Of a stretch of DNA of 64,000 nucleotides, positions 1 to 64,000 are shown piece by piece. This DNA is from Flavobacterium eburneipallidum (GTDB taxonomy: Bacteria; Bacteroidota; Bacteroidia; Flavobacteriales; Flavobacteriaceae). The stretch lies in NCBI RefSeq assembly GCF_027111355.2, contig NZ_CP114291.2, positions 930,001-994,000 of the forward strand. The letters are read 5' to 3'. The translations under genes were made by a program, and so were the position numbers. Within the stretch, counting starts at the first letter, position 1, and every line of letters begins with the position of its first letter. The notes under the pieces were generated by a model, which was given only the letters and a program-made list of their open reading frames with translations, did not search any database and was not told the DNA's origin.

Positions 1-1
1 T

Positions 2-883
2 TTCGCTGTCAGCTATTCCCAGAAAAAAAAGGAAATTTTCCTTTTCACCTCTTTCAGGGAACCCGCTACCGAAGGTTTGTATCTGGCGTACAGTGAAGAC
101 GGTTATAACTGGAAAGGCCTTGAAGGTTCGTTCCTAAAACCCGAAATCGGTGCCAGCAAAATAATGCGTGATCCCTCCATCACAAAAGGCGCAAACGGAA
201 CCTACCATATGGTCTGGACAACCGACTGGAAAGGCGGAAACGGATTCGGATACGCCAGTTCCAAAGATTTAATTCATTGGTCAAAACAGGAATACATTCC
301 CGTGATGAAACACGAACCCGAAGTCGTAAACGTGTGGGCACCCGAAATTTTTTACGATGATGTCAAAAAAGAATACATTATCATCTGGGCATCCACAATC
401 CCATTCCGATTCGAAAAAGGAGTAGAAGATGAAAAAAACAACCACCGAATGTATTACGTAACCACCAAAGATTTCAAAACCTTTTCGGATACCAAATTAT
501 ATTACGATCCTGGTTTCAGCGTCATCGATTGTGTGATTGTAAAAAAAGGCAAAAAGGATTATGTATTGGTTCTTAAAGACAACACCAGACCGATGCGAAA
601 TATCGAAGTAGCTTTTGGAAAATCACCTTTAGGCTCATTCGAAAAAAGATCAAAACCCTTAACCGAATATTTATCAGAAGGTCCAACGGTTGTAAAAGTC
701 GGTAAAAACTGGTTGCTGTATTATGACAATTACGGATCAAAAAATTACAAAGCCTTGAGCACTTCCGATTTTGTAAATTTCGAAGATGTCTCATCCAAAA
801 TAACCCTTCCCGAAGGACACAAACACGGAACAATTACAACAATTTCCGAAGAAGTTCTAAAAGGATTAATAGAAAAGAAATAA
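2..883 (+). CDS. GH43-like glycosidase, 5' end outside the window
   Basis: The frame is open from base 2, so the gene begins upstream of the window; the first in-frame TTG at 77 is not the real start. The visible 293 codons have the repeated blade pattern of five-bladed beta-propeller glycosidases (GH43/GH117-like): an FTSFREPATEGLYLAYSEDG segment, then MRDPSI, where the Asp of RDPS is a typical active-site residue, then a WAPEIFYD block and later SEGPTVVK. These blocks are characteristic of GH43-type arabinosidases and xylosidases, but substrate cannot be told. It is the first of a long + strand series of glycan-degrading genes, with 129 bases to the next. Family is fairly sure; exact activity is not. 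Confidence 0.75.
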   Translation, partial: FAVSYSQKKKEIFLFTSFREPATEGLYLAYSEDGYNWKGLEGSFLKPEIGASKIMRDPSITKGANGTYHMVWTTDWKGGNGFGYASSKDLIHWSKQEYIPVMKHEPEVVNVWAPEIFYDDVKKEYIIIWASTIPFRFEKGVEDEKNNHRMYYVTTKDFKTFSDTKLYYDPGFSVIDCVIVKKGKKDYVLVLKDNTRPMRNIEVAFGKSPLGSFEKRSKPLTEYLSEGPTVVKVGKNWLLYYDNYGSKNYKALSTSDFVNFEDVSSKITLPEGHKHGTITTISEEVLKGLIEKK

Positions 884-889
884 ATTAAT

Positions 890-997
890 GCCACAGATTT
901 CAAAGATTAAAAGGATTAAAAAATCTGCTAAATCTGCCAAATCTGCGAGAAAAAAATAGACAAGCAAATTCAATAAAAAATCTGTGAAATCTGTGGC
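890..997. repeat. Palindromic intergenic repeat, AATCTGTGG type
   Basis: The arms GCCACAGATTTCA (890-902) and TGAAATCTGTGGC (985-997) are perfect inverse complements. Between them are further copies of the word AATCTGC. The right arm is followed by a run of A, then ATAAAAGCA and the start codon of the next gene. It belongs to the loose family of start-codon-proximal palindromes seen across this locus. Confidence 0.7.
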
Positions 998-1012
998 AAA
1001 AAAATAAAAGCA

Positions 1013-2887
1013 ATGATTGCATTTCAAAACATAAAAACCAATATCGTAACAGCAACAACTATTTTGTTGAGCTGTGTCGCAGTCAATTCGGCGCAGGCCC
1101 AACAAGACACGATACGATATACAGGCAAAACACTTTCCAATGTCGATTACCATCACGGACAATTGAGTCCGGCAGTTGGCGTTCACGCTACACAGATTAT
1201 GCGTGCCAGCCGTGAACATTCTGAAAAAGCAGATGGTTTTGGCTGGACGTACAATCACCAGTCCATGATGGCGTATTGGAACAATACCTTTTACCTGCAT
1301 TATTTAAGCGACCCGTCAGGTGAACACATTCCGCCAAGTCAGACTTTTATGATGACTTCCAAAGATGGGGTAAACTGGACAAAACCAGCCGTGCTTTTTC
1401 CAATTTACCACGTTCCTGACGGCTTCAAAAAAGAAGGAGTAGAAGACGTTGCCAAAAATATTGATGCGATAATGCACCAGCGAATGGGCTTTTATGTTTC
1501 ATCAGACAACAGATTACTGGCAACCGGTTATTATGGAGTTGCCTTAGACAAAAAAGACGATCCGAATGACGGAAAAGGAATTGGTCGTGTCGTGCGAGAA
1601 ATTTATAAAGACGGCACATATAGTCCAATTTATTTTATTCGATACAATAAAACCGGAAATCCTTTGCCAACGACTTTTCCATTTTACACCAAAAGCAAAG
1701 ACAAAAAATTCATCAAAGCCTGCGATGAGCTGATGTCAAAACCTTTACTGATGCAACAATGGGTCGAAGAAGCCGATCGTGATGATGAATTAATTCCGCT
1801 TAAAAAACAATACAAAGCCTTCAATTATTACCATTTACCAAACGGAAACGTAGTTGGTTTATGGAAATTTGCTTTGACATCTTTAAGCAAAGACAATGGT
1901 AAAACTTGGGAATACACGCCATTAAGAGCGCCCGGATTTGTAAACAGCAACGCCAAAATCTGGGGTCAAAAAACCTCTGATAATCGTTATGCAACCGTTT
2001 ACAATCCGTCAGAATACCGTTGGCCATTGGCAATATCCACCAGTGATGACGGACTGAATTACAAAGATTTATTATTAGTTCACGGTGAAGTAAGTCCGAT
2101 GCGTTACGGTGGTAACTATAAATCTGCAGGACCGCAATACGTTCGCGGAATCCTCGAAGGCAACGGAACTCCGCCAGACGGAAAACTGTGGGTAAGTTAC
2201 AGCGTCAACAAAGAAGACATTTGGGTCGCTTCGGTACCGGTTCCCGTAACAAGTGAAGTAAAAGAAAACGCCAATGATGTTTTCAACGATTTGCCAAACG
2301 GAGAAGAATTAAAATTATGGAACACCTACGATTTGTCCTGGGCATCCACCAAAATCGAAAAGAAAACAGACGGTAAAAAATGGCTGACTTTACGAGATCA
2401 GGATTTTTTTGACTATTCCCGTGCCGAGCGTGTAATTCCGTTTGCACAAAAAATGGAAGCGACTTTCACCGTAAAACCCGAACAAAATAACCACGGATTG
2501 TTGCAGGTAGAATTCCAAAACAAACAAGGACTGCCTGCGATTCGCATCGTTTTCGATTCGGATGGAGAAATAAAAGTGAAGCACGGAGCCCGTCACGGCG
2601 GAATTGGAAAATATGAAGCCGGAAAAGAATATACAATAACAGTCAAATTGGATGTGACTTCCAGGTCATATACGTTGAAAGTGAATGACGGCAAAGAAAC
2701 CAACAAAATATTCTATGCGCCAGTTGACGGAATTTCACGTATTATGTTCCGCACAGGAGATCAAAGATATTCGCCAAATGCAGATACAGAACCGGACACA
2801 CCAGATTTTACAGACTTACCGGATACAGGAAAATTAATTCCGGAAGCGGTATTTAATATTCAGTCATTGGTTACGAATAAATTGTAA
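1013..2887 (+). CDS. Exported beta-propeller glycosidase-like protein with C-terminal lectin-like domain
   Basis: The 624-residue product has an N-terminal signal peptide (hydrophobic stretch about 10-28, ending in AQAQ). Residues about 30-420 look like a sialidase-type beta-propeller: a repeated pattern of FMMTSKDGVNW, LSKDNGKTWEYTPL and ISTSDDGLNYKDL matches BNR/Asp-box-like blades. Residues about 425-600 resemble a concanavalin-like (LamG-type) beta-sandwich, with FTVKPEQNNHGLLQVEF and FYAPVDGISRIMFRTG. Such proteins are usually annotated as exo-alpha-sialidase-like; I see no proof of sialidase activity, and the setting between GH43 and GH78 genes argues for a plant-glycan substrate. It could belong to one of the newer propeller glycosidase families. 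Periplasmic or outer-surface location is inferred from the signal peptide. Confidence 0.65.
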   Translation: MIAFQNIKTNIVTATTILLSCVAVNSAQAQQDTIRYTGKTLSNVDYHHGQLSPAVGVHATQIMRASREHSEKADGFGWTYNHQSMMAYWNNTFYLHYLSDPSGEHIPPSQTFMMTSKDGVNWTKPAVLFPIYHVPDGFKKEGVEDVAKNIDAIMHQRMGFYVSSDNRLLATGYYGVALDKKDDPNDGKGIGRVVREIYKDGTYSPIYFIRYNKTGNPLPTTFPFYTKSKDKKFIKACDELMSKPLLMQQWVEEADRDDELIPLKKQYKAFNYYHLPNGNVVGLWKFALTSLSKDNGKTWEYTPLRAPGFVNSNAKIWGQKTSDNRYATVYNPSEYRWPLAISTSDDGLNYKDLLLVHGEVSPMRYGGNYKSAGPQYVRGILEGNGTPPDGKLWVSYSVNKEDIWVASVPVPVTSEVKENANDVFNDLPNGEELKLWNTYDLSWASTKIEKKTDGKKWLTLRDQDFFDYSRAERVIPFAQKMEATFTVKPEQNNHGLLQVEFQNKQGLPAIRIVFDSDGEIKVKHGARHGGIGKYEAGKEYTITVKLDVTSRSYTLKVNDGKETNKIFYAPVDGISRIMFRTGDQRYSPNADTEPDTPDFTDLPDTGKLIPEAVFNIQSLVTNKL

Positions 2888-2897
2888 AAAAAATATA

Positions 2898-2977
2898 ACC
2901 GCAAATTCCACAAATTCCCGCAAATCTTTTAACTGAAAGAAAAAGAATAATTTGTGAAAATTTGTGCAATTTGTGGT
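2898..2977. repeat. Palindromic intergenic repeat, AATTTGTGG type
   Basis: The left arm at 2898-2916 (beginning ACCGCAAATT) and right arm at 2959-2977 (ending AATTTGTGGT) match as inverse complements at 17 of 19 positions. The word AATTTGTG occurs three times on the right side. The repeat fills most of the gap between two locus genes and is followed by A-rich sequence and the GTG start at 2991. Confidence 0.65.
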
Positions 2978-2990
2978 AAAAAAATAAAGC

Positions 2991-5741
2991 GTGAAGAATT
3001 TAAAAAACATAGTATTCCTCTTTTGTCTTCTGATATCGTTTGTTTCGAACGGACAAATTGCTGTCCAACATTTACGATGCGAAATGACAGAAAATCCATT
3101 GGCAGTAAATACTAACCAGCCAAGATTAAGCTGGCAGTTGGTTTCGAAAGAATTTTATGCCTCACAAATAGGTTATCAAATTTTGGTTTCCTCTTCGGAA
3201 GAAAATCTAAAAAAGGATAACGGCGATATCTGGAACAGCGGAAGAATAAATTCAGAGAAAAATCTTCAAATTACTTACAGCGGAACTCTGCTAAAAAGCG
3301 AAACCAAATATTTTTGGAAAGTCAAAGTCTGGAATCAAAAAGGCAAGGCATCCAATTGGAGCAAAACAGCTTCATTCAGAATGTCGCCTTTAGCATCAGA
3401 TTTAAATTCAACCTGGATTGGCGCGATTACAAAAGCCGAAAGTCATTTGCCGGAAGGTAGAAATTACCATACAGCGACTTTCAACAGACAGAAAAAAGAC
3501 GCTTTGATCAATGCTTCGGATTCATTGTCGCGCAGAAGTATTATGTTGCGTAAGCCTTTCGAAGTAAAAAAAGAAATAAAGGAAGCTGTGGTTTACATTT
3601 CCGGTTTGGGACATTATGAATTAACGGTTAACGGAAAGAAAATCGGTAACAGCGAGTTTGCGCCTTTATGGACAGATTACGATAAAACGGTTAATTTTAA
3701 TACGTATGAATTAACTGCGGAAGAACTAAAAAAAGGCGAAAACGTAATTGGTGTTTTGTTAGGAAACGGAATGTACAACACACTTGCTGAACGCTATTCG
3801 AAATTCTATGTAAGTTTTGGTCCGCCAACTTTATTTTTCAAAATGAAAGTGATTTATAAAGACGGTTCCGAGGGAATTATAAAATCAGATGCAAGCTGGA
3901 AATACAGCAAAAGCCCAATTACGTATAACAGTATTTTTGGAGGCGAAGATTACAATGCCAATCTGGAGCAAAAAGGCTGGAGCAATAAAGATTTTAATGA
4001 TTCGACCTGGAAAAAAGTAGTTGTTCAGGAAGCGCCAAAAGGAATTTTACGACCACAGACTACAACACCGATTACAATTCAAAAACAATACGAAGTTAAA
4101 GAAGCAAAAGAGCTGAAACCTAATTTTTTTGTTTTCAATATGGGACAAAATCTTTCGGGATTTACGACCATAAAAGTCCAAGGAAAAAAAGGGCAGACTG
4201 TTCGTGTTTGGGTGGGCGAAAGTTTAAATGAAGACGGAACTGTCGGACAGGGGAAAACCGGAAAACCGTATTATTACGATTACACTTTAAAAGGTGAAGG
4301 TGTTGAAGAATGGCAACCGAAATTCAGTTATTACGGTTTTCAATATGTGCAGGTTGAGAACATCAATTACAAAGAAACCAAAGATGAAAATTTGCCAACA
4401 CTGGTCGATTTAAAATCTAATTTCATTTACAATTCGGCAGGAGAAGCAGGAACTTTTGAATCTTCGAATGACATTTTCAACAAGACACACTTGCTGATTA
4501 ACAACGCCATCAAAAGTAATTTTCAGAGCGTTTTTACCGATTGTCCGCAGCGTGAAAAATTGGGCTGGATAGAGGAAATTCACTTGAACAGTCCAGGCTT
4601 GATGTTCAATTACAATCTGGAAAGTTACATTCCTGCCACAATGCAAAACATTTCGGATTCACAACGCGATAACGGTTTGATCCCAACCATCGTTCCCGAA
4701 TATGTGGTTTTCGGTGGCGACTTTACCGATTCTCCGGAATGGGGTGTGACTGGCGTAATCCTGCCATGGATGTATTACGAATATTACGGCGACGCTTCGT
4801 TAATCGAAAAATATTATCCCGTAATGAAAAAATATGTGGATTATTTAGGAACTAAAGCCACGAACCATATCGTTTCCCACGGATTGGGCGATTGGTATGA
4901 TTACGGAACACACGCAGCAGGATATTCGAAAAACAGTCCGATTGCACTTTCGGCAACTTCGCATTATTTTTATGGAGCGAGTTTGGTTGCGAAGGCAGCA
5001 AAATTGTTGAATAAGTCAGAAGATATTAAGAAGTATGAAAAGCTGACTTCGGATATCAAAAATGCTTTCAACAAAGAATTTTTCAATCCCAAAACCAAGC
5101 AATACGGAACCAGCAGTCAGTTCAGTAATGCCGTTCCCGTTTTTATGGATATCGTAGAACCGCAATATAAACAAGCCGTAATGCAGAATTTATTGGCTGA
5201 CATCAAAGCAAAAGGCGACCGACTGACAACAGGTGATGTTGGAAACCGTTATTTGTTTCAGGCCTTGGCTCGAAATGGCGAAAACGAAACGATGTACAAA
5301 ATGAACAACCATTACGATGCGCCGGGTTATGGATTTCAGATTAAATTTGGCCTGACAACCTTGACCGAACAATGGGATCCGCGTAAAGGAAATTCGTGGA
5401 ATCACTTTATGATGGGACAAATCGAAGAATGGTTCTATCAAAGTTTAGCCGGAATTGTACCTGATGAAAAAAATCCGGGATTCAAGCATTTCTTTATTCA
5501 GCCGGAAATTGTGGGCGATATGACTTTTGTAAAAGCAACTTATAAATCGATTTACGGAAATATCGCTTCAGCCTGGGAAAAGAAAGACGGAAAATTAATC
5601 CTGAAAGTAGAAATTCCTGCCAATACATCGGCGACAATAAAATTGCCGATCGCAAAGAATTCCGAAATAAAAGTCAATGGAAAACCGATTAAAAATTTAA
5701 AATTAGGTTCAGGAAAATATACAATTGAATGCAAATTATAA
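2991..5741 (+). CDS. GH78 alpha-L-rhamnosidase, exported
   Basis: The 916-residue protein starts with GTG and has a signal peptide ending near SNGQ. Domain order fits bacterial GH78: an N-terminal fibronectin-like domain (HLRCEMTENPLAV, PRLSWQL), a beta-sandwich carbohydrate-binding region (about 190-350), an (alpha/alpha)6 barrel (about 480-820) and a C-terminal beta-sandwich. The barrel contains DCPQREKLGW with D517 and E522, matching the acid-side residues of characterised enzymes, and E793 in TEQW at the place of the general base. It should release terminal alpha-L-rhamnose from oligosaccharides. A second GH78 lies at 14018, and the two are not close copies, so they probably act on different linkages. 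A repeat element follows the gene. Confidence 0.92.
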   Translation: MKNLKNIVFLFCLLISFVSNGQIAVQHLRCEMTENPLAVNTNQPRLSWQLVSKEFYASQIGYQILVSSSEENLKKDNGDIWNSGRINSEKNLQITYSGTLLKSETKYFWKVKVWNQKGKASNWSKTASFRMSPLASDLNSTWIGAITKAESHLPEGRNYHTATFNRQKKDALINASDSLSRRSIMLRKPFEVKKEIKEAVVYISGLGHYELTVNGKKIGNSEFAPLWTDYDKTVNFNTYELTAEELKKGENVIGVLLGNGMYNTLAERYSKFYVSFGPPTLFFKMKVIYKDGSEGIIKSDASWKYSKSPITYNSIFGGEDYNANLEQKGWSNKDFNDSTWKKVVVQEAPKGILRPQTTTPITIQKQYEVKEAKELKPNFFVFNMGQNLSGFTTIKVQGKKGQTVRVWVGESLNEDGTVGQGKTGKPYYYDYTLKGEGVEEWQPKFSYYGFQYVQVENINYKETKDENLPTLVDLKSNFIYNSAGEAGTFESSNDIFNKTHLLINNAIKSNFQSVFTDCPQREKLGWIEEIHLNSPGLMFNYNLESYIPATMQNISDSQRDNGLIPTIVPEYVVFGGDFTDSPEWGVTGVILPWMYYEYYGDASLIEKYYPVMKKYVDYLGTKATNHIVSHGLGDWYDYGTHAAGYSKNSPIALSATSHYFYGASLVAKAAKLLNKSEDIKKYEKLTSDIKNAFNKEFFNPKTKQYGTSSQFSNAVPVFMDIVEPQYKQAVMQNLLADIKAKGDRLTTGDVGNRYLFQALARNGENETMYKMNNHYDAPGYGFQIKFGLTTLTEQWDPRKGNSWNHFMMGQIEEWFYQSLAGIVPDEKNPGFKHFFIQPEIVGDMTFVKATYKSIYGNIASAWEKKDGKLILKVEIPANTSATIKLPIAKNSEIKVNGKPIKNLKLGSGKYTIECKL

Positions 5742-5763
5742 GATTTAAAAATGACTACAACCG

Positions 5764-5890
5764 CTCCGCAAAGTCTCCGACTTTGAGGATGTATTGTAAG
5801 GTCTCCGACCTTCGTTATTGGTATTGAGGTTGTTTCCAAAGGCGGTCGGAGACCGCTGCTCACTACCTCAAAGTCGGAGACTTTGCAGAG
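5764..5890. repeat. REP/MITE-like double palindrome
   Basis: The outer arms (5764-5788 and 5866-5890) are inverse complements at 24 of 25 bases. A second, inner pair GGTCTCCGACC (5800-5810) and GGTCGGAGACC (5844-5854) is perfect. The whole can fold into one long hairpin. Its core word, CTCCGAC, is richer in G+C than the surroundings, as in REP elements mobilised by RAYT-type transposases. No transposase is nearby. Confidence 0.75.
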
Positions 5891-5912
5891 CTAAAAAATA
5901 ATAATTGAAAAA

Positions 5913-7346
5913 ATGAATAGGATGAACATAAAAAATATAGCTTTTACTTTACTCGTTTCAATCTTTACATTGACACTTGCAAACGCACAATGCACATCGG
6001 ATACGAATTTCAGAAAACCCGTTTCAGAAACGATTCAAAAAATTGGAACCATTTTTAATGTTGCCATAAATGACGACCGTGGTTTATTGAAAGGCAAAGA
6101 ACTCGATTATGCCGATTGGAGAATCGAACCCGGAAATCTTGCGGTTTCACTGACCAATATTCTGGTGCCTTTCGAATTGATGTATTTCAAACAGCCCGAT
6201 GGAACCTACATCATCAGAAAATATGAAAACCATAAAGTTTCAGTCGATAAAGGAAAAGAGCGTTTTGATTATCTAACGACTTTATATTCCAATGTTGCCG
6301 ATTGGGAAAAGCGTAAAAGCGAAATAAAAGCCTGTATGATCACGTCATTTGGTTTGGACAAAGCACCGCCAATGCCCAAATCAAAGCCAATCTTAACGCC
6401 AAAAAGAATTTATAAAGATTACAGCGTTGAGAATATCGCGTTAGAAATTCTGCCAGGTGTTTACACTACTGGTTCGATTTACAAACCGTATCCGTTAAAC
6501 AAAAAATCGGCAATTATCTTGACGCCCGACGGACATTTCGGCGACGGAAGATACAGAAAAGACGAGCAGTATCGTTGTGCGATAATGGCCAAAATGGGCG
6601 CGATTGTAGTGAGTTACGATTTATTTGCCTGGGGAGAATCCTTATTGCAATTCCCGGAAGAAACACATCGAAACAGCATTGCATCAACCGTTCAGGTGTT
6701 GAGCGGAATCCGATTATTGGATTATCTAGCGACCATAAAAAATGCCGATGTTTCGCGAGTTGGCGTTACCGGCGGTTCCGGCGGAGGTTCGCACACGATG
6801 TTTTTGGCCGCTTTAGACAATCGAATCACGGTTTCGGCTCCCGTGGTGATGGTTTCTTCGCATTTTTCGGGCGGTTGTCCGTGTGAGAGCGGTCGCGGAA
6901 TCCACCTTTGCGGAAACGGAACCAACAATGCCGAAATCTCTGCAATGATGGCGCCAAAACCACAGTTGATTGTTTCCGACGGAAAAGACTGGACGCTCGC
7001 AGTTCCCGAATTGGAATTTCCTTTTATCCAAAGAACTTACGAATTGTACGGCAAAAAAAACCTTGTAGAAAATGTCCATTTTGCCAAGGAAGGTCACGAT
7101 TTTGGCGTTTCAAAACGTATGGCGCTGTACCCGTTTATAGCGAAATATTTAGGTCTGGATTTGAACAAAGTAAAGAACGAAAAAGGCGAAATCGACGAGT
7201 CAACCTGTGTGATTGAACCGTATGATAAATTATATGTTTTTGGCAACAAAGTCGAAAATTTACCTAAAAATGCCCTGAAAGACATCAACAAATTATATGA
7301 AATGTTCGGAGAAAAAAATCTGAAGATTTATGAGGTTAAGAAGTAA
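5913..7346 (+). CDS. Exported alpha/beta-hydrolase (acetyl-xylan-esterase-like) with N-terminal STN-like domain
   Basis: The 477-residue product has a signal peptide ending about residue 26 (LANAQ). Residues about 30-110 have the pattern of an STN domain (secretin and TonB N-terminus: VSETIQKIGTIFNVAIND followed by AVSLTNILVPFELMY). From about residue 165 it is an alpha/beta-hydrolase: a strand with ILTPDGHFGDG, a nucleophile elbow GGSGGG near residue 290 whose Ser is the likely nucleophile, and a late GHDF segment whose His is the likely triad base. The layout resembles the dienelactone hydrolase/acetyl xylan esterase superfamily, so it may remove acetyl or methyl esters from the target glycan. 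Joining STN to an esterase is unusual. The ester substrate is unknown. Confidence 0.7.
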   Translation: MNRMNIKNIAFTLLVSIFTLTLANAQCTSDTNFRKPVSETIQKIGTIFNVAINDDRGLLKGKELDYADWRIEPGNLAVSLTNILVPFELMYFKQPDGTYIIRKYENHKVSVDKGKERFDYLTTLYSNVADWEKRKSEIKACMITSFGLDKAPPMPKSKPILTPKRIYKDYSVENIALEILPGVYTTGSIYKPYPLNKKSAIILTPDGHFGDGRYRKDEQYRCAIMAKMGAIVVSYDLFAWGESLLQFPEETHRNSIASTVQVLSGIRLLDYLATIKNADVSRVGVTGGSGGGSHTMFLAALDNRITVSAPVVMVSSHFSGGCPCESGRGIHLCGNGTNNAEISAMMAPKPQLIVSDGKDWTLAVPELEFPFIQRTYELYGKKNLVENVHFAKEGHDFGVSKRMALYPFIAKYLGLDLNKVKNEKGEIDESTCVIEPYDKLYVFGNKVENLPKNALKDINKLYEMFGEKNLKIYEVKK

Positions 7347-7355
7347 AAAAAGTTA

Positions 7356-7524
7356 GACACGAATTACACGGATTGATTTTTTTGCACAATATTGTCATTC
7401 CGTAGGAATCTCACATTAGTTGCTCACATTTCGAGAGATTCCTTCGGAATGACAAAAGAGGGCTATTGAGATTCGTGATATTTTCAAAACAAATGAATTC
7501 GTGTAAATTCGTGAAATTCGTGTC
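7356..7524. repeat. Palindrome nested inside another palindrome
   Basis: The outer arms (GACACGAATTACACG at 7356-7370 and CGTGAAATTCGTGTC at 7510-7524) match at 14 of 15 positions and belong to the start-codon-proximal family. Between them lies an independent inverted repeat with arms at 7392-7412 and 7435-7455 containing GTCATTCC and GGAATGAC. The arrangement suggests one repeat landed in the loop of another. No gene fits in this 220-base gap. Confidence 0.7.
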
Positions 7525-7566
7525 AAAAAAATAATTAGAGTCTTGGCTCAAAAAAATAAATAAATT

Positions 7567-10032
7567 ATGAATTTAAGAAATAAAATTACAGTCCTCTGTT
7601 TCGGAATTGTTTCCTTCGCTACAACGGCGCAAACCAACACCGAACTAAAATTGTGGTACGACAAACCCGCAACCATCTGGAACGAAGCTTTGCCTTTGGG
7701 TAACGGCCGATTGGGAGCAATGGTTTTTGGAGATCCCGCAGTGGAGCGTTTGCAGTTAAACGAAGAAACCATTTGGGCAGGTTCGCCAAACAGTAATGTA
7801 CATACGAAGTCTATTGAAGCATTACCAAAAGTAAGACAGCTCGTTTTCGAAGGAAAATTTGATGAAGCACAGGATTTGGCAACCCGTGATATTATGTCGC
7901 AAACCAACGATGGAATGCCGTATCAGACTTTCGGAAGCGCTTATATTTCGTTTCTGGGCCATCAAAAATACACCAATTATTACCGTGATTTGGATATCGA
8001 AAACGCTACGGCAAAAGTAAAATACACCGTAAATGGAGTAGAATTTACCAGAGAAATTTTGACATCTTTTTCAGATCAGGTGATTGTTGTAAAATTATCG
8101 GCAAGTCAGCCGGGACAGATTACGGCAAATGTTTTTATGAACAGCCCGATTGACAAAACCGTTCCTTCGACTGAAGGAAACCAAATTATCCTTTCGGGAA
8201 TTGGAACTAATTTTGAAAATGTAAAAGGGAAAGTAAAATTCCAAGGACGAATCGAAGCCAAAAATAAAGGCGGAGAAGTTTCAGCAAGCAACGGAATCCT
8301 AATCATAAACAAAGCCGATGAGGTAACGCTTTACATTTCGATAGCGACCAATTTCAAAAACTATCAGGACATTACCGAAGATGAAGTAGCGAAAAGCAAA
8401 TCGTATTTGGAGAAAGCTTTACCGAAAAGTTTCGATGAAATTAAAAAAGCACACGTTGCCTATTATCAAAAATTTTTCAACAGAGTTGCTTTGGATTTAG
8501 GTTCAAACGATGCCATCAAGAAACCAACAAACGAAAGAATCCGTGATTTCAAAAATCAATTCGATCCGAAATTAGCGAGTCTGTATTTCCAATTTGGACG
8601 TTATTTATTGATTTCGAGTTCACAGCCGGGAGGTCAGCCTGCCAATTTACAGGGAATCTGGAACGATATGGTGACTCCGCCCTGGGATTCTAAATACACA
8701 ACTAACATCAATGCCGAAATGAATTACTGGCCGGCAGAAGTAACGAACCTTTCGGAAATGCACGAGCCTTTTATCCAAATGGCAAAAGAATTAAGCGTTA
8801 CTGGAGCAGTAACTGCAAAAACGATGTACAATGCCAACGGCTGGGTCTTGCATCACAACACAGATATTTGGCGCGTAACCGCTCCGGTAGATTCGGCTGC
8901 GTCAGGAATGTGGATGACTGGCGGTGCCTGGGTTTCGCAGGATTTGTGGGAACGTTATTTGTACACAGGCGATCTCAATTATTTAAAAGAAATTTATCCG
9001 ATAATTAAAGGATCAGCAGATTTCTTTTTGGATTTTATGATTACCGATCCAAACACAGGATATTTAGTGGTGGTACCGTCAAGTTCTCCTGAAAACACAC
9101 ACGCAGGCGGAACCGGAAAATCGACTATTGCTTCGGGAACTACGATGGATAATCAGTTGGTTTTTGATTTGTTTTCGAATGTCATTAAAGCATCAAAACT
9201 GGTTGCTCCGGATGAAAATTATACTAGAAAATTAAGTGATGCTTTGTCCAAAATGCCTCCAATGAAAATAGGAAAACACAGTCAGTTGCAGGAATGGCAG
9301 GACGATTGGGACAACCCGAAAGACAATCACCGACACGTTTCGCATTTGTACGGCTTGTTTCCGAGTAACCAGATTTCGCCAATTAAAACACCTGAATTAT
9401 TTGAAGGAGCCAAACAATCCTTAATTTACAGAACAGATGAATCGACAGGCTGGTCAATGGGCTGGAAAGTGAATTTATGGGCCAGATTATTAGACGGAAA
9501 TCACGCCTACAAACTGATTCAGGATCAATTGCATTTGGTAACCGCCGACCAAAGAAAAGGTGGTGGAACCTACCCGAATATGCTCGATGCGCACCAGCCG
9601 TTTCAAATTGACGGTAACTTTGGCTGTACTGCCGGAATCGCCGAAATGCTGATGCAGAGTCAGGAAGATGCGATTCATTTATTGCCTGCTTTGCCAACGG
9701 TCTGGAAAGACGGAAGCATTAAAGGTTTGGTAACCCGAGGCGGATTTGTAATTGATATGACCTGGAAAAATAATAAAGTTTCAACTTTAAAAGTGTACTC
9801 AAAATTAGGAGGAAACTGCCGATTGAAATTGGAAAACACCTTAAAAGCAGATAAAGGAATTGCACTTAAAAAAGCAAAAGGTAAAAACCCGAATCCGTTG
9901 TTTTATGATGTTGAAGTAAAAAAACCGATTATTTCAAAAGAAGCAAAATTGCCTAAAGTGCAATTACCGAAGTACAATGAATATGATGTGGAGATGAAAG
10001 CGGGGCAGACTTATAGTTTTTCGGCGAATTGA
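7567..10032 (+). CDS. GH95 glycosidase (alpha-L-fucosidase or alpha-L-galactosidase)
   Basis: The 821-residue protein carries a signal peptide (cleavage about TTAQ) and a clear GH95 signature from its start (WYDKPATIWNEALPLGNGRL, LNEETIWAG). The catalytic set of the family is present: N380 and N382 in the TNINAEMNYW block, E509 in SSPENTH and D682 in DGNFGC, corresponding to the Asn pair, acid and Asp of characterised GH95 fucosidase. Length matches the family. GH95 enzymes use inverting chemistry on alpha-1,2-linked L-fucose or, in rhamnogalacturonan-II loci, L-galactose. With rhamnosidases on both sides the pectin reading is attractive but not proved. The native promoter is not recognisable. 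Confidence 0.92.
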   Translation: MNLRNKITVLCFGIVSFATTAQTNTELKLWYDKPATIWNEALPLGNGRLGAMVFGDPAVERLQLNEETIWAGSPNSNVHTKSIEALPKVRQLVFEGKFDEAQDLATRDIMSQTNDGMPYQTFGSAYISFLGHQKYTNYYRDLDIENATAKVKYTVNGVEFTREILTSFSDQVIVVKLSASQPGQITANVFMNSPIDKTVPSTEGNQIILSGIGTNFENVKGKVKFQGRIEAKNKGGEVSASNGILIINKADEVTLYISIATNFKNYQDITEDEVAKSKSYLEKALPKSFDEIKKAHVAYYQKFFNRVALDLGSNDAIKKPTNERIRDFKNQFDPKLASLYFQFGRYLLISSSQPGGQPANLQGIWNDMVTPPWDSKYTTNINAEMNYWPAEVTNLSEMHEPFIQMAKELSVTGAVTAKTMYNANGWVLHHNTDIWRVTAPVDSAASGMWMTGGAWVSQDLWERYLYTGDLNYLKEIYPIIKGSADFFLDFMITDPNTGYLVVVPSSSPENTHAGGTGKSTIASGTTMDNQLVFDLFSNVIKASKLVAPDENYTRKLSDALSKMPPMKIGKHSQLQEWQDDWDNPKDNHRHVSHLYGLFPSNQISPIKTPELFEGAKQSLIYRTDESTGWSMGWKVNLWARLLDGNHAYKLIQDQLHLVTADQRKGGGTYPNMLDAHQPFQIDGNFGCTAGIAEMLMQSQEDAIHLLPALPTVWKDGSIKGLVTRGGFVIDMTWKNNKVSTLKVYSKLGGNCRLKLENTLKADKGIALKKAKGKNPNPLFYDVEVKKPIISKEAKLPKVQLPKYNEYDVEMKAGQTYSFSAN

Positions 10033-10096
10033 TAGTTTAATTATTATACGATGATATTGAATGAACTGAATATTTAATAATTAAAAATGTGAATTA

Positions 10097-11102
10097 ATGG
10101 ATATATTAAGAGCTTGTTTTTATGCATATAATAGAAAAGTTAATCATTTTGCACAATGTGTTATTTTGATTAATAAAGATGTTTTTAATGTGTCTAAAAT
10201 TTATAATATTTCAGTTACTCAAGACTATTTTATATGTTCTGAAATAAAGATTGATAAATTAATAGATAAATTATGTGAAAAAGAGACGGGTGATTTTTTA
10301 GATGCATATCATCTTGCTAAAAATCAAGGTTTTTCATTTTCAGCTTTTCCTGATGGAGGTAATTTAAATATGAGTTTAATTCAGATACCACGTTTTGGAG
10401 AAGTAGATTTTGAAAGAATTATTAATTCAATAGGAGGGAGTAAAATTCCTGAAACAGAAAAAAGAACTCCTGACTTTTACATTAATGATATACTTTTAGA
10501 ATTGAAAGATTTACAAGAAGATAGCCTTGAAAATAAAGATAGACAAAAAAGTATTGCAAAACTTTTTAAAGATAGAGTTGACTATGCTATTAACATTGAT
10601 CCTTTGCTTGATTTTGGAGATTTGACATTTGACATTTGATTACCATCGTCTTGTAAAAAACACAATTAAAAATCAATTCAAATCTGCTAGCGATCAAATC
10701 AAACAATATAAAAAATTGAATCCTAATTTTAAAAATGCTGGAATTATTATTCTTAACACAGGATTTGAAAGTCTTCCTAATGAATTATTAAAAAAAATGG
10801 TTGCTGATATTTTGAATAATGAAACTAAAACAATTGAGTTTGCTTTTCTTTTTTCACAAAAAATGCAAACAAATGGTTGGAATATGGATTCTGTGTTTTT
10901 GAGTGAATGGGTTGGGAATGTTCCAAATGAAATTCTAAAATTAAAAGATGAAATGGATGAACTTGTGGAGATAAAAATGATAGAAATGGTGCGTGAAAAT
11001 AATAGCTCAAAAACAATAGAATCACAAAAACCAATTTCTTTTGAAATAGATAATAAAGTGTTTTTTTGGAATCCTGGGCAGATGAAATTTCCTTGGAAAT
11101 AA
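10097..11102 (+). pseudogene. Putative PD-(D/E)xK nuclease-like gene split by a 7-bp tandem duplication
   Basis: Two overlapping frames occur here: 10097-10639 (180 codons plus stop) and a continuation ending at 11102. At 10622-10638 the bases TTG are followed by two copies of ACATTTG. Removing one 7-base copy joins the frames without any other change and gives one 332-residue protein through ...GDLTFDYHRLVKN..., so the second copy is the frameshifting lesion. The N-terminal part contains P125-D126 and, nine residues on, E135-L-K137, the pattern of a PD-(D/E)xK nuclease core; the C-terminal part is alpha/beta-like. Family assignment is my inference. The DNA is much richer in A+T than the flanking glycosidase genes, so it looks acquired. 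It could be phase-variable rather than dead. Confidence 0.7.
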
Positions 11103-11149
11103 AAATGAGTATTAATTAATTTATTGACTCTAGGTTTCAAAAACCTGTC

Positions 11150-11285
11150 AGGTCTTAAAACGAATATTGTTTCCGCGTGAGTGATGGCAGTGGAGCTCTT
11201 TTTTTGAGAGGCTTTTTTGCCGAACAAAAAAAAGCGGGAACGTACAGCACGACCCGAAGTTTTTCACGAAGGGTCACGCCCAAAT
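11150..11285. repeat. Composite intergenic repeat-like element
   Basis: This non-coding gap of about 195 bases begins with a small hairpin (AGGTTT CAA AAACCT followed by GTCAGGTCTT). It continues with a G+C-richer modular stretch containing GCGTGAGTGATGGCAGTGG, GGCTTTTTTGCC and GCGGGAACGTACAGCACG, and ends in GACCC...GGGTC arms near 11254-11275. No reading frame fits. I believe similar modules recur between flavobacterial genes, but only one copy is visible here. It could be a mobile repeat or a structured RNA. Confidence 0.5.
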
Positions 11286-11303
11286 AATTAAAATAATTTG
11301 AAT

Positions 11304-12872
11304 ATGTTACACCAATTTAAATACAAAATAATGGCGATTGTGATCCTGATTTCGGCTTTGAACAGCGGTTGTAAATCGGGTGCGGGGCATTCTAAAAAAG
11401 AAACTTCGGTTGTTTTGAAAGCGGATAATTTTAAGCATTATGTAGATTATTTCAACACGATGGAAGATGAGAATATCAAACAAGCCATACCCAATGACAG
11501 TGCGTGGGCGTGGATGGAAAAGAATATTCCGTTGTTTGAATGTCCACAGCAGAATTTTGAAGAGATTTATTATTATCGTTGGTGGACGGCTCGAAAACAC
11601 ATCAAGAAAACGCCACTAGGTTTCGGAATAACCGAGTTTTTAGTTGATCGTTCGTATGCCGACAAATACAATTTGATTGCTTGTGCGGTGGGGCATCATA
11701 TCAATGAATTTCGCTGGGTACACGATCCGCAGTACATTGAACAAGATGTTAAAATATGGTACCGTGGTAATGAAGGAAAACCGATGAACAAATTGTATAA
11801 ATTCAGCAGTTGGACGGCTGATGCGTTGTACAATCGTTATTTGGTGAATAAGGATGAAAAATTCTTATTGGATATGTACCCCGATATGGTTGCGGATTAT
11901 GCTGTTTGGGAAAAAGACCGTCAGCGCAAAGATGGTTTGTTTTGGCAACACGATGTAAAGGACGGAATGGAAGAATCGTTGAGTGGCGGGCGAAAAGTAC
12001 AAAATGCAAGACCAACGATTAACAGTTATATGTATGGAAATGCCGTGGCGATTTCGAAAATGGCATCGATGAAAGGCGACAAAGAAGTGGAAGCTAAATT
12101 TAAAGCCAAAGCGGATGTTTTGCAACAATTGGTCGAAACCCGATTATGGAATTCCAAAGACAATTTTTTTGAGACCTTTACCGAAAAAGATACGCTGGCA
12201 CAGGTTAGAGAAGCAATTGGATTTATTCCGTGGTATTTTAATCTGCCAGAAAAAGACAAAGGTTTTGAAAAAGCCTGGGAGCAGATTAAGGATGAAAAAG
12301 GGTTTTCGGCTCCTTTTGGATTGACGACTGCCGAGCGCAGAAGTCCACGTTTTAGAACCCACGGAACCGGAACCTGCGAATGGGACGGAGCGATTTGGCC
12401 TTTCGCGAGTTCGCAGACTTTGACTGCTTTGGCCAATGTTCTGAATAATTACAATCAGAATTTCGTTGCGAAAACCGATTATTTCAGGCAAATGGATTTG
12501 TATGTGCAGTCGCAATATTACCGTGGAAAGCCATACATAGGGGAATATCTTGACGAAACAACCGGTTATTGGCTGATGGGCGACAAAGAAAGAAGCCGTT
12601 ATTACAATCATTCGACTTTTAACGATTTGATGATTACGGGACTGGTGGGTTTACGTCCGAGAGCGGATGAAAAGATTGAAGTAAATCCGTTGATTCCACA
12701 GGAAAAATGGGATTGGTTTTGTTTGGATAATGTGTTGTATCACGGTAATATCATTACGATTCTTTGGGATAAAACAGGGGAGAAATACAAGAAAGGAAAA
12801 GGGTTTAGAATTTTTAAAAATGGTAAGGAAATTGCGGTTTCAGAAAAATTGGAGAAATTAGTGTCGGAATAG
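11304..12872 (+). CDS. MGH1/GH63-like glycosidase lipoprotein
   Basis: I prefer the ATG at 11304 to the TTG two codons upstream. The product (522 residues) has a lipobox (ALNSGCKS near residue 20), so it is probably a lipoprotein. The rest has the pattern of an (alpha/alpha)6-barrel glycosidase of the GH63/mannosylglycerate-hydrolase-like group: WTADALYNRYL, KDGLFWQHDVKDGMEESLSGG, RPTINSYMYGNAVAISKMA, and a late CEWDGAIWPFASSQT block. The acidic residues in HDVKDGMEES and CEWDG are candidates for catalysis. Substrate unknown; a role in trimming side-chain oligosaccharides is inferred from position. It lies between two AT-rich foreign-looking genes. Confidence 0.75.
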   Translation: MLHQFKYKIMAIVILISALNSGCKSGAGHSKKETSVVLKADNFKHYVDYFNTMEDENIKQAIPNDSAWAWMEKNIPLFECPQQNFEEIYYYRWWTARKHIKKTPLGFGITEFLVDRSYADKYNLIACAVGHHINEFRWVHDPQYIEQDVKIWYRGNEGKPMNKLYKFSSWTADALYNRYLVNKDEKFLLDMYPDMVADYAVWEKDRQRKDGLFWQHDVKDGMEESLSGGRKVQNARPTINSYMYGNAVAISKMASMKGDKEVEAKFKAKADVLQQLVETRLWNSKDNFFETFTEKDTLAQVREAIGFIPWYFNLPEKDKGFEKAWEQIKDEKGFSAPFGLTTAERRSPRFRTHGTGTCEWDGAIWPFASSQTLTALANVLNNYNQNFVAKTDYFRQMDLYVQSQYYRGKPYIGEYLDETTGYWLMGDKERSRYYNHSTFNDLMITGLVGLRPRADEKIEVNPLIPQEKWDWFCLDNVLYHGNIITILWDKTGEKYKKGKGFRIFKNGKEIAVSEKLEKLVSE

Positions 12873-12921
12873 AATTATTTGCTTGTTGTCTAGTGTTTTA
12901 AGTCGAAAATAGAGAAAAATT

Positions 12922-13905
12922 ATGATAGAACAAATTGTAAAAGATTATAAAAAAGACTTATTTAATTCTCCATCAGAAATAAGAAAAAAGTTAGATTTTT
13001 TTAGAGATTTAAGTAAAAAAGGATTGCATAATTTTACTGAAAAAGAAATAGAAGAAATAAAAACTAACTTTATAAAGTTTATAAATATTAATATGACTTT
13101 TTGGGTTGATACTTATCCAACAAAATTATTTAGAGTTACAAATAATAAATATTTATATGGAGGTGAAAAAGTAAAATTACAAATTATCGATGATTTGCTC
13201 GGACCTCCTTTAAATGAATCATATTACGGAAGATGTAACTTACCAAATGAAAGTGTCTTTTATTCTGCTTTAGATTTTAAAACTGCAATTTGGGAAACAA
13301 AGCCAGAAGTTGGAGACTTAATAACTGTAAGTGAATGGCAAATAAAAGATGGCGAGAAATTAAATACTCATAATATATTTAATCCTAATGTTTTCAATTT
13401 ATCCAAAGAAAGTAAAGATGCATATAAAGCTTGGATTGATTCGAAAAATAAAAGAGACTCGACTTTAGGAGAAATTTTTGAAGATGTAATGCTTTTTTTT
13501 ACCGAAGAGTTTATGAAAGTTGTTGATAGTGACAAGAAGGAAAATTATTTATTTTCAAGTATTTTATCTTCAAGATTTTTGCAAGCTAAAAATGATGAAA
13601 ATGGATTTAAAATTGAAGCAATAGTATATCCAAGTGTCAAAATGCAATATGGTTTAACAAATTTAGCAATATCAAATGATTTAGTTTTGAAAAAGTTAAA
13701 CTTAAATAGCATAACTATATATGAGATTATGGAAACAAACTATGATGAGAAAAATGTTCATAATGATGATTTAATAAAAGTTTCTCCATTAATAATTAAA
13801 ACAACTGATTTTGATATTATAAACAACAAAATCAATTATGATGAAGATGCCGAATTCAGACAAATGATCGAATTACATCAAAAGTATAGAGAAGATATCA
13901 ATTAA
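12922..13905 (+). CDS. RES-domain protein (putative NAD+-targeting toxin fold)
   Basis: The 327-residue protein has no signal peptide. Residues about 65-290 fit the RES domain: R71 in KLFRV, R104 and N106 in GRCN, E125 in TAIWETKP, and S238 in VYPSVKMQYGLTNLAI. Arg, Glu and Ser are the residues that give the domain its name. RES toxins of type II systems act on NAD+ and normally sit beside an Xre-type antitoxin; none is visible here. The N-terminal 60 residues are helical and could be an extra domain of the HEPN/RES N-terminal kind. The gene is very AT-rich, lies between glycosidase genes and looks like cargo. Confidence 0.75.
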   Translation: MIEQIVKDYKKDLFNSPSEIRKKLDFFRDLSKKGLHNFTEKEIEEIKTNFIKFININMTFWVDTYPTKLFRVTNNKYLYGGEKVKLQIIDDLLGPPLNESYYGRCNLPNESVFYSALDFKTAIWETKPEVGDLITVSEWQIKDGEKLNTHNIFNPNVFNLSKESKDAYKAWIDSKNKRDSTLGEIFEDVMLFFTEEFMKVVDSDKKENYLFSSILSSRFLQAKNDENGFKIEAIVYPSVKMQYGLTNLAISNDLVLKKLNLNSITIYEIMETNYDEKNVHNDDLIKVSPLIIKTTDFDIINNKINYDEDAEFRQMIELHQKYREDIN

Positions 13906-14017
13906 TATACATACAGGAAAGATTGATATTTAAGCAGATTCGCATATTCTCAAATAGTTTAAATTCATTTTATTGATCTGTGATAATCATTCAAATCTGT
14001 GGCAAAAAAATAAACTT

Positions 14018-16771
14018 ATGAAAAAATCATTTCTATATACATTAATCCTCATTGCATCGCTCTGTTTTTCTTTGGCGCAAGCCCAAAACAAAATCAGCAT
14101 CACAAATCTGCAATGCGAAATGCTGAACAATCCGGAAGGAATTGATGTGGTTCAGCCCCGTTTGAGCTGGCAGATAAAGTCGGATGTCAATGATGTAAAA
14201 CAGACTGCCTATCAAATTATTGTTGCTTCGACTTTGGAAAATCTAAATGCGAACAAAGCCGATTTATGGGATAGCGGAAAAGTAACAAGCAACGAATCTG
14301 TAAATATTATTTACAACGGAAAAAAGCTGGGAGACCGACAAAATGCGTTTTGGAAAGTAACTGTTTTTACGAATAAAGGAGAAATTAAATCTACTGAAAA
14401 TGCCCATTTCAGCATCGGGATTTTAACCTATGCTGACTGGAAATCGACGCGCTGGATTGGCTATGAAAAATTATCAAAAGACGATAGTATTTCCCAGTTT
14501 TCCAGATTATCTGCACGCTATTTGCGAAAATGGATTGATTTGAAAAAGCCTGTCAAAAGCGCCAAAGTCTATATTATGGGAATGGGCTTGTATGAGCTGT
14601 ACATCAACGGAAATAAAATTGGTGACCAAGTTTTGGCACCCGTTCCGACGGATTATACTAAAAATGTAAAATACAATGTTTTTGATGTGACTTTGCAATT
14701 GAAAGAAGGTAAAAATATGCTGGGAACGATTTTAGGAAACGGACGATTTTTTGCAATGCGTCAGGATTATAAACCCTATAAAATTAAGTCGTTTGGAATG
14801 CCAAAAATGGCTCTGCAGTTGTTTGTAGAATATACCGATGGAACCAAAGACATCATCCGAACTGATGACACCTGGAAATTAACCACTGACGGACCAATTT
14901 TGTCCAACAACGAATACGACGGCGAAGAATACGATGCCCGAAAAGAAATGAAAGGTTGGGCTACGACCAATTTTGATGATGCAACCTGGGTAAACGCCAG
15001 ATACGTTCAGGAACCGGGCGGTTTTTATGAAGCGCAAATGACGCCGAATATGAAAATAATGGGCGAGGTAAAACCAATTTCCATAAAAGCGACTCCGAAA
15101 GGAACTTATATTTTGGATATGGGTCAGAATATGGTGGGCTGGTTGCAATTGAAAGTAAAAGGAAAAAGTGGTGACCAAATCACGATGAAATTTGCCGAGT
15201 CTTTGCAAAAAGATGGTTCGCTTTACATTGCCAATTTGCGTGATGCCAAAACCACCGATGTTTATACACTAAAAGGCGAAGGCGAAGAAATCTGGGAACC
15301 CCGTTTTATATTTCACGGTTTCCGATTTGTAGAAATTTCAGGTTTTCCGACCAAACCAACATTGGATAATTTCGTTGGGAAAGTAGTTTATGACGATATT
15401 AAAACCACCGGAACTTTCGAATCTTCGGATGCGACGATGAACCAGATTTTTAAAAATGCGTGGTGGGGAATCAGCGGAAATTACAAAGGAATGCCAATCG
15501 ACTGTCCACAGCGAAACGAGCGCCAGCCTTGGCTGGGAGACAGAACGACTGGTGCTTATGGCGAAAGTTTTTTATTCGACAACCAGACTTTGTATGCCAA
15601 ATGGCTGGACGATATCAAATATTCGCAAACACAGGACGGAGGATTACCAGATGTGGCACCAGCTTTTTGGCGTTATTATGGCGACAATGTGACCTGGCCG
15701 GGAACCTACATTACGGTGGGCGATATGTTATACCAACAATTTGGCGATGCAGAAGTCATCAAAAAACAATATCCGTCTATGAAAAAATGGATGGTGTATA
15801 TGGAAGAAAATTATCTTCAAAATGATTTAATGGACAAGGACAAATACGGTGATTGGTGCGTTCCGCCGGAATCATTAGAGTTGATTCGTTCCAAAGATCC
15901 TGCCCGTTTAACAGATGGACAATTGTTGTCGAGTGCGTTTTATTATCAGCTTTTGAGCATAATGAAAAAGTTTGCCGTAATCGCAAAAGCCGATGCTGAT
16001 ATTGCTCATTATGATGATTTGACAACAAGAATCAAAAAAGCATTCAATGCCAAATTTTTAAATACCGAAAAAAACTTCTACGCCAATAATACTGTAACGG
16101 CAAACGTATTGCCTTTGGCTTTCGGGATGGTTCCTGAAAATCTAATAGACAAGGTTTTTCAAAATATGGTTCACGAAGTTGAGGTTACTAAAAATGGTCA
16201 TATCAGCACAGGCGTAATCGGAACACAATTTTTGATGCGAACGCTTACGAACTTCGGAAGAGGGGATTTGGCTTTCAAACTGGCTTCCAACAAAACCTAT
16301 CCAAGTTGGGGTTATATGGTGGAAAACGGAGCCACCACCATTTGGGAATTATGGAATGGAAACACCGCCGATCCCACAATGAATTCGCAAAATCACGTGA
16401 TGCTTTTGGGCGATTTACTGATTTGGTACTACGAAAATATGGCGGGAATCAAGAGCAATCCCGAAACTCCGGGTTTCAAACAAATCATTATGAAACCTGA
16501 TTTCAATGCGGGACTGACTTTTGTAAATGCCTCTTACGAATCGGTTTATGGTTTGATTAAAAGTGACTGGAAGAAAAACAAAACCAATTTAGTTTGGAAA
16601 ATTACCATTCCTGCTAATTCATCTGCACTCGTTTATTTGCCAACAGCGAATGCTTCGGATGTAAAAGTAAACAAGGAAAAAGTATCGAAAAACCATAAAA
16701 TTGAAAATAATAAATTGGTACTTGAATTGCCTTCAGGAACCTATGAATTGAATGTAAATAATATAAAATAA
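14018..16771 (+). CDS. GH78 alpha-L-rhamnosidase, exported (second)
   Basis: I choose ATG 14018 over an upstream TTG because it begins a proper signal peptide (MKKSFLYTLILIASL, cleavage near AQAQ). The 917-residue product has the GH78 order: N-terminal fibronectin-like domain (LQCEMLNNPEGIDVVQPRLSW), beta-sandwich module, (alpha/alpha)6 barrel and C-terminal beta-domain. The motif DCPQRNERQPW holds D495 and E501 as the acid-side residues and TIWELW holds E777 as the likely base. The acid motif differs from the first GH78 enzyme at 2991, which has DCPQRE. It ends five bases before the next gene, so the two are co-transcribed. A half copy of the AATCTGTGG repeat precedes the start. Confidence 0.92.
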   Translation: MKKSFLYTLILIASLCFSLAQAQNKISITNLQCEMLNNPEGIDVVQPRLSWQIKSDVNDVKQTAYQIIVASTLENLNANKADLWDSGKVTSNESVNIIYNGKKLGDRQNAFWKVTVFTNKGEIKSTENAHFSIGILTYADWKSTRWIGYEKLSKDDSISQFSRLSARYLRKWIDLKKPVKSAKVYIMGMGLYELYINGNKIGDQVLAPVPTDYTKNVKYNVFDVTLQLKEGKNMLGTILGNGRFFAMRQDYKPYKIKSFGMPKMALQLFVEYTDGTKDIIRTDDTWKLTTDGPILSNNEYDGEEYDARKEMKGWATTNFDDATWVNARYVQEPGGFYEAQMTPNMKIMGEVKPISIKATPKGTYILDMGQNMVGWLQLKVKGKSGDQITMKFAESLQKDGSLYIANLRDAKTTDVYTLKGEGEEIWEPRFIFHGFRFVEISGFPTKPTLDNFVGKVVYDDIKTTGTFESSDATMNQIFKNAWWGISGNYKGMPIDCPQRNERQPWLGDRTTGAYGESFLFDNQTLYAKWLDDIKYSQTQDGGLPDVAPAFWRYYGDNVTWPGTYITVGDMLYQQFGDAEVIKKQYPSMKKWMVYMEENYLQNDLMDKDKYGDWCVPPESLELIRSKDPARLTDGQLLSSAFYYQLLSIMKKFAVIAKADADIAHYDDLTTRIKKAFNAKFLNTEKNFYANNTVTANVLPLAFGMVPENLIDKVFQNMVHEVEVTKNGHISTGVIGTQFLMRTLTNFGRGDLAFKLASNKTYPSWGYMVENGATTIWELWNGNTADPTMNSQNHVMLLGDLLIWYYENMAGIKSNPETPGFKQIIMKPDFNAGLTFVNASYESVYGLIKSDWKKNKTNLVWKITIPANSSALVYLPTANASDVKVNKEKVSKNHKIENNKLVLELPSGTYELNVNNIK

Positions 16772-16776
16772 CAATA

Positions 16777-17928
16777 ATGAGAATTTTAAAGACAACTAGC
16801 CTTTTACTTTTAACCGTACTACTTTTGGGAAGCTGTAAATCGGCTTTGGAGAAAAAGACCTGGAAAGAAGGAATCTTGGTAGATCAATTTGTATATGATA
16901 AAGCACCTTATCCGTCTTGCCACTCCATAACAATTGTGGAAGCGACGAACGGAGATTTAGTTTCGGCCTGGTTTGGAGGATCACACGAAAGACATCCGGA
17001 TGTTTGTATTTATTCGGCAATAAAACCAAAGGGAAGTGATAAATGGGGCGAAGCAACTAAAGTAGCAGATGGCGTGATGAAAGACGGAACAAGATTTCCG
17101 ACCTGGAATCCAGTTTTATACCAAATTCCGGATGGCGATTTGATGTTGTTTTACAAAATAGGGCCAAAACCATCCGAGTGGTGGGGCGTTTACAGAACTT
17201 CTTCTGATGGAGGAAAAACCTGGTCTGACAAGATTGATATGCCGAGTAAAGATTTCTTGGGCCCCATCAAAAACAAACCAGTATTGTTGAGCAACGGAAC
17301 ATTGTTGCTTCCGTCAAGTACCGAAGGAAATGGCTGGCATTTGCGTATGGAATCCACTCCGGACTTTGGAAAAACCTGGGTTATGGGCGACACGATTTCA
17401 AGAGGAAAACAAAAAATCAATGCCATTCAGCCCAGTATTCTGTTCCACAAAGACGGACGTATTCAAGCCATTGGAAGAACGAGAAACAGGGCTATTTTCA
17501 GCACTTTTTCGAAAGACAACGGAAAAACCTGGTCGGATGTGGAACTAATTGGTTTGCCAAACAACAACTCCGGAACCGATGCGGTAACATTGAAAAACGG
17601 AAAACACTTATTGGTTTACAACCACGTTTTGCCTCCGGGAACAGAAGCCAAAGGACCAAGAACACCATTGAATGTTTCCATTTCCGACGATGGAATCAAT
17701 TGGAATGCAGCATTAGTTTTGGAAGATTCAAAAATCAGTCAGTATTCGTATCCATCGATGATTCAAAGTAAGGACGGAATGGTGCACATCGTTTACACTT
17801 GGAGAAGAGAAAAACTGAAATATGTAAAAATCGATCCAAGAAAATTAGTGGCTCTTCCAATTAAAAACGGAATCTGGCCTGGACAAGAAAATGTTGAAGT
17901 GAAAGCCGTTAAAGCGGAAGAAGAGTAA
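16777..17928 (+). CDS. Sialidase-like BNR beta-propeller lipoprotein
   Basis: The 383-residue protein has a lipobox (LLLGSCKS, Cys near residue 20) and a six-bladed propeller pattern with Asp-box-like motifs: TSSDGGKTWSDK, TPDFGKTWVMG, SKDNGKTWSDV and SDDGINWNA. It matches the BNR_2 type that is often called exo-alpha-sialidase or neuraminidase-like. True GH33 sialidases need an Arg triad that I cannot place with confidence. Members of this type in plant-glycan loci are probably glycosidases or lyases for other acidic sugars. The gene starts five bases after the rhamnosidase gene, which argues for joint action. Confidence 0.75.
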   Translation: MRILKTTSLLLLTVLLLGSCKSALEKKTWKEGILVDQFVYDKAPYPSCHSITIVEATNGDLVSAWFGGSHERHPDVCIYSAIKPKGSDKWGEATKVADGVMKDGTRFPTWNPVLYQIPDGDLMLFYKIGPKPSEWWGVYRTSSDGGKTWSDKIDMPSKDFLGPIKNKPVLLSNGTLLLPSSTEGNGWHLRMESTPDFGKTWVMGDTISRGKQKINAIQPSILFHKDGRIQAIGRTRNRAIFSTFSKDNGKTWSDVELIGLPNNNSGTDAVTLKNGKHLLVYNHVLPPGTEAKGPRTPLNVSISDDGINWNAALVLEDSKISQYSYPSMIQSKDGMVHIVYTWRREKLKYVKIDPRKLVALPIKNGIWPGQENVEVKAVKAEEE

Positions 17929-17937
17929 ATAGTTTAA

Positions 17938-18016
17938 ACCATATAAGTCATATAAGTTTCATTTAAGCTTTTTCTAAATAAGCTAACTTATATGTTTCTT
18001 ATATGTCTTATATGGT
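17938..18016. repeat. Palindromic intergenic repeat, CTTATATGG type
   Basis: The arms ACCATATAAGTCATATAAG (17938-17956) and CTTATATGTCTTATATGGT (17998-18016) match at 18 of 19 positions as inverse complements. ATG triplets in the right arm create false upstream starts for the next gene. A related element precedes the GH2 gene at 25419. Confidence 0.75.
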
Positions 18017-18029
18017 AAAAAAAATAATT

Positions 18030-18926
18030 ATGAAGAATAATATAAGTTTCATTAAAGCTACTGTGGTAGTTCTGACAATTGTTTTGGCAGGAACATTCAA
18101 TAGCGAAGTTTCAGCTCAATCATCAAAAAAGCAAAAATACAAAGTAGCCGTTTGCGACTGGATGATTTTAAAAAGACAAAAACTCGGTGCTTTTGGTTTG
18201 GCAAGCGAAATAAAAGCAGACGGAATCGAATTGGATATGGGCGGTTTGGGAAACAGACCGACATTCGACAGTAAATTAGGCGACCCGGTCGAAAGACAAA
18301 AGTTTCTGGATAAATCCAAAGAATTGAATGTAGGAATCAGTTCAATCGCAATGTCCGGATTTTATGCACAGTCTTTTGCCAAAAGAGAATCCATAGCATT
18401 GATGATTGAAGATTGCGTAAAGGCAATGAAAAATATGAAGGTCAAAGTGGCTTATCTTCCATTAGGTACAGAAAGCGATTTGACAAAAAATCCTGAACTG
18501 CGTCCAATCATTATTGAAAGATTAAAATGGGCAGGAAAACAAGTCGGTAAAATTGGTGGTGTCATTGCCATCGAAACTTCATTAAGTGCCATCGAAGAGA
18601 AAAAACTATTGGAAGAGATAGGATGTAAGCACATCAAAAGCTCTTTCAATTTTGCGAATGCCGTCGATAACGGAAGAGATATCGCAACCGAATTGAAGAT
18701 TTTAGGCAAAAAACATTTGGCGCAAATTCACGCTTCCACAACAGATAGCGTTTGGTTGGAAAACGATAAAAATGTAGATATGCCAAAAATCAAAAAAACA
18801 CTGGACGAAATGAAATGGAGCGGATGGCTGATCGTAGAACGTTCCCGTGATGTAACGCAGGTTCATAACGTAAAAGCCAATTACGGAGCCAACGTTGCTT
18901 ATTTAAAACGCATTTTTCAGAATTAA
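18030..18926 (+). CDS. Exported sugar isomerase/epimerase-like TIM-barrel protein
   Basis: The start is set at ATG 18030, where a signal peptide begins (MKNNISFIKATVVVL, cleavage near VSAQ); earlier ATGs at 18003 and 18012 lie in a repeat arm. The 298-residue product has the xylose-isomerase-like TIM-barrel pattern (AP endonuclease 2 superfamily): GIELDMGGLG, VAYLPLGTE, GVIAIETSL, LAQIHAST and WLIVERSRD, with Glu, His and Glu residues typical of the metal site. Isomerases of this family with signal peptides are common in Bacteroidetes glycan loci but mostly uncharacterised. It could act on a released sugar in the periplasm. Confidence 0.7.
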   Translation: MKNNISFIKATVVVLTIVLAGTFNSEVSAQSSKKQKYKVAVCDWMILKRQKLGAFGLASEIKADGIELDMGGLGNRPTFDSKLGDPVERQKFLDKSKELNVGISSIAMSGFYAQSFAKRESIALMIEDCVKAMKNMKVKVAYLPLGTESDLTKNPELRPIIIERLKWAGKQVGKIGGVIAIETSLSAIEEKKLLEEIGCKHIKSSFNFANAVDNGRDIATELKILGKKHLAQIHASTTDSVWLENDKNVDMPKIKKTLDEMKWSGWLIVERSRDVTQVHNVKANYGANVAYLKRIFQN

Positions 18927-18936
18927 AATCATTTTA

Positions 18937-19034
18937 GCCACAGATTAAATGGATTTTTTAAAATCTGTGAAAATCTTTTTAATCTGTGGCAAAAACCAAG
19001 ATTATAATTTGTGCTAATTTGCGCAATTTGTGGT
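18937..19034. repeat. Two adjacent palindromic-family repeats
   Basis: Arms GCCACAGATTAAA (18937-18949) and TTTAATCTGTGGC (18978-18990) are perfect inverse complements. They are directly followed by a right-arm-like stretch of the AATTTGTG dialect (about 19006-19034, ending AATTTGTGGTC), then an A-run and the start codon at 19052. Two dialects side by side suggest repeated insertion or duplication at the same kind of site. Confidence 0.65.
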
Positions 19035-19051
19035 CAAAAAATAAAAAAACA

Positions 19052-21784
19052 ATGAAATATTTAAGCTTACTTTTTTTAGGACTATACGTAACTTTTGCAT
19101 CAGCGCAAAACATCACCATCGTTCGTGATGCCAATGCACCAAGGGCGAAATACGGAGCCGAAAAACTATCGGAAACCGCAACAACAAAAGGATTCAAAGT
19201 GGTTTTTGCAGACAAAGCCCCTAAAAAATCAAAAGACAAAGTAATCGTAATTGGCGAAAAAGGAACCGATTTTTGGACACAAAATGCCAAAACCGCCAAA
19301 ATCGACGACAGCAAATTAACCAAGAAAGAAGGTTTCCAAATCCGCACACAAAAAAACTTTATTTATATTGAAGGAACCGATGCAACCGGAGCCTTGTATG
19401 GCGCCATGGAATTGGTTGACCGAATCAAAAATTCAGGCGAAATTCCGTCAGAAATCAATGTCGAGGACAGTCCCGAAATGGTCTTGAGGGGTTCTTGTAT
19501 CGGGGTTCAAAAACCGGTATATCTTCCGGGCAGGGACGTTTACGAATACCCATACACGCCCGAATCTTTTCCCTGGTTTTACGACAAAAAGCTGTGGACT
19601 AAATACTTGGACATGATGGTTGATAACCGCATGAATTCCCTGTATTTGTGGAACGGACATCCGTTTGCTTCTTTGGTAAAACTGAAAGATTATCCGTTTG
19701 CATTGGAAGTAAGCGAAGAGGATTTCAAAAAGAACGAAGAAATTTATAATTATCTCACTGTTGAAGCCAATAAAAGAGGAATCTGGGTCATCCAAATGTT
19801 TTACAACATCATTGTTTCCAAGCCATTTGCGGAGCATTACAACATCAAAACACAGGATCGTTCTCGTCCGATAACGCCCGAAATTGCCGATTATACCAAA
19901 AAATCAATCACTGCTTTCATCGAAAAATATCCAAACGTGGGATTGTTGGTGTGTTTGGGAGAAGCCATCAATACCATCGATGACGATGTGGAATGGTTCA
20001 ATAAAACCATTATTCCAGGTGTTCAACAAGGCATGAAAAATTTGAAGATTACCAATGAACCGCCAATTATTGTGCGTGCTCACGATACCGATGCGCCTTT
20101 GGTAATGGAAAAAGCGCTTCCGTTGTATAAAAATCTATACACGATGCACAAGTACAATGGCGAGTCCTTGACGACTTACACGCCACGCGGCCCTTGGGGA
20201 GAAATTCACAAAAAGTTGAGTTCCTTGAATTCGGTGCACATTTCAAACGTGCATATTTTGGCAAATTTGGAGCCTTTCCGTTACGGATCTCCTGATTTTA
20301 TCCAAAAAACGGTTCAGGCTATGCACACTGCCCACGGTGCCAATGCACTTCATTTGTATCCACAGGCATCGTATTGGGACTGGCCTTACACGGCCGATAA
20401 AACCAAAACAGGCGAACGATTGCTTGAAATGGATCGCGACTGGATTTGGTACAAAGCTTGGGCAAGATATGCTTGGGACAGCAAAAGAGACCGAAATGAA
20501 GAAATTAAATATTGGGATAAAGATTTGGCCACTAAATACGGGACTGATTTAGAAGCAGCCAATAATATTCAAAAAGCTTACGACGAAGCCGGAGAAATTG
20601 CCCCAAAAACCTTGAGACGTTTCGGAATCACCGAAGGAAATCGTCAGACTTTATTATTAGGAATGTTCGAAAGTCAATTAGTCAATCCAGCCAAATGGAG
20701 AGTTTACCCGGGATTCCACGAATCTTGCGGGCCAGTGGGCGAGTTGCTTTTGGAGTACGCCAAAAAAGAATGGAACAAAGAACCACACGTTGGGGAATTG
20801 CCAACGCAAATCATTGCAGAGATCACGCAACACGGAAAATTAGCGGTTGAAGCCATCGACAAAGCCGAGTCAAAAGTGACCAAAGACAAAGAAGAATTCC
20901 TGCGTCTGAAAAACGATATGCACGCTTATAAAGCCTTCGCCGATTTCTTTTCGGAGAAAGTGAAAGCTGCAATTTTGGTATTGCGTTACAGCTATTCCAA
21001 CGAAATTGCCGACTTGGATAAAGCCCTACCGCATCTGGAAGAGAGCATCAAACATTACGAATTATTGGTGAATCTAACCAAAGACCATTATTTGTATGCC
21101 AACAGTATGCAGACCGCACAACGCCGAATCCCGATTGGCGGAGACGACGGAAACAACAAAACCTGGGCAGAATTATTGCCCCATTACGAAAGAGAATTGG
21201 CTAATTTCAAGCGAAATCTGGATCTTTTAAAATCATCCAAAGATGGTAAAATCGTAACCAAAGAAGGCAAGCCGTGGAAAACTGCCGAGGTAACTTTGTT
21301 AAGTGAAAGCAAAGGAACTTACGCTGTCAAAAACGGAACAAAAGTGTACGGAACACCAATTTCAGAACTGGTAAAAGTAGCTCCTGAACTGCAAAACCTA
21401 AAAGGAATCACATTCGATGAAACCGCTCAAAACGAAAACGGGACACACCTGAAATTCAAAAATACCAAAGCCGTAAAATTGGTGGTAGGTTATTTCAATT
21501 CCGATCAGAAAAGATTTTTATTCCCACCAAGTCTGGAGACAGATGCAGCCGGAAATGCCCACGGTCAGGCCGAAGTAATCCTGGCAAGTGCAATGAATTT
21601 GAAGGAATTGCCAAGAATCAACATTCACACCTACACTTTCCAGCCGGGAGAAAATAAACTGGATTTAGGTAAAGGGAGAGTATTGATTTTAGGATTTATT
21701 GATGCGAACCAAACCGTTACGACTCGCGATGTCGGTTACATTGATGCCAATGAAAAAGGGGCGGTGGATTGGTTGTTTTATTAA
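19052..21784 (+). CDS. GH67/GH115-like exported glycosidase (alpha-glucuronidase-type architecture)
   Basis: ATG 19052 begins a signal peptide (MKYLSLLFLGLYVTFASAQ); the longer open frame upstream runs through repeat DNA. The 910-residue product has an N-terminal domain like that of GH20/GH67/GH115 enzymes (IVRDANAPRAKYGAEKL, VIVIGEKGTDFW, ATGALYGAMELVDRI), then a TIM barrel (about 160-560) starting VLRGSCIGVQKP, with GLLVCLGEAINT and HDTDAPLVMEKALPLYKN segments, and a helical region and C-terminal beta-rich part. I cannot place it in a numbered family with certainty. An enzyme that removes a uronic acid would fit the pectic setting. Glu in CLGEA is a candidate catalytic residue. Confidence 0.6.
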   Translation: MKYLSLLFLGLYVTFASAQNITIVRDANAPRAKYGAEKLSETATTKGFKVVFADKAPKKSKDKVIVIGEKGTDFWTQNAKTAKIDDSKLTKKEGFQIRTQKNFIYIEGTDATGALYGAMELVDRIKNSGEIPSEINVEDSPEMVLRGSCIGVQKPVYLPGRDVYEYPYTPESFPWFYDKKLWTKYLDMMVDNRMNSLYLWNGHPFASLVKLKDYPFALEVSEEDFKKNEEIYNYLTVEANKRGIWVIQMFYNIIVSKPFAEHYNIKTQDRSRPITPEIADYTKKSITAFIEKYPNVGLLVCLGEAINTIDDDVEWFNKTIIPGVQQGMKNLKITNEPPIIVRAHDTDAPLVMEKALPLYKNLYTMHKYNGESLTTYTPRGPWGEIHKKLSSLNSVHISNVHILANLEPFRYGSPDFIQKTVQAMHTAHGANALHLYPQASYWDWPYTADKTKTGERLLEMDRDWIWYKAWARYAWDSKRDRNEEIKYWDKDLATKYGTDLEAANNIQKAYDEAGEIAPKTLRRFGITEGNRQTLLLGMFESQLVNPAKWRVYPGFHESCGPVGELLLEYAKKEWNKEPHVGELPTQIIAEITQHGKLAVEAIDKAESKVTKDKEEFLRLKNDMHAYKAFADFFSEKVKAAILVLRYSYSNEIADLDKALPHLEESIKHYELLVNLTKDHYLYANSMQTAQRRIPIGGDDGNNKTWAELLPHYERELANFKRNLDLLKSSKDGKIVTKEGKPWKTAEVTLLSESKGTYAVKNGTKVYGTPISELVKVAPELQNLKGITFDETAQNENGTHLKFKNTKAVKLVVGYFNSDQKRFLFPPSLETDAAGNAHGQAEVILASAMNLKELPRINIHTYTFQPGENKLDLGKGRVLILGFIDANQTVTTRDVGYIDANEKGAVDWLFY

Positions 21785-21803
21785 AATAAAATTCGGTTTT
21801 CTC

Positions 21804-21836
21804 AACCCAGTCAGGGTCCAAAACCCTGACTGGGTT
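21804..21836. repeat. Perfect 14-bp hairpin
   Basis: AACCCAGTCAGGGT (21804-21817) and ACCCTGACTGGGTT (21823-21836) are perfect inverse complements with loop CCAAA. It lies between two + strand genes and ends 11 bases before the next start codon. Without a T-run it is not a normal intrinsic terminator; it is more probably a REP-like repeat that may reduce read-through. Confidence 0.75.
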
Positions 21837-21847
21837 AAAATGTTAAT

Positions 21848-24800
21848 ATGAAAAAAATAATTTACATACTATTTTTTATAACTGCTTTTTCGTGGTCGCA
21901 AACCCAGGAAAAAGCAACATCCTTTCGTAAAGAAGTTTCGCTGAACTCCTCTTGGGAAACCATTGTTTTGGACAAACTTCCGGAACAGGAAGAAACCTTT
22001 GTGCAAAATCCAAAAGTAAATTCCCAGTGGCAAAAAGTAAATGTACCCCACAATTGGGATCAGTATTACGGATTCCGAAGAACGAAACACGGTAATTTAC
22101 ACGGAACTGCTTGGTATCACAAAACATTAAAAGTTGACAAAAAAGATATTTCAAAAAGACTTTTTCTCTTTTTCGAAGGTGTAAGTTCTTATGCTACGGT
22201 TTGGGTAAACGGCAAAAAAGTTGGCGAACACAAAGGCGGAAGAACCACTTTTACAGTCGATATTACAAAAGCAGTTTCTTTCGAAAAAGTAAACAATATA
22301 ATTGTCAAAGCCTCGCATCCATCCTTCATTGCCGATTTGCCTTGGGTTTGTGGAGGCTGTTCCGGAGAATGGGGATTTTCAGAAGGCTCCCAACCAATGG
22401 GTATTTTCAGACCCGTAACTTTGGTCGTTACTGATGAAGTTCGGATAGAACCTTTCGGTGTTCACATTTGGAATGACAAATCAACTTCCAAAGAAAAAGC
22501 GATTCTGAACATTACTACCGAAATTAAAAACTACGGAACTTCAAATAGAAACGTTACTATCGAAAACACCCTTTTTGATACAAACGGGAAAAAAGTTGTT
22601 AGCGTAAAAACTGATGTCAAAAACACTTCAGGAGAAACTAAAGAAATTGCACAAACACTTCCCGAAATTGCAAACCCAAAATTGTGGTTACCTGCCAATC
22701 CGTATTTGTACCAATTGGTTACCACAATTTCTGAAAACGGGAAAAAAATAGACGAACTAAAAAGACCCTACGGAATCCGTTGGGTTAGCTGGCCAGTGAG
22801 CAGAGACGGAAAAGACAATCGTTTTTACATTAACGATGAGCCTTTGTTTGTCAATGGAACCTGCGAATATGAACATTTGATTGGGAACAGCCATTCGTTT
22901 TCTGATGAGCAAATTCATTCCAGAATTGAACAAATAAAAGCAGGCGGTTTCAATGCTTTCCGTGAAGCGCACCAGCCTCATAATTTAAAATATCAGGAAG
23001 AGTTGGATCAAAACGGAATCCTGTTTTGGAGTCAGTTTTCAGCTCATATTTGGTACGACACACCCGAATTCAAGGAAAATTTTAAAACCTTGTTACGAGA
23101 ATGGATCAAGGAACGTCGAAACAATGCGTCAGTCGTAATGTGGGGATTGCAAAATGAAAGCACCATCCCGAAGGAATTTGCGGAAGAATGTACCCAAATC
23201 ATCCGCGAAATGGATCCAATGTCGGCTTCACAACGCATCGTTACAACTTGTAACGGAGGCGAAGGAACCGATTGGAATGTCGTACAAAACTGGTCGGGAA
23301 CCTACGGTGGCGATCCTTTCAACTACGATGTCGAAATGAGTACGCAATTGCTAAACGGAGAATACGGCGCCTGGCGTTCACACGACCTGCACACCGAAGG
23401 CGAATTTGACCAAAAAGGAATTTTGAGCGAAAACCGCTTCTCCCAATTAATGGAAATCAAAGTCCGAGAAGCCGAATCGGTAAAAGATAAAATCGCAGGA
23501 CAATTCAATTGGCTTTTTGCTTCGCACGAAAATCCGGGACGCGTGCAAAATGGAGAAGGATTTAGGGATATAGACAAAGTCGGACCCGTAAATTACAAAG
23601 GACTTTTTAGCATCTGGGGAGAACCTCTGGATGCGTATTATATGTACCGCGCCAATTATGTTTCGAACAAAATCAATCCAATGGTGTACATCGTATCGCA
23701 CACCTGGCCGAATCGTTGGGATGCTCCAGGAATTAAAAACGGAATCGATGTGTACTCCAATTGTGATGAGGTAGAATTGTTCAATGACATCAATAAAGCA
23801 TCGCTCGGAAAACTAAAAAATCCAGGATTGGGACAGCATTTTCAATGGAATAATGTCAATATTCAATATAACGTTTTGTATGCCGTAGGATATGTAAACG
23901 GAAAAGCAGTTGCCAAAGATTATATTGTATTGAACAGTTTGCCAAAAGCGCCTAATTTCAATGCTTTAGAAACGAAAAAAGAAACGATTTTACAGCCTCA
24001 AAAAGGATATAATTATATTTACAGAGTCAATTGTGGTGGTGCAGCTATAACAGATTCTTTATGGAATACTTGGGAAGCAGATGTCCACAAAAGCGGAGAA
24101 AACACCTGGGGTTCATTATCGTGGACAGATAATTTCAAGCAATTGCCTGATTTTTATGCCAGTCAAAGAAGTACTTTTGACCCAATTTCAGGAACAAAAG
24201 ACTGGAAATTGTTTCAAAGTTTCAGATACGGAATCGATAAATTACGTTACGAATTCCCAGCTCCGGACGGAGAATATCTGGTAGAATTGTATTTCACAGA
24301 GCCTTGGTACGGAACCGGTGGCGGACTGGATTGCAAAGGCTGGCGTTTGTTTGATGTAGCCATCAATGAGAATGTGGTTCTGAAAGATTTGGATATCTGG
24401 AGTGAAGTCGGACACGATTCGGCGCTAAAGAAAACCTTCTTCGTAAAAAGCAAAAACGGAAAAATTATTATCTCTTTCCCAAATGTAAAAGCAAGTCAGG
24501 CAATTATTTCGGCTATTGCAATTGCAACCAAAGATAAAATGGTAAAAGGAGCTTTGGCTTCGCCAAAAAATATTCAGAATGTTGAGAGTAATTCAGAAAC
24601 TAAAATCGGTTCTTGGTTGGATATCAATTCCAAACAATATTCAGATTCTAAAGTTGTTTTTACGCAATTACCTGCTGAAGTTTATGGTGCAGATTATTTG
24701 CAGATTTCATCTAAAGCTAAATCTTCGGAAGCTTTCATAGTCAAAGAAGATTCGGAAATTTATCTACTTAACATGTCAAAAGATTCTGTTTCAGGGTATA

Positions 24801-25336
24801 AAAGAATGACAGAAATTGCCAGAAATTCAGATAAAGTTGAATTTTCGGTTTTCCATAAAAAAGTAAAAAAAGGAGAAAAAGTTGGTTTTGAAAATAGCAC
24901 AATTGCTGTCGTTCCAACTTACGATATGGGAGAAAAAGACGATTCAAGACCCGTTGTTCTTTTGGAAGCAGAAACCGCCAAAACCACTGGAGCCGGAATC
25001 GAAAAAGGAAACTTCAAAAAAGCCGATTATATCGAATTTAAGGAGAAAACAAAAAACAGCATTCAGTTTGAAGTTAAACCGGGTGTTGCAGGAATTTACC
25101 TGATGCGTTTCCGATTTATGAACCGAAACGAAACACCTTTGAAAGTCAAATTTAAAATGGAAGACGCCTACGGAATCCTGATGCGAAATGACACGATTGA
25201 ATTTCCTTCGGCAACAGAAAAATGGAAAATTTTGAATACAACTTCTGGAGGATACATTAACGCAGGAACCTATAAAATCACAATAGAATCAGACGATATA
25301 AAAGGATTGTTGTTGGATAATTTCGAGTTTCAATAA
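21848..25336 (+). CDS. GH2 glycosidase with malectin-like and CBM-like C-terminal domains
   Basis: The 1162-residue protein has a signal peptide (cleavage near AFSWSQ). It shows the GH2 order: sugar-binding beta-sandwich (about 30-200, VPHNWDQYYGFRRT, WYHKTLKV), immunoglobulin-like domain, TIM barrel (about 320-620) with E437 in WGLQNES as acid/base and E505 in NGEYGAW as the likely nucleophile, then a linker domain. Residues about 725-870 resemble malectin/DUF4982-type domains (YRVNCGGAA, GGGLDCKGWRLFDVAIN), and the last 130 residues resemble a CBM35/CBM6-type fold (VVLLEAETAKTTGAG). Beta-galactosidase, beta-glucuronidase or beta-galacturonidase activity is possible. The multidomain tail suggests binding of a larger glycan. 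Confidence 0.88.
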   Translation: MKKIIYILFFITAFSWSQTQEKATSFRKEVSLNSSWETIVLDKLPEQEETFVQNPKVNSQWQKVNVPHNWDQYYGFRRTKHGNLHGTAWYHKTLKVDKKDISKRLFLFFEGVSSYATVWVNGKKVGEHKGGRTTFTVDITKAVSFEKVNNIIVKASHPSFIADLPWVCGGCSGEWGFSEGSQPMGIFRPVTLVVTDEVRIEPFGVHIWNDKSTSKEKAILNITTEIKNYGTSNRNVTIENTLFDTNGKKVVSVKTDVKNTSGETKEIAQTLPEIANPKLWLPANPYLYQLVTTISENGKKIDELKRPYGIRWVSWPVSRDGKDNRFYINDEPLFVNGTCEYEHLIGNSHSFSDEQIHSRIEQIKAGGFNAFREAHQPHNLKYQEELDQNGILFWSQFSAHIWYDTPEFKENFKTLLREWIKERRNNASVVMWGLQNESTIPKEFAEECTQIIREMDPMSASQRIVTTCNGGEGTDWNVVQNWSGTYGGDPFNYDVEMSTQLLNGEYGAWRSHDLHTEGEFDQKGILSENRFSQLMEIKVREAESVKDKIAGQFNWLFASHENPGRVQNGEGFRDIDKVGPVNYKGLFSIWGEPLDAYYMYRANYVSNKINPMVYIVSHTWPNRWDAPGIKNGIDVYSNCDEVELFNDINKASLGKLKNPGLGQHFQWNNVNIQYNVLYAVGYVNGKAVAKDYIVLNSLPKAPNFNALETKKETILQPQKGYNYIYRVNCGGAAITDSLWNTWEADVHKSGENTWGSLSWTDNFKQLPDFYASQRSTFDPISGTKDWKLFQSFRYGIDKLRYEFPAPDGEYLVELYFTEPWYGTGGGLDCKGWRLFDVAINENVVLKDLDIWSEVGHDSALKKTFFVKSKNGKIIISFPNVKASQAIISAIAIATKDKMVKGALASPKNIQNVESNSETKIGSWLDINSKQYSDSKVVFTQLPAEVYGADYLQISSKAKSSEAFIVKEDSEIYLLNMSKDSVSGYKRMTEIARNSDKVEFSVFHKKVKKGEKVGFENSTIAVVPTYDMGEKDDSRPVVLLEAETAKTTGAGIEKGNFKKADYIEFKEKTKNSIQFEVKPGVAGIYLMRFRFMNRNETPLKVKFKMEDAYGILMRNDTIEFPSATEKWKILNTTSGGYINAGTYKITIESDDIKGLLLDNFEFQ

Positions 25337-25344
25337 AAATTAAA

Positions 25345-25400
25345 ACATATAAGTTCAGTTTGTCAAAGTTTCAGATAAAAACTTATATGACTTATATGGT
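25345..25400. repeat. Palindromic intergenic repeat, CTTATATGG type (degenerate)
   Basis: ACATATAAGT (25345-25354) faces ACTTATATG and CTTATATGGT (25381-25400). It has the same words as the element at 17938 and the same position before a start codon (25419). Confidence 0.55.
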
Positions 25401-25418
25401 TCAAAAAAAATAATTACA

Positions 25419-27830
25419 ATGGTAAAAAAGATAGGAATTGTATTGGTATTACTGCTTTCGACGGCTTGTTTCGCCCAAGCCAAAAAAGCCAGAATTGTTG
25501 AAGATTTCAATAAAAACTGGAACTTCAAACTAGGAGATTATCCAAAGGCGATCAACGCGAATTTCAACACCGTCGATTGGAGAACTTTGCAGCTGCCTCA
25601 CGATTGGAGTATTGAAGGAGTTTTCGATAAAGACAGTAAAACAAAACAGGCACAGGGATTTTTACCGGCTGGAAAAGGCTGGTATCGCAAAACATTTACC
25701 GTTCCTGCGAATTGGAAAAACAAAGTCGTTTCGGTTGAATTTGATGGCGTTTTCAAAAACAGCGAAGTATTCATCAACGGCCATTCTTTGGGAATGAGAC
25801 CTAACGGATATATTTCTTTCGCTTATGAATTATCACAATATTTGAATTTCGGTAAACAGAACATCATCGCAGTAAAAGTTGATAACGATGCACAGCCCAA
25901 TTCAAGATGGTACACTGGATCAGGAATTTACAGAAACGTGCGATTGGTGGCCAGCGAAAAACTGCATGTGGCGAAATGGGGAACTTATGTAACCACGCCT
26001 GAAGTTTCGAAAGACAAAGCAACCATTCATCTGGAAGTCGATATCGATAATGAGAATGCTTCCGAAAAAGAATTCAAACTTGTGACTTCTATCGTCAATG
26101 CTGAAAATGTTGAAGTTGCGAATAACACTTCCATAGAAAAAATCGCAGCCAAAACATCGGCAAAAAAGATTCACAATCTGGCTTTGAATCAGCCAAAATT
26201 ATGGAATACCGAAAATCCGTATTTGTACAAAGTCATAACCAAAATTTATGAGAAATCGAAACTAATCGACAATTACGAAACTCCGCTTGGTTTCCGCTAT
26301 TTTAATTTCGATTCTGAAAAAGGATTTTCGTTAAACGGTGTTCCAACGAAAATATTAGGAGTTTGCCTGCATCACGATAACGGTGCTTTGGGAGCGGTAG
26401 AAAACATTCACGCTCTTCGCAGAAAACTGACGTTACTCAAAGAAATGGGAACCAATGCTATCCGTATGGCGCACAATCCGCACTCATTGGAAATGATGAA
26501 GCTGTGTGACGAAATGGGTTTCATTGTTCAGGATGAGTTTACCGATGTGTGGAAAAAGAAAAAAGTGACCAACGATTACCACAAAGACTGGGATGCGTGG
26601 CACAAACAGGACTTGGAAGATTTTATCAAACGCGACCGCAACTATCCATCGGTGATGATGTGGAGCATCGGAAACGAAATACGTGAACAATTTGACAGCA
26701 CCGGAATTGCGATTACCAGAGAACTGGCTCAAATTGTAAAATCGCTCGACAAGACCCGTCCCGTTACTTCGGCTTTAACCGAAAATGTAATCGAGAAAAA
26801 TTTTATTTACCAGTCGGGTGCTTTGGATTTATTGGGATTCAATTACAAACACGAAGATTATAAAGATTTTCCAGTCAAATTTAAAGGGCAGAAAATAATA
26901 GCTTCCGAAAGTGTTTCGGCACTCGAAACCCGTGGTCATTATGATTTTCCTGACGGAATTAAAGCGTGGCCGACTAAACACGGCGCTCCGTTTGACGGCA
27001 ATGCAGACTGGACGGTTTCGGCTTACGATCAGGTGAAATCCTATTGGGGTGCTACCCATGAAGAAAACTGGAAAACCATCAAAAAACAGGATTTCATGGC
27101 GGGAACTTTTATCTGGACAGGAGTCGATTATATTGGCGAACCCGATCCGTATCCGTATCCGGCGAGAAGTTCGTATTTCGGAATCATCGATTTAGCCGGA
27201 CTTCCAAAAGATGTCTATTATATGTACCAAAGTGAATGGACGACTAACCCCGTGTTGCATCTTTTCCCGCACTGGAACTGGCAAAAAGATCAGGAAGTCG
27301 ATGTTTGGGCATATTACAACAATGCCGATGAGGTTGAATTATTCCTCAACGGAAAATCATTGGGCAAAAAAGCCAAACAAAATGACGATCTGCACATTTC
27401 CTGGCGCGTAAAATTCGAACCGGGAACCTTGAAAGCAGTTTCAAGAAAGGACGGAAAAGTAGTTTTGGAAAAGGAAATTCACACCGCAGGAACTGCTTCT
27501 AAAATAGATTTAAAAAGCGATAAAACAACCATTAAAAATGATACTTACGATTTGGTTTACGTAACCGTTTCTATTGTTGATAAAGACGGAAATCTTCTGC
27601 CAAATGCTAATGACCTGATTAATTTTGAAGTTAGTGGAGGCGGAAAATTGGTCGGTGTTGACAATGGTTATCAGGCGAATCTTGATTCTTTTAAAGCGAA
27701 TTCCTGTAAATTGTTTAATGGAAAATGTATTGCGATTATTCAATCCAATGGGAAGAAAGAAAATATTAAATTAACCGCTTCAACAGGAAACGGAATTGCT
27801 GCGGCAACGATGGACATAAAAGTAGAATAG
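25419..27830 (+). CDS. GH2 beta-galactosidase-like enzyme, exported
   Basis: The 803-residue product has a signal peptide ending near ACFAQA and the standard GH2 layout: sugar-binding domain (LPHDWSIEG, WYRKTFTVP), immunoglobulin-like domain, TIM barrel with E420 in WSIGNE as acid/base and E497 in IIASES as nucleophile, then a DUF4982-type domain and an Ig-like C-terminus. The sequence pattern GVCLHHDNGALGA and IRMAHNPHS is characteristic of Bacteroidetes beta-galactosidases of this family. Galactan or galactose side chains of pectin would be suitable substrates, though glucuronide specificity cannot be excluded. It precedes the RuBisCO-like gene by 26 bases, linking polymer degradation to the cytoplasmic module. 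Confidence 0.9.
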   Translation: MVKKIGIVLVLLLSTACFAQAKKARIVEDFNKNWNFKLGDYPKAINANFNTVDWRTLQLPHDWSIEGVFDKDSKTKQAQGFLPAGKGWYRKTFTVPANWKNKVVSVEFDGVFKNSEVFINGHSLGMRPNGYISFAYELSQYLNFGKQNIIAVKVDNDAQPNSRWYTGSGIYRNVRLVASEKLHVAKWGTYVTTPEVSKDKATIHLEVDIDNENASEKEFKLVTSIVNAENVEVANNTSIEKIAAKTSAKKIHNLALNQPKLWNTENPYLYKVITKIYEKSKLIDNYETPLGFRYFNFDSEKGFSLNGVPTKILGVCLHHDNGALGAVENIHALRRKLTLLKEMGTNAIRMAHNPHSLEMMKLCDEMGFIVQDEFTDVWKKKKVTNDYHKDWDAWHKQDLEDFIKRDRNYPSVMMWSIGNEIREQFDSTGIAITRELAQIVKSLDKTRPVTSALTENVIEKNFIYQSGALDLLGFNYKHEDYKDFPVKFKGQKIIASESVSALETRGHYDFPDGIKAWPTKHGAPFDGNADWTVSAYDQVKSYWGATHEENWKTIKKQDFMAGTFIWTGVDYIGEPDPYPYPARSSYFGIIDLAGLPKDVYYMYQSEWTTNPVLHLFPHWNWQKDQEVDVWAYYNNADEVELFLNGKSLGKKAKQNDDLHISWRVKFEPGTLKAVSRKDGKVVLEKEIHTAGTASKIDLKSDKTTIKNDTYDLVYVTVSIVDKDGNLLPNANDLINFEVSGGGKLVGVDNGYQANLDSFKANSCKLFNGKCIAIIQSNGKKENIKLTASTGNGIAAATMDIKVE

Positions 27831-27856
27831 ATAAACAATATTTTAAAGATAGAATA

Positions 27857-29098
27857 ATGGAAAGAGTTTTTGCAGAATATCTTATAGAAACCCCTTATGA
27901 TGTAGAACAGGCTTCGGCGGTTTTGGCGGGGGAGCAGTCCTCGGGGACATTTGTGTCGGTGCCGGGCGAAACCGAAGAATTGAAAAAACGTTTTGCAGCA
28001 CGTGTCGAGGATATTCAATTATTGGATTTGGCAGATGAACCATCCATTCCGGGAGGAAGTATTCCAGGAAAGAAATACCAGAAAGCAAGAGTAAAAGTAA
28101 GTTGGTCAATAGAAAACTTTGGTTATAATCTGCCAGTTTTAATCAGCACTTTACAGGGGAATTTATACGAAATCACGCAGTTTACGGGTTTGAAGTTAAT
28201 GGATTTTGAACTTCCTGATTCTTTCGCAACTCATTTCAAGGGACCAAAATTCGGAATCAAAGGCTCCAAATTATCCTGTGGCGTGACCGATAGACCAATG
28301 ATTGGAACGATTATCAAACCAAGTATTGGGATGAGTGTGGAGGAAACCAGTGTTTTGGTCAAAACGTTGATTGATGCCGGAATCGATTTTATCAAAGATG
28401 ACGAATTGATGGGGTCTGCTGCTAATTCGCCCTTTGATGAAAGGGTAAAAGCGATTATGAAAGTGATTCGTGACAACGAACAAAAAACAGGTAAAAAGGT
28501 AATGTATGCGTTCAATATCAGTGATGAAATTGACGAAATGCAACGAAAATACGATTTGATTAAAAAGGAAAAAGGAAGCTGTGCGATGATCAGCATTAAC
28601 AGTGTGGGACTTTCCGGAACAAAGAAAATCTGTGATCAGGGCGAACTCGTGATTCACGGACACAGAAACGGCTGGGGAATGCTGAACCGACATCCGTTGT
28701 TGGGAATTGAATTTCCGGCTTATCAAAAAATTCAACGTCTGGCAGGAGTCGATCAACTGCACGTTAACGGAATCCAGAATAAATTTTGGGAATCGGATGA
28801 TTCGGTGGTAACCTCGATAAAATCCTGTTTGAAACCCTTTTTAGGCGGATACAAAATATTACCTGTAGTGTCTTCGGGGCAATGGGGCGGACAAGCCGTA
28901 GAAACCTACCGAAGAACCCAAACCACCGATTTGCTGTATATGGCAGGTGGCGGAATTTTGGCACATCCAATGGGCCCAAAAGCCGGAGTAAATGCATTAC
29001 AGCAAGCCTGGACAGGAGCCGTTGACGGTTTGTCTGTGGAAGAAACGGCTTTGAAATATCCGGAATTTGCCGAGTCGGTAAAGAAATTTTCGAAATAA
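27857..29098 (+). CDS. RuBisCO-like protein, probable acid-sugar-phosphate enzyme
   Basis: The 413-residue cytoplasmic protein is a RuBisCO-superfamily member. By alignment from memory, K154 (IIKPSIG), K180 with D182 and E183 (FIKDDE), H267, H269 and R270 (HGHR), K309 (loop 6 region) and the GGGILAHP phosphate-binding motif keep most active-site positions; the second Lys of KPK is Ser here (KPS). It is not a carbon-fixing enzyme by context: no phosphoribulokinase or small subunit is seen. Its stop overlaps the start of a DUF1537 kinase gene by one base. In described D-apionate catabolism, OiaX and OiaT are RuBisCO-family proteins acting after the DUF1537 kinase OiaK, so a 3-oxo-acid-sugar phosphate is a plausible substrate. 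Exact reaction is unproved. Confidence 0.85.
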   Translation: MERVFAEYLIETPYDVEQASAVLAGEQSSGTFVSVPGETEELKKRFAARVEDIQLLDLADEPSIPGGSIPGKKYQKARVKVSWSIENFGYNLPVLISTLQGNLYEITQFTGLKLMDFELPDSFATHFKGPKFGIKGSKLSCGVTDRPMIGTIIKPSIGMSVEETSVLVKTLIDAGIDFIKDDELMGSAANSPFDERVKAIMKVIRDNEQKTGKKVMYAFNISDEIDEMQRKYDLIKKEKGSCAMISINSVGLSGTKKICDQGELVIHGHRNGWGMLNRHPLLGIEFPAYQKIQRLAGVDQLHVNGIQNKFWESDDSVVTSIKSCLKPFLGGYKILPVVSSGQWGGQAVETYRRTQTTDLLYMAGGGILAHPMGPKAGVNALQQAWTGAVDGLSVEETALKYPEFAESVKKFSK

Positions 29099-30477
29099 TG
29101 AAGAACGATAAATTGCTATTGGCCTATTATGGCGACGACTTCACAGGCTCTACGGATGCCCTGGAATTCCTGACGCTGGCCGGAGTGAAAACCGTTCTCT
29201 TTCTTCGAAAACCGGAACAAAAAGACCTGGATCGCTTTCCGGGAATTCAGGCCATAGGTCTGGCCGGAAAAAGCCGATCGATGTCACCGTTGGAAATGGA
29301 AGTGGAACTTTTTCCCGCTTTCGAAAACCTGAAAAGTTTTGCCCCAAATCACTTTCATTATAAAGTCTGTTCCACTTTCGATTCGGCTCCACATGTAGGG
29401 AATATCGGAAAAGCAATCAAAATCGGGATTGAAGTTTTCAATCAAAAAACAGTATTGGTGTCGCCGTCAGCACCACATTTAGGAAGATTTTGCGTTTTCG
29501 GAAATCTGTTTGCCCGAATGGGAACGATCGGAAACGGTGAAATTTATCGGATCGATCGCCATCCATCCATGAGCAAACATCCTGTTACACCCGCTTTGGA
29601 AGGCGATTTGACTTTGCATCTGGCAAAACAAACGGAGAAATCCATCAATCTTGTCAATTTAACAACAATCGAAAAAGGCACATCAGCAGTTCTCGAAGCG
29701 GTAGAAAGCAACAATGCCGAAATTCTGTTTTTTGACGGTTTCAATTTGGAACATCTCAAAACCATCGGAAGTGTTTTTAACCAATTGGCAACTGACAAAA
29801 CATTGTTTTCAGTAGGTTCATCCGGAATCGAAATGGCTTTGGGATTGAATTGGAAAAACGAAAAAATCATAGGAAACGAAATTGAATTTGAATCACCGGG
29901 AGAAGTTTCGCCCATACTCGTTTTATCGGGAAGCTGTTCTCCGGTAACTTCCGGTCAAATTGAATATGCCCTCGAAAATGGATTTCTGGAAATTCCATTA
30001 GAAAGCAAAGCTGTTGATATTCAAAATCAGGATGAAATTATAAAAAATACCGTTGTTCAGATTGTTCAAAATTTCAATCAGGGCAAAAGCACGATTCTGC
30101 ATACGAGTACAGGTCCAAATGACCCGCGCATTGCCGAAACGGAATTGTTTTTTAAATCAAAAAGAATTACTGAAAACGAAATTCAAAAACAATGCAGTTC
30201 GATTTATGGAAGCGTTTTGGGACAAATAACGAATGAGGTGTTAAAAGCAGTTCCGTTAAAAAGAATCCTCTTTGCAGGCGGCGATACATCGAGTTATGCC
30301 GCTTCCGAGCTGGATATTCTGGCGTTGGAAATGATTGCACCTATTGCACCCGGAGCACCGCTTTGCAAAGCAGTTTCGGACAACGAATGGGTCAACGGAA
30401 TAGAAATGAATTTTAAAGGCGGACAGGTAGGTACTGCCGATTATTTTATAAAAGTATTAAAAGGAGAAAAATTATGA
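29098..30477 (+). CDS. DUF1537 four-carbon acid sugar kinase family protein
   Basis: The 459-residue protein begins with the substrate-domain signature of this kinase family (YYGDDFTGSTDALEFL) and ends with the nucleotide-domain signature (LSGSCSPVTSGQIE, HTSTGPNDPR, FAGGDTSSYAA, APGAPLC). Family members phosphorylate small acid sugars such as tetronates or 3-oxo-isoapionate with ATP. The ATG overlaps the RuBisCO-like stop (TAATG), and its own stop overlaps the next ATG (ATGA), so the three genes are translationally coupled and should make one pathway: kinase first, RuBisCO-like enzyme on the phosphorylated product. It acts in the cytoplasm. Substrate identity cannot be read from sequence. 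Confidence 0.9.
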   Translation: MKNDKLLLAYYGDDFTGSTDALEFLTLAGVKTVLFLRKPEQKDLDRFPGIQAIGLAGKSRSMSPLEMEVELFPAFENLKSFAPNHFHYKVCSTFDSAPHVGNIGKAIKIGIEVFNQKTVLVSPSAPHLGRFCVFGNLFARMGTIGNGEIYRIDRHPSMSKHPVTPALEGDLTLHLAKQTEKSINLVNLTTIEKGTSAVLEAVESNNAEILFFDGFNLEHLKTIGSVFNQLATDKTLFSVGSSGIEMALGLNWKNEKIIGNEIEFESPGEVSPILVLSGSCSPVTSGQIEYALENGFLEIPLESKAVDIQNQDEIIKNTVVQIVQNFNQGKSTILHTSTGPNDPRIAETELFFKSKRITENEIQKQCSSIYGSVLGQITNEVLKAVPLKRILFAGGDTSSYAASELDILALEMIAPIAPGAPLCKAVSDNEWVNGIEMNFKGGQVGTADYFIKVLKGEKL

Positions 30478-31136
30478 GCACAAAAGTTTTAGGTTTCGTA
30501 CATACATCGGCAACATTGGTTCCGTTGTTTCAACAGTTGACAAACGAGTTTTTAAGTGGAGTGGAAACCTTCAATATAGTTGATGACAGCTTGATAAAAG
30601 ACGTCATTAAAAAAGGAAAATTAATGCCCAATACAGCGGCCAGAGTGGTGAGTCACGTTCAGGCTGCCGAAGCTGCGGGAGCTGATGTGATTTTGGTTAC
30701 TTGTTCGTCCATTGGTGTAGCGATTGAAACTGCTGCGACTTTGAGTACTGTTCCTGTCATTCGAGTAGATCAAGCGATGGCGGATGAAGCGGTGCAAATC
30801 AGCAACAAAATTGGTGTTATTGCCACTTTGCCAACGACTTTGGAACCAACCAGCGATTTGGTGAGAAGAAGAGCGGAGTTGGCAGGCAAAAATGTAACGA
30901 TTACTTCCAAATTATGCGAAGGCGCTTTCGAAGCTTTGATGAGCGGAGATGCAGCCAAACACGACGAAATGGTTGCCAAAGCCTTGAAAGAATTAATGAA
31001 AGAAGTAGATGTCATTGTTTTGGCGCAGGCTTCAATGGCAAGGGTAGTCGATGGCTTGAGTGCCGATGAAAAACTGGTGCCAATCTTGGCAAGTCCGGCC
31101 ATTGCCATGAAAAAACTGGCGGAACTATATTTTTAA
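30474..31136 (+). CDS. Asp/Glu racemase superfamily protein lacking the second catalytic Cys
   Basis: The 220-residue protein has the two-domain pattern of the aspartate/glutamate/hydantoin racemase superfamily (GFVHTSATLVPLF, ILVTCSSIG, VIRVDQAMADEAV, IGVIATLPTTLEPT). C77 in VTCSSIG is at the first catalytic position. At the second position the expected Cys is missing: the segment reads VIVLAQASMA (Q185, A186). Racemases of this fold need two Cys, while decarboxylases and isomerases of the same fold can use one. So racemisation is unlikely, and a decarboxylase, isomerase or lyase role in the module is more likely. The start is fixed by the 4-base ATGA overlap with the kinase gene. Confidence 0.75.
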   Translation: MSTKVLGFVHTSATLVPLFQQLTNEFLSGVETFNIVDDSLIKDVIKKGKLMPNTAARVVSHVQAAEAAGADVILVTCSSIGVAIETAATLSTVPVIRVDQAMADEAVQISNKIGVIATLPTTLEPTSDLVRRRAELAGKNVTITSKLCEGAFEALMSGDAAKHDEMVAKALKELMKEVDVIVLAQASMARVVDGLSADEKLVPILASPAIAMKKLAELYF

Positions 31137-31183
31137 ATTGATTTTATACTATTACTAACCAACCAAATTAACCAACCCTTTTT

Positions 31184-32452
31184 ATGCGTAAATATTTTCT
31201 TTGGCTTGCTTTGGCCTTTTTCTTGATAACCAGTTTTGGACTTTTTCAACAAATGGATTCCCTTTGGAAAACAACACTCATTTTAGCTTTTGCTAGTTTG
31301 TCTGTTGGGATTGGACATCTAAAATTATTAAGCGGGTATCAATATACCTTTTGGATTATCACTGCGGTTTGCGCCGGATTGCTGTATCCGGAATTCTTCC
31401 TGCACGTGGGAAGTTTCGATATGCGGAATAAATGGCTTATTCTAATCATTATTCAAATGGTGATGTTCGGAATGGGAACCCAAATGAGTATCGAAGATTT
31501 TACGGGTATTCGAAAATCGGGTAGAGGAGTCCTTATTGGTTTGCTGGGACATTTTACAATTATGCCGATTATGGGTTTTTTGATTGCCAAAACTTTTGGT
31601 TTTGAACCTGAAATTGCCGCGGGAATTATCCTGATTGGTTCTTGCAGCAGCGGATTGGCGTCGAATGTGATGACGTATATTGCCAAAGGAAATTTGGTTT
31701 TGTCCGTTACCGTGACGGCTATGTCCACTTTAATGGCGCCAATTATGACTCCGTTTTTGATGAAAATATTTGCGGGCACAATGGTTGAGGTTCATTTTTT
31801 GAATATGATGATGGAAATCATTAAAATCGTTCTTGTGCCTTTAGCTGCGGCAATGGTTCACGATATTTTGAAAAACTATGGAACTTTGGCAAAAAAGAGA
31901 ATTTATATTTTGACAATCCTTTCAGCAATTTGGCTCGCTGTTGTTGTTTTCTTCGGAGATTCATTTGCAGTTGCCGAAGACAGTGTAGCTTCGCCTATTT
32001 TAGAAATTATCAATTTCAGTTGTGGTGCTTTTATCGTGGGGACATTGTATCATTTGTTGTATAAAGTATATCCAAAAATAGATGCGATTATGCCTTATTT
32101 TTCGATGTTCGGAATTATTTATTTTACGTTGGTAACCACAGCTGCTGGAAGAGATAATTTAATTCAGATTGGGTTTTTGTTATTTTTGGCTTCGGTTTTG
32201 CACAATGGAGCAGGATACTTTTTTGGCTATTGGTTGAGTAGATTAAGCGGATTGGATAAAAAAAGCAGTCAGACCATCGCTTTTGAAGTGGGTCTTCAAA
32301 ATGGTGGAATGGCATCTGGATTGGCAGGTTCTATGGGAAAACTCGCAACTTTAGGTTTAGCTTCGGCTGTATTTAGTCCGTGGATGAATGTTTCTGGTTC
32401 TTTATTGGCAAATTATTGGAGAAAGAAGGGTAATGAGGAAGAGGTTTCTTGA
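31184..32452 (+). CDS. BASS-family (bile acid:sodium symporter-like) membrane transporter
   Basis: The 422-residue protein has about ten hydrophobic segments. MVMFGMGTQMSIEDF, FTIMPIMGFLIAKTF and LIGSCSSGLASNVMTYIAKGN are the characteristic crossover motifs of the BASS/SBF family, and the closing GLQNGGMASGLA is also typical. An extra N-terminal stretch with several membrane segments precedes the conserved core. Family members move organic acids such as bile acids, pantothenate or keto-acids with sodium. It lies 47 bases after the racemase-like gene and just before a strong terminator, so it closes the operon and probably imports (or exports) the acid sugar handled by the three enzymes. Confidence 0.85.
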   Translation: MRKYFLWLALAFFLITSFGLFQQMDSLWKTTLILAFASLSVGIGHLKLLSGYQYTFWIITAVCAGLLYPEFFLHVGSFDMRNKWLILIIIQMVMFGMGTQMSIEDFTGIRKSGRGVLIGLLGHFTIMPIMGFLIAKTFGFEPEIAAGIILIGSCSSGLASNVMTYIAKGNLVLSVTVTAMSTLMAPIMTPFLMKIFAGTMVEVHFLNMMMEIIKIVLVPLAAAMVHDILKNYGTLAKKRIYILTILSAIWLAVVVFFGDSFAVAEDSVASPILEIINFSCGAFIVGTLYHLLYKVYPKIDAIMPYFSMFGIIYFTLVTTAAGRDNLIQIGFLLFLASVLHNGAGYFFGYWLSRLSGLDKKSSQTIAFEVGLQNGGMASGLAGSMGKLATLGLASAVFSPWMNVSGSLLANYWRKKGNEEEVS

Positions 32453-32474
32453 TTTTATGTGATTATAAAAATTC

Positions 32475-32515
32475 AAACCCCGCTTAAATTGATTTAAGCG
32501 GGGTTTTGGTTTTTT
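32475..32515 (+). terminator. Strong intrinsic terminator closing the + strand locus
   Basis: A perfect 15-bp stem (arms 32475-32489 and 32492-32506, core CCCCGC/GCGGGG) is followed by a T-rich run. It lies between convergent genes, 23 bases after the transporter stop, and may serve both directions. Confidence 0.9.
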
Positions 32516-32534
32516 GGTTAAATTGGTTTTTTGG

Positions 32535-35267
32535 TTAATTTTTAATAATCTTCTGGGTAAAGGAACCCTTATCGGTAGTTACTTTAACCAAATAACTTCC
32601 GTTGGATAAGTTGCTCACATCAATAGCTTCCGAAACATTAGAGATTGTTTTTACCAAAGCTCCTGTTAGGTTATAAATAGTAACTGTATTTATTTTTTGA
32701 TCAGAAGAAGAAAAATACAATTGGTTGGTAGCCGGATTTGGATACAAAGTCAATTTTGGACTTTGGATGTTGTTTTCTATACCTAAAGTGGCATAAGCGG
32801 TTTTCATATAAAATAAATTATCCGCATTTTTCTTGGCAATTGTATGACTTCCAGCTGCAAGTGATAATGTAATTATACCATTCGTAGCTGTACGATCGAT
32901 TCCATCAACTTTGGCAGAACCATCTAATTCAACAAAAACAAGTGTCAAAGTACTTGGTTGTGTTGTTGTGTAAGTGATGGTTGTGGCAGTTTCCATTTTC
33001 AAGCATTGTGTTAAGGTCAAGCCTTCGTAGTTTACTGTTCCTTTTGTGGTCGAAAGATTTCCTATAATAGTGTAGAATGTACTGTTTTTTCCATCACTGG
33101 TAAAGTTGTGAATTTGATCTCCAGCAGTAGCTGTTGAAATCGAAATTGTCCCTGAACCTGTGGCTGATGTTCCAGTTCCAACAGTTGTAATCGTGTAAGT
33201 TCCAGCAGCGGTTGGTGTACCTGTGATAGTAATTGTTTTTGCTCCAGAATCTTTAGTTGAAGTAATTCCAGCTGGTAATCCTGTGGCATTGGCATCTGTA
33301 GCATCACCTCCCCAAGTAAATACAATCGCTCCGATGGCAGTTCCAGTTGTTACCGTTTGGTTTTTGTTAGTAGGAGAAGAAAGGGTGTGTGTGCTTGCAG
33401 CTGTAACTGTTATTGTTCCCGTTCCAGAAGCTGGTGTTCCCGTTCCGCTAGTGGTTACAGTATAAGTTCCGTTAGCTGTTGGTGTACCTGTAATGGTAAT
33501 GGTTTTATTTGTTGTGTTTTTAGTTGAACTTAATCCAGCTGGTAAGTCCGTTACATTGGCATCTGTAGCATCGCCTCCCCAAGTAAAAACTGTAGCAGCA
33601 ATAGCATTACCAGCAGAAACGGTTTGGTTATTATTGTTAGGAATGGTTAATATTTGGTTGCTTACAGGCGCAGTTTCTCCTTGGATGGCTACTAATTTTG
33701 TCGTGTAAGAAGTAAGTGCAGACATCATAGCTGAATTTACAGCAGATGAGGTGTCGTCTGTAGCATTGTTGAAAGTAAATTTTAAATCGCCGCCTTGTAT
33801 GCGTCCCGAATATAACATCACATTATCTTTGGCTACCGCTGGGCTATCAGGGGTATAAGCATACATTATTGCCGAATTGGTATCGAAATTATTATAGGTT
33901 TTTGCTCCTTGTTTTGACGTAATGCTAGCGCTGATAGTTTCGTTTCTCGTAGCAACTTCAATAGCATCAAATTCAATTGGATTGGTAGTAGCATTATAAG
34001 GAACATAACGCATTTGTCCGATCATAACATTATTGAATGCTTTGATGGTTCCTCCATCTTCTCCAGAAAAAGTACCTTCGGCTCCACCAAATACATCCGT
34101 TCCTTGCATAGAAGTAAGCATTGGGTATTTACAATTACGGAAGAAATTACTTTCCATAAATACCGATGAACCTTCTGTAGATCCTGCTCCGTATTTAGAA
34201 TTTCCATCATAATAATTATTGTAAACGTGAGCCGAATAAAAACGTACACGTGGATGACGAGAATCCGAATGATCGTACCAGTTATGGTGATATGTGATAT
34301 ATAAACCAGTAGTAGTGTTTTCGCTTAATCCCAAAAGATTACATTTTCCAGAATCCCAAAAATGGTTATAAGAGAAGGTAATATAAGTCGATTTTTTGGC
34401 ATCCATCGCTCCGTCACCTTTGGCTTGGTCGGCATCTCCACCTGCACTTCCGTAAAATAAATCGCAATTGTGAATCCAAGTATAGTCGTTGTCTTGTTGT
34501 AAACCAATGTTATCACCTTCACTGGCATTGGTTAACATTAACCCAAGATTACGAATTTCTACATTAGAAGAAGTTTTAAGACGAATTCCAAATCCATTGG
34601 CAACAGCATCATCGCCAATACCTTCTAATGTAATATAACTGGCGGCATTTTGATCGTTTTCAATAACAATATCTCCACCTTCTAGAACAGCTGGATCAGT
34701 AATATTTCCTATGAATCGAATAATAAACGGACGCAAATCTTTTCCTTTTTTGATACCGTATAATATATTTTGAAGTCCTACACACGGATTTGTAGTAGCC
34801 CCAGTGATAGTAGCCGAAATAGTATTTTTAGTATTTTGACTAATATAAAGAATTACAGCTCCCGTTTTAGGTGTTCCATCCGCTTTGTAAGCTCCAGGAA
34901 CACGTCCGTTAGCAAAACCAAAACCCCAACGATCGTGTGCTAAAACAGTTAAGCTAGAGGTTGTACTTCCTGTGCCTTCCACATTTGCAGTTACTGGTTT
35001 TACAGTAAGTGTGTAAGAACCTGCTGCAAGACCAGGAACGTCAGCACGAAAATAAGTGCCATAGTTGCGAATTAACTGGGTGTCTATTTTCTTGTTGGTT
35101 TCTCCACCACCAGTATAATATACATTGTAACTATCAGCACCTGCAACTGGAGCCCATTGCACAAAAGCCGATTCTAGCCATCCTGATGTTTTGCTGTTGT
35201 CGATAACTTGTGACCATATATTTGCTGAAGCAAATAGTAGAGCCACGTAGAGTAAAATTTTTTTCAT
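32535..35267 (-). CDS. PL1 pectate lyase with T9SS sorting domain
   Basis: The 910-residue protein has a signal peptide (cleavage near NIWSQ), an N-terminal fibronectin-like domain (about 25-105), a PL1 parallel beta-helix (about 110-450) and two tandem Ig-like repeats (about 545-710, each with [13 protein letters not shown] or [13 protein letters not shown]). A further beta-domain follows, then a C-terminal type A sorting domain (about 835-910: [14 protein letters not shown] to [20 protein letters not shown]). R337 and R342 in [10 protein letters not shown] have the spacing of the two Arg of pectate lyase C, the first being the catalytic base. Acidic residues earlier ([13 protein letters not shown]) suit calcium binding. 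It is secreted by type IX secretion and cleaves polygalacturonate by beta-elimination. A palindromic operator lies 40 bases upstream. Confidence 0.93.
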
Positions 35268-35307
35268 AATTGTGTTTTTTGGTTTGGTTAGCTTGGTGGT
35301 TTATTCT

Positions 35308-35323
35308 GCGTAATCGATTACGC
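35308..35323. promoter_or_regulatory. Perfect 16-bp palindrome, LacI-type operator candidate
   Basis: GCGTAATCGATTACGC is a perfect palindrome with a central CG, as in LacI-family operators. It lies 40 bases upstream of the pectate lyase start. A related sequence, CGCAATCGAT, covers the promoter of the operon at 44177. No regulator gene is in the window. The rest of this 418-base gap (35268-35685) is AT-rich with no gene I can support. Confidence 0.65.
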
Positions 35324-35685
35324 TAATTTAGAATTATTTTGCTGTATTTAAGGTAAATTTATAAATAAATTACATGATGTGTTTTTTATTTATAAAAAAA
35401 AACGATAAAATGAAATTTTGTTTTTTCTATTTAAGATTTTGCAAAATCTAGCTAAGGATAGAGGATGTAAACGATTTTTTTATTTGAATCGGTAATATTC
35501 TGCAATAAGTGAGGTTCATATTGCCCTAAATTTATTTTGAGTTTAGTTTTTGAATTTTATATAATTAAAAATAAATTCTTACTTTTTTACAAAAATTTTC
35601 TGTTCGTTATTATAAATTAGAGATTACATTTATAACAGATAACAAAAACAAAGCCTTACTAATAGAAAATAGTTGCGTTAAAAAG

Positions 35686-36273
35686 TTATAGTTGCACATA
35701 CAACCCTGTACTTAACATCATAGTATTAATACCAATATTTGGTTTTTTTAAACCAGCGTTAGAGATATGTCTTATTCCATATCTCAAATCAAAGGAGAAA
35801 TTAGAACTAATTTTTTGTGTAATTCCAACAGTAGCATTGTCTGAAAAGGTAAGCCCTTTTGCTGCTCTATAAGGTATTAATTCAGAAATATAATGAGGTC
35901 CGATACTTAATAATAGATATGTTTTGGTACTTTTAGTTATTGCATAGTTGTAACTAACGCCAAAGTTGACTCCTTGTTCTTTTAGCTCTATCCAATCCCG
36001 ATTGTCCTCAAAATCTTTGTATTTTGCATGATTGATTTGTGGTGCTACCATAAATTCCCAAGATGTTTTTTCTTTCTCTCTCCATTTATAAAAATAATTG
36101 ATCTGATGGGAAGTGATACTATAGGCTATAGGGGTTCCTAAATCAAGAAATTTTCTCGTATCACCTATGCTGAGGACATAACCTATTCTATGCTTTTTGC
36201 TATTTTGGAAGGTGTTTTGTGCTGTAGAGCAAGTTGAATTAATGATAAAAAATACTAAAATCAAGTATTTCAT
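35686..36273 (-). CDS. PagL-like (acyloxyacyl hydrolase) outer-membrane beta-barrel protein
   Basis: The 195-residue protein has a signal peptide (cleavage near STAQ) and alternating beta-strand patterns through to a final aromatic/hydrophobic strand, as in small outer-membrane barrels. The C-terminal RHISNAGLKKPNIGIN block matches the lipid A 3-O-deacylase PagL, whose His and Ser (H-x-S) are catalytic. The Glu expected twelve residues after the Ser is Asn here, so activity is uncertain. It could modify lipid A or be a non-catalytic relative. It is separated from its neighbours by long gaps and a terminator, so it is probably monocistronic. Confidence 0.7.
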   Translation of the reverse strand: MKYLILVFFIINSTCSTAQNTFQNSKKHRIGYVLSIGDTRKFLDLGTPIAYSITSHQINYFYKWREKEKTSWEFMVAPQINHAKYKDFEDNRDWIELKEQGVNFGVSYNYAITKSTKTYLLLSIGPHYISELIPYRAAKGLTFSDNATVGITQKISSNFSFDLRYGIRHISNAGLKKPNIGINTMMLSTGLYVQL

Positions 36274-36324
36274 AGAATTGTTTTTTACGAAATTGTTTGT
36301 AATATTAAGTAATTATAATAAAAT

Positions 36325-36354
36325 AACCCAGATTCTTAATGAGGATTCTGGGTT
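36325..36354 (-). terminator. Terminator of the symporter operon
   Basis: AACCCAGA (36325-36332) and TCTGGGTT (36347-36354) form an 8-bp stem. Read on the - strand it is followed by the T-rich TTATTTTATTAT. It lies about 95 bases after the symporter stop. Confidence 0.65.
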
Positions 36355-36449
36355 AATAGTAAGATTTTAGATTGTAAAAGATTGATAGTTTCTTTAATTG
36401 ATTTATCTATCCATAAAAATAGTACAGTCTAACTGTTTTATTTATTGGA

Positions 36450-37751
36450 TTATAAGCTCTTTTTTACTTTGTGACCAACTAAACCAAAATAAAGAATGAT
36501 TAAGAAACATACCAACGGAATGATATAACCAGCCTGAATATCATCGTGTTTCATGTCGATTAAAGTTCCCATGGCATAAGGAAGAATAGCTCCACCTACA
36601 ATTGACATTACCAACCAAGAAGAACCTGTTTCAGTATTTGATTTTAAACCAACTAATCCTAAAGAGAAAATAGTTGGAAACATAATCGACATAAAAAATC
36701 CGATACCTCCAAGCGCATAAATAATAGAAATTCCAGATCCATAAATCGCAACTAAACAAAGGAAAACACTAATAACACAATAGATAGAAAGTAAGACATA
36801 ATCTTTAACGAATTTCAAAAAGAAAGTCCCGCTAAAACGACCTACCATAAACAAAAAGCCGTAAATACCAAGATAGTAAGCAGCTGTTTTTTCATCCAAT
36901 CCTGCTTCTTTTTGAGCAATTCGAACAAAAAAACTAGTAACACAAACTTGTGCACCTACATAAAAAAATTGTGCGACTACTGCCCAACTTAAGTGAGAAA
37001 ATTTCAGAACAGAGAAAAAACCAGGTTTCACTTCATTTTCAGTTTCTGGCTGTTTCATTGATGGCAAATGCATGAAATAAAATATAATGGCTACCAAAAC
37101 CAAAATAGTTCCTAAAATAATGTAAGGCAATTTTACTGCCGATGCTTCTTCCAGAAAATAAGCTACTTTTGTAGCTTCTGACATGGCCACCATTTGTTCT
37201 GGAGTGTAGTTAATGCCCGAAAGAATAAAAGCACCTCCCAAAAAAGGAGCTAAAGTTACCGCCAAACCATTAAACGATGCCGCCAAATTCAATCGTGTGG
37301 AAGACGATTCTGGTGGACCTAAAATTGCTGCGTATGGATTGGCACTTGTTTCAAGGATAGTTAATCCACAACCAATAACAAATAAAGCAAATAAGAAAAG
37401 TTCAAAATTGGTGCTATTTGCAGCTGGTACAAAAAGAAATGCTCCTGCGGCAAAAACCAATAAACCCGTAATAATGCTGTTTTTATAACCTATTTTTTTG
37501 ATAATCATTCCCGCTGGAATTGCCATTACAAAATAAGCAAAAAATATAGCCGTATCAATCAAAGTAGATTGGCTGTTGTTGAGCTGACAGGCTTTTTTTA
37601 AATGTGGAATCAAAATACCGTCTAGCCCGTGAGCCATTCCCCAAAGGAAAAATAAACTGGTAATTAAAATAAAAGGCAAAAGGTATTTTTTTCCTGATCC
37701 CTGTTCGCCAGACGCTTCGTTTGGATTGTCAATTTGGTTAGTTACTTGCAT
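36450..37751 (-). CDS. FucP-type sugar:proton symporter (MFS)
   Basis: The 433-residue protein has twelve hydrophobic segments and the fucose/glucose/galactose permease pattern (FFLWGMAHGLDGILIPHLKKA, FFAYFVMAIPAGMIIKKIGYK, GCGLTILETSANPYAAILGPPESSSTRLNLAASFNGLA). Substrates of close relatives include L-fucose, N-acetylglucosamine and hexoses. It is the last gene of a seven-gene - strand operon, 22 bases after the MaoC-type gene. Because the operon has solute-binding-like proteins but no ABC permease, this symporter is the likely route across the inner membrane for the operon's substrate. Confidence 0.88.
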   Translation of the reverse strand: MQVTNQIDNPNEASGEQGSGKKYLLPFILITSLFFLWGMAHGLDGILIPHLKKACQLNNSQSTLIDTAIFFAYFVMAIPAGMIIKKIGYKNSIITGLLVFAAGAFLFVPAANSTNFELFLFALFVIGCGLTILETSANPYAAILGPPESSSTRLNLAASFNGLAVTLAPFLGGAFILSGINYTPEQMVAMSEATKVAYFLEEASAVKLPYIILGTILVLVAIIFYFMHLPSMKQPETENEVKPGFFSVLKFSHLSWAVVAQFFYVGAQVCVTSFFVRIAQKEAGLDEKTAAYYLGIYGFLFMVGRFSGTFFLKFVKDYVLLSIYCVISVFLCLVAIYGSGISIIYALGGIGFFMSIMFPTIFSLGLVGLKSNTETGSSWLVMSIVGGAILPYAMGTLIDMKHDDIQAGYIIPLVCFLIILYFGLVGHKVKKSL

Positions 37752-37773
37752 AATTGTATAGGTGGTTTTAAGG

Positions 37774-38214
37774 TTATTTCTTTTTTACTAATAATAAATG
37801 GTCGCATACCAAAACCACTTCACCTCTTTGGTTAATGATTTCTACATGCTCCGTAACAGTGCCCATTTCGGGTCTTTTGGCTTCTCCTTTTTCAGAAATG
37901 GTAATTTCAGAATGGATGGTGTCACCAATGTGAACTGGTTTTACAAATCGCATTCGGTCATAACCTTTCGAAAAAGCTTCAGGATTAATTTCAGATGCCG
38001 TCAAGCCAATGCCAATGCTGAAAATCATCGTTCCGTGAGCAATTCTTTGTCCAAAAGGCTGCGTTTTGCACCATTCTTCATCCATGTGATGCGGAAAAAA
38101 ATCGCCTGTGTGTCCTGCATGAACCACAAAATCGGTTTCGGTAATTGTTCTACCTAAAGTTACTCGTTTTTCATTGAGTTGGTAATCTTCAAAAAAGGTT
38201 GATTTAAAATACAT
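37774..38214 (-). CDS. MaoC-type (R)-hydratase/dehydratase
   Basis: The 146-residue hot-dog-fold protein has the hydratase motif D38-F-F-P-H-H43-M-D followed by [11 protein letters not shown]38 and H43 correspond to the catalytic pair of MaoC-like enoyl-CoA hydratases. Such enzymes add or remove water on CoA thioesters, including beta-methylmalyl-CoA/mesaconyl-CoA. Two CoA-transferase genes in the same operon could supply the thioester. The upstream gap (38215-38392) is filled by a long palindromic repeat, which does not contain a convincing terminator. Confidence 0.85.
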
Positions 38215-38238
38215 ATTTTTATTTTATTTTGTTATTGG

Positions 38239-38384
38239 TTCGTCAGTTCGAGTGTTTTATTAAAAAATGCGATAGCTGTTTTTAATAAAATGTATCGAGA
38301 ACCATCTATTATTAAAGGCTTCTCGATACAATTTTGAACCGTAAAGCTGTCGCATTACGATTCAAAATCACTCGAAGTGACGAA
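38239..38384. repeat. 146-bp imperfect long-hairpin repeat (MITE-like)
   Basis: Outer arms at 38239-38254 and 38369-38384 (TTCGTCAGTTCGAGTG against CACTCGAAGTGACGAA) match at 15 of 16 positions. Inner pairs follow in order: AATGCGATAGCTGT against AGCTGTCGCATT, and TGTATCGAGAACC against GGCTTCTCGATACA. The element fills the gap between two genes of one operon. Several mismatches suggest an old copy. Confidence 0.75.
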
Positions 38385-38392
38385 TCGTATTA

Positions 38393-39460
38393 TTATAATT
38401 CATCTATTGAAACACCTCCATTTTGGTTGCTAATATAGCAAGCTTCCACGACTTTCATCGTATCTAATACATCTTTAACGCTTGCTAATAATTTATTATC
38501 AGAACCTTCTTTGAAACGCATTAAGTTGGACATCGTTCCAATAAAAGCTTCTGGAAACCAAGAGCCTTCGAGGTTTATTTTTTCCCATTCATAAGTACCT
38601 TGTTCATTTGCTAAAGCTACTTCAAATTCATCTGGCATTCCATCAGGATAATTCATCAATAACCCCATTTTGGCTTTAATAGCCCCTTTGGTTCCTTCCC
38701 ATTTGATGTAACTTTCTTCGTGTTTGGGTCCAAAATGATGATCGTGATTCGTGTTGATAACCACACGCATTGCTTCGCCATAATTCAAAATTATTGAAGA
38801 ACGACAAGAGGATAATTTCTTCAACGGATGATGACTCGTTTTGGCATAAACTCCTTTTGGATTTCCTAAAAACGAACGAATACAATCAATATAATGCACA
38901 CTGTGAAAAAGAATTTCCAATCGTGGATGTTCTTTGATCAGCGGAAATAATTCCCAAGGTGTATTTACAGTGACTTTAATTTCCAAATCATACAAATCGC
39001 CAATAATTCCTTGGTTAATTAGATAGCGTGATGCACTTACAAAAGAAGCAAAACGCAACTGAAAATTAATGGCTGCGACCAAATTTTTTCGTTCGCAAAC
39101 CGCAACAATTTCTCTGGCTTGCGCCAAATCGTTTCCCATTGGTTTTTGTATCAAAACAGCCGAACCGTCAGGCAATTGTTCCAAGATTTCGATGTATTGA
39201 TCAGGCAAAACTGTAATGTCATAAACAGCATTCGACGGAGCGTTTTTAACTGCTTCGGCTACATTTTCAAAAACATTTGGAATACCAAATTGTTTGGCCA
39301 TATCCTCTGCTTTTGAAAGTGTTCTATTGGTAATTCCAAAAACACTGAAACCAGCCATTTTATATGCTGGCAAATGGGCATCTTTCACGATGCCACTTGC
39401 TCCAATGATGATAATTGGTTGTTCCGTTTTGGGTAATAAAGGTTTATAAGGAATATTCAT
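38393..39460 (-). CDS. Gfo/Idh/MocA-family oxidoreductase
   Basis: The start is set at ATG 39460 (MNIPYKPLLP); an upstream TTG would read through a hairpin. The 355-residue product has an N-terminal Rossmann fold (IIIIGASGIVKDAHLPAYKMAG), the QKPMG version of the EKP motif, and a C-terminal alpha/beta domain (FHSVHYIDCIRSFLG). Family members oxidise or reduce sugars or inositols with NAD(P). It has no signal peptide. Being in an operon with CoA-transferases and a hydratase, it may oxidise a sugar or hydroxy-acid before thioester formation; this is inference. Confidence 0.85.
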   Translation of the reverse strand: MNIPYKPLLPKTEQPIIIIGASGIVKDAHLPAYKMAGFSVFGITNRTLSKAEDMAKQFGIPNVFENVAEAVKNAPSNAVYDITVLPDQYIEILEQLPDGSAVLIQKPMGNDLAQAREIVAVCERKNLVAAINFQLRFASFVSASRYLINQGIIGDLYDLEIKVTVNTPWELFPLIKEHPRLEILFHSVHYIDCIRSFLGNPKGVYAKTSHHPLKKLSSCRSSIILNYGEAMRVVINTNHDHHFGPKHEESYIKWEGTKGAIKAKMGLLMNYPDGMPDEFEVALANEQGTYEWEKINLEGSWFPEAFIGTMSNLMRFKEGSDNKLLASVKDVLDTMKVVEACYISNQNGGVSIDEL

Positions 39461-39482
39461 TTTTTGATATTTTAAGGTTGTA

Positions 39483-39516
39483 ATCTTTGTCAAAGTTCAA
39501 AAACTTTGACAAAGAT
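39483..39516. repeat. Perfect 15-bp hairpin, copy 1
   Basis: ATCTTTGTCAAAGTT (39483-39497) and AACTTTGACAAAGAT (39502-39516) are perfect inverse complements with a CAAA loop. The identical stem recurs at 62458-62490. Here it lies in the transcribed leader of the Gfo/Idh/MocA gene. Confidence 0.85.
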
Positions 39517-39529
39517 ACTCATGTAATTA

Positions 39530-40753
39530 TTAGGCTATTTTTCGAATATTATTTTGAGTTTTTTCTAATAATTCTTCGGAAGAAATATCACTTTCTATCG
39601 CTTTCAAAACCATTTGGTCAATCAGTTCGGCTACTTTGGGCCAAATAGGTGTTTGTGGCAAGGTCAACGCTGTTTCGTGTAATAGTTCTAATTTATGATA
39701 AAACGGAATGGTTTTATTGATTTCAGGATCATTCCAAGTCGATTTTCGGCAACCAATTCCGCCTTCGTTGGTCAACAATTTATCACTTTCTGGAGTTGTT
39801 GCAAAGCGTAGAAAATCATAAGCTAGTTTTTGATGCTTACTTCCTGTACCAATGGTGTACAACCAATATACATTCAACGAAGCGGTTTTATGATTTTCAT
39901 TGGATGGCAATTCCGCAATATCAACTTTTCCTTTTACTTTCGATTCTTCAATCACTTCACACATCGAGGCAAATCCAAACCAATTGATTGCCATTGCGGC
40001 TTCTCCTTTGGCGAAAGCCATTCCAGCTTCAACTGAACCAAATTTTCTTGATTGAGGATGAACCGCTTTTGTATTATTAACTATATTTCTATAAAAATCC
40101 AAAGCTTCAATTGCTGCTGGTGTATTAATATCAATTTTGTTTTGAGCATTTAATAAAGAACCGCTTCGTGTCCACAATTGCAAACAGAAATCAAAAACCA
40201 TATTATGCCCATCAGGATAATTCGCAAAAACACAGCCAAATAAATTTTCTTCGTGTCTGTTGAAAAATTCGGCTATTTCAACGAATTGTTTCCAGGTTTT
40301 AGGAGGATATAATTCATAACCAAATTGCTTTTTGAAGTTTTCTTTTTCAGTTGGATTTTCAAATAAATCTTTTCTATAAATTAAACATTCTGGTCCATCG
40401 TGAAAAGGTAGTCCGTAAGTGCCGTCATTTATTTGTTGCAAATGCAGTAAAGAATTATGCCAACCTTCTGGATAATCTTGTGGTGGATTTTCGGCAATTA
40501 ATGGGTTTAAATCCAGAACGGCTTTTGCATTCGCAGCGTCAAAAATCCAATCGGTGTTGAGGTGGGCAATGTCCCAGTTTCCGTTTATTAATCCTTTTTT
40601 GGTAATGGTTTCTTCATACAAATCGTGTAACTCCAACGGAATCATTTCGGCTTCCATTTTGATGTTGTTTTTTAGACAAAACATATCCCACAGCTTTTGC
40701 AGCGTACTTTCAAAAGGGTCGAATTTTCTAACAGCGATTCTTATTTTCCCCAT
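39530..40753 (-). CDS. Solute-binding-protein-fold protein without signal peptide (407 aa)
   Basis: The 407-residue product resembles cluster B extracellular sugar-binding proteins of ABC importers: WDIAHLNTDWIFDAANAKAVLDLNPLIAE, DGTYGLPFHDGPECLIYRKDLFE, PKTWKQFVEIAEFF, GMAFAKGEAAMAINWFG. It starts MGKIRIAVRKFDPFE, with no signal peptide or lipobox, and the upstream stop of the CoA-transferase lies two bases away, so no missed export signal is possible without gene overlap. No permease or ATPase is nearby. A cytoplasmic role is therefore likely, perhaps as ligand sensor, carrier or enzyme; SBP-fold enzymes are known (for example THI5-type). It pairs with the similar gene at 43029. Confidence 0.8.
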   Translation of the reverse strand: MGKIRIAVRKFDPFESTLQKLWDMFCLKNNIKMEAEMIPLELHDLYEETITKKGLINGNWDIAHLNTDWIFDAANAKAVLDLNPLIAENPPQDYPEGWHNSLLHLQQINDGTYGLPFHDGPECLIYRKDLFENPTEKENFKKQFGYELYPPKTWKQFVEIAEFFNRHEENLFGCVFANYPDGHNMVFDFCLQLWTRSGSLLNAQNKIDINTPAAIEALDFYRNIVNNTKAVHPQSRKFGSVEAGMAFAKGEAAMAINWFGFASMCEVIEESKVKGKVDIAELPSNENHKTASLNVYWLYTIGTGSKHQKLAYDFLRFATTPESDKLLTNEGGIGCRKSTWNDPEINKTIPFYHKLELLHETALTLPQTPIWPKVAELIDQMVLKAIESDISSEELLEKTQNNIRKIA

Positions 40754-40755
40754 TA

Positions 40756-41892
40756 TTAATTTATAAATTCATTCATAATTCGCTCGTTGTCTTGTCCTAA
40801 TTTTGGTGAACCTTTGGTTGATGTAAAATATTCTCCATCAATTTTTATTGGACATCTTGTGGTTTGATACGAATAGCCATCCAGCATTTCAACTTTTTGT
40901 GTAAACTCTAAAACTTTAAAACCCTCTTCGGCAAAAAGTTCTTGATAATTCAATACTTTGGCGCACCAAATATCTGCAGGTTCTAAAATATTTAACCAAA
41001 ATTGGGTTTCCTGCGTTTGTAAATGTGTTGCTAAAACGTTCTTGATTTCGTCTCTTAATTCAAATTTATTTTCAGGAAATTGCAACAATTCATCACATTT
41101 TAAAAGCGAAGCCAAAACCGGAATTGATCCCATCGCCAGAGCCAAAAAGCCATTTTTAGTTTTGTAAATGCCATAAGGTGCACCCAAATAAGCATGTGCA
41201 TTGTTCGATTTTGTTCGAACGGGTAATTCGCCACCGTCATTGAAATAAGTCGTAATGGTTTCAAACTGAAAATCGAAAGCTGATTCCAACATACTCACCT
41301 GAACTTTTGCACCCATATTACGAGTTGCTTTTCGGTACAAAGCGGCTAAAATTCCTTGTGCCAAATGCGCTCCAGCCAGCATATCTACAATGGATAAACC
41401 CATCGGGACGGGTCCATCTTCCTGATTGCCGCTCAACCAAGTTAAGGCAGTCAGAGATTGTAATAATAAATCTTGTCCTGGTAAATCTTTTAATTCGGAT
41501 TTGGTTCCGTAGCCAGATATTTCGGCATAGATGATATTGGGATTGATTTCTTTTACGTCATCATAACTCAAACCTACTCTCTCCATCACTCCAGGTCTGA
41601 AATTGTGCATGACCACATCGGCTTTTGCCAATAGTTTTTTTAATTTTTCGAGTTCTGATGCTTGTTTAAAATCAATAGCAAAAGATTCTTTGTTTCGGTT
41701 AATAGTATGAAAAACAGAAGATTCTCCGTTCATTATCAAATCGGAAGTATAAAGAGTTCGGCAAATATCGCCTGTTCCCGGTTTCTCAATTTTTATGACA
41801 CGAGCACCCAAATCCGCCAAGCGTAAACTCGCCGAAGGCCCCGAAAGAAACTGGCTAAAATCTACTATTAAATAATCTTCTAATGGTTTCAT
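40756..41892 (-). CDS. Class III CoA-transferase (CaiB/BaiF), subunit or paralogue 1
   Basis: The 378-residue protein has the family N-terminus (MKPLEDYLIVDFSQFLSGP, LADLGARVIKIEKPGTGD), the HNFRPGVMERVGL motif and D170 in GLSIVDMLAG, the catalytic Asp that forms the aspartyl-CoA intermediate. It follows its paralogue with no gap and is strongly similar to it throughout, with identical position of the catalytic Asp. Tandem class III genes often make heterodimers (for example benzylsuccinate or succinyl-CoA:malate CoA-transferases). It should move CoA between carboxylic acids. The acid acceptor is unknown. Confidence 0.88.
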   Translation of the reverse strand: MKPLEDYLIVDFSQFLSGPSASLRLADLGARVIKIEKPGTGDICRTLYTSDLIMNGESSVFHTINRNKESFAIDFKQASELEKLKKLLAKADVVMHNFRPGVMERVGLSYDDVKEINPNIIYAEISGYGTKSELKDLPGQDLLLQSLTALTWLSGNQEDGPVPMGLSIVDMLAGAHLAQGILAALYRKATRNMGAKVQVSMLESAFDFQFETITTYFNDGGELPVRTKSNNAHAYLGAPYGIYKTKNGFLALAMGSIPVLASLLKCDELLQFPENKFELRDEIKNVLATHLQTQETQFWLNILEPADIWCAKVLNYQELFAEEGFKVLEFTQKVEMLDGYSYQTTRCPIKIDGEYFTSTKGSPKLGQDNERIMNEFIN

Positions 41893-43032
41893 CTACAAAA
41901 ATTGTTCATGTATTTTTAAATTATCTTCTCCCACTTTTGGTGCTGCTTTTGTGCTAGTTAAAATTTCTCCATCCAATTGAATGGGGCTTCTGGTAGTTAC
42001 TAATGTTTCTCCAGCTGAATTTTTTACGGTTTGTTTCAGTTGTAACTCTTCTACAAAAGGTTGATGGTCTAATTCTGCGTAATTCAAGACTTTTCCGCAC
42101 CAAATGCCTTCTTTTTGAAGCAAATCCAACCAATAATCAGCCGTTTGAGTGAGTAGTTTTTCTGCTAAAATTGCTCTAATTTCATCTCTTTGAGAAAACC
42201 ATAAATGTTTATCGGCGTAGTTTTTTAAATCAATTCCTAGAATAGTTCCAATGAAAAGTAAATCCCCCATGGCTAAAGAAATATAGCCGTTTTGAGTTGG
42301 ATAAACCCCATAAGGAGCACTCAAAAATGCGTGCGCACTTCCTTTGGTATCGCCACGCTGGGGCAATTGTCCGCCATCATTTAAGAAAGAAGTTACCGCT
42401 TCAAACTGTACATCTAAAACCGATTCTAATAAAGTAACTTCGACTAAAACACCTTTTCCAGTTTTGGCTCTTTTTAGTAAAGCAGTCAAAATTCCCTGAA
42501 CAAAATGATTGCCACACATTAAATCGGCAACTGCCAATCCAAAAGGTACGGGTTCTTGACTTTTTCGACCACTCAACCAGCTTAATCCAGAAAGGGATTG
42601 CAACAATAAATCCTGTCCAGGTTTATTAGCCCAAGGGCCTTTATCTCCGTAACCCGTAATGGTTCCGTATATTATTTTTGGGTTTATTTTTAAAGTATCT
42701 TCATAAGTTAAACCAATTTTATCCATCACACCTGGACGGAAATTATGGGTCATAATATCCGCTTTTTCGATTAGTTTTTTAACTAAAACCAAATCATCAG
42801 GATTTTTTAAATCGGCAGCAAAAGATTCTTTATTTCTGTTTATGGTATGAAAAAGCAAACTGCTATCGTCCACAAAAAGATCTTTGATACTCAACTGACG
42901 ACACGCTTCGCCTTTTATTGGGCGTTCAATTTTGATAACTCTAGCTCCTAAATCGGCTAGTTTTAAACCCGCCGAAGGGCCTGCCAAAAACTGACAAAAT
43001 TCTAAAACGACTAATCCTTCAAGTGGTTTCAT
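41893..43032 (-). CDS. Class III CoA-transferase (CaiB/BaiF), subunit or paralogue 2
   Basis: The 379-residue protein is a paralogue of its downstream neighbour: MKPLEGLVVLEFCQFLAGP, LADLGARVIKIERP, THNFRPGVMDKIGL and D170 in GLAVADLMCG. Its start overlaps the end of the upstream binding-protein-like gene by four bases (ATGA), so translation is coupled. Both copies keep the catalytic Asp, so either could be active alone or the two may form a heterodimer. The gene order binding protein, transferase, transferase, binding protein is symmetrical, as if two binding-protein/transferase pairs had arisen by duplication. Confidence 0.88.
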   Translation of the reverse strand: MKPLEGLVVLEFCQFLAGPSAGLKLADLGARVIKIERPIKGEACRQLSIKDLFVDDSSLLFHTINRNKESFAADLKNPDDLVLVKKLIEKADIMTHNFRPGVMDKIGLTYEDTLKINPKIIYGTITGYGDKGPWANKPGQDLLLQSLSGLSWLSGRKSQEPVPFGLAVADLMCGNHFVQGILTALLKRAKTGKGVLVEVTLLESVLDVQFEAVTSFLNDGGQLPQRGDTKGSAHAFLSAPYGVYPTQNGYISLAMGDLLFIGTILGIDLKNYADKHLWFSQRDEIRAILAEKLLTQTADYWLDLLQKEGIWCGKVLNYAELDHQPFVEELQLKQTVKNSAGETLVTTRSPIQLDGEILTSTKAAPKVGEDNLKIHEQFL

Positions 43033-44177
43033 TTGGCTTGTAGGTTTAAAGACTTGGTATAAAGTGCGTTCATTTCTGCCAAAACGGATGCTTCATTTCC
43101 GCCATTCATTAAGTAATCACGAACTAAATCACCAGCATGATCTTGGAAATACATGTGTCCGGAATATCTTGGACGTAAAAAAGCTCTTTCTAAAGAGGGT
43201 AAAGTATTCTTGAAATAATCGTGAGTAATACTATTGATTCTATCGCTTTTCCAAGCTTGCAGATGACCTGGTTGTCCACCATTGTCAGAAAAAATATTTT
43301 GTTGTACTTGTGATGAACCTGTAAATTCAGCATATTGAATCGCTTCGGGAATGTGTTGGCTAAATGAAGAAACCGCCAAACCCGTTCCACCCAAAGAGCT
43401 AATCATTAGGTTATTATTCAATTTCACTAAATCATAAAAGTGTAGCAAATTTTTGCTGTAGCCAATTCTAGAATAATTGGAATATCCGTAAGCGAAAGGG
43501 CAGTAGGCAATTGCATCCGAATTGACCATCGCCTCATAAACCTGAATTGGATTTCTGTTGAAGTTGGCAGGATCAATTAATTGTGCTAATTCTCGGAACA
43601 TTTGGAGTGCTTTTGTTCCTGTTTCCAAAGAAATCACTTTTTCTTGAGATTGAAACGGTGCTTCGCCCAGACTGCAACAGTACATGTAAAAACTCATTAA
43701 TACATCAACAGGAATTCCTGCAAAAGCGACTAATCCTTTTTTGGCTAGTGCCAATAAATCGTCATACGTTTGCGGAACTTTCAATCCTTGTTTTTCTAAA
43801 ATATCCAATCTTGCAGCTGCAACTGGAGTCGCTGCATCTATTGGCAATGCCCATAATTTATCGCTAAAAACGTAACTTCCGTACGATTTACCAACGGTGT
43901 TTATTTCCTGATCTTTTATATATTCAGCAGAAAGATAATCGGATAATGGCAAAATGGCTTTAGTATCGGCACCAAAACCTGTCCACGGATGATCGATAAC
44001 CAAAAGGTCAAATCTTTTGGCTAAATCTTCGATGGAAGCATCTGCGAATTCTTGTAAACTTCTTTTCTCCCAGCTAATTTCGATATTGGGGTTCAGTTCT
44101 GTAAAACGTTGAGATGTAGCCACCATGGGCAATAAACCTCTGGTGTGATTCCACGTAATCCCTTTCAGTTTTTTCAT
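43029..44177 (-). CDS. Solute-binding-protein-fold protein without signal peptide (382 aa), first gene of operon
   Basis: The product (MKKLKGITWNHTRGLLPMVATSQRFTELNPNIEISWEKR) resembles the ABC sugar-binding protein fold: RFDLLVIDHPWTGF, AVSSFSQHIPEAIQYAEFTGSSQVQQNIF. No hydrophobic export signal is present, and an in-frame stop occurs six codons upstream of the ATG, which excludes a longer N-terminus. It is the promoter-proximal gene of the operon and overlaps the next gene by four bases. It is only distantly similar to the second such protein at 39530. Similar signal-less proteins next to CoA-transferases exist in other bacteria as far as I recall, but I know no assigned function. Confidence 0.78.
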   Translation of the reverse strand: MKKLKGITWNHTRGLLPMVATSQRFTELNPNIEISWEKRSLQEFADASIEDLAKRFDLLVIDHPWTGFGADTKAILPLSDYLSAEYIKDQEINTVGKSYGSYVFSDKLWALPIDAATPVAAARLDILEKQGLKVPQTYDDLLALAKKGLVAFAGIPVDVLMSFYMYCCSLGEAPFQSQEKVISLETGTKALQMFRELAQLIDPANFNRNPIQVYEAMVNSDAIAYCPFAYGYSNYSRIGYSKNLLHFYDLVKLNNNLMISSLGGTGLAVSSFSQHIPEAIQYAEFTGSSQVQQNIFSDNGGQPGHLQAWKSDRINSITHDYFKNTLPSLERAFLRPRYSGHMYFQDHAGDLVRDYLMNGGNEASVLAEMNALYTKSLNLQAK

Positions 44178-44235
44178 TTTATTTTCTTGTAATTAGTAGT
44201 AATGCTAAACACAGCTTAAATGTTTAAGCTAACTA

Positions 44236-44272
44236 CAAATATAAAAATAAGAATGGATTACGCAATCGATAT
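44236..44272 (-). promoter_or_regulatory. Promoter with overlapping operator for the CoA-transferase operon
   Basis: On the - strand TATATTTG (44243-44236) is a match to the Bacteroidetes -7 box and TTG (44265-44263) lies 19 bases upstream as the -33 box. The partial palindrome GATTACGCAATC and the sequence CGCAATCGAT overlap the -33 box. The second resembles the palindrome before the pectate lyase gene, so the same repressor could act at both. Confidence 0.65.
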
Positions 44273-44364
44273 AAGTGTTAATACAACACTTTTTTTGAGG
44301 GGTGGTTTTGCACTACATATTGTTTACAAATTCGGTAAACTTGAAATAGTAATTTTCAATACTA

Positions 44365-44817
44365 TTAGTAGTTGTCTTCTATTTTTAATTTAGCAGCTTC
44401 TATAGCTTTTTCCATATCTTCTACTTTTTTTGACTTTAAGTCTACTTCTATTTTTATTTTATTTAATTTGTTTTCAAGTTTAGCTATTTCCTTATTATAT
44501 TTTTTGATTTGAGAATGATTAGTATTGTTGTTTTCAAGATTCTTTAGATTTTCTTTTTCTGTTTTTAAATCGGCTTCTTTTTCCCATGCTTTTCTTGCTA
44601 GTTTTATTAGCTTCCGTTCTTCATTGGCTAATTTAGCTTGTGCATTTTCTATGCGATTTCTATAAAGAGGTTTTATAGTGGGTGGTTCTGGAAGTTTTGG
44701 TGGTTGATTTCCCCACGGATTAAATATAGGGTTTTGTATTTTTGATGGATCAAAATTTTGAGCTTTCACAAAAAGAGGTAATATTAATATTGTGATTAGA
44801 ATTAAGCGTGTTCTCAT
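44365..44817 (-). CDS. Small exported coiled-coil protein, function unknown
   Basis: The 150-residue product has a signal peptide (MRTRLILITILILPLFVKAQ), a proline-rich segment (NPWGNQPPKLPEPPTIKPL) and then a long helical stretch (about 55-148) with heptad-like Leu/Ile/Lys/Glu spacing, typical of a coiled coil. I do not recognise the family. It stands alone, with non-coding gaps of 187 and 263 bases around it. It is strongly AT-rich. Confidence 0.7.
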   Translation of the reverse strand: MRTRLILITILILPLFVKAQNFDPSKIQNPIFNPWGNQPPKLPEPPTIKPLYRNRIENAQAKLANEERKLIKLARKAWEKEADLKTEKENLKNLENNNTNHSQIKKYNKEIAKLENKLNKIKIEVDLKSKKVEDMEKAIEAAKLKIEDNY

Positions 44818-45012
44818 AGTTTTGTTTTGGTCTCAAAAATATACTTATATTTCAAAAAATATATAAAAATATTTTGATTAATTTTTAAAATTCGTGATTG
44901 TGATAACGAGATTATAGGGATGAGTTACTGTTAAATTGACACAAGTTTTATGGTAATTGTGTTCTATAAATCAGTAGTGTGTTTTTCTTTATTCAATAAA
45001 TATTTTGCAAAC

Positions 45013-45040
45013 AAAAAACCCTCACATTGCTGCAAGGGTT
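45013..45040 (-). terminator. Intrinsic terminator downstream of ahcY
   Basis: AACCCT and AGGGTT form the stem with a 12-base loop; on the - strand it is followed by TTTTTT. It lies about 40 bases after the ahcY stop. The remaining part of the gap 44818-45080 shows only AT-rich sequence. Confidence 0.75.
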
Positions 45041-45080
45041 CTAATAATCTAAAATCTAAATTCAGAAATCTGGAATAAAT

Positions 45081-46397
45081 CTAGTATCTGTAATATTCTG
45101 GTTTGTATGGACCTTGAACTTCAACACCAATATAAGCTGCCTGATCCTCACGTAAAACTTCCAATTCAACTCCTAATTTAGCCAAGTGCAAAGCAGCCAC
45201 TTTTTCATCTAAATGTTTAGGTAACATATAAACGTCATTTTTGTAAGCAGCGCTGTTTTTCCACAATTCGATTTGTGCTAAAGTTTGGTTAGTAAATGAG
45301 TTACTCATTACAAAACTTGGATGACCTGTAGCACAACCAAGGTTTACCAAACGGCCTTCAGCCAAAATGATGATGTCATTTCCGTTGATATTATATTTGT
45401 CAACTTGAGGTTTGATTTCGATTTTTGATGCACCGTGGTTTTTATTCAACCAAGCCATATCAATTTCGTTATCAAAGTGTCCGATGTTACAAACAACCGT
45501 TTTGTCTTTCATTTGTTCGAAATGAGATCCAAGAACGATGTCTTTATTTCCTGTAGTTGTAATGATGATATCAGCAGTAGCAATAACCGTGTTTAATTTC
45601 TTTACTTCATAACCGTCCATTGCAGCTTGTAAAGCACAAATTGGATCGATTTCAGTAACGGTTACGATAGAACCAGCACCTCTAAAAGAAGCTGCAGTTC
45701 CTTTTCCAACATCACCGTATCCACAAACGATAACTCTTTTTCCAGCCAACATTAAGTCAGTTGCACGACGTACAGCATCTACAGCAGATTCTTTACAACC
45801 GTATTTGTTGTCAAATTTAGATTTAGTAACAGAGTCATTAATGTTGATAGCAGGCATTGGTAACGTCCCAGCTTTTACTCTTTCGTATAATCTGTGAACT
45901 CCAGTTGTAGTTTCTTCAGAAAGACCTTTGATTCCAGGAACCAATTCAGGGAAACGGTCAATAACCATATTAGTTAAATCTCCACCATCATCCAAAATCA
46001 TGTTCAATGGTTTTCTGTCTTCACCAAAGAATAAAGTTTGCTCAATACACCAGTCAAAAGACTCTTCGTCAAGACCTTTCCAAGCGTAAACAGAGATTCC
46101 AGCAGCAGCAATTGCAGCAGCAGCCTGATCTTGAGTTGAGAAAATGTTACAAGAAGACCAAGTAACTTCTGCACCAAGAGCAATTAAAGTTTCGATCAAA
46201 ACTGCGGTTTGGATGGTCATGTGCAGACATCCAGCAATACGAGCACCTTTCAATGGTTGTTCGTCTTTATATTCAGCACGAAGCGCCATTAAACCTGGCA
46301 TTTCAGCTTCCGCCAATTCAATTTCTTTTCTTCCCCAAGCCGCTAGAGAAATGTCTTTTACTTTGAAAGCCACATAAGGCGTAGTCGTTGTACTCAT
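45081..46397 (-). CDS. ahcY: Adenosylhomocysteinase
   Basis: The 438-residue protein is a clear S-adenosylhomocysteine hydrolase: [50 protein letters not shown], the NAD-binding [10 protein letters not shown] and the C-terminal KPEYYRY tail. It splits S-adenosylhomocysteine to adenosine and homocysteine in the cytoplasm as part of the methyl cycle. Length and ends match the family. It is transcribed alone. A possible -7 box TAAATTTG occurs on the - strand at 46437-46430, but I find no well-spaced -33 box. Confidence 0.97.
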
Positions 46398-46634
46398 TTA
46401 TAGTATATTTGTAGTTCTAAAATTTTTTGCAAATTTACACAATAACTTATTATTTAAAAAGCATTCGCAACTATTTGTGAAATGTTTAATGTTCTAGTCG
46501 TAAGTATTTTGGATTGTAGATTAGCGATTTAGGATTTTTGATTTAAGAAAAACCAAACAAAAATGGAATTTTTTGAATACAGTTGAAGCCCAAATCTGAA
46601 ATCTAAAGTCTAAAGCCAGAAATCTAAAATAAAA

Positions 46635-47270
46635 ATGCCTTTATATAAAACCATAAAATTCAATTCTACAACCCGAATCCTAGTTTGGGAAATAACCGAA
46701 TCTTTCGAAGAATTATTGGGGAAAGTAGTTTTGAAAGAAAAAACCCGGCTTCGATTAAACGGTATGAAATCGGAAATTCACCAACGCGCTTTTTTGAGTG
46801 TACGAATGCTGATTCAAGAAATAGGTTTTACCGATCAGGATTTGCATTATGACGAATTTGGGAAGCCGTATTTCGATTGTCATAACTATATTTCGATAAC
46901 CCATTCCCATAATTTTGCAGCCATTATTATCAGCGACAAAACGGTTGGAATTGATATGGAATTACAACGGGATAAAATCATTCGAATTGCCGATAAATTT
47001 GTAAACGAAAAAGAGTTAAATCGTTTGCAGCGCTTCGATTCCCAAGATTATATCAAAAAATTAACTGTGAAATGGGGAGCCAAAGAAGCTATTTTCAAAA
47101 TCCGAAACGAAAAAGGAATCAGTTTCAAAGATCATATTCAGGTAAAACCATTCGAAATTGGAGAAAAAGAAACAGTAGCCTTTCTTGAAATAGAAAATAC
47201 CAAACAAGAATTTGCTATTTATTTTGAAGAGATAGAAAACTTTACTTTGGTTTATGCCTTTGAAAAATAG
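46635..47270 (+). CDS. 4'-phosphopantetheinyl transferase
   Basis: The 211-residue protein has the Sfp-type motifs VGIDMELQR (Mg-binding Asp and Glu) and KWGAKEAIFKI. It transfers phosphopantetheine from CoA to carrier proteins. The last 47 bases, including most of the stop codon, recur at 48617-48663, beyond an AAA ATPase gene on the other strand. The two copies differ at two synonymous positions and in the stop codon (TAG here, TAA there). The 237-base gap before the gene contains repeated AAATCTAAA-type words and no gene. Confidence 0.92.
   Translation: MPLYKTIKFNSTTRILVWEITESFEELLGKVVLKEKTRLRLNGMKSEIHQRAFLSVRMLIQEIGFTDQDLHYDEFGKPYFDCHNYISITHSHNFAAIIISDKTVGIDMELQRDKIIRIADKFVNEKELNRLQRFDSQDYIKKLTVKWGAKEAIFKIRNEKGISFKDHIQVKPFEIGEKETVAFLEIENTKQEFAIYFEEIENFTLVYAFEK
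47223..47269 (+). repeat. Direct repeat, left copy (3' end of phosphopantetheinyl transferase gene)
   Basis: This 47-base stretch encodes the C-terminus FEEIENFTLVYAFEK. It matches 48617-48663 at 45 of 47 positions. Both differences are third-position and silent. Confidence 0.9.
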
Positions 47271-47312
47271 GATGATGACCCCAAAATTATAGCATTAGAA
47301 AGCTCCAGATTT

Positions 47313-48506
47313 TTAATATAACATTCCGAAAAGCCACAACGGGATTGTATTTTCTACCCCAAAAGCAATTTGGTCCTGAACTACAAAAGCATTTTTCAAG
47401 CCTAGAATTTGCGATTGATCTTTGTTTTTTCCACCTATTTCAAAAGTATATTTTTCGTTTACTACAAAATCGGCTCGCTCCGGATAACTAATTCGATGTT
47501 GCTGTTGCAATTGATTCAAAAAAAAGGTTTCTCTAATATTTCCAACATTTGGGTTTTCGTTACCCAAGGCATAAATAAAATTGGTGTTTTCTAAATATAT
47601 TTTCTCTGGCTTTTGCAAAGAACTTACGCCAAACTGATCTTTATAAACCAAATTCAAAATCCCTGCATCCGAAAGATATACCAAAGTATCCATTACTGTT
47701 TTTCGCGTTACTTGAATCTTGTTGGCTAATGCTGTAACATTGGGTTTAAACGGAACGGATTGACTTATGATATATAATAATTGTTTAATTTTGAACAGCA
47801 TAGATACTTCGGTTTTGCGTAATAAAGGCAACTCGATTTCTAAAATCATATTGATAATTTCTTGCAATTGCTTGTAGTAAAAAATTGAGTTCTCTTCATA
47901 AAACGGATAATAGCCTACTTGTAAATATTCCTCAAAAAAAGCCAATGGCTTGAAAGTAGTGTTCATGTTTATAGCAATTTGGGTATGATTTTCTAATATT
48001 TCATCTAATTGGAGTGCTGGAAAATCTATTTGATGTCTAAATTTTAAATACTCCCGAAACGACAATCCCTGCAACTCAAAAACCAAAGCACGTCGACTCA
48101 AATCGGCACGAGCATTTAAAATTTCTAGCAAAGACGAGCCTGTAAAAGAGACTTTTAATTGAGGATAATTATCATAAATATTCTTCAATTCTATAGACCA
48201 GTTGGGATATTTATGCACTTCATCAACAAACAAATGCGCGCCACCTTTATTGACAAAATCTTCCACCACATCGCCCAATACATGTTCTGTAAAATACAAA
48301 TCATCTAACGAAACATATAAGGCTTTGTTCGAAACACCGTATTGTTTCTTGATGTATTGCAGAAAGAGTGTGGTTTTGCCCACGCCTCTTCCGCCTTTTA
48401 CACCAAGCAAACGCTGATCCCAAGGAAGTTTGTTTAATAAATACCGCTCAAAACCCAATTCGGTTTGTGTAAGTAAGTTGATGTGCTTTTTGATAAGTGA
48501 ATCCAT
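47313..48506 (-). CDS. AAA-family ATPase with DUF4143-type C-terminus
   Basis: I set the start at 48506 (MDSLIKKHINLL); a longer frame would be read through a palindrome. The 397-residue protein has Walker A GGRGVGKTTL, Walker B HLFVDEVHKYPNW, a sensor FTGSSLLEI, an arginine-rich ADLSRRA segment, a winged-helix-like part (about 260-310) and a C-terminal domain with a nuclease-like FEIGGKNKDQS. Such ATPases are frequent in Bacteroidetes, often as mobile solitary genes of unknown role. The gene lies between two copies of the neighbouring transferase gene end and appears inserted. Confidence 0.85.
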   Translation of the reverse strand: MDSLIKKHINLLTQTELGFERYLLNKLPWDQRLLGVKGGRGVGKTTLFLQYIKKQYGVSNKALYVSLDDLYFTEHVLGDVVEDFVNKGGAHLFVDEVHKYPNWSIELKNIYDNYPQLKVSFTGSSLLEILNARADLSRRALVFELQGLSFREYLKFRHQIDFPALQLDEILENHTQIAINMNTTFKPLAFFEEYLQVGYYPFYEENSIFYYKQLQEIINMILEIELPLLRKTEVSMLFKIKQLLYIISQSVPFKPNVTALANKIQVTRKTVMDTLVYLSDAGILNLVYKDQFGVSSLQKPEKIYLENTNFIYALGNENPNVGNIRETFFLNQLQQQHRISYPERADFVVNEKYTFEIGGKNKDQSQILGLKNAFVVQDQIAFGVENTIPLWLFGMLY

Positions 48507-48566
48507 AATAATGTGTTTTTTAAAATACAAATATATATAAAATTGTATTTTAAAAAACACATTATT
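48507..48566. repeat. Perfect 24-bp inverted repeat touching the ATPase start codon
   Basis: Arms at 48507-48530 and 48543-48566 are perfect inverse complements with a 12-base AT spacer. The left arm ends directly at the ATPase start codon. TATATTTG on the - strand (48535-48528) and on the + strand (48570-48577) could be -7 boxes of divergent promoters. A third partial copy of the arm (TTTGTGTTTTAAAAAGTGC) follows at about 48574. Confidence 0.9.
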
Positions 48567-48616
48567 AGTTATATTTGTGTTTTAAAAAGTGCATTTTATT
48601 TAGTGATTTTGTTTGC

Positions 48617-48663
48617 TTTGAAGAGATAGAAAACTTTACTTTGGTTTATGCTTTCGAAAAATA
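48617..48663 (+). repeat. Direct repeat, right copy (displaced transferase gene end)
   Basis: This copy encodes the same 15 C-terminal residues and a stop codon but is attached to no gene. The preceding bases (D-F-V-C in the same frame) weakly resemble the transferase (E-F-A-I-Y), which suggests a longer, diverged copy. Confidence 0.85.
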
Positions 48664-48712
48664 AATTAATCTGCATGAATCTGTGAAATCCGTTTCATCC
48701 GTGGCTAAAAAT

Positions 48713-49435
48713 ATGACAAATATCTATAAACATATTCTACAATCGAAAGTCGAAAACCAAAAACTCCTTGCGATTCTTCTCGACCCTGATAAAATCGATT
48801 TGAATACAATCGAAACTTTAATCGAAAAAATAAATCAATCTCCTGCTACACATATTTTTATTGGCGGAAGTACTGTCGAAAATAATATTTTAGACCAATT
48901 GATAATTCGACTTAAAGAAAATATCGATTTACCTCTAGTTTTATTCCCTGGAAATCCATCTCAAATTTCTGCTCATGCCGATGGAATTTTGTTCCTATCG
49001 CTTATTTCAGGAAGAAATCCAGATTATTTAATAGATCATCAAGTCAATGCAGTGTCCATTCTCAATCAAATGGATTTAGAAGTCATTTCAACTGGCTATA
49101 TTTTAATCGAAAGTGGCACTCAAACCGCTGTAGAACGAGTGAGTCAAACCAAACCATTGGACAGAAATAATATCAATTATGTGGTTCATACTGCTCAAGC
49201 GGGCGAAATGTTGGGCAACAAGCTCATTTATCTCGAAGCTGGAAGTGGAGCTAAACAAGCAGTTCCGTTAGAAATGATAAAAAAAGTAGCAAATAATATT
49301 GAAATCCCTTTAATTGTTGGCGGTGGAATTATAGATTTGTATGGAATTCAAAAAGCGTATGATGCAGGTGCCGATTTGGTAGTCATTGGAACAGCTTTTG
49401 AAAACGATGTTAATTTTTTTAATACTTCAATTTAA
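48713..49435 (+). CDS. PcrB-type prenylglyceryl phosphate synthase
   Basis: The start is ATG 48713 (MTNIYKHILQSK). The 240-residue TIM-barrel protein has LLAILLDPDKID, IFIGGSTVE, LVLFPGNPSQIS, YLEAGSGAKQAV and IVGGGIID, the signature of the geranylgeranylglyceryl/heptaprenylglyceryl phosphate synthase family. It links glycerol-1-phosphate to a prenyl chain. The Bacteroidetes versions use long prenyl diphosphates in vitro. Its stop overlaps the pnuC start by one base. A right arm of the AATCTGTG repeat family precedes it. Confidence 0.93.
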   Translation: MTNIYKHILQSKVENQKLLAILLDPDKIDLNTIETLIEKINQSPATHIFIGGSTVENNILDQLIIRLKENIDLPLVLFPGNPSQISAHADGILFLSLISGRNPDYLIDHQVNAVSILNQMDLEVISTGYILIESGTQTAVERVSQTKPLDRNNINYVVHTAQAGEMLGNKLIYLEAGSGAKQAVPLEMIKKVANNIEIPLIVGGGIIDLYGIQKAYDAGADLVVIGTAFENDVNFFNTSI

Positions 49436-50055
49436 TGATAGAGTTTTTTCTTGACGCTTATAAAAATGCTTCAACAACCCAAATTGTTTTAGAATTTATT
49501 GTCTTTGTGTTTGGTATTTTGAGTGTTTGGTTTGCCAAAAAAGAAAATATTTGGGTCTATCCTACAGGTTTATTAGCGACAATAATTACCACTTATTTGT
49601 TATATGTTGCGGGTTATTTAGGTGATATGTTGGTCAATGGGTATTTTGCCATAATGAGTGTTTATGGCTGGTATTACTGGGTTAAAAACGGAAATCAAAC
49701 CGACGAATTTCCTATATCAAGAACCAATACCAAAGAAAAAATAATTGGAGTTGCCTTATTTTTTCTTACCATGGTGGTAGTTTTCGGGATTTATACTATT
49801 TTTGATTACAAAATTAAAGTTGACAATTATATTGATATCATTTCGTCGGGTATTTTCTTTACAGGAATGTGGTATATGGCCAAGAAAAAAATCGAGAATT
49901 GGACACTTTGGATTTTGGGTGATTTAATTGTTACCCCTTTGTATGCTTATCGAGGATTAGGGATGTTGTCCTTACAATATTTAATATTTACAATTTTAGC
50001 TGTATCAGCCTATTTAGAATGGAAAAAAATCTTAAACAAAAGCAATCTACAGTAA
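49435..50055 (+). CDS. pnuC: PnuC-family vitamin precursor transporter
   Basis: The 206-residue membrane protein has about seven hydrophobic segments and the PnuC pattern (WFAKKENIWVYPTGLLATI, NGYFAIMSVYGWYYWVKNG, WTLWILGDLIVTPLYAYRG). PnuC carries nicotinamide riboside; the related PnuT carries thiamine. The next gene begins inside its last 37 bases and encodes a NadR-like ribosylnicotinamide kinase domain, which favours nicotinamide riboside. A TPP riboswitch and TonB receptor 2.5 kb downstream keep the thiamine option open. Confidence 0.88.
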   Translation: MIEFFLDAYKNASTTQIVLEFIVFVFGILSVWFAKKENIWVYPTGLLATIITTYLLYVAGYLGDMLVNGYFAIMSVYGWYYWVKNGNQTDEFPISRTNTKEKIIGVALFFLTMVVVFGIYTIFDYKIKVDNYIDIISSGIFFTGMWYMAKKKIENWTLWILGDLIVTPLYAYRGLGMLSLQYLIFTILAVSAYLEWKKILNKSNLQ

Positions 50056-52130
50056 TTAGAGTTGCTCTTTTTGGACCTGAATCTACCGGAAAAACTACAT
50101 TGGCAAAACAACTTGCAGAACATTTTAATACCACTTGGACTCCAGAATTCGCCAGAGATTATCTTCAAGAAAAATGGGATAGAACAGGCAAAATTTGTGA
50201 TGTTAACGATATGTTGCCTATAGCTTACGGACAAAATGAATTGGAAAACAACAGCCTTGATTCGGCAAATAAATTCCTTTTCTGTGATACCAATTTGATG
50301 GTTACCAAAGTGTTTTCGCAAGTGTATTACAATTTTTGTGATCCAATTTTAGAAAAAGCGGCTCGCAAGCACAAATACGATTTGATTTTTTTAACTGATA
50401 TTGATGTGCCTTGGGAAAAGGACGATTTGAGAGACAAACCTGAACAAAGAGAAGCTGTTTTTAAGGCATTCAAACAAGAATTAATTGATACTAATAAACC
50501 TTTTATAACGCTATCTGGAGACCAAGAAACACGACTTCAGAGAGCGATTGCTATTGTCAAAGATCTTGAAAAAGCTATTCAAATAAAGATGGCTCCTTTG
50601 GATTTTGTTCAAATCCAAGAACACGGCGTTTCTTTGGATAATATTCAGAAACAATTGAATATTTTTAAAAATGGAATTGCTAAAACGGTTCTTGTAGAAC
50701 CTGCAACGGTTTCTAACGGGATTTTAAAATTTTCAGATGATGACTTCAAGCAAAAAGCCGATTTTTTTGATGCTAATAAAGCCAATTTGAAATTAACTAA
50801 GTTTGTTCCTGCTTCAGGAGCAGCCAGTAGAATGTTTAAATTCTTGAATGAATTCTTGAATGATTTTGATATTGAAAACGAAAGTATCAACGGATATATC
50901 AATCGAAAAAGAGATTTAGATTTATCCATTTTTATCGTTGGTTTAGAAAAATTTCCTTTCTATAAAGCGGTTGACAAGCAATTAAAAGAAATTTATCCTG
51001 ATTTTAAATTATTAGAAAGAGATTATAAAACGTATTACTTCATAAAAACATTACTTTCTTCGGATTATTTTGATTTTGCCAATAAGCCCAAAGGAGTTCT
51101 TTCGTTTCATAAATACAAAACACATATTGCTACAGCTGTAGAGGAACATTTGCACGAATGTGTGAGTTATGCTAATTCTAATGGAAGTTCTAATTTGCAA
51201 TTTACGGTATCAGAATCCCATCAAACTCAATTTGAAAGTATTGTAGAGGCGGTAAAACCAAAAGTCGAGGAGCAATCAGGAACAACGATTGATATTAGCT
51301 ATTCTTTTCAAAATAAAAGCACCGATACCATTGCGGTTGATATGAAAAACAAAGCTTTTAGAGATAAAAACGACAAATTATTTTTCAGACCTGGAGGTCA
51401 TGGTGCATTAATCGAAAATTTGAATGATTTAGATGCAGATATTGTTTTTATAAAGAATATTGACAATGTAATTCAGAATAATTTAGAAGCTATTTCTTTG
51501 TACAAAAAAGCGTTAGCTGGCGTTTTGATTGAATTACAACAACAAGTTTTTCAGTATTTGAACCAAATAGATAATAGTACTGAAGAGGGATTGGAGGAAA
51601 TTGTTGAATTTGCCAAAAATAAATTGAACATAGTGCTTATCGATGGCTTTTCGAAATATACCTTAAAAAATAAAATTAGTCATCTAAAAGGAATTTTAGA
51701 CAAACCAATTCGTGCTTGCGGAATGGTTAAAAATGAAGGAGAACCTGGTGGAGGACCATTTTGGGTTCAAGAGCCAAAAGGAGCTATTTCTTTGCAAATT
51801 GTAGAATCTTCACAAGTAGATACCGAAAACGCTAAACAAAATAAAATTCTAGCTAGCGCAACCCATTTCAATCCGGTAGATTTAGTTTGTGGGATTCGAA
51901 ATTATAAAAACGAAAAATTTGATTTGACACAATTCGTGGATCATAATAGTGGTTTTATTGTCGAAAAAAATCAAAACGGGCGACCATTAAAAAGTTATGA
52001 ATTACCAGGTTTATGGAATGGAGCGATGGCAAAATGGATTACCATTTTTGTAGAAGTGCCATTGATTACCTTCAATCCAGTGAAGACCATTAACGATTTA
52101 TTGAAGCCTGCTCATCAGCTTAAAAAATAG
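50019..52130 (+). CDS. NadR-like kinase domain fused to DUF4301
   Basis: The 703-residue protein has two parts. Residues 1-190 are a P-loop kinase with GPESTGKT (19-26) and TPEFARDYL, closely following the ribosylnicotinamide kinase domain of NadR. Residues about 200-700 are DUF4301 (FVPASGAASRMFKFL, FRPGGHGALIENLNDLDADIVFIKNIDNV, CGMVKNEGEPGGGPFWV), which resembles nucleotidyltransferase-type sugar-phosphate enzymes by its FRPGGHGALI and IKNIDN segments. ATG 50019 lies within pnuC and is the best start. Phosphorylation of imported nicotinamide riboside is a reasonable role for the first half. The second half has no assigned function to my knowledge. Confidence 0.85.
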   Translation: MEKNLKQKQSTVIRVALFGPESTGKTTLAKQLAEHFNTTWTPEFARDYLQEKWDRTGKICDVNDMLPIAYGQNELENNSLDSANKFLFCDTNLMVTKVFSQVYYNFCDPILEKAARKHKYDLIFLTDIDVPWEKDDLRDKPEQREAVFKAFKQELIDTNKPFITLSGDQETRLQRAIAIVKDLEKAIQIKMAPLDFVQIQEHGVSLDNIQKQLNIFKNGIAKTVLVEPATVSNGILKFSDDDFKQKADFFDANKANLKLTKFVPASGAASRMFKFLNEFLNDFDIENESINGYINRKRDLDLSIFIVGLEKFPFYKAVDKQLKEIYPDFKLLERDYKTYYFIKTLLSSDYFDFANKPKGVLSFHKYKTHIATAVEEHLHECVSYANSNGSSNLQFTVSESHQTQFESIVEAVKPKVEEQSGTTIDISYSFQNKSTDTIAVDMKNKAFRDKNDKLFFRPGGHGALIENLNDLDADIVFIKNIDNVIQNNLEAISLYKKALAGVLIELQQQVFQYLNQIDNSTEEGLEEIVEFAKNKLNIVLIDGFSKYTLKNKISHLKGILDKPIRACGMVKNEGEPGGGPFWVQEPKGAISLQIVESSQVDTENAKQNKILASATHFNPVDLVCGIRNYKNEKFDLTQFVDHNSGFIVEKNQNGRPLKSYELPGLWNGAMAKWITIFVEVPLITFNPVKTINDLLKPAHQLKK

Positions 52131-52531
52131 TGGAAACTGATAAAATCATATCCGAATTACAGTTCAAAGCCGTTCGCAGTAGCGGAGCTGGTGGTCAAAA
52201 CGTGAACAAAGTTTCCTCGAAAGTAGTTTTGTCATTCGATTTGAAAAATTCTCAAGCTTTGTCTGACGAGGAAAAACTATTGTTAGAAAATAAAATTGGA
52301 AATCGCTTAACCACAGAACAAATACTAATTTTAAATTGTGATGAAGATCGAAGCCAACTTAAAAACAAATCTATTGTTACCAAACGTTTTTTGGATATAA
52401 TAGCAGCAGGACTCGTGATTCCAAAAATTAGAAAAGCTACTAAAATTCCTAAATCGGTTATTCGAAAAAGAATCAAAGACAAAAAGAATATTTCGGAAAT
52501 TAAACAATCCCGCAGAAAACCAGATTTTTAA
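52130..52531 (+). CDS. arfB: Alternative ribosome rescue factor ArfB (GGQ protein)
   Basis: The 133-residue protein has RSSGAGGQNVNKVSSKV with the GGQ motif that hydrolyses peptidyl-tRNA, and a basic C-terminal tail (KRIKDKKNISEIKQSRRKPDF) that in ArfB enters the empty mRNA channel of stalled ribosomes. Start is GTG, overlapping the previous stop TAG by one base. It lies in the same operon as the NadR-like/DUF4301 gene. Confidence 0.93.
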   Translation: METDKIISELQFKAVRSSGAGGQNVNKVSSKVVLSFDLKNSQALSDEEKLLLENKIGNRLTTEQILILNCDEDRSQLKNKSIVTKRFLDIIAAGLVIPKIRKATKIPKSVIRKRIKDKKNISEIKQSRRKPDF

Positions 52532-52587
52532 ATTTATACGAATTCATAATTCATAATTCATAATTTATAATTAATTTTGCGCTGTCT

Positions 52588-52662
52588 CAAAGGGGTGCTC
52601 TAAATAACGAGCTGAGATTATACCCAACGAACCTGAGCAGGTAATGCTGCTAAGGGAAAAGA
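52588..52662 (+). promoter_or_regulatory. TPP riboswitch (THI box)
   Basis: The conserved elements are in order: AGGGGTGCTC, GCTGAGATTATACCC, GAACCTGAGCAGGTAATGC and CTAAGGGA. This is the thiamine pyrophosphate aptamer. It lies about 100 bases upstream of a TonB-dependent receptor gene and should lower its expression when thiamine pyrophosphate is plentiful. The rest of the gap 52532-52761 contains short repeated words (ATTCATA). Confidence 0.95.
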
Positions 52663-52761
52663 TTGAAGATGAAGTGCACGTCATTCTGAAAATCGGAACA
52701 AATCATTTTTTTTAATTTAACAAAAGAATAATTCCCCCTTTTATTCGTAAACCATTTACGG

Positions 52762-54987
52762 ATGAACACTTTTTATCAATTACAAATTACAAATTACAAA
52801 TTACGAAAATCATCTAGCATTTTCAATTTTAGGCATTTTAATTTTTTTTTATTGCCTTTTGCCTTCCTTTTGCCTTTTCTCTCTATTGCTCAAGAAAAAA
52901 CAAAAGACACCACCAAGGTCAACCAACTCGATGAGGTTCTAGTTTCGGCAGTTCGGGTTACTTCAAAAACGCCAGTATCTTTTTCTAACTTGAGTAAAGA
53001 GGAATTAGCCCCACGCAATCTAGGTCAGGACATTCCAACTTTAATGAATTATTTGCCGTCTGTTGTAACTACTTCGGATGCTGGAAATGGAATCGGTTAT
53101 TCAGGAATTCGGGTGCGTGGAAGCGATGCCACTAGAGTCAATGTGACCATCAACGGTATTCCGTACAACGATTCTGAAAGTCAAGGTACATTTTGGGTTA
53201 ATATGCCTGACTTTGCTTCTTCTTTGCAAAGTATTCAGTTGCAACGAGGTGTAGGAACTTCTACTAATGGATCGGGTGCTTTTGGAGCCAGTTTGAACAT
53301 GCTAACCGATACCTATTCCAAGAAAAGTTCGGGCGAAATTTCAAGCTCAATCGGGAGTTTTAATACTAACAAAAACACTGTAAAATTCAGTACTGGTCTA
53401 ATGAACGATCATTTTGAAATAGCAGGACGTTTATCGACTCTAAAATCTGATGGCTATATCGACAGGGCTAGTTCAGACATGAAATCTTATTTTTTACAAG
53501 GAACCTATGTTGCAAAAAACACCTTAATTAAAGCTTTGGCTTTTGGAGGTACACAAAAAACGTATCAGGCCTGGAACGGAATTGATGCTATAACATTAGC
53601 AGATGATAGAACGGCTAATTCAGCAGGAATGTTTACTGACGAAGCTGGAAATCCTCGTTTTTATGACAATGAAACCGATAATTACAATCAAGATCATTAT
53701 CAATTGCATTGGAACGAAAAAGTATCCGATAATTGGAGCACCAATTTAGCTTTTCATTACACCAAAGGAAAAGGGTTTTATGAGAATTATAAAGAAGATG
53801 CGGATATGACGGATTATAATTTGCAAGCCGTTGGAGCTATAACTACAACCGATTTGATTCGTCAAAAATGGTTGGATAATGATTTTTATGGAACGACATT
53901 TTCTGCCAATTACAAAAATGGAAAACTAGATTTTATTTTTGGAGGAGGCTTTAATAAATACGAAGGCGACCATTTTGGTAAAGTAATTTGGGCAAGATAT
54001 GCTTCGCAAACGGAGTTAGGAGATCATTATTACGACGATTTTTCAACCAAAACGGATGGGAATGTTTTTGCCAAAGCCAATTATCAATTGTTGGAAAATT
54101 TAAGTTTGTTTGGTGATTTGCAATACCGAAATGTAACCTACAAAGCCAATAGCTGGGAAACAGGTTTGGTTGACGATAATTTCAATTTTTTCAATCCAAA
54201 GGCTGGACTTACTTTTGATATTAATCCAAATAATGCTTTGTATTTTTCGTATGCCAGAGCCAATCGTGAACCGAATAGAACCGATTATGAAGGAGGAAAT
54301 GTAAAGCCTGAAAAATTGAATGATTTTGAATTAGGTTGGAGATACAAATCAGCTAAATTCCAAGTAAATTCGAACTTGTATTATATGAAATACAAAGATC
54401 AATTGGTTTTAACAGGTGGATTGAATGATGTAGGAAGTCCAATTCGTACCAATAGTGGCGATAGTTATAGATTAGGATTAGAATTGGATGCTACATGGAA
54501 GATATCAGAACAATGGTTTTTACAGCCAAATATTACATTAAGTCAAAACAAAAATAAAGATTTTTATTTTGCTAGAGACGGAGTTTTGCAAAACCTAGGG
54601 GAAACCAATATTGCTTTTTCGCCTAATGTAATTGCAGGAAATCGTTTGACCTTTATGCCAATCAAAAATTTGCAGTTGTCATTGCTGTCTAAATTTGTTG
54701 GCGAGCAATTTATGGGAAATATAGATTCAGAAGTTTCAAAGTTAAAAGACTACTTTGTAAACGATTTGAATGTTTCGTATGAAATTAAACCCAATAAAAT
54801 TTTCAAATCTATTGTGATAACAGCATTATTCAATAATATTTTTGATTTGAAATATGAAAGCAATGGGTATTTTTATACGTATGATGACGATTATTCTAAT
54901 CCTCCAGCTATTACAACTGTTGAAGGGGCGGGTTATTATCCACAAGCAGGAACTAACTTTTTAGCAGGACTTACGCTTAAATTTTAA
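52762..54987 (+). CDS. TonB-dependent outer-membrane receptor, probably for thiamine
   Basis: The 741-residue protein has a plug domain (LDEVLVSAVRVTSKTPVSFSNLSKEEL, GIRVRGSDATRVNVTINGIPYNDSESQGTFWVNMPDF) and a beta-barrel ending in TNFLAGLTLKF with a terminal Phe. The TPP riboswitch upstream makes thiamine or a thiamine derivative the likely ligand. The first 44 residues are odd: codons 5-16 come from tandem AAATTAC repeats, followed by a Phe-rich hydrophobic segment that can serve as the signal peptide (cleavage near SIAQ). A strong terminator follows. Confidence 0.92.
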   Translation: MNTFYQLQITNYKLRKSSSIFNFRHFNFFLLPFAFLLPFLSIAQEKTKDTTKVNQLDEVLVSAVRVTSKTPVSFSNLSKEELAPRNLGQDIPTLMNYLPSVVTTSDAGNGIGYSGIRVRGSDATRVNVTINGIPYNDSESQGTFWVNMPDFASSLQSIQLQRGVGTSTNGSGAFGASLNMLTDTYSKKSSGEISSSIGSFNTNKNTVKFSTGLMNDHFEIAGRLSTLKSDGYIDRASSDMKSYFLQGTYVAKNTLIKALAFGGTQKTYQAWNGIDAITLADDRTANSAGMFTDEAGNPRFYDNETDNYNQDHYQLHWNEKVSDNWSTNLAFHYTKGKGFYENYKEDADMTDYNLQAVGAITTTDLIRQKWLDNDFYGTTFSANYKNGKLDFIFGGGFNKYEGDHFGKVIWARYASQTELGDHYYDDFSTKTDGNVFAKANYQLLENLSLFGDLQYRNVTYKANSWETGLVDDNFNFFNPKAGLTFDINPNNALYFSYARANREPNRTDYEGGNVKPEKLNDFELGWRYKSAKFQVNSNLYYMKYKDQLVLTGGLNDVGSPIRTNSGDSYRLGLELDATWKISEQWFLQPNITLSQNKNKDFYFARDGVLQNLGETNIAFSPNVIAGNRLTFMPIKNLQLSLLSKFVGEQFMGNIDSEVSKLKDYFVNDLNVSYEIKPNKIFKSIVITALFNNIFDLKYESNGYFYTYDDDYSNPPAITTVEGAGYYPQAGTNFLAGLTLKF

Positions 54988-55010
54988 ATTCATTCTTACT
55001 TAAAACGAAA

Positions 55011-55044
55011 AATCCTGATGTTTTGAAGCATCAGGATTTTTTTT
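55011..55044 (+). terminator. Intrinsic terminator after the TonB receptor
   Basis: AATCCTGATG (55011-55020) and CATCAGGATT (55029-55038) form a perfect 10-bp stem with an 8-base loop and an 8-base T-run. A preceding A-rich stretch may allow use for the convergent gene too. Confidence 0.93.
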
Positions 55045-55048
55045 GTTT

Positions 55049-55471
55049 TTAATTATAAATTCGTAGCATTGTTCCGCTTTGTTCCACTCGATATTGTTTC
55101 ATCGGGTATTGTTTGCCAGTACTTTGTCCAGTAAAAAGACTGTATTCTGCATTGTCACAAGGACAAATAACTTTTATGTCACCTTTAGTTAAAGTCATTT
55201 TAGAGCAAGAAGTCAAAGCCTGATTCGGACAAGCAGCATCAAAAGCAACATAACCAGTTCCAGTATTAAAAATAATTATTCCACGAAGACCTTGGCTTTC
55301 ATAAAAAAAAGAACCAGTAGTATAGGTAAGATCAGCATAGGCAGGCAAGCTCAAATTGATGTTAAGACTAAAACTGTAATTAGGCAAGTAAGGATTATTG
55401 TTATTGACTTTATCTGCAGTACAGCCAAAAAGCAAGGGAATTACAAGCAAAAGTAAGAAGTGTTTTTTCAT
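55049..55471 (-). CDS. Rieske-like lipoprotein without histidine ligands
   Basis: The 140-residue protein has a lipobox (LLFGCTAD). Its C-terminal half resembles the Rieske [2Fe-2S] fold: FDAACPNQALTSC, then VICPCDNAEYSLFTGQS and YPMKQYRV. In normal Rieske proteins the motifs are C-x-H and C-x-x-H. Here the positions of both His carry Asn and Asp, so a standard cluster cannot form; a non-cluster role or unusual ligands are possible. The gene stands alone opposite the TonB receptor. Confidence 0.75.
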   Translation of the reverse strand: MKKHFLLLLVIPLLFGCTADKVNNNNPYLPNYSFSLNINLSLPAYADLTYTTGSFFYESQGLRGIIIFNTGTGYVAFDAACPNQALTSCSKMTLTKGDIKVICPCDNAEYSLFTGQSTGKQYPMKQYRVEQSGTMLRIYN

Positions 55472-55573
55472 TATTGAAAATAGGTTAAAAAAAATTATTG
55501 TGACAAATTTAATTTATTTAGCATTCGAATAGATATGTTTAACGTATATTTATAGAATAAATGAAAATAATAC

Positions 55574-55614
55574 TATCTTTGTGGAAAGAAATCCCGTCCT
55601 GATGGGATTTTTTC
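55574..55614 (+). promoter_or_regulatory. greA promoter -7 box followed by terminator-like leader hairpin
   Basis: TATCTTTG (55574-55581) matches the Bacteroidetes -7 box; I see no good -33 TTG. A hairpin AAATCCC (55589-55595)/GGGATTT (55604-55610) with a T6 run lies only a few bases after the expected transcription start and 24 bases before the greA start codon. It looks like an attenuator or early terminator in the leader. Confidence 0.55.
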
Positions 55615-55637
55615 TATTTTATATAAACAACGAAGTT

Positions 55638-56114
55638 ATGAGTGCAGTATCCTATTACACAGCAGAAGGATTAAAAAAATTAAGAGAAGAATTAGACTAT
55701 CTAAAAAGTGTGATGCGCCCAAAGGCATCCGCAGATATAGCAGAAGCAAGAGATAAAGGCGATTTGTCTGAAAATGCCGAGTACGACGCAGCCAAAGAAG
55801 CCCAAGGAATGTTGGAAATGAGAATTGCCAAACTGGAAGAAATACATTCTAACGCCAGATTGATTGACGAAACCCATTTAGATGTTTCTAAAGTATTAGT
55901 TTTATCCAATGTAAAAATTAAGAATCAAGCTAATGGAATGGAATTGAAATACACCCTTGTTGCTGAAAGTGAAGCCGATCTTAAAACAGGTAAGATTTCT
56001 GTAACCTCACCAATTGGTAGAGGTTTACTAGGGAAATCTGTTGGCGAAGTGGCTGAAATTACCGTGCCAAATGGTGTCTTGAAATTTGAAATATTAGAAA
56101 TTTCTAGAGATTAA
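55638..56114 (+). CDS. greA: Transcription elongation factor GreA
   Basis: The chosen ATG at 55638 gives a 158-residue protein (MSAVSYYTAEGLKKLREEL), the standard length of GreA. It has the N-terminal coiled coil with EARDKGDLSENAEYDAAKEAQ, whose acidic tip residues enter the RNA polymerase secondary channel, and the C-terminal FKBP-like domain (SPIGRGLLGKSVGEVAEI). It rescues backtracked polymerase by stimulating transcript cleavage. An upstream in-frame TTG would add leader residues that are not family-like. Confidence 0.96.
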   Translation: MSAVSYYTAEGLKKLREELDYLKSVMRPKASADIAEARDKGDLSENAEYDAAKEAQGMLEMRIAKLEEIHSNARLIDETHLDVSKVLVLSNVKIKNQANGMELKYTLVAESEADLKTGKISVTSPIGRGLLGKSVGEVAEITVPNGVLKFEILEISRD

Positions 56115-56132
56115 TTTTTTTGAAGAGTTAGA

Positions 56133-56185
56133 AAAATTGTTTAAAGGTTTAAGTTGTTTAAGAATTTAAACCTTTAAACAATTTT
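56133..56185. repeat. Perfect 20-bp inverted repeat between greA and the HIT gene
   Basis: Arms at 56133-56152 and 56166-56185 are perfect inverse complements containing GTTTAAAGG and CCTTTAAAC, with a 13-base spacer holding another GTTTAAG. It is of the same kind as the other word-repeat palindromes here. Confidence 0.8.
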
Positions 56186-56209
56186 AAACAAAATAATGAA
56201 CGCATTAAA

Positions 56210-56596
56210 ATGACCATTTTTACCAAAATAATAAACGGAGAAATTCCTTGCTACAAAATAGCTGAGGACGAAAATTTCTTTGCTTTTTTGGATATTAATC
56301 CTAATACCAAAGGACATACTTTATGTATTCCGAAACAGGAAACAGACCAATTATTCGATTTGGACGATGAGGTTTATTTAGGCTTAATGCAGTTTTCCAA
56401 AAAAATAGCAGCTGCTATCCAAAAAACCGTTCCTTGCAATAGAGTAGGCTTGACCGTTGTTGGTCTCGAAGTGCCTCATGCTCATGTTCATTTGATTCCT
56501 CTCAACGAAATGGACGATATGCGTTTTCTGAAAAAAGTTTCTATGGAAAAAGAAGAATTTGAAGCTTTGGCCAAAAGTATTCAAGCTAATTTGTAA
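56210..56596 (+). CDS. HIT-family nucleotide-binding protein
   Basis: The 128-residue protein has FTKIINGEIPCYKIAEDE, FLDINPNTKGHTLCIPK and the histidine triad PHAHVHLIPL. HINT-type proteins hydrolyse nucleoside phosphoramidates and adenylated compounds. It lies about 95 bases after greA in the same direction. Confidence 0.95.
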   Translation: MTIFTKIINGEIPCYKIAEDENFFAFLDINPNTKGHTLCIPKQETDQLFDLDDEVYLGLMQFSKKIAAAIQKTVPCNRVGLTVVGLEVPHAHVHLIPLNEMDDMRFLKKVSMEKEEFEALAKSIQANL

Positions 56597-56636
56597 TAAA
56601 AAAGAAGTCCTGAAATTTCATTTATACTCCTCTTTT

Positions 56637-57785
56637 TTATTCAATTTTCTTAAAACTCACTTGCATTGTTGTTCCTTTTCCAATTTCGGAATGCAAGACT
56701 TTAATTTTTCCTTTGTGGTATTCTTCGACAATCCTTTTGGTTAAAGAAAGTCCTAATCCCCAGCCTCTTTTTTTGGTCGTAAATCCAGGTTCAAAAACGG
56801 TTTTGAACTCGTTTTTTGGAATTCCTTTTCCAGAATCAGAAATATTTATTTTTACCAAATCGCCTTCTTGGGTAATTTCCAAATCCAAATTTCCTTTACC
56901 TTTCATGGCATCAATGGCATTTTTTACGAGATTTTCAATAGTCCAACTGTGTAAAGTGGGGTTCATCAAAACCGTAATTGGAACATTTGGTGCACGAAAA
57001 GAAAATGTTACCTGTTTAGAAAATCGAGATTGTAGATAGTCATACGATTGTTGGGTTTCTTCAATAATATCTTTGTTTTCCAGTTTGGGTTCCGAACCTA
57101 TTTTCGAAAAGCGTTCCGTGATGGTTTGTAGTCGCTCAATATCTTTTTCAATTTCCACAATAGTACTTTCGTCCACATCATCGGCTTTTAGGATTTCGAC
57201 CCAACCAATTAACGAAGAAAGAGGTGTCCCAATTTGATGTGCTGTTTCCTTTGCCATTCCTGCCCAAAGTTTGTTTTGAGTCGCCATTTTAGTACTTCTA
57301 TAAAAATTATATACCAAGCCAGCAAATAGTACAATGATGAGTACCAGAGCAATGGGGTAATACTTTAATTTGTTGAGCAAAGCCGAGTTGCCGTAATATA
57401 ATTTCTGAAATTTTCCGGGAACATATTCAATTACGATGGGTTCATTTTCATTTTTTAAACCTGATAAAAAGGAATTCGCTCTTTTATTGTCGGTAGTAAT
57501 TTCTTCGTCAATATTTACTGTGTTGATAATGCTATCGTTCTCGGTCAGTATTATTGGAATGGTGGTGTTGTTTTTAAAAATCTCCAGCGGAAGTTCCAAA
57601 TCGGTATTTTCTCCTGCATTGATTAATGTTTTTTGCGCATTGGCCCAAAGATTCATTTTCAGTCGTTCTTCTTGTTTGAAAATTTGGAAAAAAGTATAAG
57701 TGTTCCAAAGAATTAAGGAAATAATAAAAAAAGAAATAAAAACGATAATCCAACGGCTGGTGTTTCTACTTTTAGAAAACTGCAT
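56637..57785 (-). CDS. Membrane sensor histidine kinase
   Basis: The 382-residue protein has two membrane segments (about 10-32 and 140-162) around a periplasmic domain of some 105 residues. It then has a dimerisation domain with the phospho-acceptor H183 in ETAHQIGTPLSSLIGW, an N box NLVKNAIDAM, and G boxes DSGKGIPKNEF and GWGLGLSLTKRI. The His box is of the HQIGTPL variety common in Bacteroidetes. No response regulator is adjacent, so it is an orphan kinase in this window. Signal unknown. Confidence 0.93.
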   Translation of the reverse strand: MQFSKSRNTSRWIIVFISFFIISLILWNTYTFFQIFKQEERLKMNLWANAQKTLINAGENTDLELPLEIFKNNTTIPIILTENDSIINTVNIDEEITTDNKRANSFLSGLKNENEPIVIEYVPGKFQKLYYGNSALLNKLKYYPIALVLIIVLFAGLVYNFYRSTKMATQNKLWAGMAKETAHQIGTPLSSLIGWVEILKADDVDESTIVEIEKDIERLQTITERFSKIGSEPKLENKDIIEETQQSYDYLQSRFSKQVTFSFRAPNVPITVLMNPTLHSWTIENLVKNAIDAMKGKGNLDLEITQEGDLVKINISDSGKGIPKNEFKTVFEPGFTTKKRGWGLGLSLTKRIVEEYHKGKIKVLHSEIGKGTTMQVSFKKIE

Positions 57786-57932
57786 ACTATTACTTTTTGA
57801 GGCATAAATATAACGAAATAATTCGATTCTTATTTTCTAGACTTGGTTTAGACTTTGAAAATTATGATTTTTAGTGAATTGAAAAACTTTTAGAATAGGA
57901 TGATTTTTGATGAATTTGACTCTATTAATTGT

Positions 57933-57963
57933 TTGTCTGCTAATGAAGAAAATGATATATTTG
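57933..57963 (+). promoter_or_regulatory. Bacteroidetes-type promoter of the DUF3127 gene
   Basis: TTG (57933-57935), a 20-base spacer and TATATTTG (57956-57963) match the consensus well. The start codon follows 103 bases downstream, giving a long AT-rich leader. Confidence 0.75.
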
Positions 57964-58066
57964 TAAACCAAAATTTTCTGAAAAGGAAGTTTTTGTTTTT
58001 ATTAAGTGTGCTTATTATCAATAAAATAGAAACAGAATAACAACAATATAAATAAATTAAATTAAG

Positions 58067-58447
58067 ATGGAAGTTACAGGAAAAATTAAAATGATTGATC
58101 AAACCAAAGAAGTTGGTTCGGCAGGTTTCAAAAAAAGAGATATTGTTGTAACAACAGATGAACAATATCCACAGCATATTTTAGTTCAGTTTGTTCAAGA
58201 CAAATGTGAATTATTGAATAATTATCAAGTAGGAGAAGCCGTAAAAATTGATATTAATTTAAGAGGTCGAGAATGGACTAATAATCAAGGTGAAGTTGTT
58301 TATTTCAATACCATCCAAGGTTGGAGAATTGCAAAATTACAAGCTGAAGCTCCAGTTCAACAAGCGCCACCACCAATGCCTGCAGCTGCTGCATTTCCAC
58401 CAGCAACAAGTATTAACGAAGAAGAACCAGACGATTTGCCATTCTAA
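58067..58447 (+). CDS. DUF3127 protein, SSB-like
   Basis: The 126-residue protein has an OB-fold-like DUF3127 domain (about 1-95; VTGKIKMIDQTKEVGSAGFKKRDIVVTT, VKIDINLRGREWTNNQGEVVYFNTIQGWRI), a Pro/Ala-rich linker and the acidic tail EEEPDDLPF. That tail strongly resembles the C-terminal DDIPF protein-docking tip of single-stranded DNA-binding proteins. A role in binding single-stranded nucleic acid and recruiting partners is inferred. A terminator follows immediately. Confidence 0.88.
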   Translation: MEVTGKIKMIDQTKEVGSAGFKKRDIVVTTDEQYPQHILVQFVQDKCELLNNYQVGEAVKIDINLRGREWTNNQGEVVYFNTIQGWRIAKLQAEAPVQQAPPPMPAAAAFPPATSINEEEPDDLPF

Positions 58448-58460
58448 ATAAAACAAAAAA

Positions 58461-58485
58461 GCCTTGAGAAATCAAGGTTTTTTTT
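58461..58485 (+). terminator. Intrinsic terminator between convergent genes
   Basis: CCTTGA GAAA TCAAGG stem with an 8-base T-run on the right and an A-run on the left, so it can work in both directions for the DUF3127 and PAP2 genes. Confidence 0.88.
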
Positions 58486-58499
58486 GGTCTTTGTCCAAA

Positions 58500-59237
58500 T
58501 TAATTTAGTTGAATCAAGGCTCCCATTCCTATCTGACTTCCAATTTGGGGATAAACAAAAGCCGTTGTTTTTTTCTTTTTTCCTATTGATAATGATTTGA
58601 AAGGTTGCCAATACGAAACAATCAATCCAGAAGCCAATCCTATTCCCGCACCAGCAAGAACATCGGAGGTATAATGCTTGTTATTAGCAATTCGGAGAAT
58701 TCCAGTAGCTGTTGCAAACAAAAAACCACTACTTGCATACCATAGATTAGAATCTTTATACTCGTAGTATAGTAGCGACGCATTGGTGAAAGCCACTGTA
58801 GTATGTCCAGATGGAAAACTTAAATTGTCCGATTGATCGGGTCTTTGTTCCTTAAAACTGCGTTTCAAAATTTCAGTTACAGATACTGCCATGACATTGG
58901 CAATAAAAATATTGATAGTTTGGTGCTGAAAATCATTTTTCGGTTTTAATCCCATTTTTTTACCAAAATAAATTTGTGCAACAGGGACAAACGGTAGTAT
59001 ATCATCCGCATTGGTGTGAAAATTTTTTCCAAAAGTTGAATTGGTTTTGGATTGCAAATCGTCATTAAGAGCCGAATTTAAAATTAATGTTCCAGCTGTT
59101 ACCAGAGCAACTGGAGCTATAAATTGTTTGAATTTAATAGTGTCTTGTTTTTTAAATAATGCAATCGAATCTTTGGATTGAGCATTTCCGAAGAAAACCA
59201 TTGTAAAAAAAAATAGTGTTGAGAGTTTGATCTTCAC
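58500..59237 (-). CDS. PAP2-family membrane phosphatase
   Basis: The 245-residue protein has a signal-like N-terminus (MKIKLSTLFFFTMVFFGNAQ) and the three phosphatase motifs in order: KRSFKEQRP, FPSGHTTVAF and RIANNKHYTSDVLAG. The family removes phosphate from lipids such as phosphatidic acid or undecaprenyl diphosphate. It is probably periplasmic-facing. A 13-bp inverted repeat containing TACTTTTG lies about 30 bases upstream. Confidence 0.92.
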   Translation of the reverse strand: MKIKLSTLFFFTMVFFGNAQSKDSIALFKKQDTIKFKQFIAPVALVTAGTLILNSALNDDLQSKTNSTFGKNFHTNADDILPFVPVAQIYFGKKMGLKPKNDFQHQTINIFIANVMAVSVTEILKRSFKEQRPDQSDNLSFPSGHTTVAFTNASLLYYEYKDSNLWYASSGFLFATATGILRIANNKHYTSDVLAGAGIGLASGLIVSYWQPFKSLSIGKKKKTTAFVYPQIGSQIGMGALIQLN

Positions 59238-59265
59238 AGTTTTTAGAAAAGTTTTAGGTGTGAAA

Positions 59266-59303
59266 CAAAAGTATAAATTAGCCTTTTCAAATTTATACTT
59301 TTG
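59266..59303. promoter_or_regulatory. 13-bp perfect inverted repeat with mirror-image -7-like boxes
   Basis: CAAAAGTATAAAT (59266-59278) and ATTTATACTTTTG (59291-59303) are perfect inverse complements. The left arm read on the - strand gives TACTTTTG, a fair -7 box for the PAP2 gene; the right arm gives the same on the + strand, where no gene starts. Confidence 0.5.
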
Positions 59304-59356
59304 TTTTAAAACTGTGAGTATTTTATCTAAAGAATTATTCTTGATTGAGATTGTTG

Positions 59357-60361
59357 TTATTTTACTTTAATAACCACTTTTCCTTTTGAACGACCAGTTT
59401 CAACGTATGACAATGCTTCGTTAGTTTGCTCAAACGGAAATATTTTATCAACAACAGGCTTGATAATCCCTGCTTCTATTAGTTTTGTTATTTCGTTCAA
59501 TTGAGTTCCTTCGGCTCTCATAAACAAAAATTTAAAAGATATGTTTTGCTTTTTTGCTTTACTTCTTGCGCTATAACTTAACAGTTTAATGACCATTTTC
59601 AAAGCCCAAGGTAAACCTAATTTTGCTGCAAATTCAGGTGTTGGTGGCCCTACTAGAGAGATTAATTGCCCACCAGATTTTAGAACTCGTAATGATTTTT
59701 CAAGAATTTTTGAATCTCGATTACTATGTAATACCAAATCGTAATCTTTCAATTTGGTTTCAAAATCTTCGGTTTTATAGTCGATAATTAAGTCGGCTCC
59801 AAGGCTTTTTACCAAATCAATATTTCTTGAACTGGTAGTTGTGGCAACAAAAGCACCTAAATGTTTGGCTAATTGAATGGCAAATGTACCCACGCCACCC
59901 GAACCTGCTTGAATAAAAACTTTTTGTCCTTTTTTTACCTTACCTATTTCAATAAGAGCTTGCCAAGAAGTTAAACCAACTAAAGGAATGGAACTAGCTT
60001 CTTCCATCGAAAGGTTTTTGGGTTTCAAAGCTACATCTTTCTCATGAACTGAAATGTATTCAGCAAATGTACCAATGCGATGATCAGATACACGAGAATA
60101 TACTTCATCACCTACCTTGAATTTACTAACTTTTGATCCTACTTTTTTGATAATTCCAGCCATATCATGCCCGTTGACAAATGGTGGCTTGTAAGGTAAA
60201 AACAATTTGAATTCACCATTTCTAATAAGTGAATCCAACAAATTGATACCTGCAGAATGAATTTCTACCAATACATCATTTTCATTTACTGTTGGTTCTA
60301 TCCAGTCTGTTAGTTGTAATTTTTCTTTTTTGCTGTATTTTTTTACGATGAATGCTTTCAT
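59357..60361 (-). CDS. Zinc-free MDR-type NADPH:quinone oxidoreductase-like protein
   Basis: The 334-residue protein is a medium-chain dehydrogenase/reductase: VEIHSAGINLLDSLIRNGEF, GHDMAGIIKKVGSKVSKFKVGDEVYS, and the NADPH-binding QAGSGGVGTFAIQLAKHLGA. Zinc-binding Cys/His are lacking, as in quinone oxidoreductases. It follows the SDR gene by five bases and is divergent from an HxlR regulator gene, a layout known for quinone/aldehyde stress defence. Substrate not certain. Confidence 0.92.
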   Translation of the reverse strand: MKAFIVKKYSKKEKLQLTDWIEPTVNENDVLVEIHSAGINLLDSLIRNGEFKLFLPYKPPFVNGHDMAGIIKKVGSKVSKFKVGDEVYSRVSDHRIGTFAEYISVHEKDVALKPKNLSMEEASSIPLVGLTSWQALIEIGKVKKGQKVFIQAGSGGVGTFAIQLAKHLGAFVATTTSSRNIDLVKSLGADLIIDYKTEDFETKLKDYDLVLHSNRDSKILEKSLRVLKSGGQLISLVGPPTPEFAAKLGLPWALKMVIKLLSYSARSKAKKQNISFKFLFMRAEGTQLNEITKLIEAGIIKPVVDKIFPFEQTNEALSYVETGRSKGKVVIKVK

Positions 60362-60366
60362 GGTTT

Positions 60367-61167
60367 TTAAAATTGATTTAATTTTTTAAGCACATTTTTT
60401 TCTAATATTCCATAGGCAAAGTGTTGCAAGTTAATTAATGCAGAGGTGCCTTTGCCAATAATATTCCTGAATTTAGGTTTTTCTGTTTGTACTACCTCAA
60501 GCACTTTTTTTGCTACCATTGCAGGGTCTTCTGCTTTATCTGCCAAGTCATTTGAAAATCCTTGAATTTTTTTTCTCAATGTATTATAATCTTCAATTTT
60601 GTTTGTAGGTGATGAAGAATTATCTAAAATGCTGGTTTTGAAAGCGGCTGGTTCAATCATGGCAACCTTAATATTGAATCCATTTAATTCATAACGCAAT
60701 GCCTTAAAATATCCTTCAAGTGCATGTTTAGAAGCCGCATAATAAGCTGTATTTGCAAAGGCTACCAAACCAATAATAGACCCAACAGTTATTACTTTAC
60801 CCGATTTTTGTTTTCTAAAATGAGGTAGTATTGTATTGGTAACTTTTATCGTACCCCAAAAATTAGTTTCTAATTGTTGTCTTCCCAATTCAATCGGGGT
60901 TTCTTCTGCAATTCCCGAGACCAAAAATCCTGCATTATTGATAAGAATATCCAATTGGTTTACTTCCTTAAAAACTCTATCGGGCAGACTCTTTATAGAG
61001 TCTTCAGAATCTAAATCCAAAGATATTAGTTTGAAAGGTAATTTTGACGCATACTTTTCTGGATTTCTACTTGTACCAATTACATTATAACCTTGTTTGT
61101 GTAACTCATTTGCAATCAGTAAACCAAACCCCGAAGACGCTCCTGTTACTAAAATATTTTGCTTCAT
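60367..61167 (-). CDS. Short-chain dehydrogenase/reductase
   Basis: The 266-residue protein has the classical SDR features: TGASSGFGLLIA at the N-terminus, DILINNAG, and the catalytic Y-x-x-x-K in YYAASKHALEGYFKALRYEL. It is the first gene of the two-gene redox operon and is controlled by the promoter/operator at 61202-61247. Confidence 0.94.
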   Translation of the reverse strand: MKQNILVTGASSGFGLLIANELHKQGYNVIGTSRNPEKYASKLPFKLISLDLDSEDSIKSLPDRVFKEVNQLDILINNAGFLVSGIAEETPIELGRQQLETNFWGTIKVTNTILPHFRKQKSGKVITVGSIIGLVAFANTAYYAASKHALEGYFKALRYELNGFNIKVAMIEPAAFKTSILDNSSSPTNKIEDYNTLRKKIQGFSNDLADKAEDPAMVAKKVLEVVQTEKPKFRNIIGKGTSALINLQHFAYGILEKNVLKKLNQF

Positions 61168-61201
61168 TTTATTTGTATTAAAGAATTAATTTATACATTT
61201 G

Positions 61202-61247
61202 CTTGCATATTGCAAGTGCAAATATATAAATTACTTTCAAAACGCAA
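61202..61247 (-). promoter_or_regulatory. SDR operon promoter with overlapping HxlR operator
   Basis: On the - strand TTG (61247-61245), an 18-base spacer and TATATTTG (61226-61219) form a good promoter. CTTGCA TAT TGCAAG (61202-61216) is a perfect palindrome just downstream of the -7 box, and its GCAAGTG end is repeated at 61244-61250 over the -33 box, 32 bases away. Binding of the divergent HxlR protein here would block transcription. Confidence 0.7.
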
Positions 61248-61268
61248 GTGATTTTTAAAATAATTTTT

Positions 61269-61676
61269 ATGAAAGAAGTAAAAAAAAGATCAGATTGTCC
61301 TATTAGCTGTACATTAGACGTGTTTGGCGATAAGTGGTCTTTCTTGATTATAAGGGATTTAATGTTTGCTAAAGAATGTACTTATGGCGATTTTTTAAAA
61401 TCTGCAGAAGGAATTGCTACTAATATTTTGGCTTCTAGATTGGTTACTTTAGAAGAAAATAAAGTAATTCAAAAATTAGAACATCCCAACAGTAAGGCAA
61501 AAGTATTGTATAAATTAACTAGAAAAGGAATTGATTTGTTACCTGTGTTAATTGAAATGCACCTCTGGTTTGAAAAATATGGTACTATTCCAGACGACAA
61601 AAAAGAGATGTTTGAAATGGTGAAGAAAGACAAAGTTGGCTTTATAGAAAATATGACAAAGGTACTAGAGAATTAG
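61269..61676 (+). CDS. HxlR-family transcriptional regulator
   Basis: ATG 61269 gives 135 residues (MKEVKKRSDCPISCTLDVFGDKWSFLIIRDLMF). The winged helix-turn-helix pattern of the HxlR family is clear (EGIATNILASRLVTLEENKVIQKL, YKLTRKGIDLLPVLIEMHLWFEKY). C10 and C14 are near the N-terminus; the corresponding Cys in YodB/QorR-type members senses quinones or disulfide stress. It is divergent from the SDR-MDR operon and probably represses it. Confidence 0.93.
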   Translation: MKEVKKRSDCPISCTLDVFGDKWSFLIIRDLMFAKECTYGDFLKSAEGIATNILASRLVTLEENKVIQKLEHPNSKAKVLYKLTRKGIDLLPVLIEMHLWFEKYGTIPDDKKEMFEMVKKDKVGFIENMTKVLEN

Positions 61677-61805
61677 TCACTGTTTTGTAGGTCGCAATTT
61701 TACTAAACCACAATTTTACAAAAGGTTATCATTGGTTTTTTTGTAATTTTCTTATTTATTATGTTGTAAATTAGCCTTGCCAAAGCTGTCTTTTGGTCTA
61801 AATTT

Positions 61806-62456
61806 ATGTATGTTTTATCCAAAGAATTATTTTTCCCACCTGTTTCCAATGCTAATTCTGATGGAATTTTAGCCATTGGTGGGGATTTGTCTTCAGAACG
61901 ATTATTATTGGCTTACAAAAGTGGTATATTTCCTTGGTTCGAAGATGGAGAACCTATTATTTGGTGGTCACCTAATCCTAGAATGGTTTTGTTTCTGGAT
62001 GAATTGGTGGTTTCTAAAAGTATGCGAAACATCTTGAATCGAAATATTTTCACAGTTACTTTTAATCAAAATTTCAGGGCAGTAATTTCGAATTGTCAAA
62101 AGATAAAACGCAGCGGACAAAACGGAACATGGATTACTAATGATATGATTGAAGCTTATTGCAAATTGAACGAATTGGGAATTGCAAAATCGGTTGAGGT
62201 TTGGCAAAATGAGGAATTGGTTGGCGGTTTATATGGTATTGATTTGGGTTATATTTTTTGCGGAGAAAGTATGTTTTCTAAAGTTTCGAATGCCTCAAAA
62301 GTGGCTTTTATAGCTTTGGTCAATCAATTAAAATCGAACAATTATAAACTTTTGGATTGTCAGGTGTATAATGAGCATCTCGAAAGTTTGGGCTGTCGTG
62401 AAATTGATAGAACTGATTTTATTGAAATTCTAAAAAATAACCATTATTCATTTTAG
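61806..62456 (+). CDS. aat: Leucyl/phenylalanyl-tRNA-protein transferase
   Basis: The 216-residue protein has the Aat pattern: LLLAYKSGIFPWFEDGEPIIWWSPNPRMVLF, NGTWITNDMIEAYCKLNELG, VGGLYGIDLGYIFCGESMFS and LLDCQVYNEHLESLG. It adds Leu or Phe to proteins with N-terminal Arg or Lys, marking them for ClpAP degradation. It is close to family length. Confidence 0.96.
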   Translation: MYVLSKELFFPPVSNANSDGILAIGGDLSSERLLLAYKSGIFPWFEDGEPIIWWSPNPRMVLFLDELVVSKSMRNILNRNIFTVTFNQNFRAVISNCQKIKRSGQNGTWITNDMIEAYCKLNELGIAKSVEVWQNEELVGGLYGIDLGYIFCGESMFSKVSNASKVAFIALVNQLKSNNYKLLDCQVYNEHLESLGCREIDRTDFIEILKNNHYSF

Positions 62457-62457
62457 C

Positions 62458-62490
62458 ATCTTTGTCAAAGTTTTGAACTTTGACAAAGAT
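62458..62490. repeat. Perfect 15-bp hairpin, copy 2
   Basis: Arms 62458-62472 and 62476-62490 have exactly the same stem as the element at 39483-39516, with loop TTG instead of CAAA. It lies just after the aat stop and before the MOSC gene. Confidence 0.85.
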
Positions 62491-62515
62491 TATTACTCAT
62501 CATAAGCAAATAATT

Positions 62516-63307
62516 ATGAATTACGTTGTAACTGAATTATATATTTACCCCATCAAAAGTTTAGCGAGAATAACCGTTAAAAGTGCGAAAGCGGAAGAAA
62601 TGGGTTTCGAAAATGACAGAAGATGGATGTTGATTGACGAAAATAATGAATTTATTACCCAACGTGAACATCGAGAATTAAGTCAGTTTTATCCTGAAAT
62701 AAAAGAAGGTAAAATATCCATTTCACATTATGATACAACCCACGAATTCTTTATCGATGAAAGTTTAAATGAACCTATTTCTTCAAAAGTTTGGGACGAT
62801 GAAATTAAAGTAGTAGAAGTCAATAAGGAAACATCCAAATGGTTTAGTGAACAACTTGGTTTTAGTTGTAAACTAGTTAAAATCATCAATAAAGGAGATA
62901 GAAAGCATAGTAGTTCTCGATTGAATCAAACCTTGAATGTGAGTCTGGCTGATGGTTATCCGTATTTGTTAATTGGTTCTAAAAGTTTGGATTTTTTAAA
63001 CGAAAAATTAGAAGAAAGAATAACTATTCAACGATTCAGACCTAATATTGTTATTCATACTGAACTTCCTCATGAGGAAGATTATTTTGAATTTTTTCAG
63101 ATTGGAGATGTGAAATTTCAAAACGCTAAACCCTGTGGTAGATGCGTAATGGTCAATAACAATCCAAAGACAGGTATGCTGCTAAAAGAGCCTTTAAAGA
63201 CATTGAGCACCTATCGAACATCAAATAATAATGTGTATTTTGGTACCAATATATTGTCTTTAAGTGAAGGATTAATTAACGTTGGCGACAAATTATGCTT
63301 TAAATAA
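62516..63307 (+). CDS. MOSC-domain protein (YcbX-like)
   Basis: ATG 62516 gives 263 residues. Residues 1-115 form the MOSC N-terminal beta-barrel (VTELYIYPIKSLARITVKSAKAEEMGFENDRRWMLID), and the rest the MOSC domain (RFRPNIVIHTELPHEEDYFEFFQIGDVKFQNAKPCGRCVM). The Cys of KPCGRC is the likely molybdenum-cofactor ligand. Family members reduce N-hydroxylated compounds. No C-terminal ferredoxin domain is present. Confidence 0.92.
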   Translation: MNYVVTELYIYPIKSLARITVKSAKAEEMGFENDRRWMLIDENNEFITQREHRELSQFYPEIKEGKISISHYDTTHEFFIDESLNEPISSKVWDDEIKVVEVNKETSKWFSEQLGFSCKLVKIINKGDRKHSSSRLNQTLNVSLADGYPYLLIGSKSLDFLNEKLEERITIQRFRPNIVIHTELPHEEDYFEFFQIGDVKFQNAKPCGRCVMVNNNPKTGMLLKEPLKTLSTYRTSNNNVYFGTNILSLSEGLINVGDKLCFK

Positions 63308-63499
63308 TTACTTGTCAATTTTTGTCCAACAATCTTCCACATGATCGTTGACCATTCCTGTAGCTTGCATGTGGGCATAAACTACTGTTGAGCCTACAAA
63401 TTTAAAGCCTCGTTTTTTTAAATCTTTACTGATTTTGTCTGAAAGTGGAGTGGTGGCGGTTACTTCTCTTAATGATTTACGTTTATTGTCGATGGGTTT
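63308..63499 (-). pseudogene. tag: C-terminal remnant of 3-methyladenine DNA glycosylase I
   Basis: Read on the - strand, the bases encode KPIDNKRKSLREV, then LSDKISKDLKKRGFKFVGST, then VVYAHMQATGMVNDHVEDCW and a stop at 63310-63308. This is the characteristic C-terminal third of Tag, including the conserved RGFKFVGST and YAHMQATGMVNDH blocks. An in-frame stop lies directly before (63502-63500), and the N-terminal two thirds with the zinc ligands and catalytic residues are absent. The remnant touches the MOSC stop codon. It is a degraded gene, probably cut by a rearrangement near 63500. Confidence 0.85.
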
Positions 63500-63546
63500 T
63501 TATATGAATTGCTAGAAACTAAAATTAGTTTCTAATAATAATTTTT

Positions 63547-63999
63547 CTATTCGTAAAAGTATTGAGTTGTGTATGTTTCTAAACCACCATTTCCATCGGA
63601 ATAGCTGTATTTGTTTTCTTTTAAATAAGAATTTGTACTATACTTCGTTTCGTAAGTAGTATATATATTTGGGTATAGAACAATAGTTGAGCCTTTGCTA
63701 CTTTCAGATAAAGTTGTTGTCTTTATGACATTGTTTGATGATGAAACATCGCTATTAGAACTAATTTTATTTAAACCTAAAATGTTTTTAAATGGATTTT
63801 TATTGTTGTCATATTCATATAGATAGGTGTATTTATATGTAATTGTATTATAGGAAAGGCTGTTTTTGACTTCTTTTACCAAATTTCCATTTGCGTAAGT
63901 TAGGATTCTGTTTTCTGGTAATTTTGTTTCTATTCCAGTAACAGAATCAATACTATAATTCTGTTCAGTAATGGTTCCATTTGTATTATCGCTATATAT
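63547..63999 (-). CDS. Hypothetical protein, N-terminus outside the window
   Basis: The - strand frame ending at 63547 stays open to the window edge, so only the C-terminal 150 residues are visible. The composition is rich in Ser, Thr, Asn and Tyr with regular patterns (YKYTYLYEYDNNKNPFKNIL, YSYSDGNGGLETYTTQYFYE), like the YD-type beta-hairpin repeats of surface proteins in flavobacteria. An exported or lipoprotein location is likely but the signal cannot be seen. Function unknown. Confidence 0.65.
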   Translation of the reverse strand: MYSDNTNGTITEQNYSIDSVTGIETKLPENRILTYANGNLVKEVKNSLSYNTITYKYTYLYEYDNNKNPFKNILGLNKISSNSDVSSSNNVIKTTTLSESSKGSTIVLYPNIYTTYETKYSTNSYLKENKYSYSDGNGGLETYTTQYFYE

Positions 64000-64000
64000 A

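Follow-up and report, generated by a model that had tools for sequence, protein, structure and literature searches.

Signal-less solute-binding-fold proteins as probable cytosolic partners of predicted family III CoA-transferases in a putative 6-deoxyhexose acid operon of Flavobacterium eburneipallidum

Solute-binding proteins (SBPs) are habitually read as periplasmic parts of transport systems, and other proteins of the SBP fold, such as MqnA and cyclohexadienyl dehydratase, are enzymes. Among the CoA-transferases of family III, CaiB together with CaiD brings about the dehydration of carnitine and, in the carnitine cycle, passes CoA from the product to the next substrate. The mesaconyl-CoA hydratase of haloarchaea is of the MaoC type, and an Asp-x4-His dyad is the motif of MaoC-type (R-specific) enoyl-CoA hydratases. 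We know of no SBP partner in either the CaiB/CaiD or the haloarchaeal mesaconate system. In haloarchaea, a succinyl-CoA:mesaconate CoA-transferase is found together with a mesaconyl-CoA hydratase (PMC5592240). An SBP partnered with a CoA-transferase is not described in the titles or abstract openings listed from the open literature searched, a collection that leaves subscription journals mostly outside, nor in the portions of PMC11378808, PMC9007349, PMC10444878 and PMC4961836 that were covered.

Here, we analyze a seven-gene operon in the window (the whole 64,000-nucleotide stretch of DNA under study), which places genes of these kinds side by side:

SBP-A, 43029-44177, - strand: 382 aa, PF01547 (45 bits) and PF13416; signal-less MalE-type SBP fold
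CT1, 41893-43032, - strand: 379 aa, PF02515 (311 bits); predicted family III CoA-transferase, Asp170 kept
CT2, 40756-41892, - strand: 378 aa, PF02515 (302 bits); predicted family III CoA-transferase, Asp170 kept
SBP-B, 39530-40753, - strand: 407 aa, PF01547 (100 bits); second signal-less MalE-type SBP fold
Gfo/Idh/MocA oxidoreductase, 38393-39457, - strand: 354 aa from ATG (a TTG start is possible farther upstream, at 39493); Q-K-P motif kept
MaoC-type hydratase/dehydratase, 37774-38214, - strand: 146 aa, PF01575; GDFFPHH motif
FucP-type L-fucose:H+ symporter, 36450-37751, - strand: TIGR00885 (349.7 bits, cut-off 280.4)

The seven-gene operon is real. An earlier note on this DNA had assigned the seven - strand genes to these families, and both the open reading frames and the profile matches agree. 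The two overlapping or abutting junctions that it mentioned are SBP-A/CT1 (4-nt overlap) and CT1/CT2 (abutting), and the coordinates place the start of SBP-B 2 nt past CT2, as it had said. The tight spacing claimed for the whole set fails at the Gfo-MaoC gap of 178 nt, which holds a palindromic repeat found at 15 places in the genome. In the neighbourhood comparison that the note had proposed, all seven genes occur in the same order in 88 of 98 homologous loci, a set weighted towards close relatives (80 of the loci are the best 80 of at least 510 stretches) and counts some genomes twice (108 distinct sequences among 112 SBP-A); since so many loci keep it, the gene order is not due to chance. 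RG-II-like PUL genes adjoin the operon in the window.

CT1 and CT2, about 50% identical to each other, are predicted family III CoA-transferases, as indicated by full-length PF02515 matches and the active-site Asp; this residue, placed at position 170 in both by the earlier reading, is present in 101/101 aligned CT1 and 109/109 aligned CT2 sequences. Both proteins fall under all curated NCBIfam cut-offs for the named equivalogs (formyl-CoA, succinate-glutarate, mesaconate, carnitine). The MaoC protein of the window carries the Asp-x4-His dyad of a predicted MaoC-type hydratase within a motif that reads GDFFPHH in 101 of 102 sequences and GDFYPHH in the other one.

With regard to the location of the two SBP-fold proteins, a hydrophobic N-terminus was found in 0/112 SBP-A and 0/94 SBP-B homologues compared to 10/10 chosen control SBPs, using a simple hydropathy measure with a 12-residue mean of 1.6 as the mark. 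The sixth codon upstream of the SBP-A ATG is TAA, the in-frame stop pointed out earlier. An N-terminal SBP-A motif lies at residue 6, is kept in the 15 aligned Bacteroidota sequences and also lies near the protein start in plasmid loci. The genome of the window has three ABC permease matches (PF00528, E<=0.001), two of Pst type and one of nitrate type, as named by eye from a PstS-like gene beside two of them and nitrate-type genes beside the third; no carbohydrate ABC permease was found by this search. SBP-A and SBP-B thus look cytosolic, and the absence of an export signal and of a dedicated ABC transporter, both claimed in the earlier note, is borne out. The MalE-type two-domain fold spans the whole chain in both proteins, which are distant members of one fold (hhalign probability 91, E 9e-7); transport SBPs are nearer in sequence to SBP-B, and SBP-A has drifted far from them in sequence while keeping the fold.

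Several observations tie SBP-A to the CoA-transferases. SBP-A occurs in 19 of 395 Bacteroidota genomes and the CoA-transferase pair in exactly the same 19; 17 of the 19 also have MaoC (57-100% identity), against 0/376 of the remaining genomes, and all these counts share phylogeny. A 4-nt overlap links the genes of SBP-A and CT1 in 78/101 loci, and in 96/101 they lie at most 20 nt apart. Four proteins whose record origin is given only as 'ena' (P0190, P0200, P0217, P0223) are SBP-A-CoA-transferase fusions; two of the junctions are clean, and those of P0217 and P0223 resemble a frameshift or read-through. Reverse fusions, with the CoA-transferase first, were not seen among the 120 of 515 matches listed, where only P0217 and P0223 recur. 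Taken together, these results suggest that SBP-A is very probably a cytosolic functional partner of the CoA-transferases. The core of the earlier idea, that cytosolic SBP-fold proteins are tied to CoA-transferases, therefore holds, given the missing export signal and the shared 19 of 395 genomes; a dedicated permease, export and a lack of co-occurrence, which the note had named as contrary findings, were looked for and not encountered.

The suggestion that the symmetrical gene order reflects matched SBP-transferase pairs did not survive. CT2 is the best-scoring match for most proteobacterial transferases beside SBP-A, and most of the proteobacterial loci opened have a single CT2-like transferase with SBP-A. 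In one Bacteroidota genome (G286), SBP-A adjoins rhamnose-type genes (assigned by eye) about 60 kb from CT1-CT2-SBP-B, and two proteins that were checked, one of them from Hymenobacter, join CT1 and CT2 in a single chain. Matched pairs were accordingly rejected; the relationship between SBP-A and SBP-B goes no further than distant membership in one fold.

Outside the Bacteroidota, the SBP-A/CoA-transferase pair is also present on proteobacterial and Streptomyces plasmids. In all 13 plasmid loci opened, which make up the cross-phylum evidence, the CoA-transferase is adjacent to SBP-A or one gene off. These loci were picked from 146 records, 90 of them from Sinorhizobium; among the records, the weakest matches (25% identity at the lowest) could be ordinary SBPs. 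Of the 13 loci, L123 and L131 come from Bacteroidota, L121 and L122 represent one S. meliloti locus, a Roseateles record is flagged as unverified organism, and the genes of L121, L132 and L133, which have no annotation, were located by tblastn. Several of the plasmid loci also adjoin a separate sugar ABC transporter, and in other loci a crotonase replaces MaoC or stands beside it.

The neighbouring genes often make up a non-phosphorylating L-fucose/6-deoxyhexose route, and it is from them that the earlier proposal of an acid derived from an imported sugar draws its support. In one homologous locus (L023), the L-fucose dehydrogenase model NF052481 scores 356.7 against a cut-off of 300, and the lactonase (271 against 400) and FAH-hydrolase (367 against 500) models both stay below theirs; an L-fucose dehydrogenase homologue is found in only 35 of 80 named loci. 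In the genome of the window, fucose genes lie at two other places, away from the operon, and the L-fucose dehydrogenase homologue (84%) is at C1:843195-843989; this genome also has one UxaA, one IlvD, two MR_MLE proteins of about 350 aa and a weak match of 438 aa interpreted as enolase. The RG-II acid sugars aceric acid, Dha and Kdo, which the RG-II-like PUL next door had suggested as substrates of the operon, were dismissed because operons homologous to this one accompany L-fucose and rhamnose genes in otherwise unrelated surroundings; a search of the literature for these sugars yielded nothing.

According to these results, we consider it likely that the module formed by the SBP-fold partner, the CoA-transferases and MaoC acts in 6-deoxyhexose acid catabolism, and our best explanation, which we hold with somewhat better than even confidence, is a cytosolic catabolic module that converts a 6-deoxy-sugar acid to a CoA thioester. 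Complex formation, substrate, CoA thioester and direction are what we infer in the following scheme. FucP or RhaT would import a 6-deoxyhexose, for which L-fucose or a near relative is the likeliest candidate, and a dehydrogenase and a lactonase would turn it into the aldonate. SBP-A, joined by SBP-B in most Bacteroidota loci, would work as the CoA-transferase partner, capturing the aldonate and passing it to the CT1/CT2 pair, which would form the aldonyl-CoA thioester. MaoC, or crotonase in some other loci, would take off or add water at C2-C3, and the CoA-transferase could, like CaiB, move CoA from the product onto the substrate that follows. For Bacteroidota, a 2-keto-3-deoxy acid is a possible product, from which SDR and FAH hydrolase would yield pyruvate and lactate; with such a product, the module would stand where UxaA-type or enolase-type dehydratases stand.

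The distribution of sugar-acid dehydratases bears on whether the module replaces one. The UxaA references match 0/98 Bacteroidota module loci and the enolase-family references 3/98 (L085, L102, L119). Among 33 genomes there are 22 FAH matches (>=63% identity), and coordinates compared by eye place the module within 10 kb in 8 cases, UxaA in 7, an enolase-family gene alone in 1 and none of these in 6, with 0 matches near both module and UxaA. Five Bacteroidota genomes have one module cluster and one UxaA cluster each. One genome (G206) lacks SBP-A, CT1, CT2, SBP-B and, in a separate gap, MaoC; it retains FucP, Gfo and the fucose genes and has no second UxaA and no large MR_MLE, and therefore has either a broken pathway or another dehydratase. 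In the module cluster of G214, a 390-aa enolase-family gene lies about 4 kb from the FAH gene, which slightly lowered our estimate, and we regard replacement of the dehydratase in Bacteroidota as doubtful. A general replacement in all phyla was rejected because proteobacterial loci hold the module together with an enolase-family gene and, in two cases, also with a gene annotated as L-fuconate dehydratase. More doubtful still is the full proposal, for Bacteroidota, Pseudomonadota and at least one Streptomyces, that an SBP fold serves as a stoichiometric, sometimes fused CoA-transferase subunit and, in a cytosolic complex with MaoC, dehydrates 6-deoxy aldonates by way of their CoA thioesters.

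An alternative that we take seriously, albeit as a minority view, is that SBP, CoA-transferase and MaoC form an accessory branch that ordinary fucose does not require and that handles a 6-deoxy sugar acid of modified or epimeric kind, such as one with an O-methyl group or rhamno configuration; the CoA thioester could be epimerised by being dehydrated and then rehydrated. Several proteobacterial loci indeed have the module in addition to a lactonase, an enolase-family gene, an SDR and FAH, and the five genomes with both cluster kinds, the RG-II-like PUL genes beside the operon and the GH106 rhamnosidase that follows it in Desertivirga (L083) point the same way. However, each cluster kind in the five genomes has its own FAH gene, as if for the same last step. 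It is improbable that the SBP-fold proteins are themselves enzymes, with the CoA-transferase acting before or after. Among 24 divergent SBP-A sequences, drawn from Bacteroidota, Pseudomonadota and Streptomyces, at least 23 agree at each of 53 positions, many of which are polar (H11, R13, D57, D62, H63, D114, Q302, R335, R337, Q345), in a protein that keeps its fold far from transport SBPs in sequence, whereas a conserved ligand site by itself accounts for this pattern (alignments to solved SBPs for mapping the invariant residues onto ligand contacts were partial) and most loci already have a hydratase, MaoC or crotonase. Less probable again is a role of SBP-A and SBP-B as ligand sensors regulating the CoA-transferase or the operon: both have the full clamshell fold, and a sensor would not be redundant in the genome of the window, where the IclR regulator of other loci lacks a close homologue (best E 7e-4), but such regulators are present in 16/80 named loci (>=45% identity) and, by annotation, in L124-L126, L128 and L131, and enzyme fusion and gene overlap suit a subunit better. 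Finally, it is hardly credible that the two proteins are conventional periplasmic SBPs whose starts were misannotated, or remnants of a decayed transporter, because SBP_bac_1 matches above the Pfam cut-off for both proteins and at least one locus (L042) that would pass the hydropathy mark from its longest possible upstream start are set against the non-hydrophobic N-termini, the kept N-terminal motif, the Pst- and nitrate-type permeases, the fusion to a CoA enzyme and strong conservation across 19 genomes.

If the favoured reading of a cytosolic CoA-transferase partner is true, a conserved cytosolic SBP class would change the annotation of many genomes, as public records label genes of the SBP-A/SBP-B type as transport SBPs and at least 510 stretches encode a relative at E<=1e-3. 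Sugar-acid catabolism would gain a CoA-based chemistry, and the ability of some pectin- and fucan-degrading bacteria to manage without a classical fuconate dehydratase could find an explanation.

Compared with MalE-type carbohydrate SBPs (TMBP 1eu8, MalE3 6dtq, SmoF 7ofy), SBP-A and SBP-B differ in lacking an export signal, in the carbohydrate permease not found in the genome of the window, and in genes that are coupled, in places fused, to a CoA-transferase. CT1 and CT2 resemble family III (Frc/CaiB) enzymes in full-length PF02515 and catalytic Asp, and the benzylsuccinate CoA-transferase (9fn0) in their two predicted subunits, but are paired with SBP-fold proteins, which are absent from the molecule names of the known members listed. 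As in the oxidative L-fucose pathway, dehydrogenase, lactonase, SDR, FAH hydrolase and FucP stand beside the module in many Flavobacterium loci, whereas the Bacteroidota module loci show no UxaA match, rarely have an enolase-family gene and hold SBP, CoA-transferase and MaoC. The pairing of a family III CoA-transferase with an acyl-CoA hydratase is shared with CaiB/CaiD and with the haloarchaeal mesaconate system (PMC5592240); in contrast to both, the predicted substrate of the module is a sugar acid.

Gene reading bore out an earlier description of seven minus-strand genes between 36450 and 44177. These are set out below with neighbouring features.

43029–44177, minus strand: SBP-A, signal-less MalE-type solute-binding-fold protein
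41893–43032, minus strand: CT1, family III CoA-transferase
40756–41892, minus strand: CT2, family III CoA-transferase
39530–40753, minus strand: SBP-B, signal-less MalE-type solute-binding-fold protein
38393–39457, minus strand: Gfo/Idh/MocA oxidoreductase
38225–38390: palindromic repeat in the Gfo–MaoC gap (folding z -10.7 versus shuffles)
37774–38214, minus strand: MaoC hydratase
36450–37751, minus strand: FucP symporter
32535–35267, minus strand: pectate lyase with CBM77 and Por secretion tail, close to the operon
27857–32452, plus strand: RuBisCO-like protein, SBD_N/NBD_C kinase, Asp/Glu racemase-type protein and SBF symporter

The host genome forms one contig of 3.85 Mb (completeness 99.94%), and the closest named relatives of SBP-A belong to Flavobacterium. 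The seven-gene order is intact in 88 of 98 homologous loci, the majority from close relatives. On its plus strand the window also holds a polysaccharide-utilisation region that includes BT_1020-like, rhamnosidase, GH95 and GH2 genes; sets of RuBisCO-like protein, kinase, racemase-type protein and symporter have a role in D-apiose breakdown, so that the set at 27857–32452 would suit an RG-II region. The top PDB match of its RuBisCO-like protein is 3nwr (E 3.5e-114), and the homologous operon of Mucilaginibacter (L110) is followed immediately downstream by genes for a RuBisCO-like protein and the kinase. The palindromic repeat, present at 15 distinct genomic places (both strands merged) and without a match in Rfam, resembles elements of the REP or MITE type.

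Of 395 evenly drawn Bacteroidota genomes, 19 contain SBP-A, set off by a clean gap (weakest E 5.8e-116), and the CoA-transferase query returned the identical 19 genomes with two copies apiece; these co-occurrence counts are inflated by shared ancestry, and hence we attach no probability to them. Of 101 loci examined for spacing, 78 have SBP-A and CT1 genes that share 4 nt, and in 96 the two are at most 20 nt apart. One genome (G286) carries an operon with CT1, CT2, SBP-B, Gfo and MaoC (L263:8555-13753) without SBP-A, which is found ~60 kb away beside rhamnose-type genes. SBP-A matches also occur in 146 plasmid records (25–56% identity; 90 from Sinorhizobium), with a CoA-transferase adjacent or one gene off in all 13 plasmid loci opened. 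At L050:13433-14687, SBP-B is split over two frames in an otherwise apparently intact operon, through either a break confined to this genome or an error in sequencing, and a 467-aa protein at L035:7904-9304 (minus strand), between SBP-A and rhamnose-type genes, matched nothing in Pfam or NCBIfam at E<=0.001.

Among 120 of the 248 matches to a joined SBP-A–CT1 query, four proteins, known from database sequences alone (source label 'ena'), fuse both domains and cover 99–100% of the query. The junction is clean in two of them (P0190 and P0200), which lack a signal and open with the SBP motif; frameshift or read-through may have produced P0217 and P0223. Provided that both clean fusions are genuine, their SBP domain works in the cytosol, where CoA is. 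Most others among these 120 matches contain CoA-transferase domains only (~620–860 aa) and were taken for CT1–CT2 fusions, the two checked having a CT1-like first and a CT2-like second half. P0224 (527 aa), a membrane domain joined to a truncated SBP-A, is probably an assembly chimera.

SBP-A bears a conserved motif at its very N-terminus (G-I-T-W from residue 6 in 15 aligned Bacteroidota sequences), and plasmid loci show LKGMTWxHPRG or a variant a few codons from a start. Using a simple 12-residue mean hydropathy (threshold 1.6) and the nearest ATG or alternative start, none of 112 SBP-A (maximum ~1.1) and none of 94 SBP-B N-termini (maximum ~1.4) reached the mark, whereas all ten annotated, hand-chosen control transport SBPs from proteobacterial loci did (1.63 to 3.1); if translation began at the furthest upstream start available, at least one locus (L042) would exceed it. 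The three PF00528 ABC-permease matches in the window's genome adjoin, by by-eye naming, a PstS-like gene (two) or nitrate-type genes (one), and no carbohydrate permease for SBP-A or SBP-B was seen among them. Next to the signal-less SBP, six proteobacterial loci (L125, L126, L128, L129, L130 and S. meliloti L270) encode a separate ABC transporter that has an SBP of its own.

The MaoC query matched 35 of the 395 genomes at E<=1e-20. Close MaoC proteins (57–100% identity) occur in 17 genomes, every one among the 19 with SBP-A; the other matches show 37–41% identity within 674–760-aa frames, the single exception being a second copy in G214. In the two genomes with the SBP/CoA-transferase/MaoC set (the module) but no close MaoC (G107 and G182), the operon includes a crotonase gene, and elsewhere the hydratase gene is MaoC at some loci, crotonase at others and both at a few, suggesting that acyl-CoA hydration/dehydration is constant and the enzyme type variable. 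Because the catalytic Asp (all 210 aligned transferases), the Asp-x4-His dyad of the MaoC hydratase motif (102/102) and the Gfo/Idh/MocA Q-K-P motif (101/102) are kept, these enzymes all look active by sequence.

Many Flavobacterium loci have a divergent adjacent operon with L-fucose dehydrogenase (35 of 80 named loci), amidohydrolase, FAH protein (31 of 80), SDR and Zn-dehydrogenase. The L-fucose dehydrogenase of L023 exceeds its NCBIfam cut-off; the fuconolactonase-like amidohydrolase and the 2,4-didehydro-3-deoxy-rhamnonate hydrolase-like FAH protein both fall below theirs. In the window's genome, lactonase, dehydrogenase and Zn-dehydrogenase genes lie away from the operon near C1:842361-845030, and FAH and SDR genes near C1:2762633, beside rhamnose-type genes.

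Searching 33 genomes (19 with and 14 without the module) gave 22 FAH matches at >=63% identity. Judged by eye from coordinates, the module is less than 10 kb away from eight of them and a UxaA-type dehydratase gene from seven; one has just an enolase-family (MR_MLE) gene close by, and the remaining six have no such neighbour. Not one of the 22 is close to both module and UxaA, and each of five genomes (G324, G222, G316, G170 and G214) has one FAH cluster at the module and another at a UxaA gene. The module-side FAH gene of G214 has a 390-aa enolase-family gene ~4 kb off; close to that cluster, L275:9225-15225 encodes an enolase-family protein, an MFS transporter, an SDR and a second FAH-like protein, possibly as part of a longer catabolic region. 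Across 98 Bacteroidota module loci (stretches of up to ~21 kb), UxaA references matched none and enolase-family references three. It thus looks as if the module was swapped in for the dehydratase in most of these Bacteroidota FAH clusters. Against such a swap, Labrenzia and Roseateles loci combine the module with a gene annotated as L-fuconate dehydratase, and G206 has neither the module nor an evident dehydratase of the UxaA or enolase families. Since G206 retains FucP, Gfo and fucose genes yet is devoid of SBP-A, CT1, CT2, SBP-B and MaoC, these five suggest a functional unit; the missing genes occupy two separate places in its relatives.

Most likely, the SBP would bind a 6-deoxy aldonate and offer it to the CoA-transferase, MaoC would dehydrate the aldonyl-CoA, and CoA would be handed over to the next aldonate. 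Alternatively, the module could form an accessory branch that handles a modified or epimeric acid, the SBP could itself be an enzyme, or it could act as a sensor. Cytosolic SBP-fold proteins such as MqnA and others are already known. Pairs of family III CoA-transferase and hydratase are known as well (for instance PMC5592240). Among the papers listed in searches of the open literature, no description places an SBP-fold protein together with a CoA-transferase. The SBP–CoA-transferase fusion is the most unusual feature of this system.
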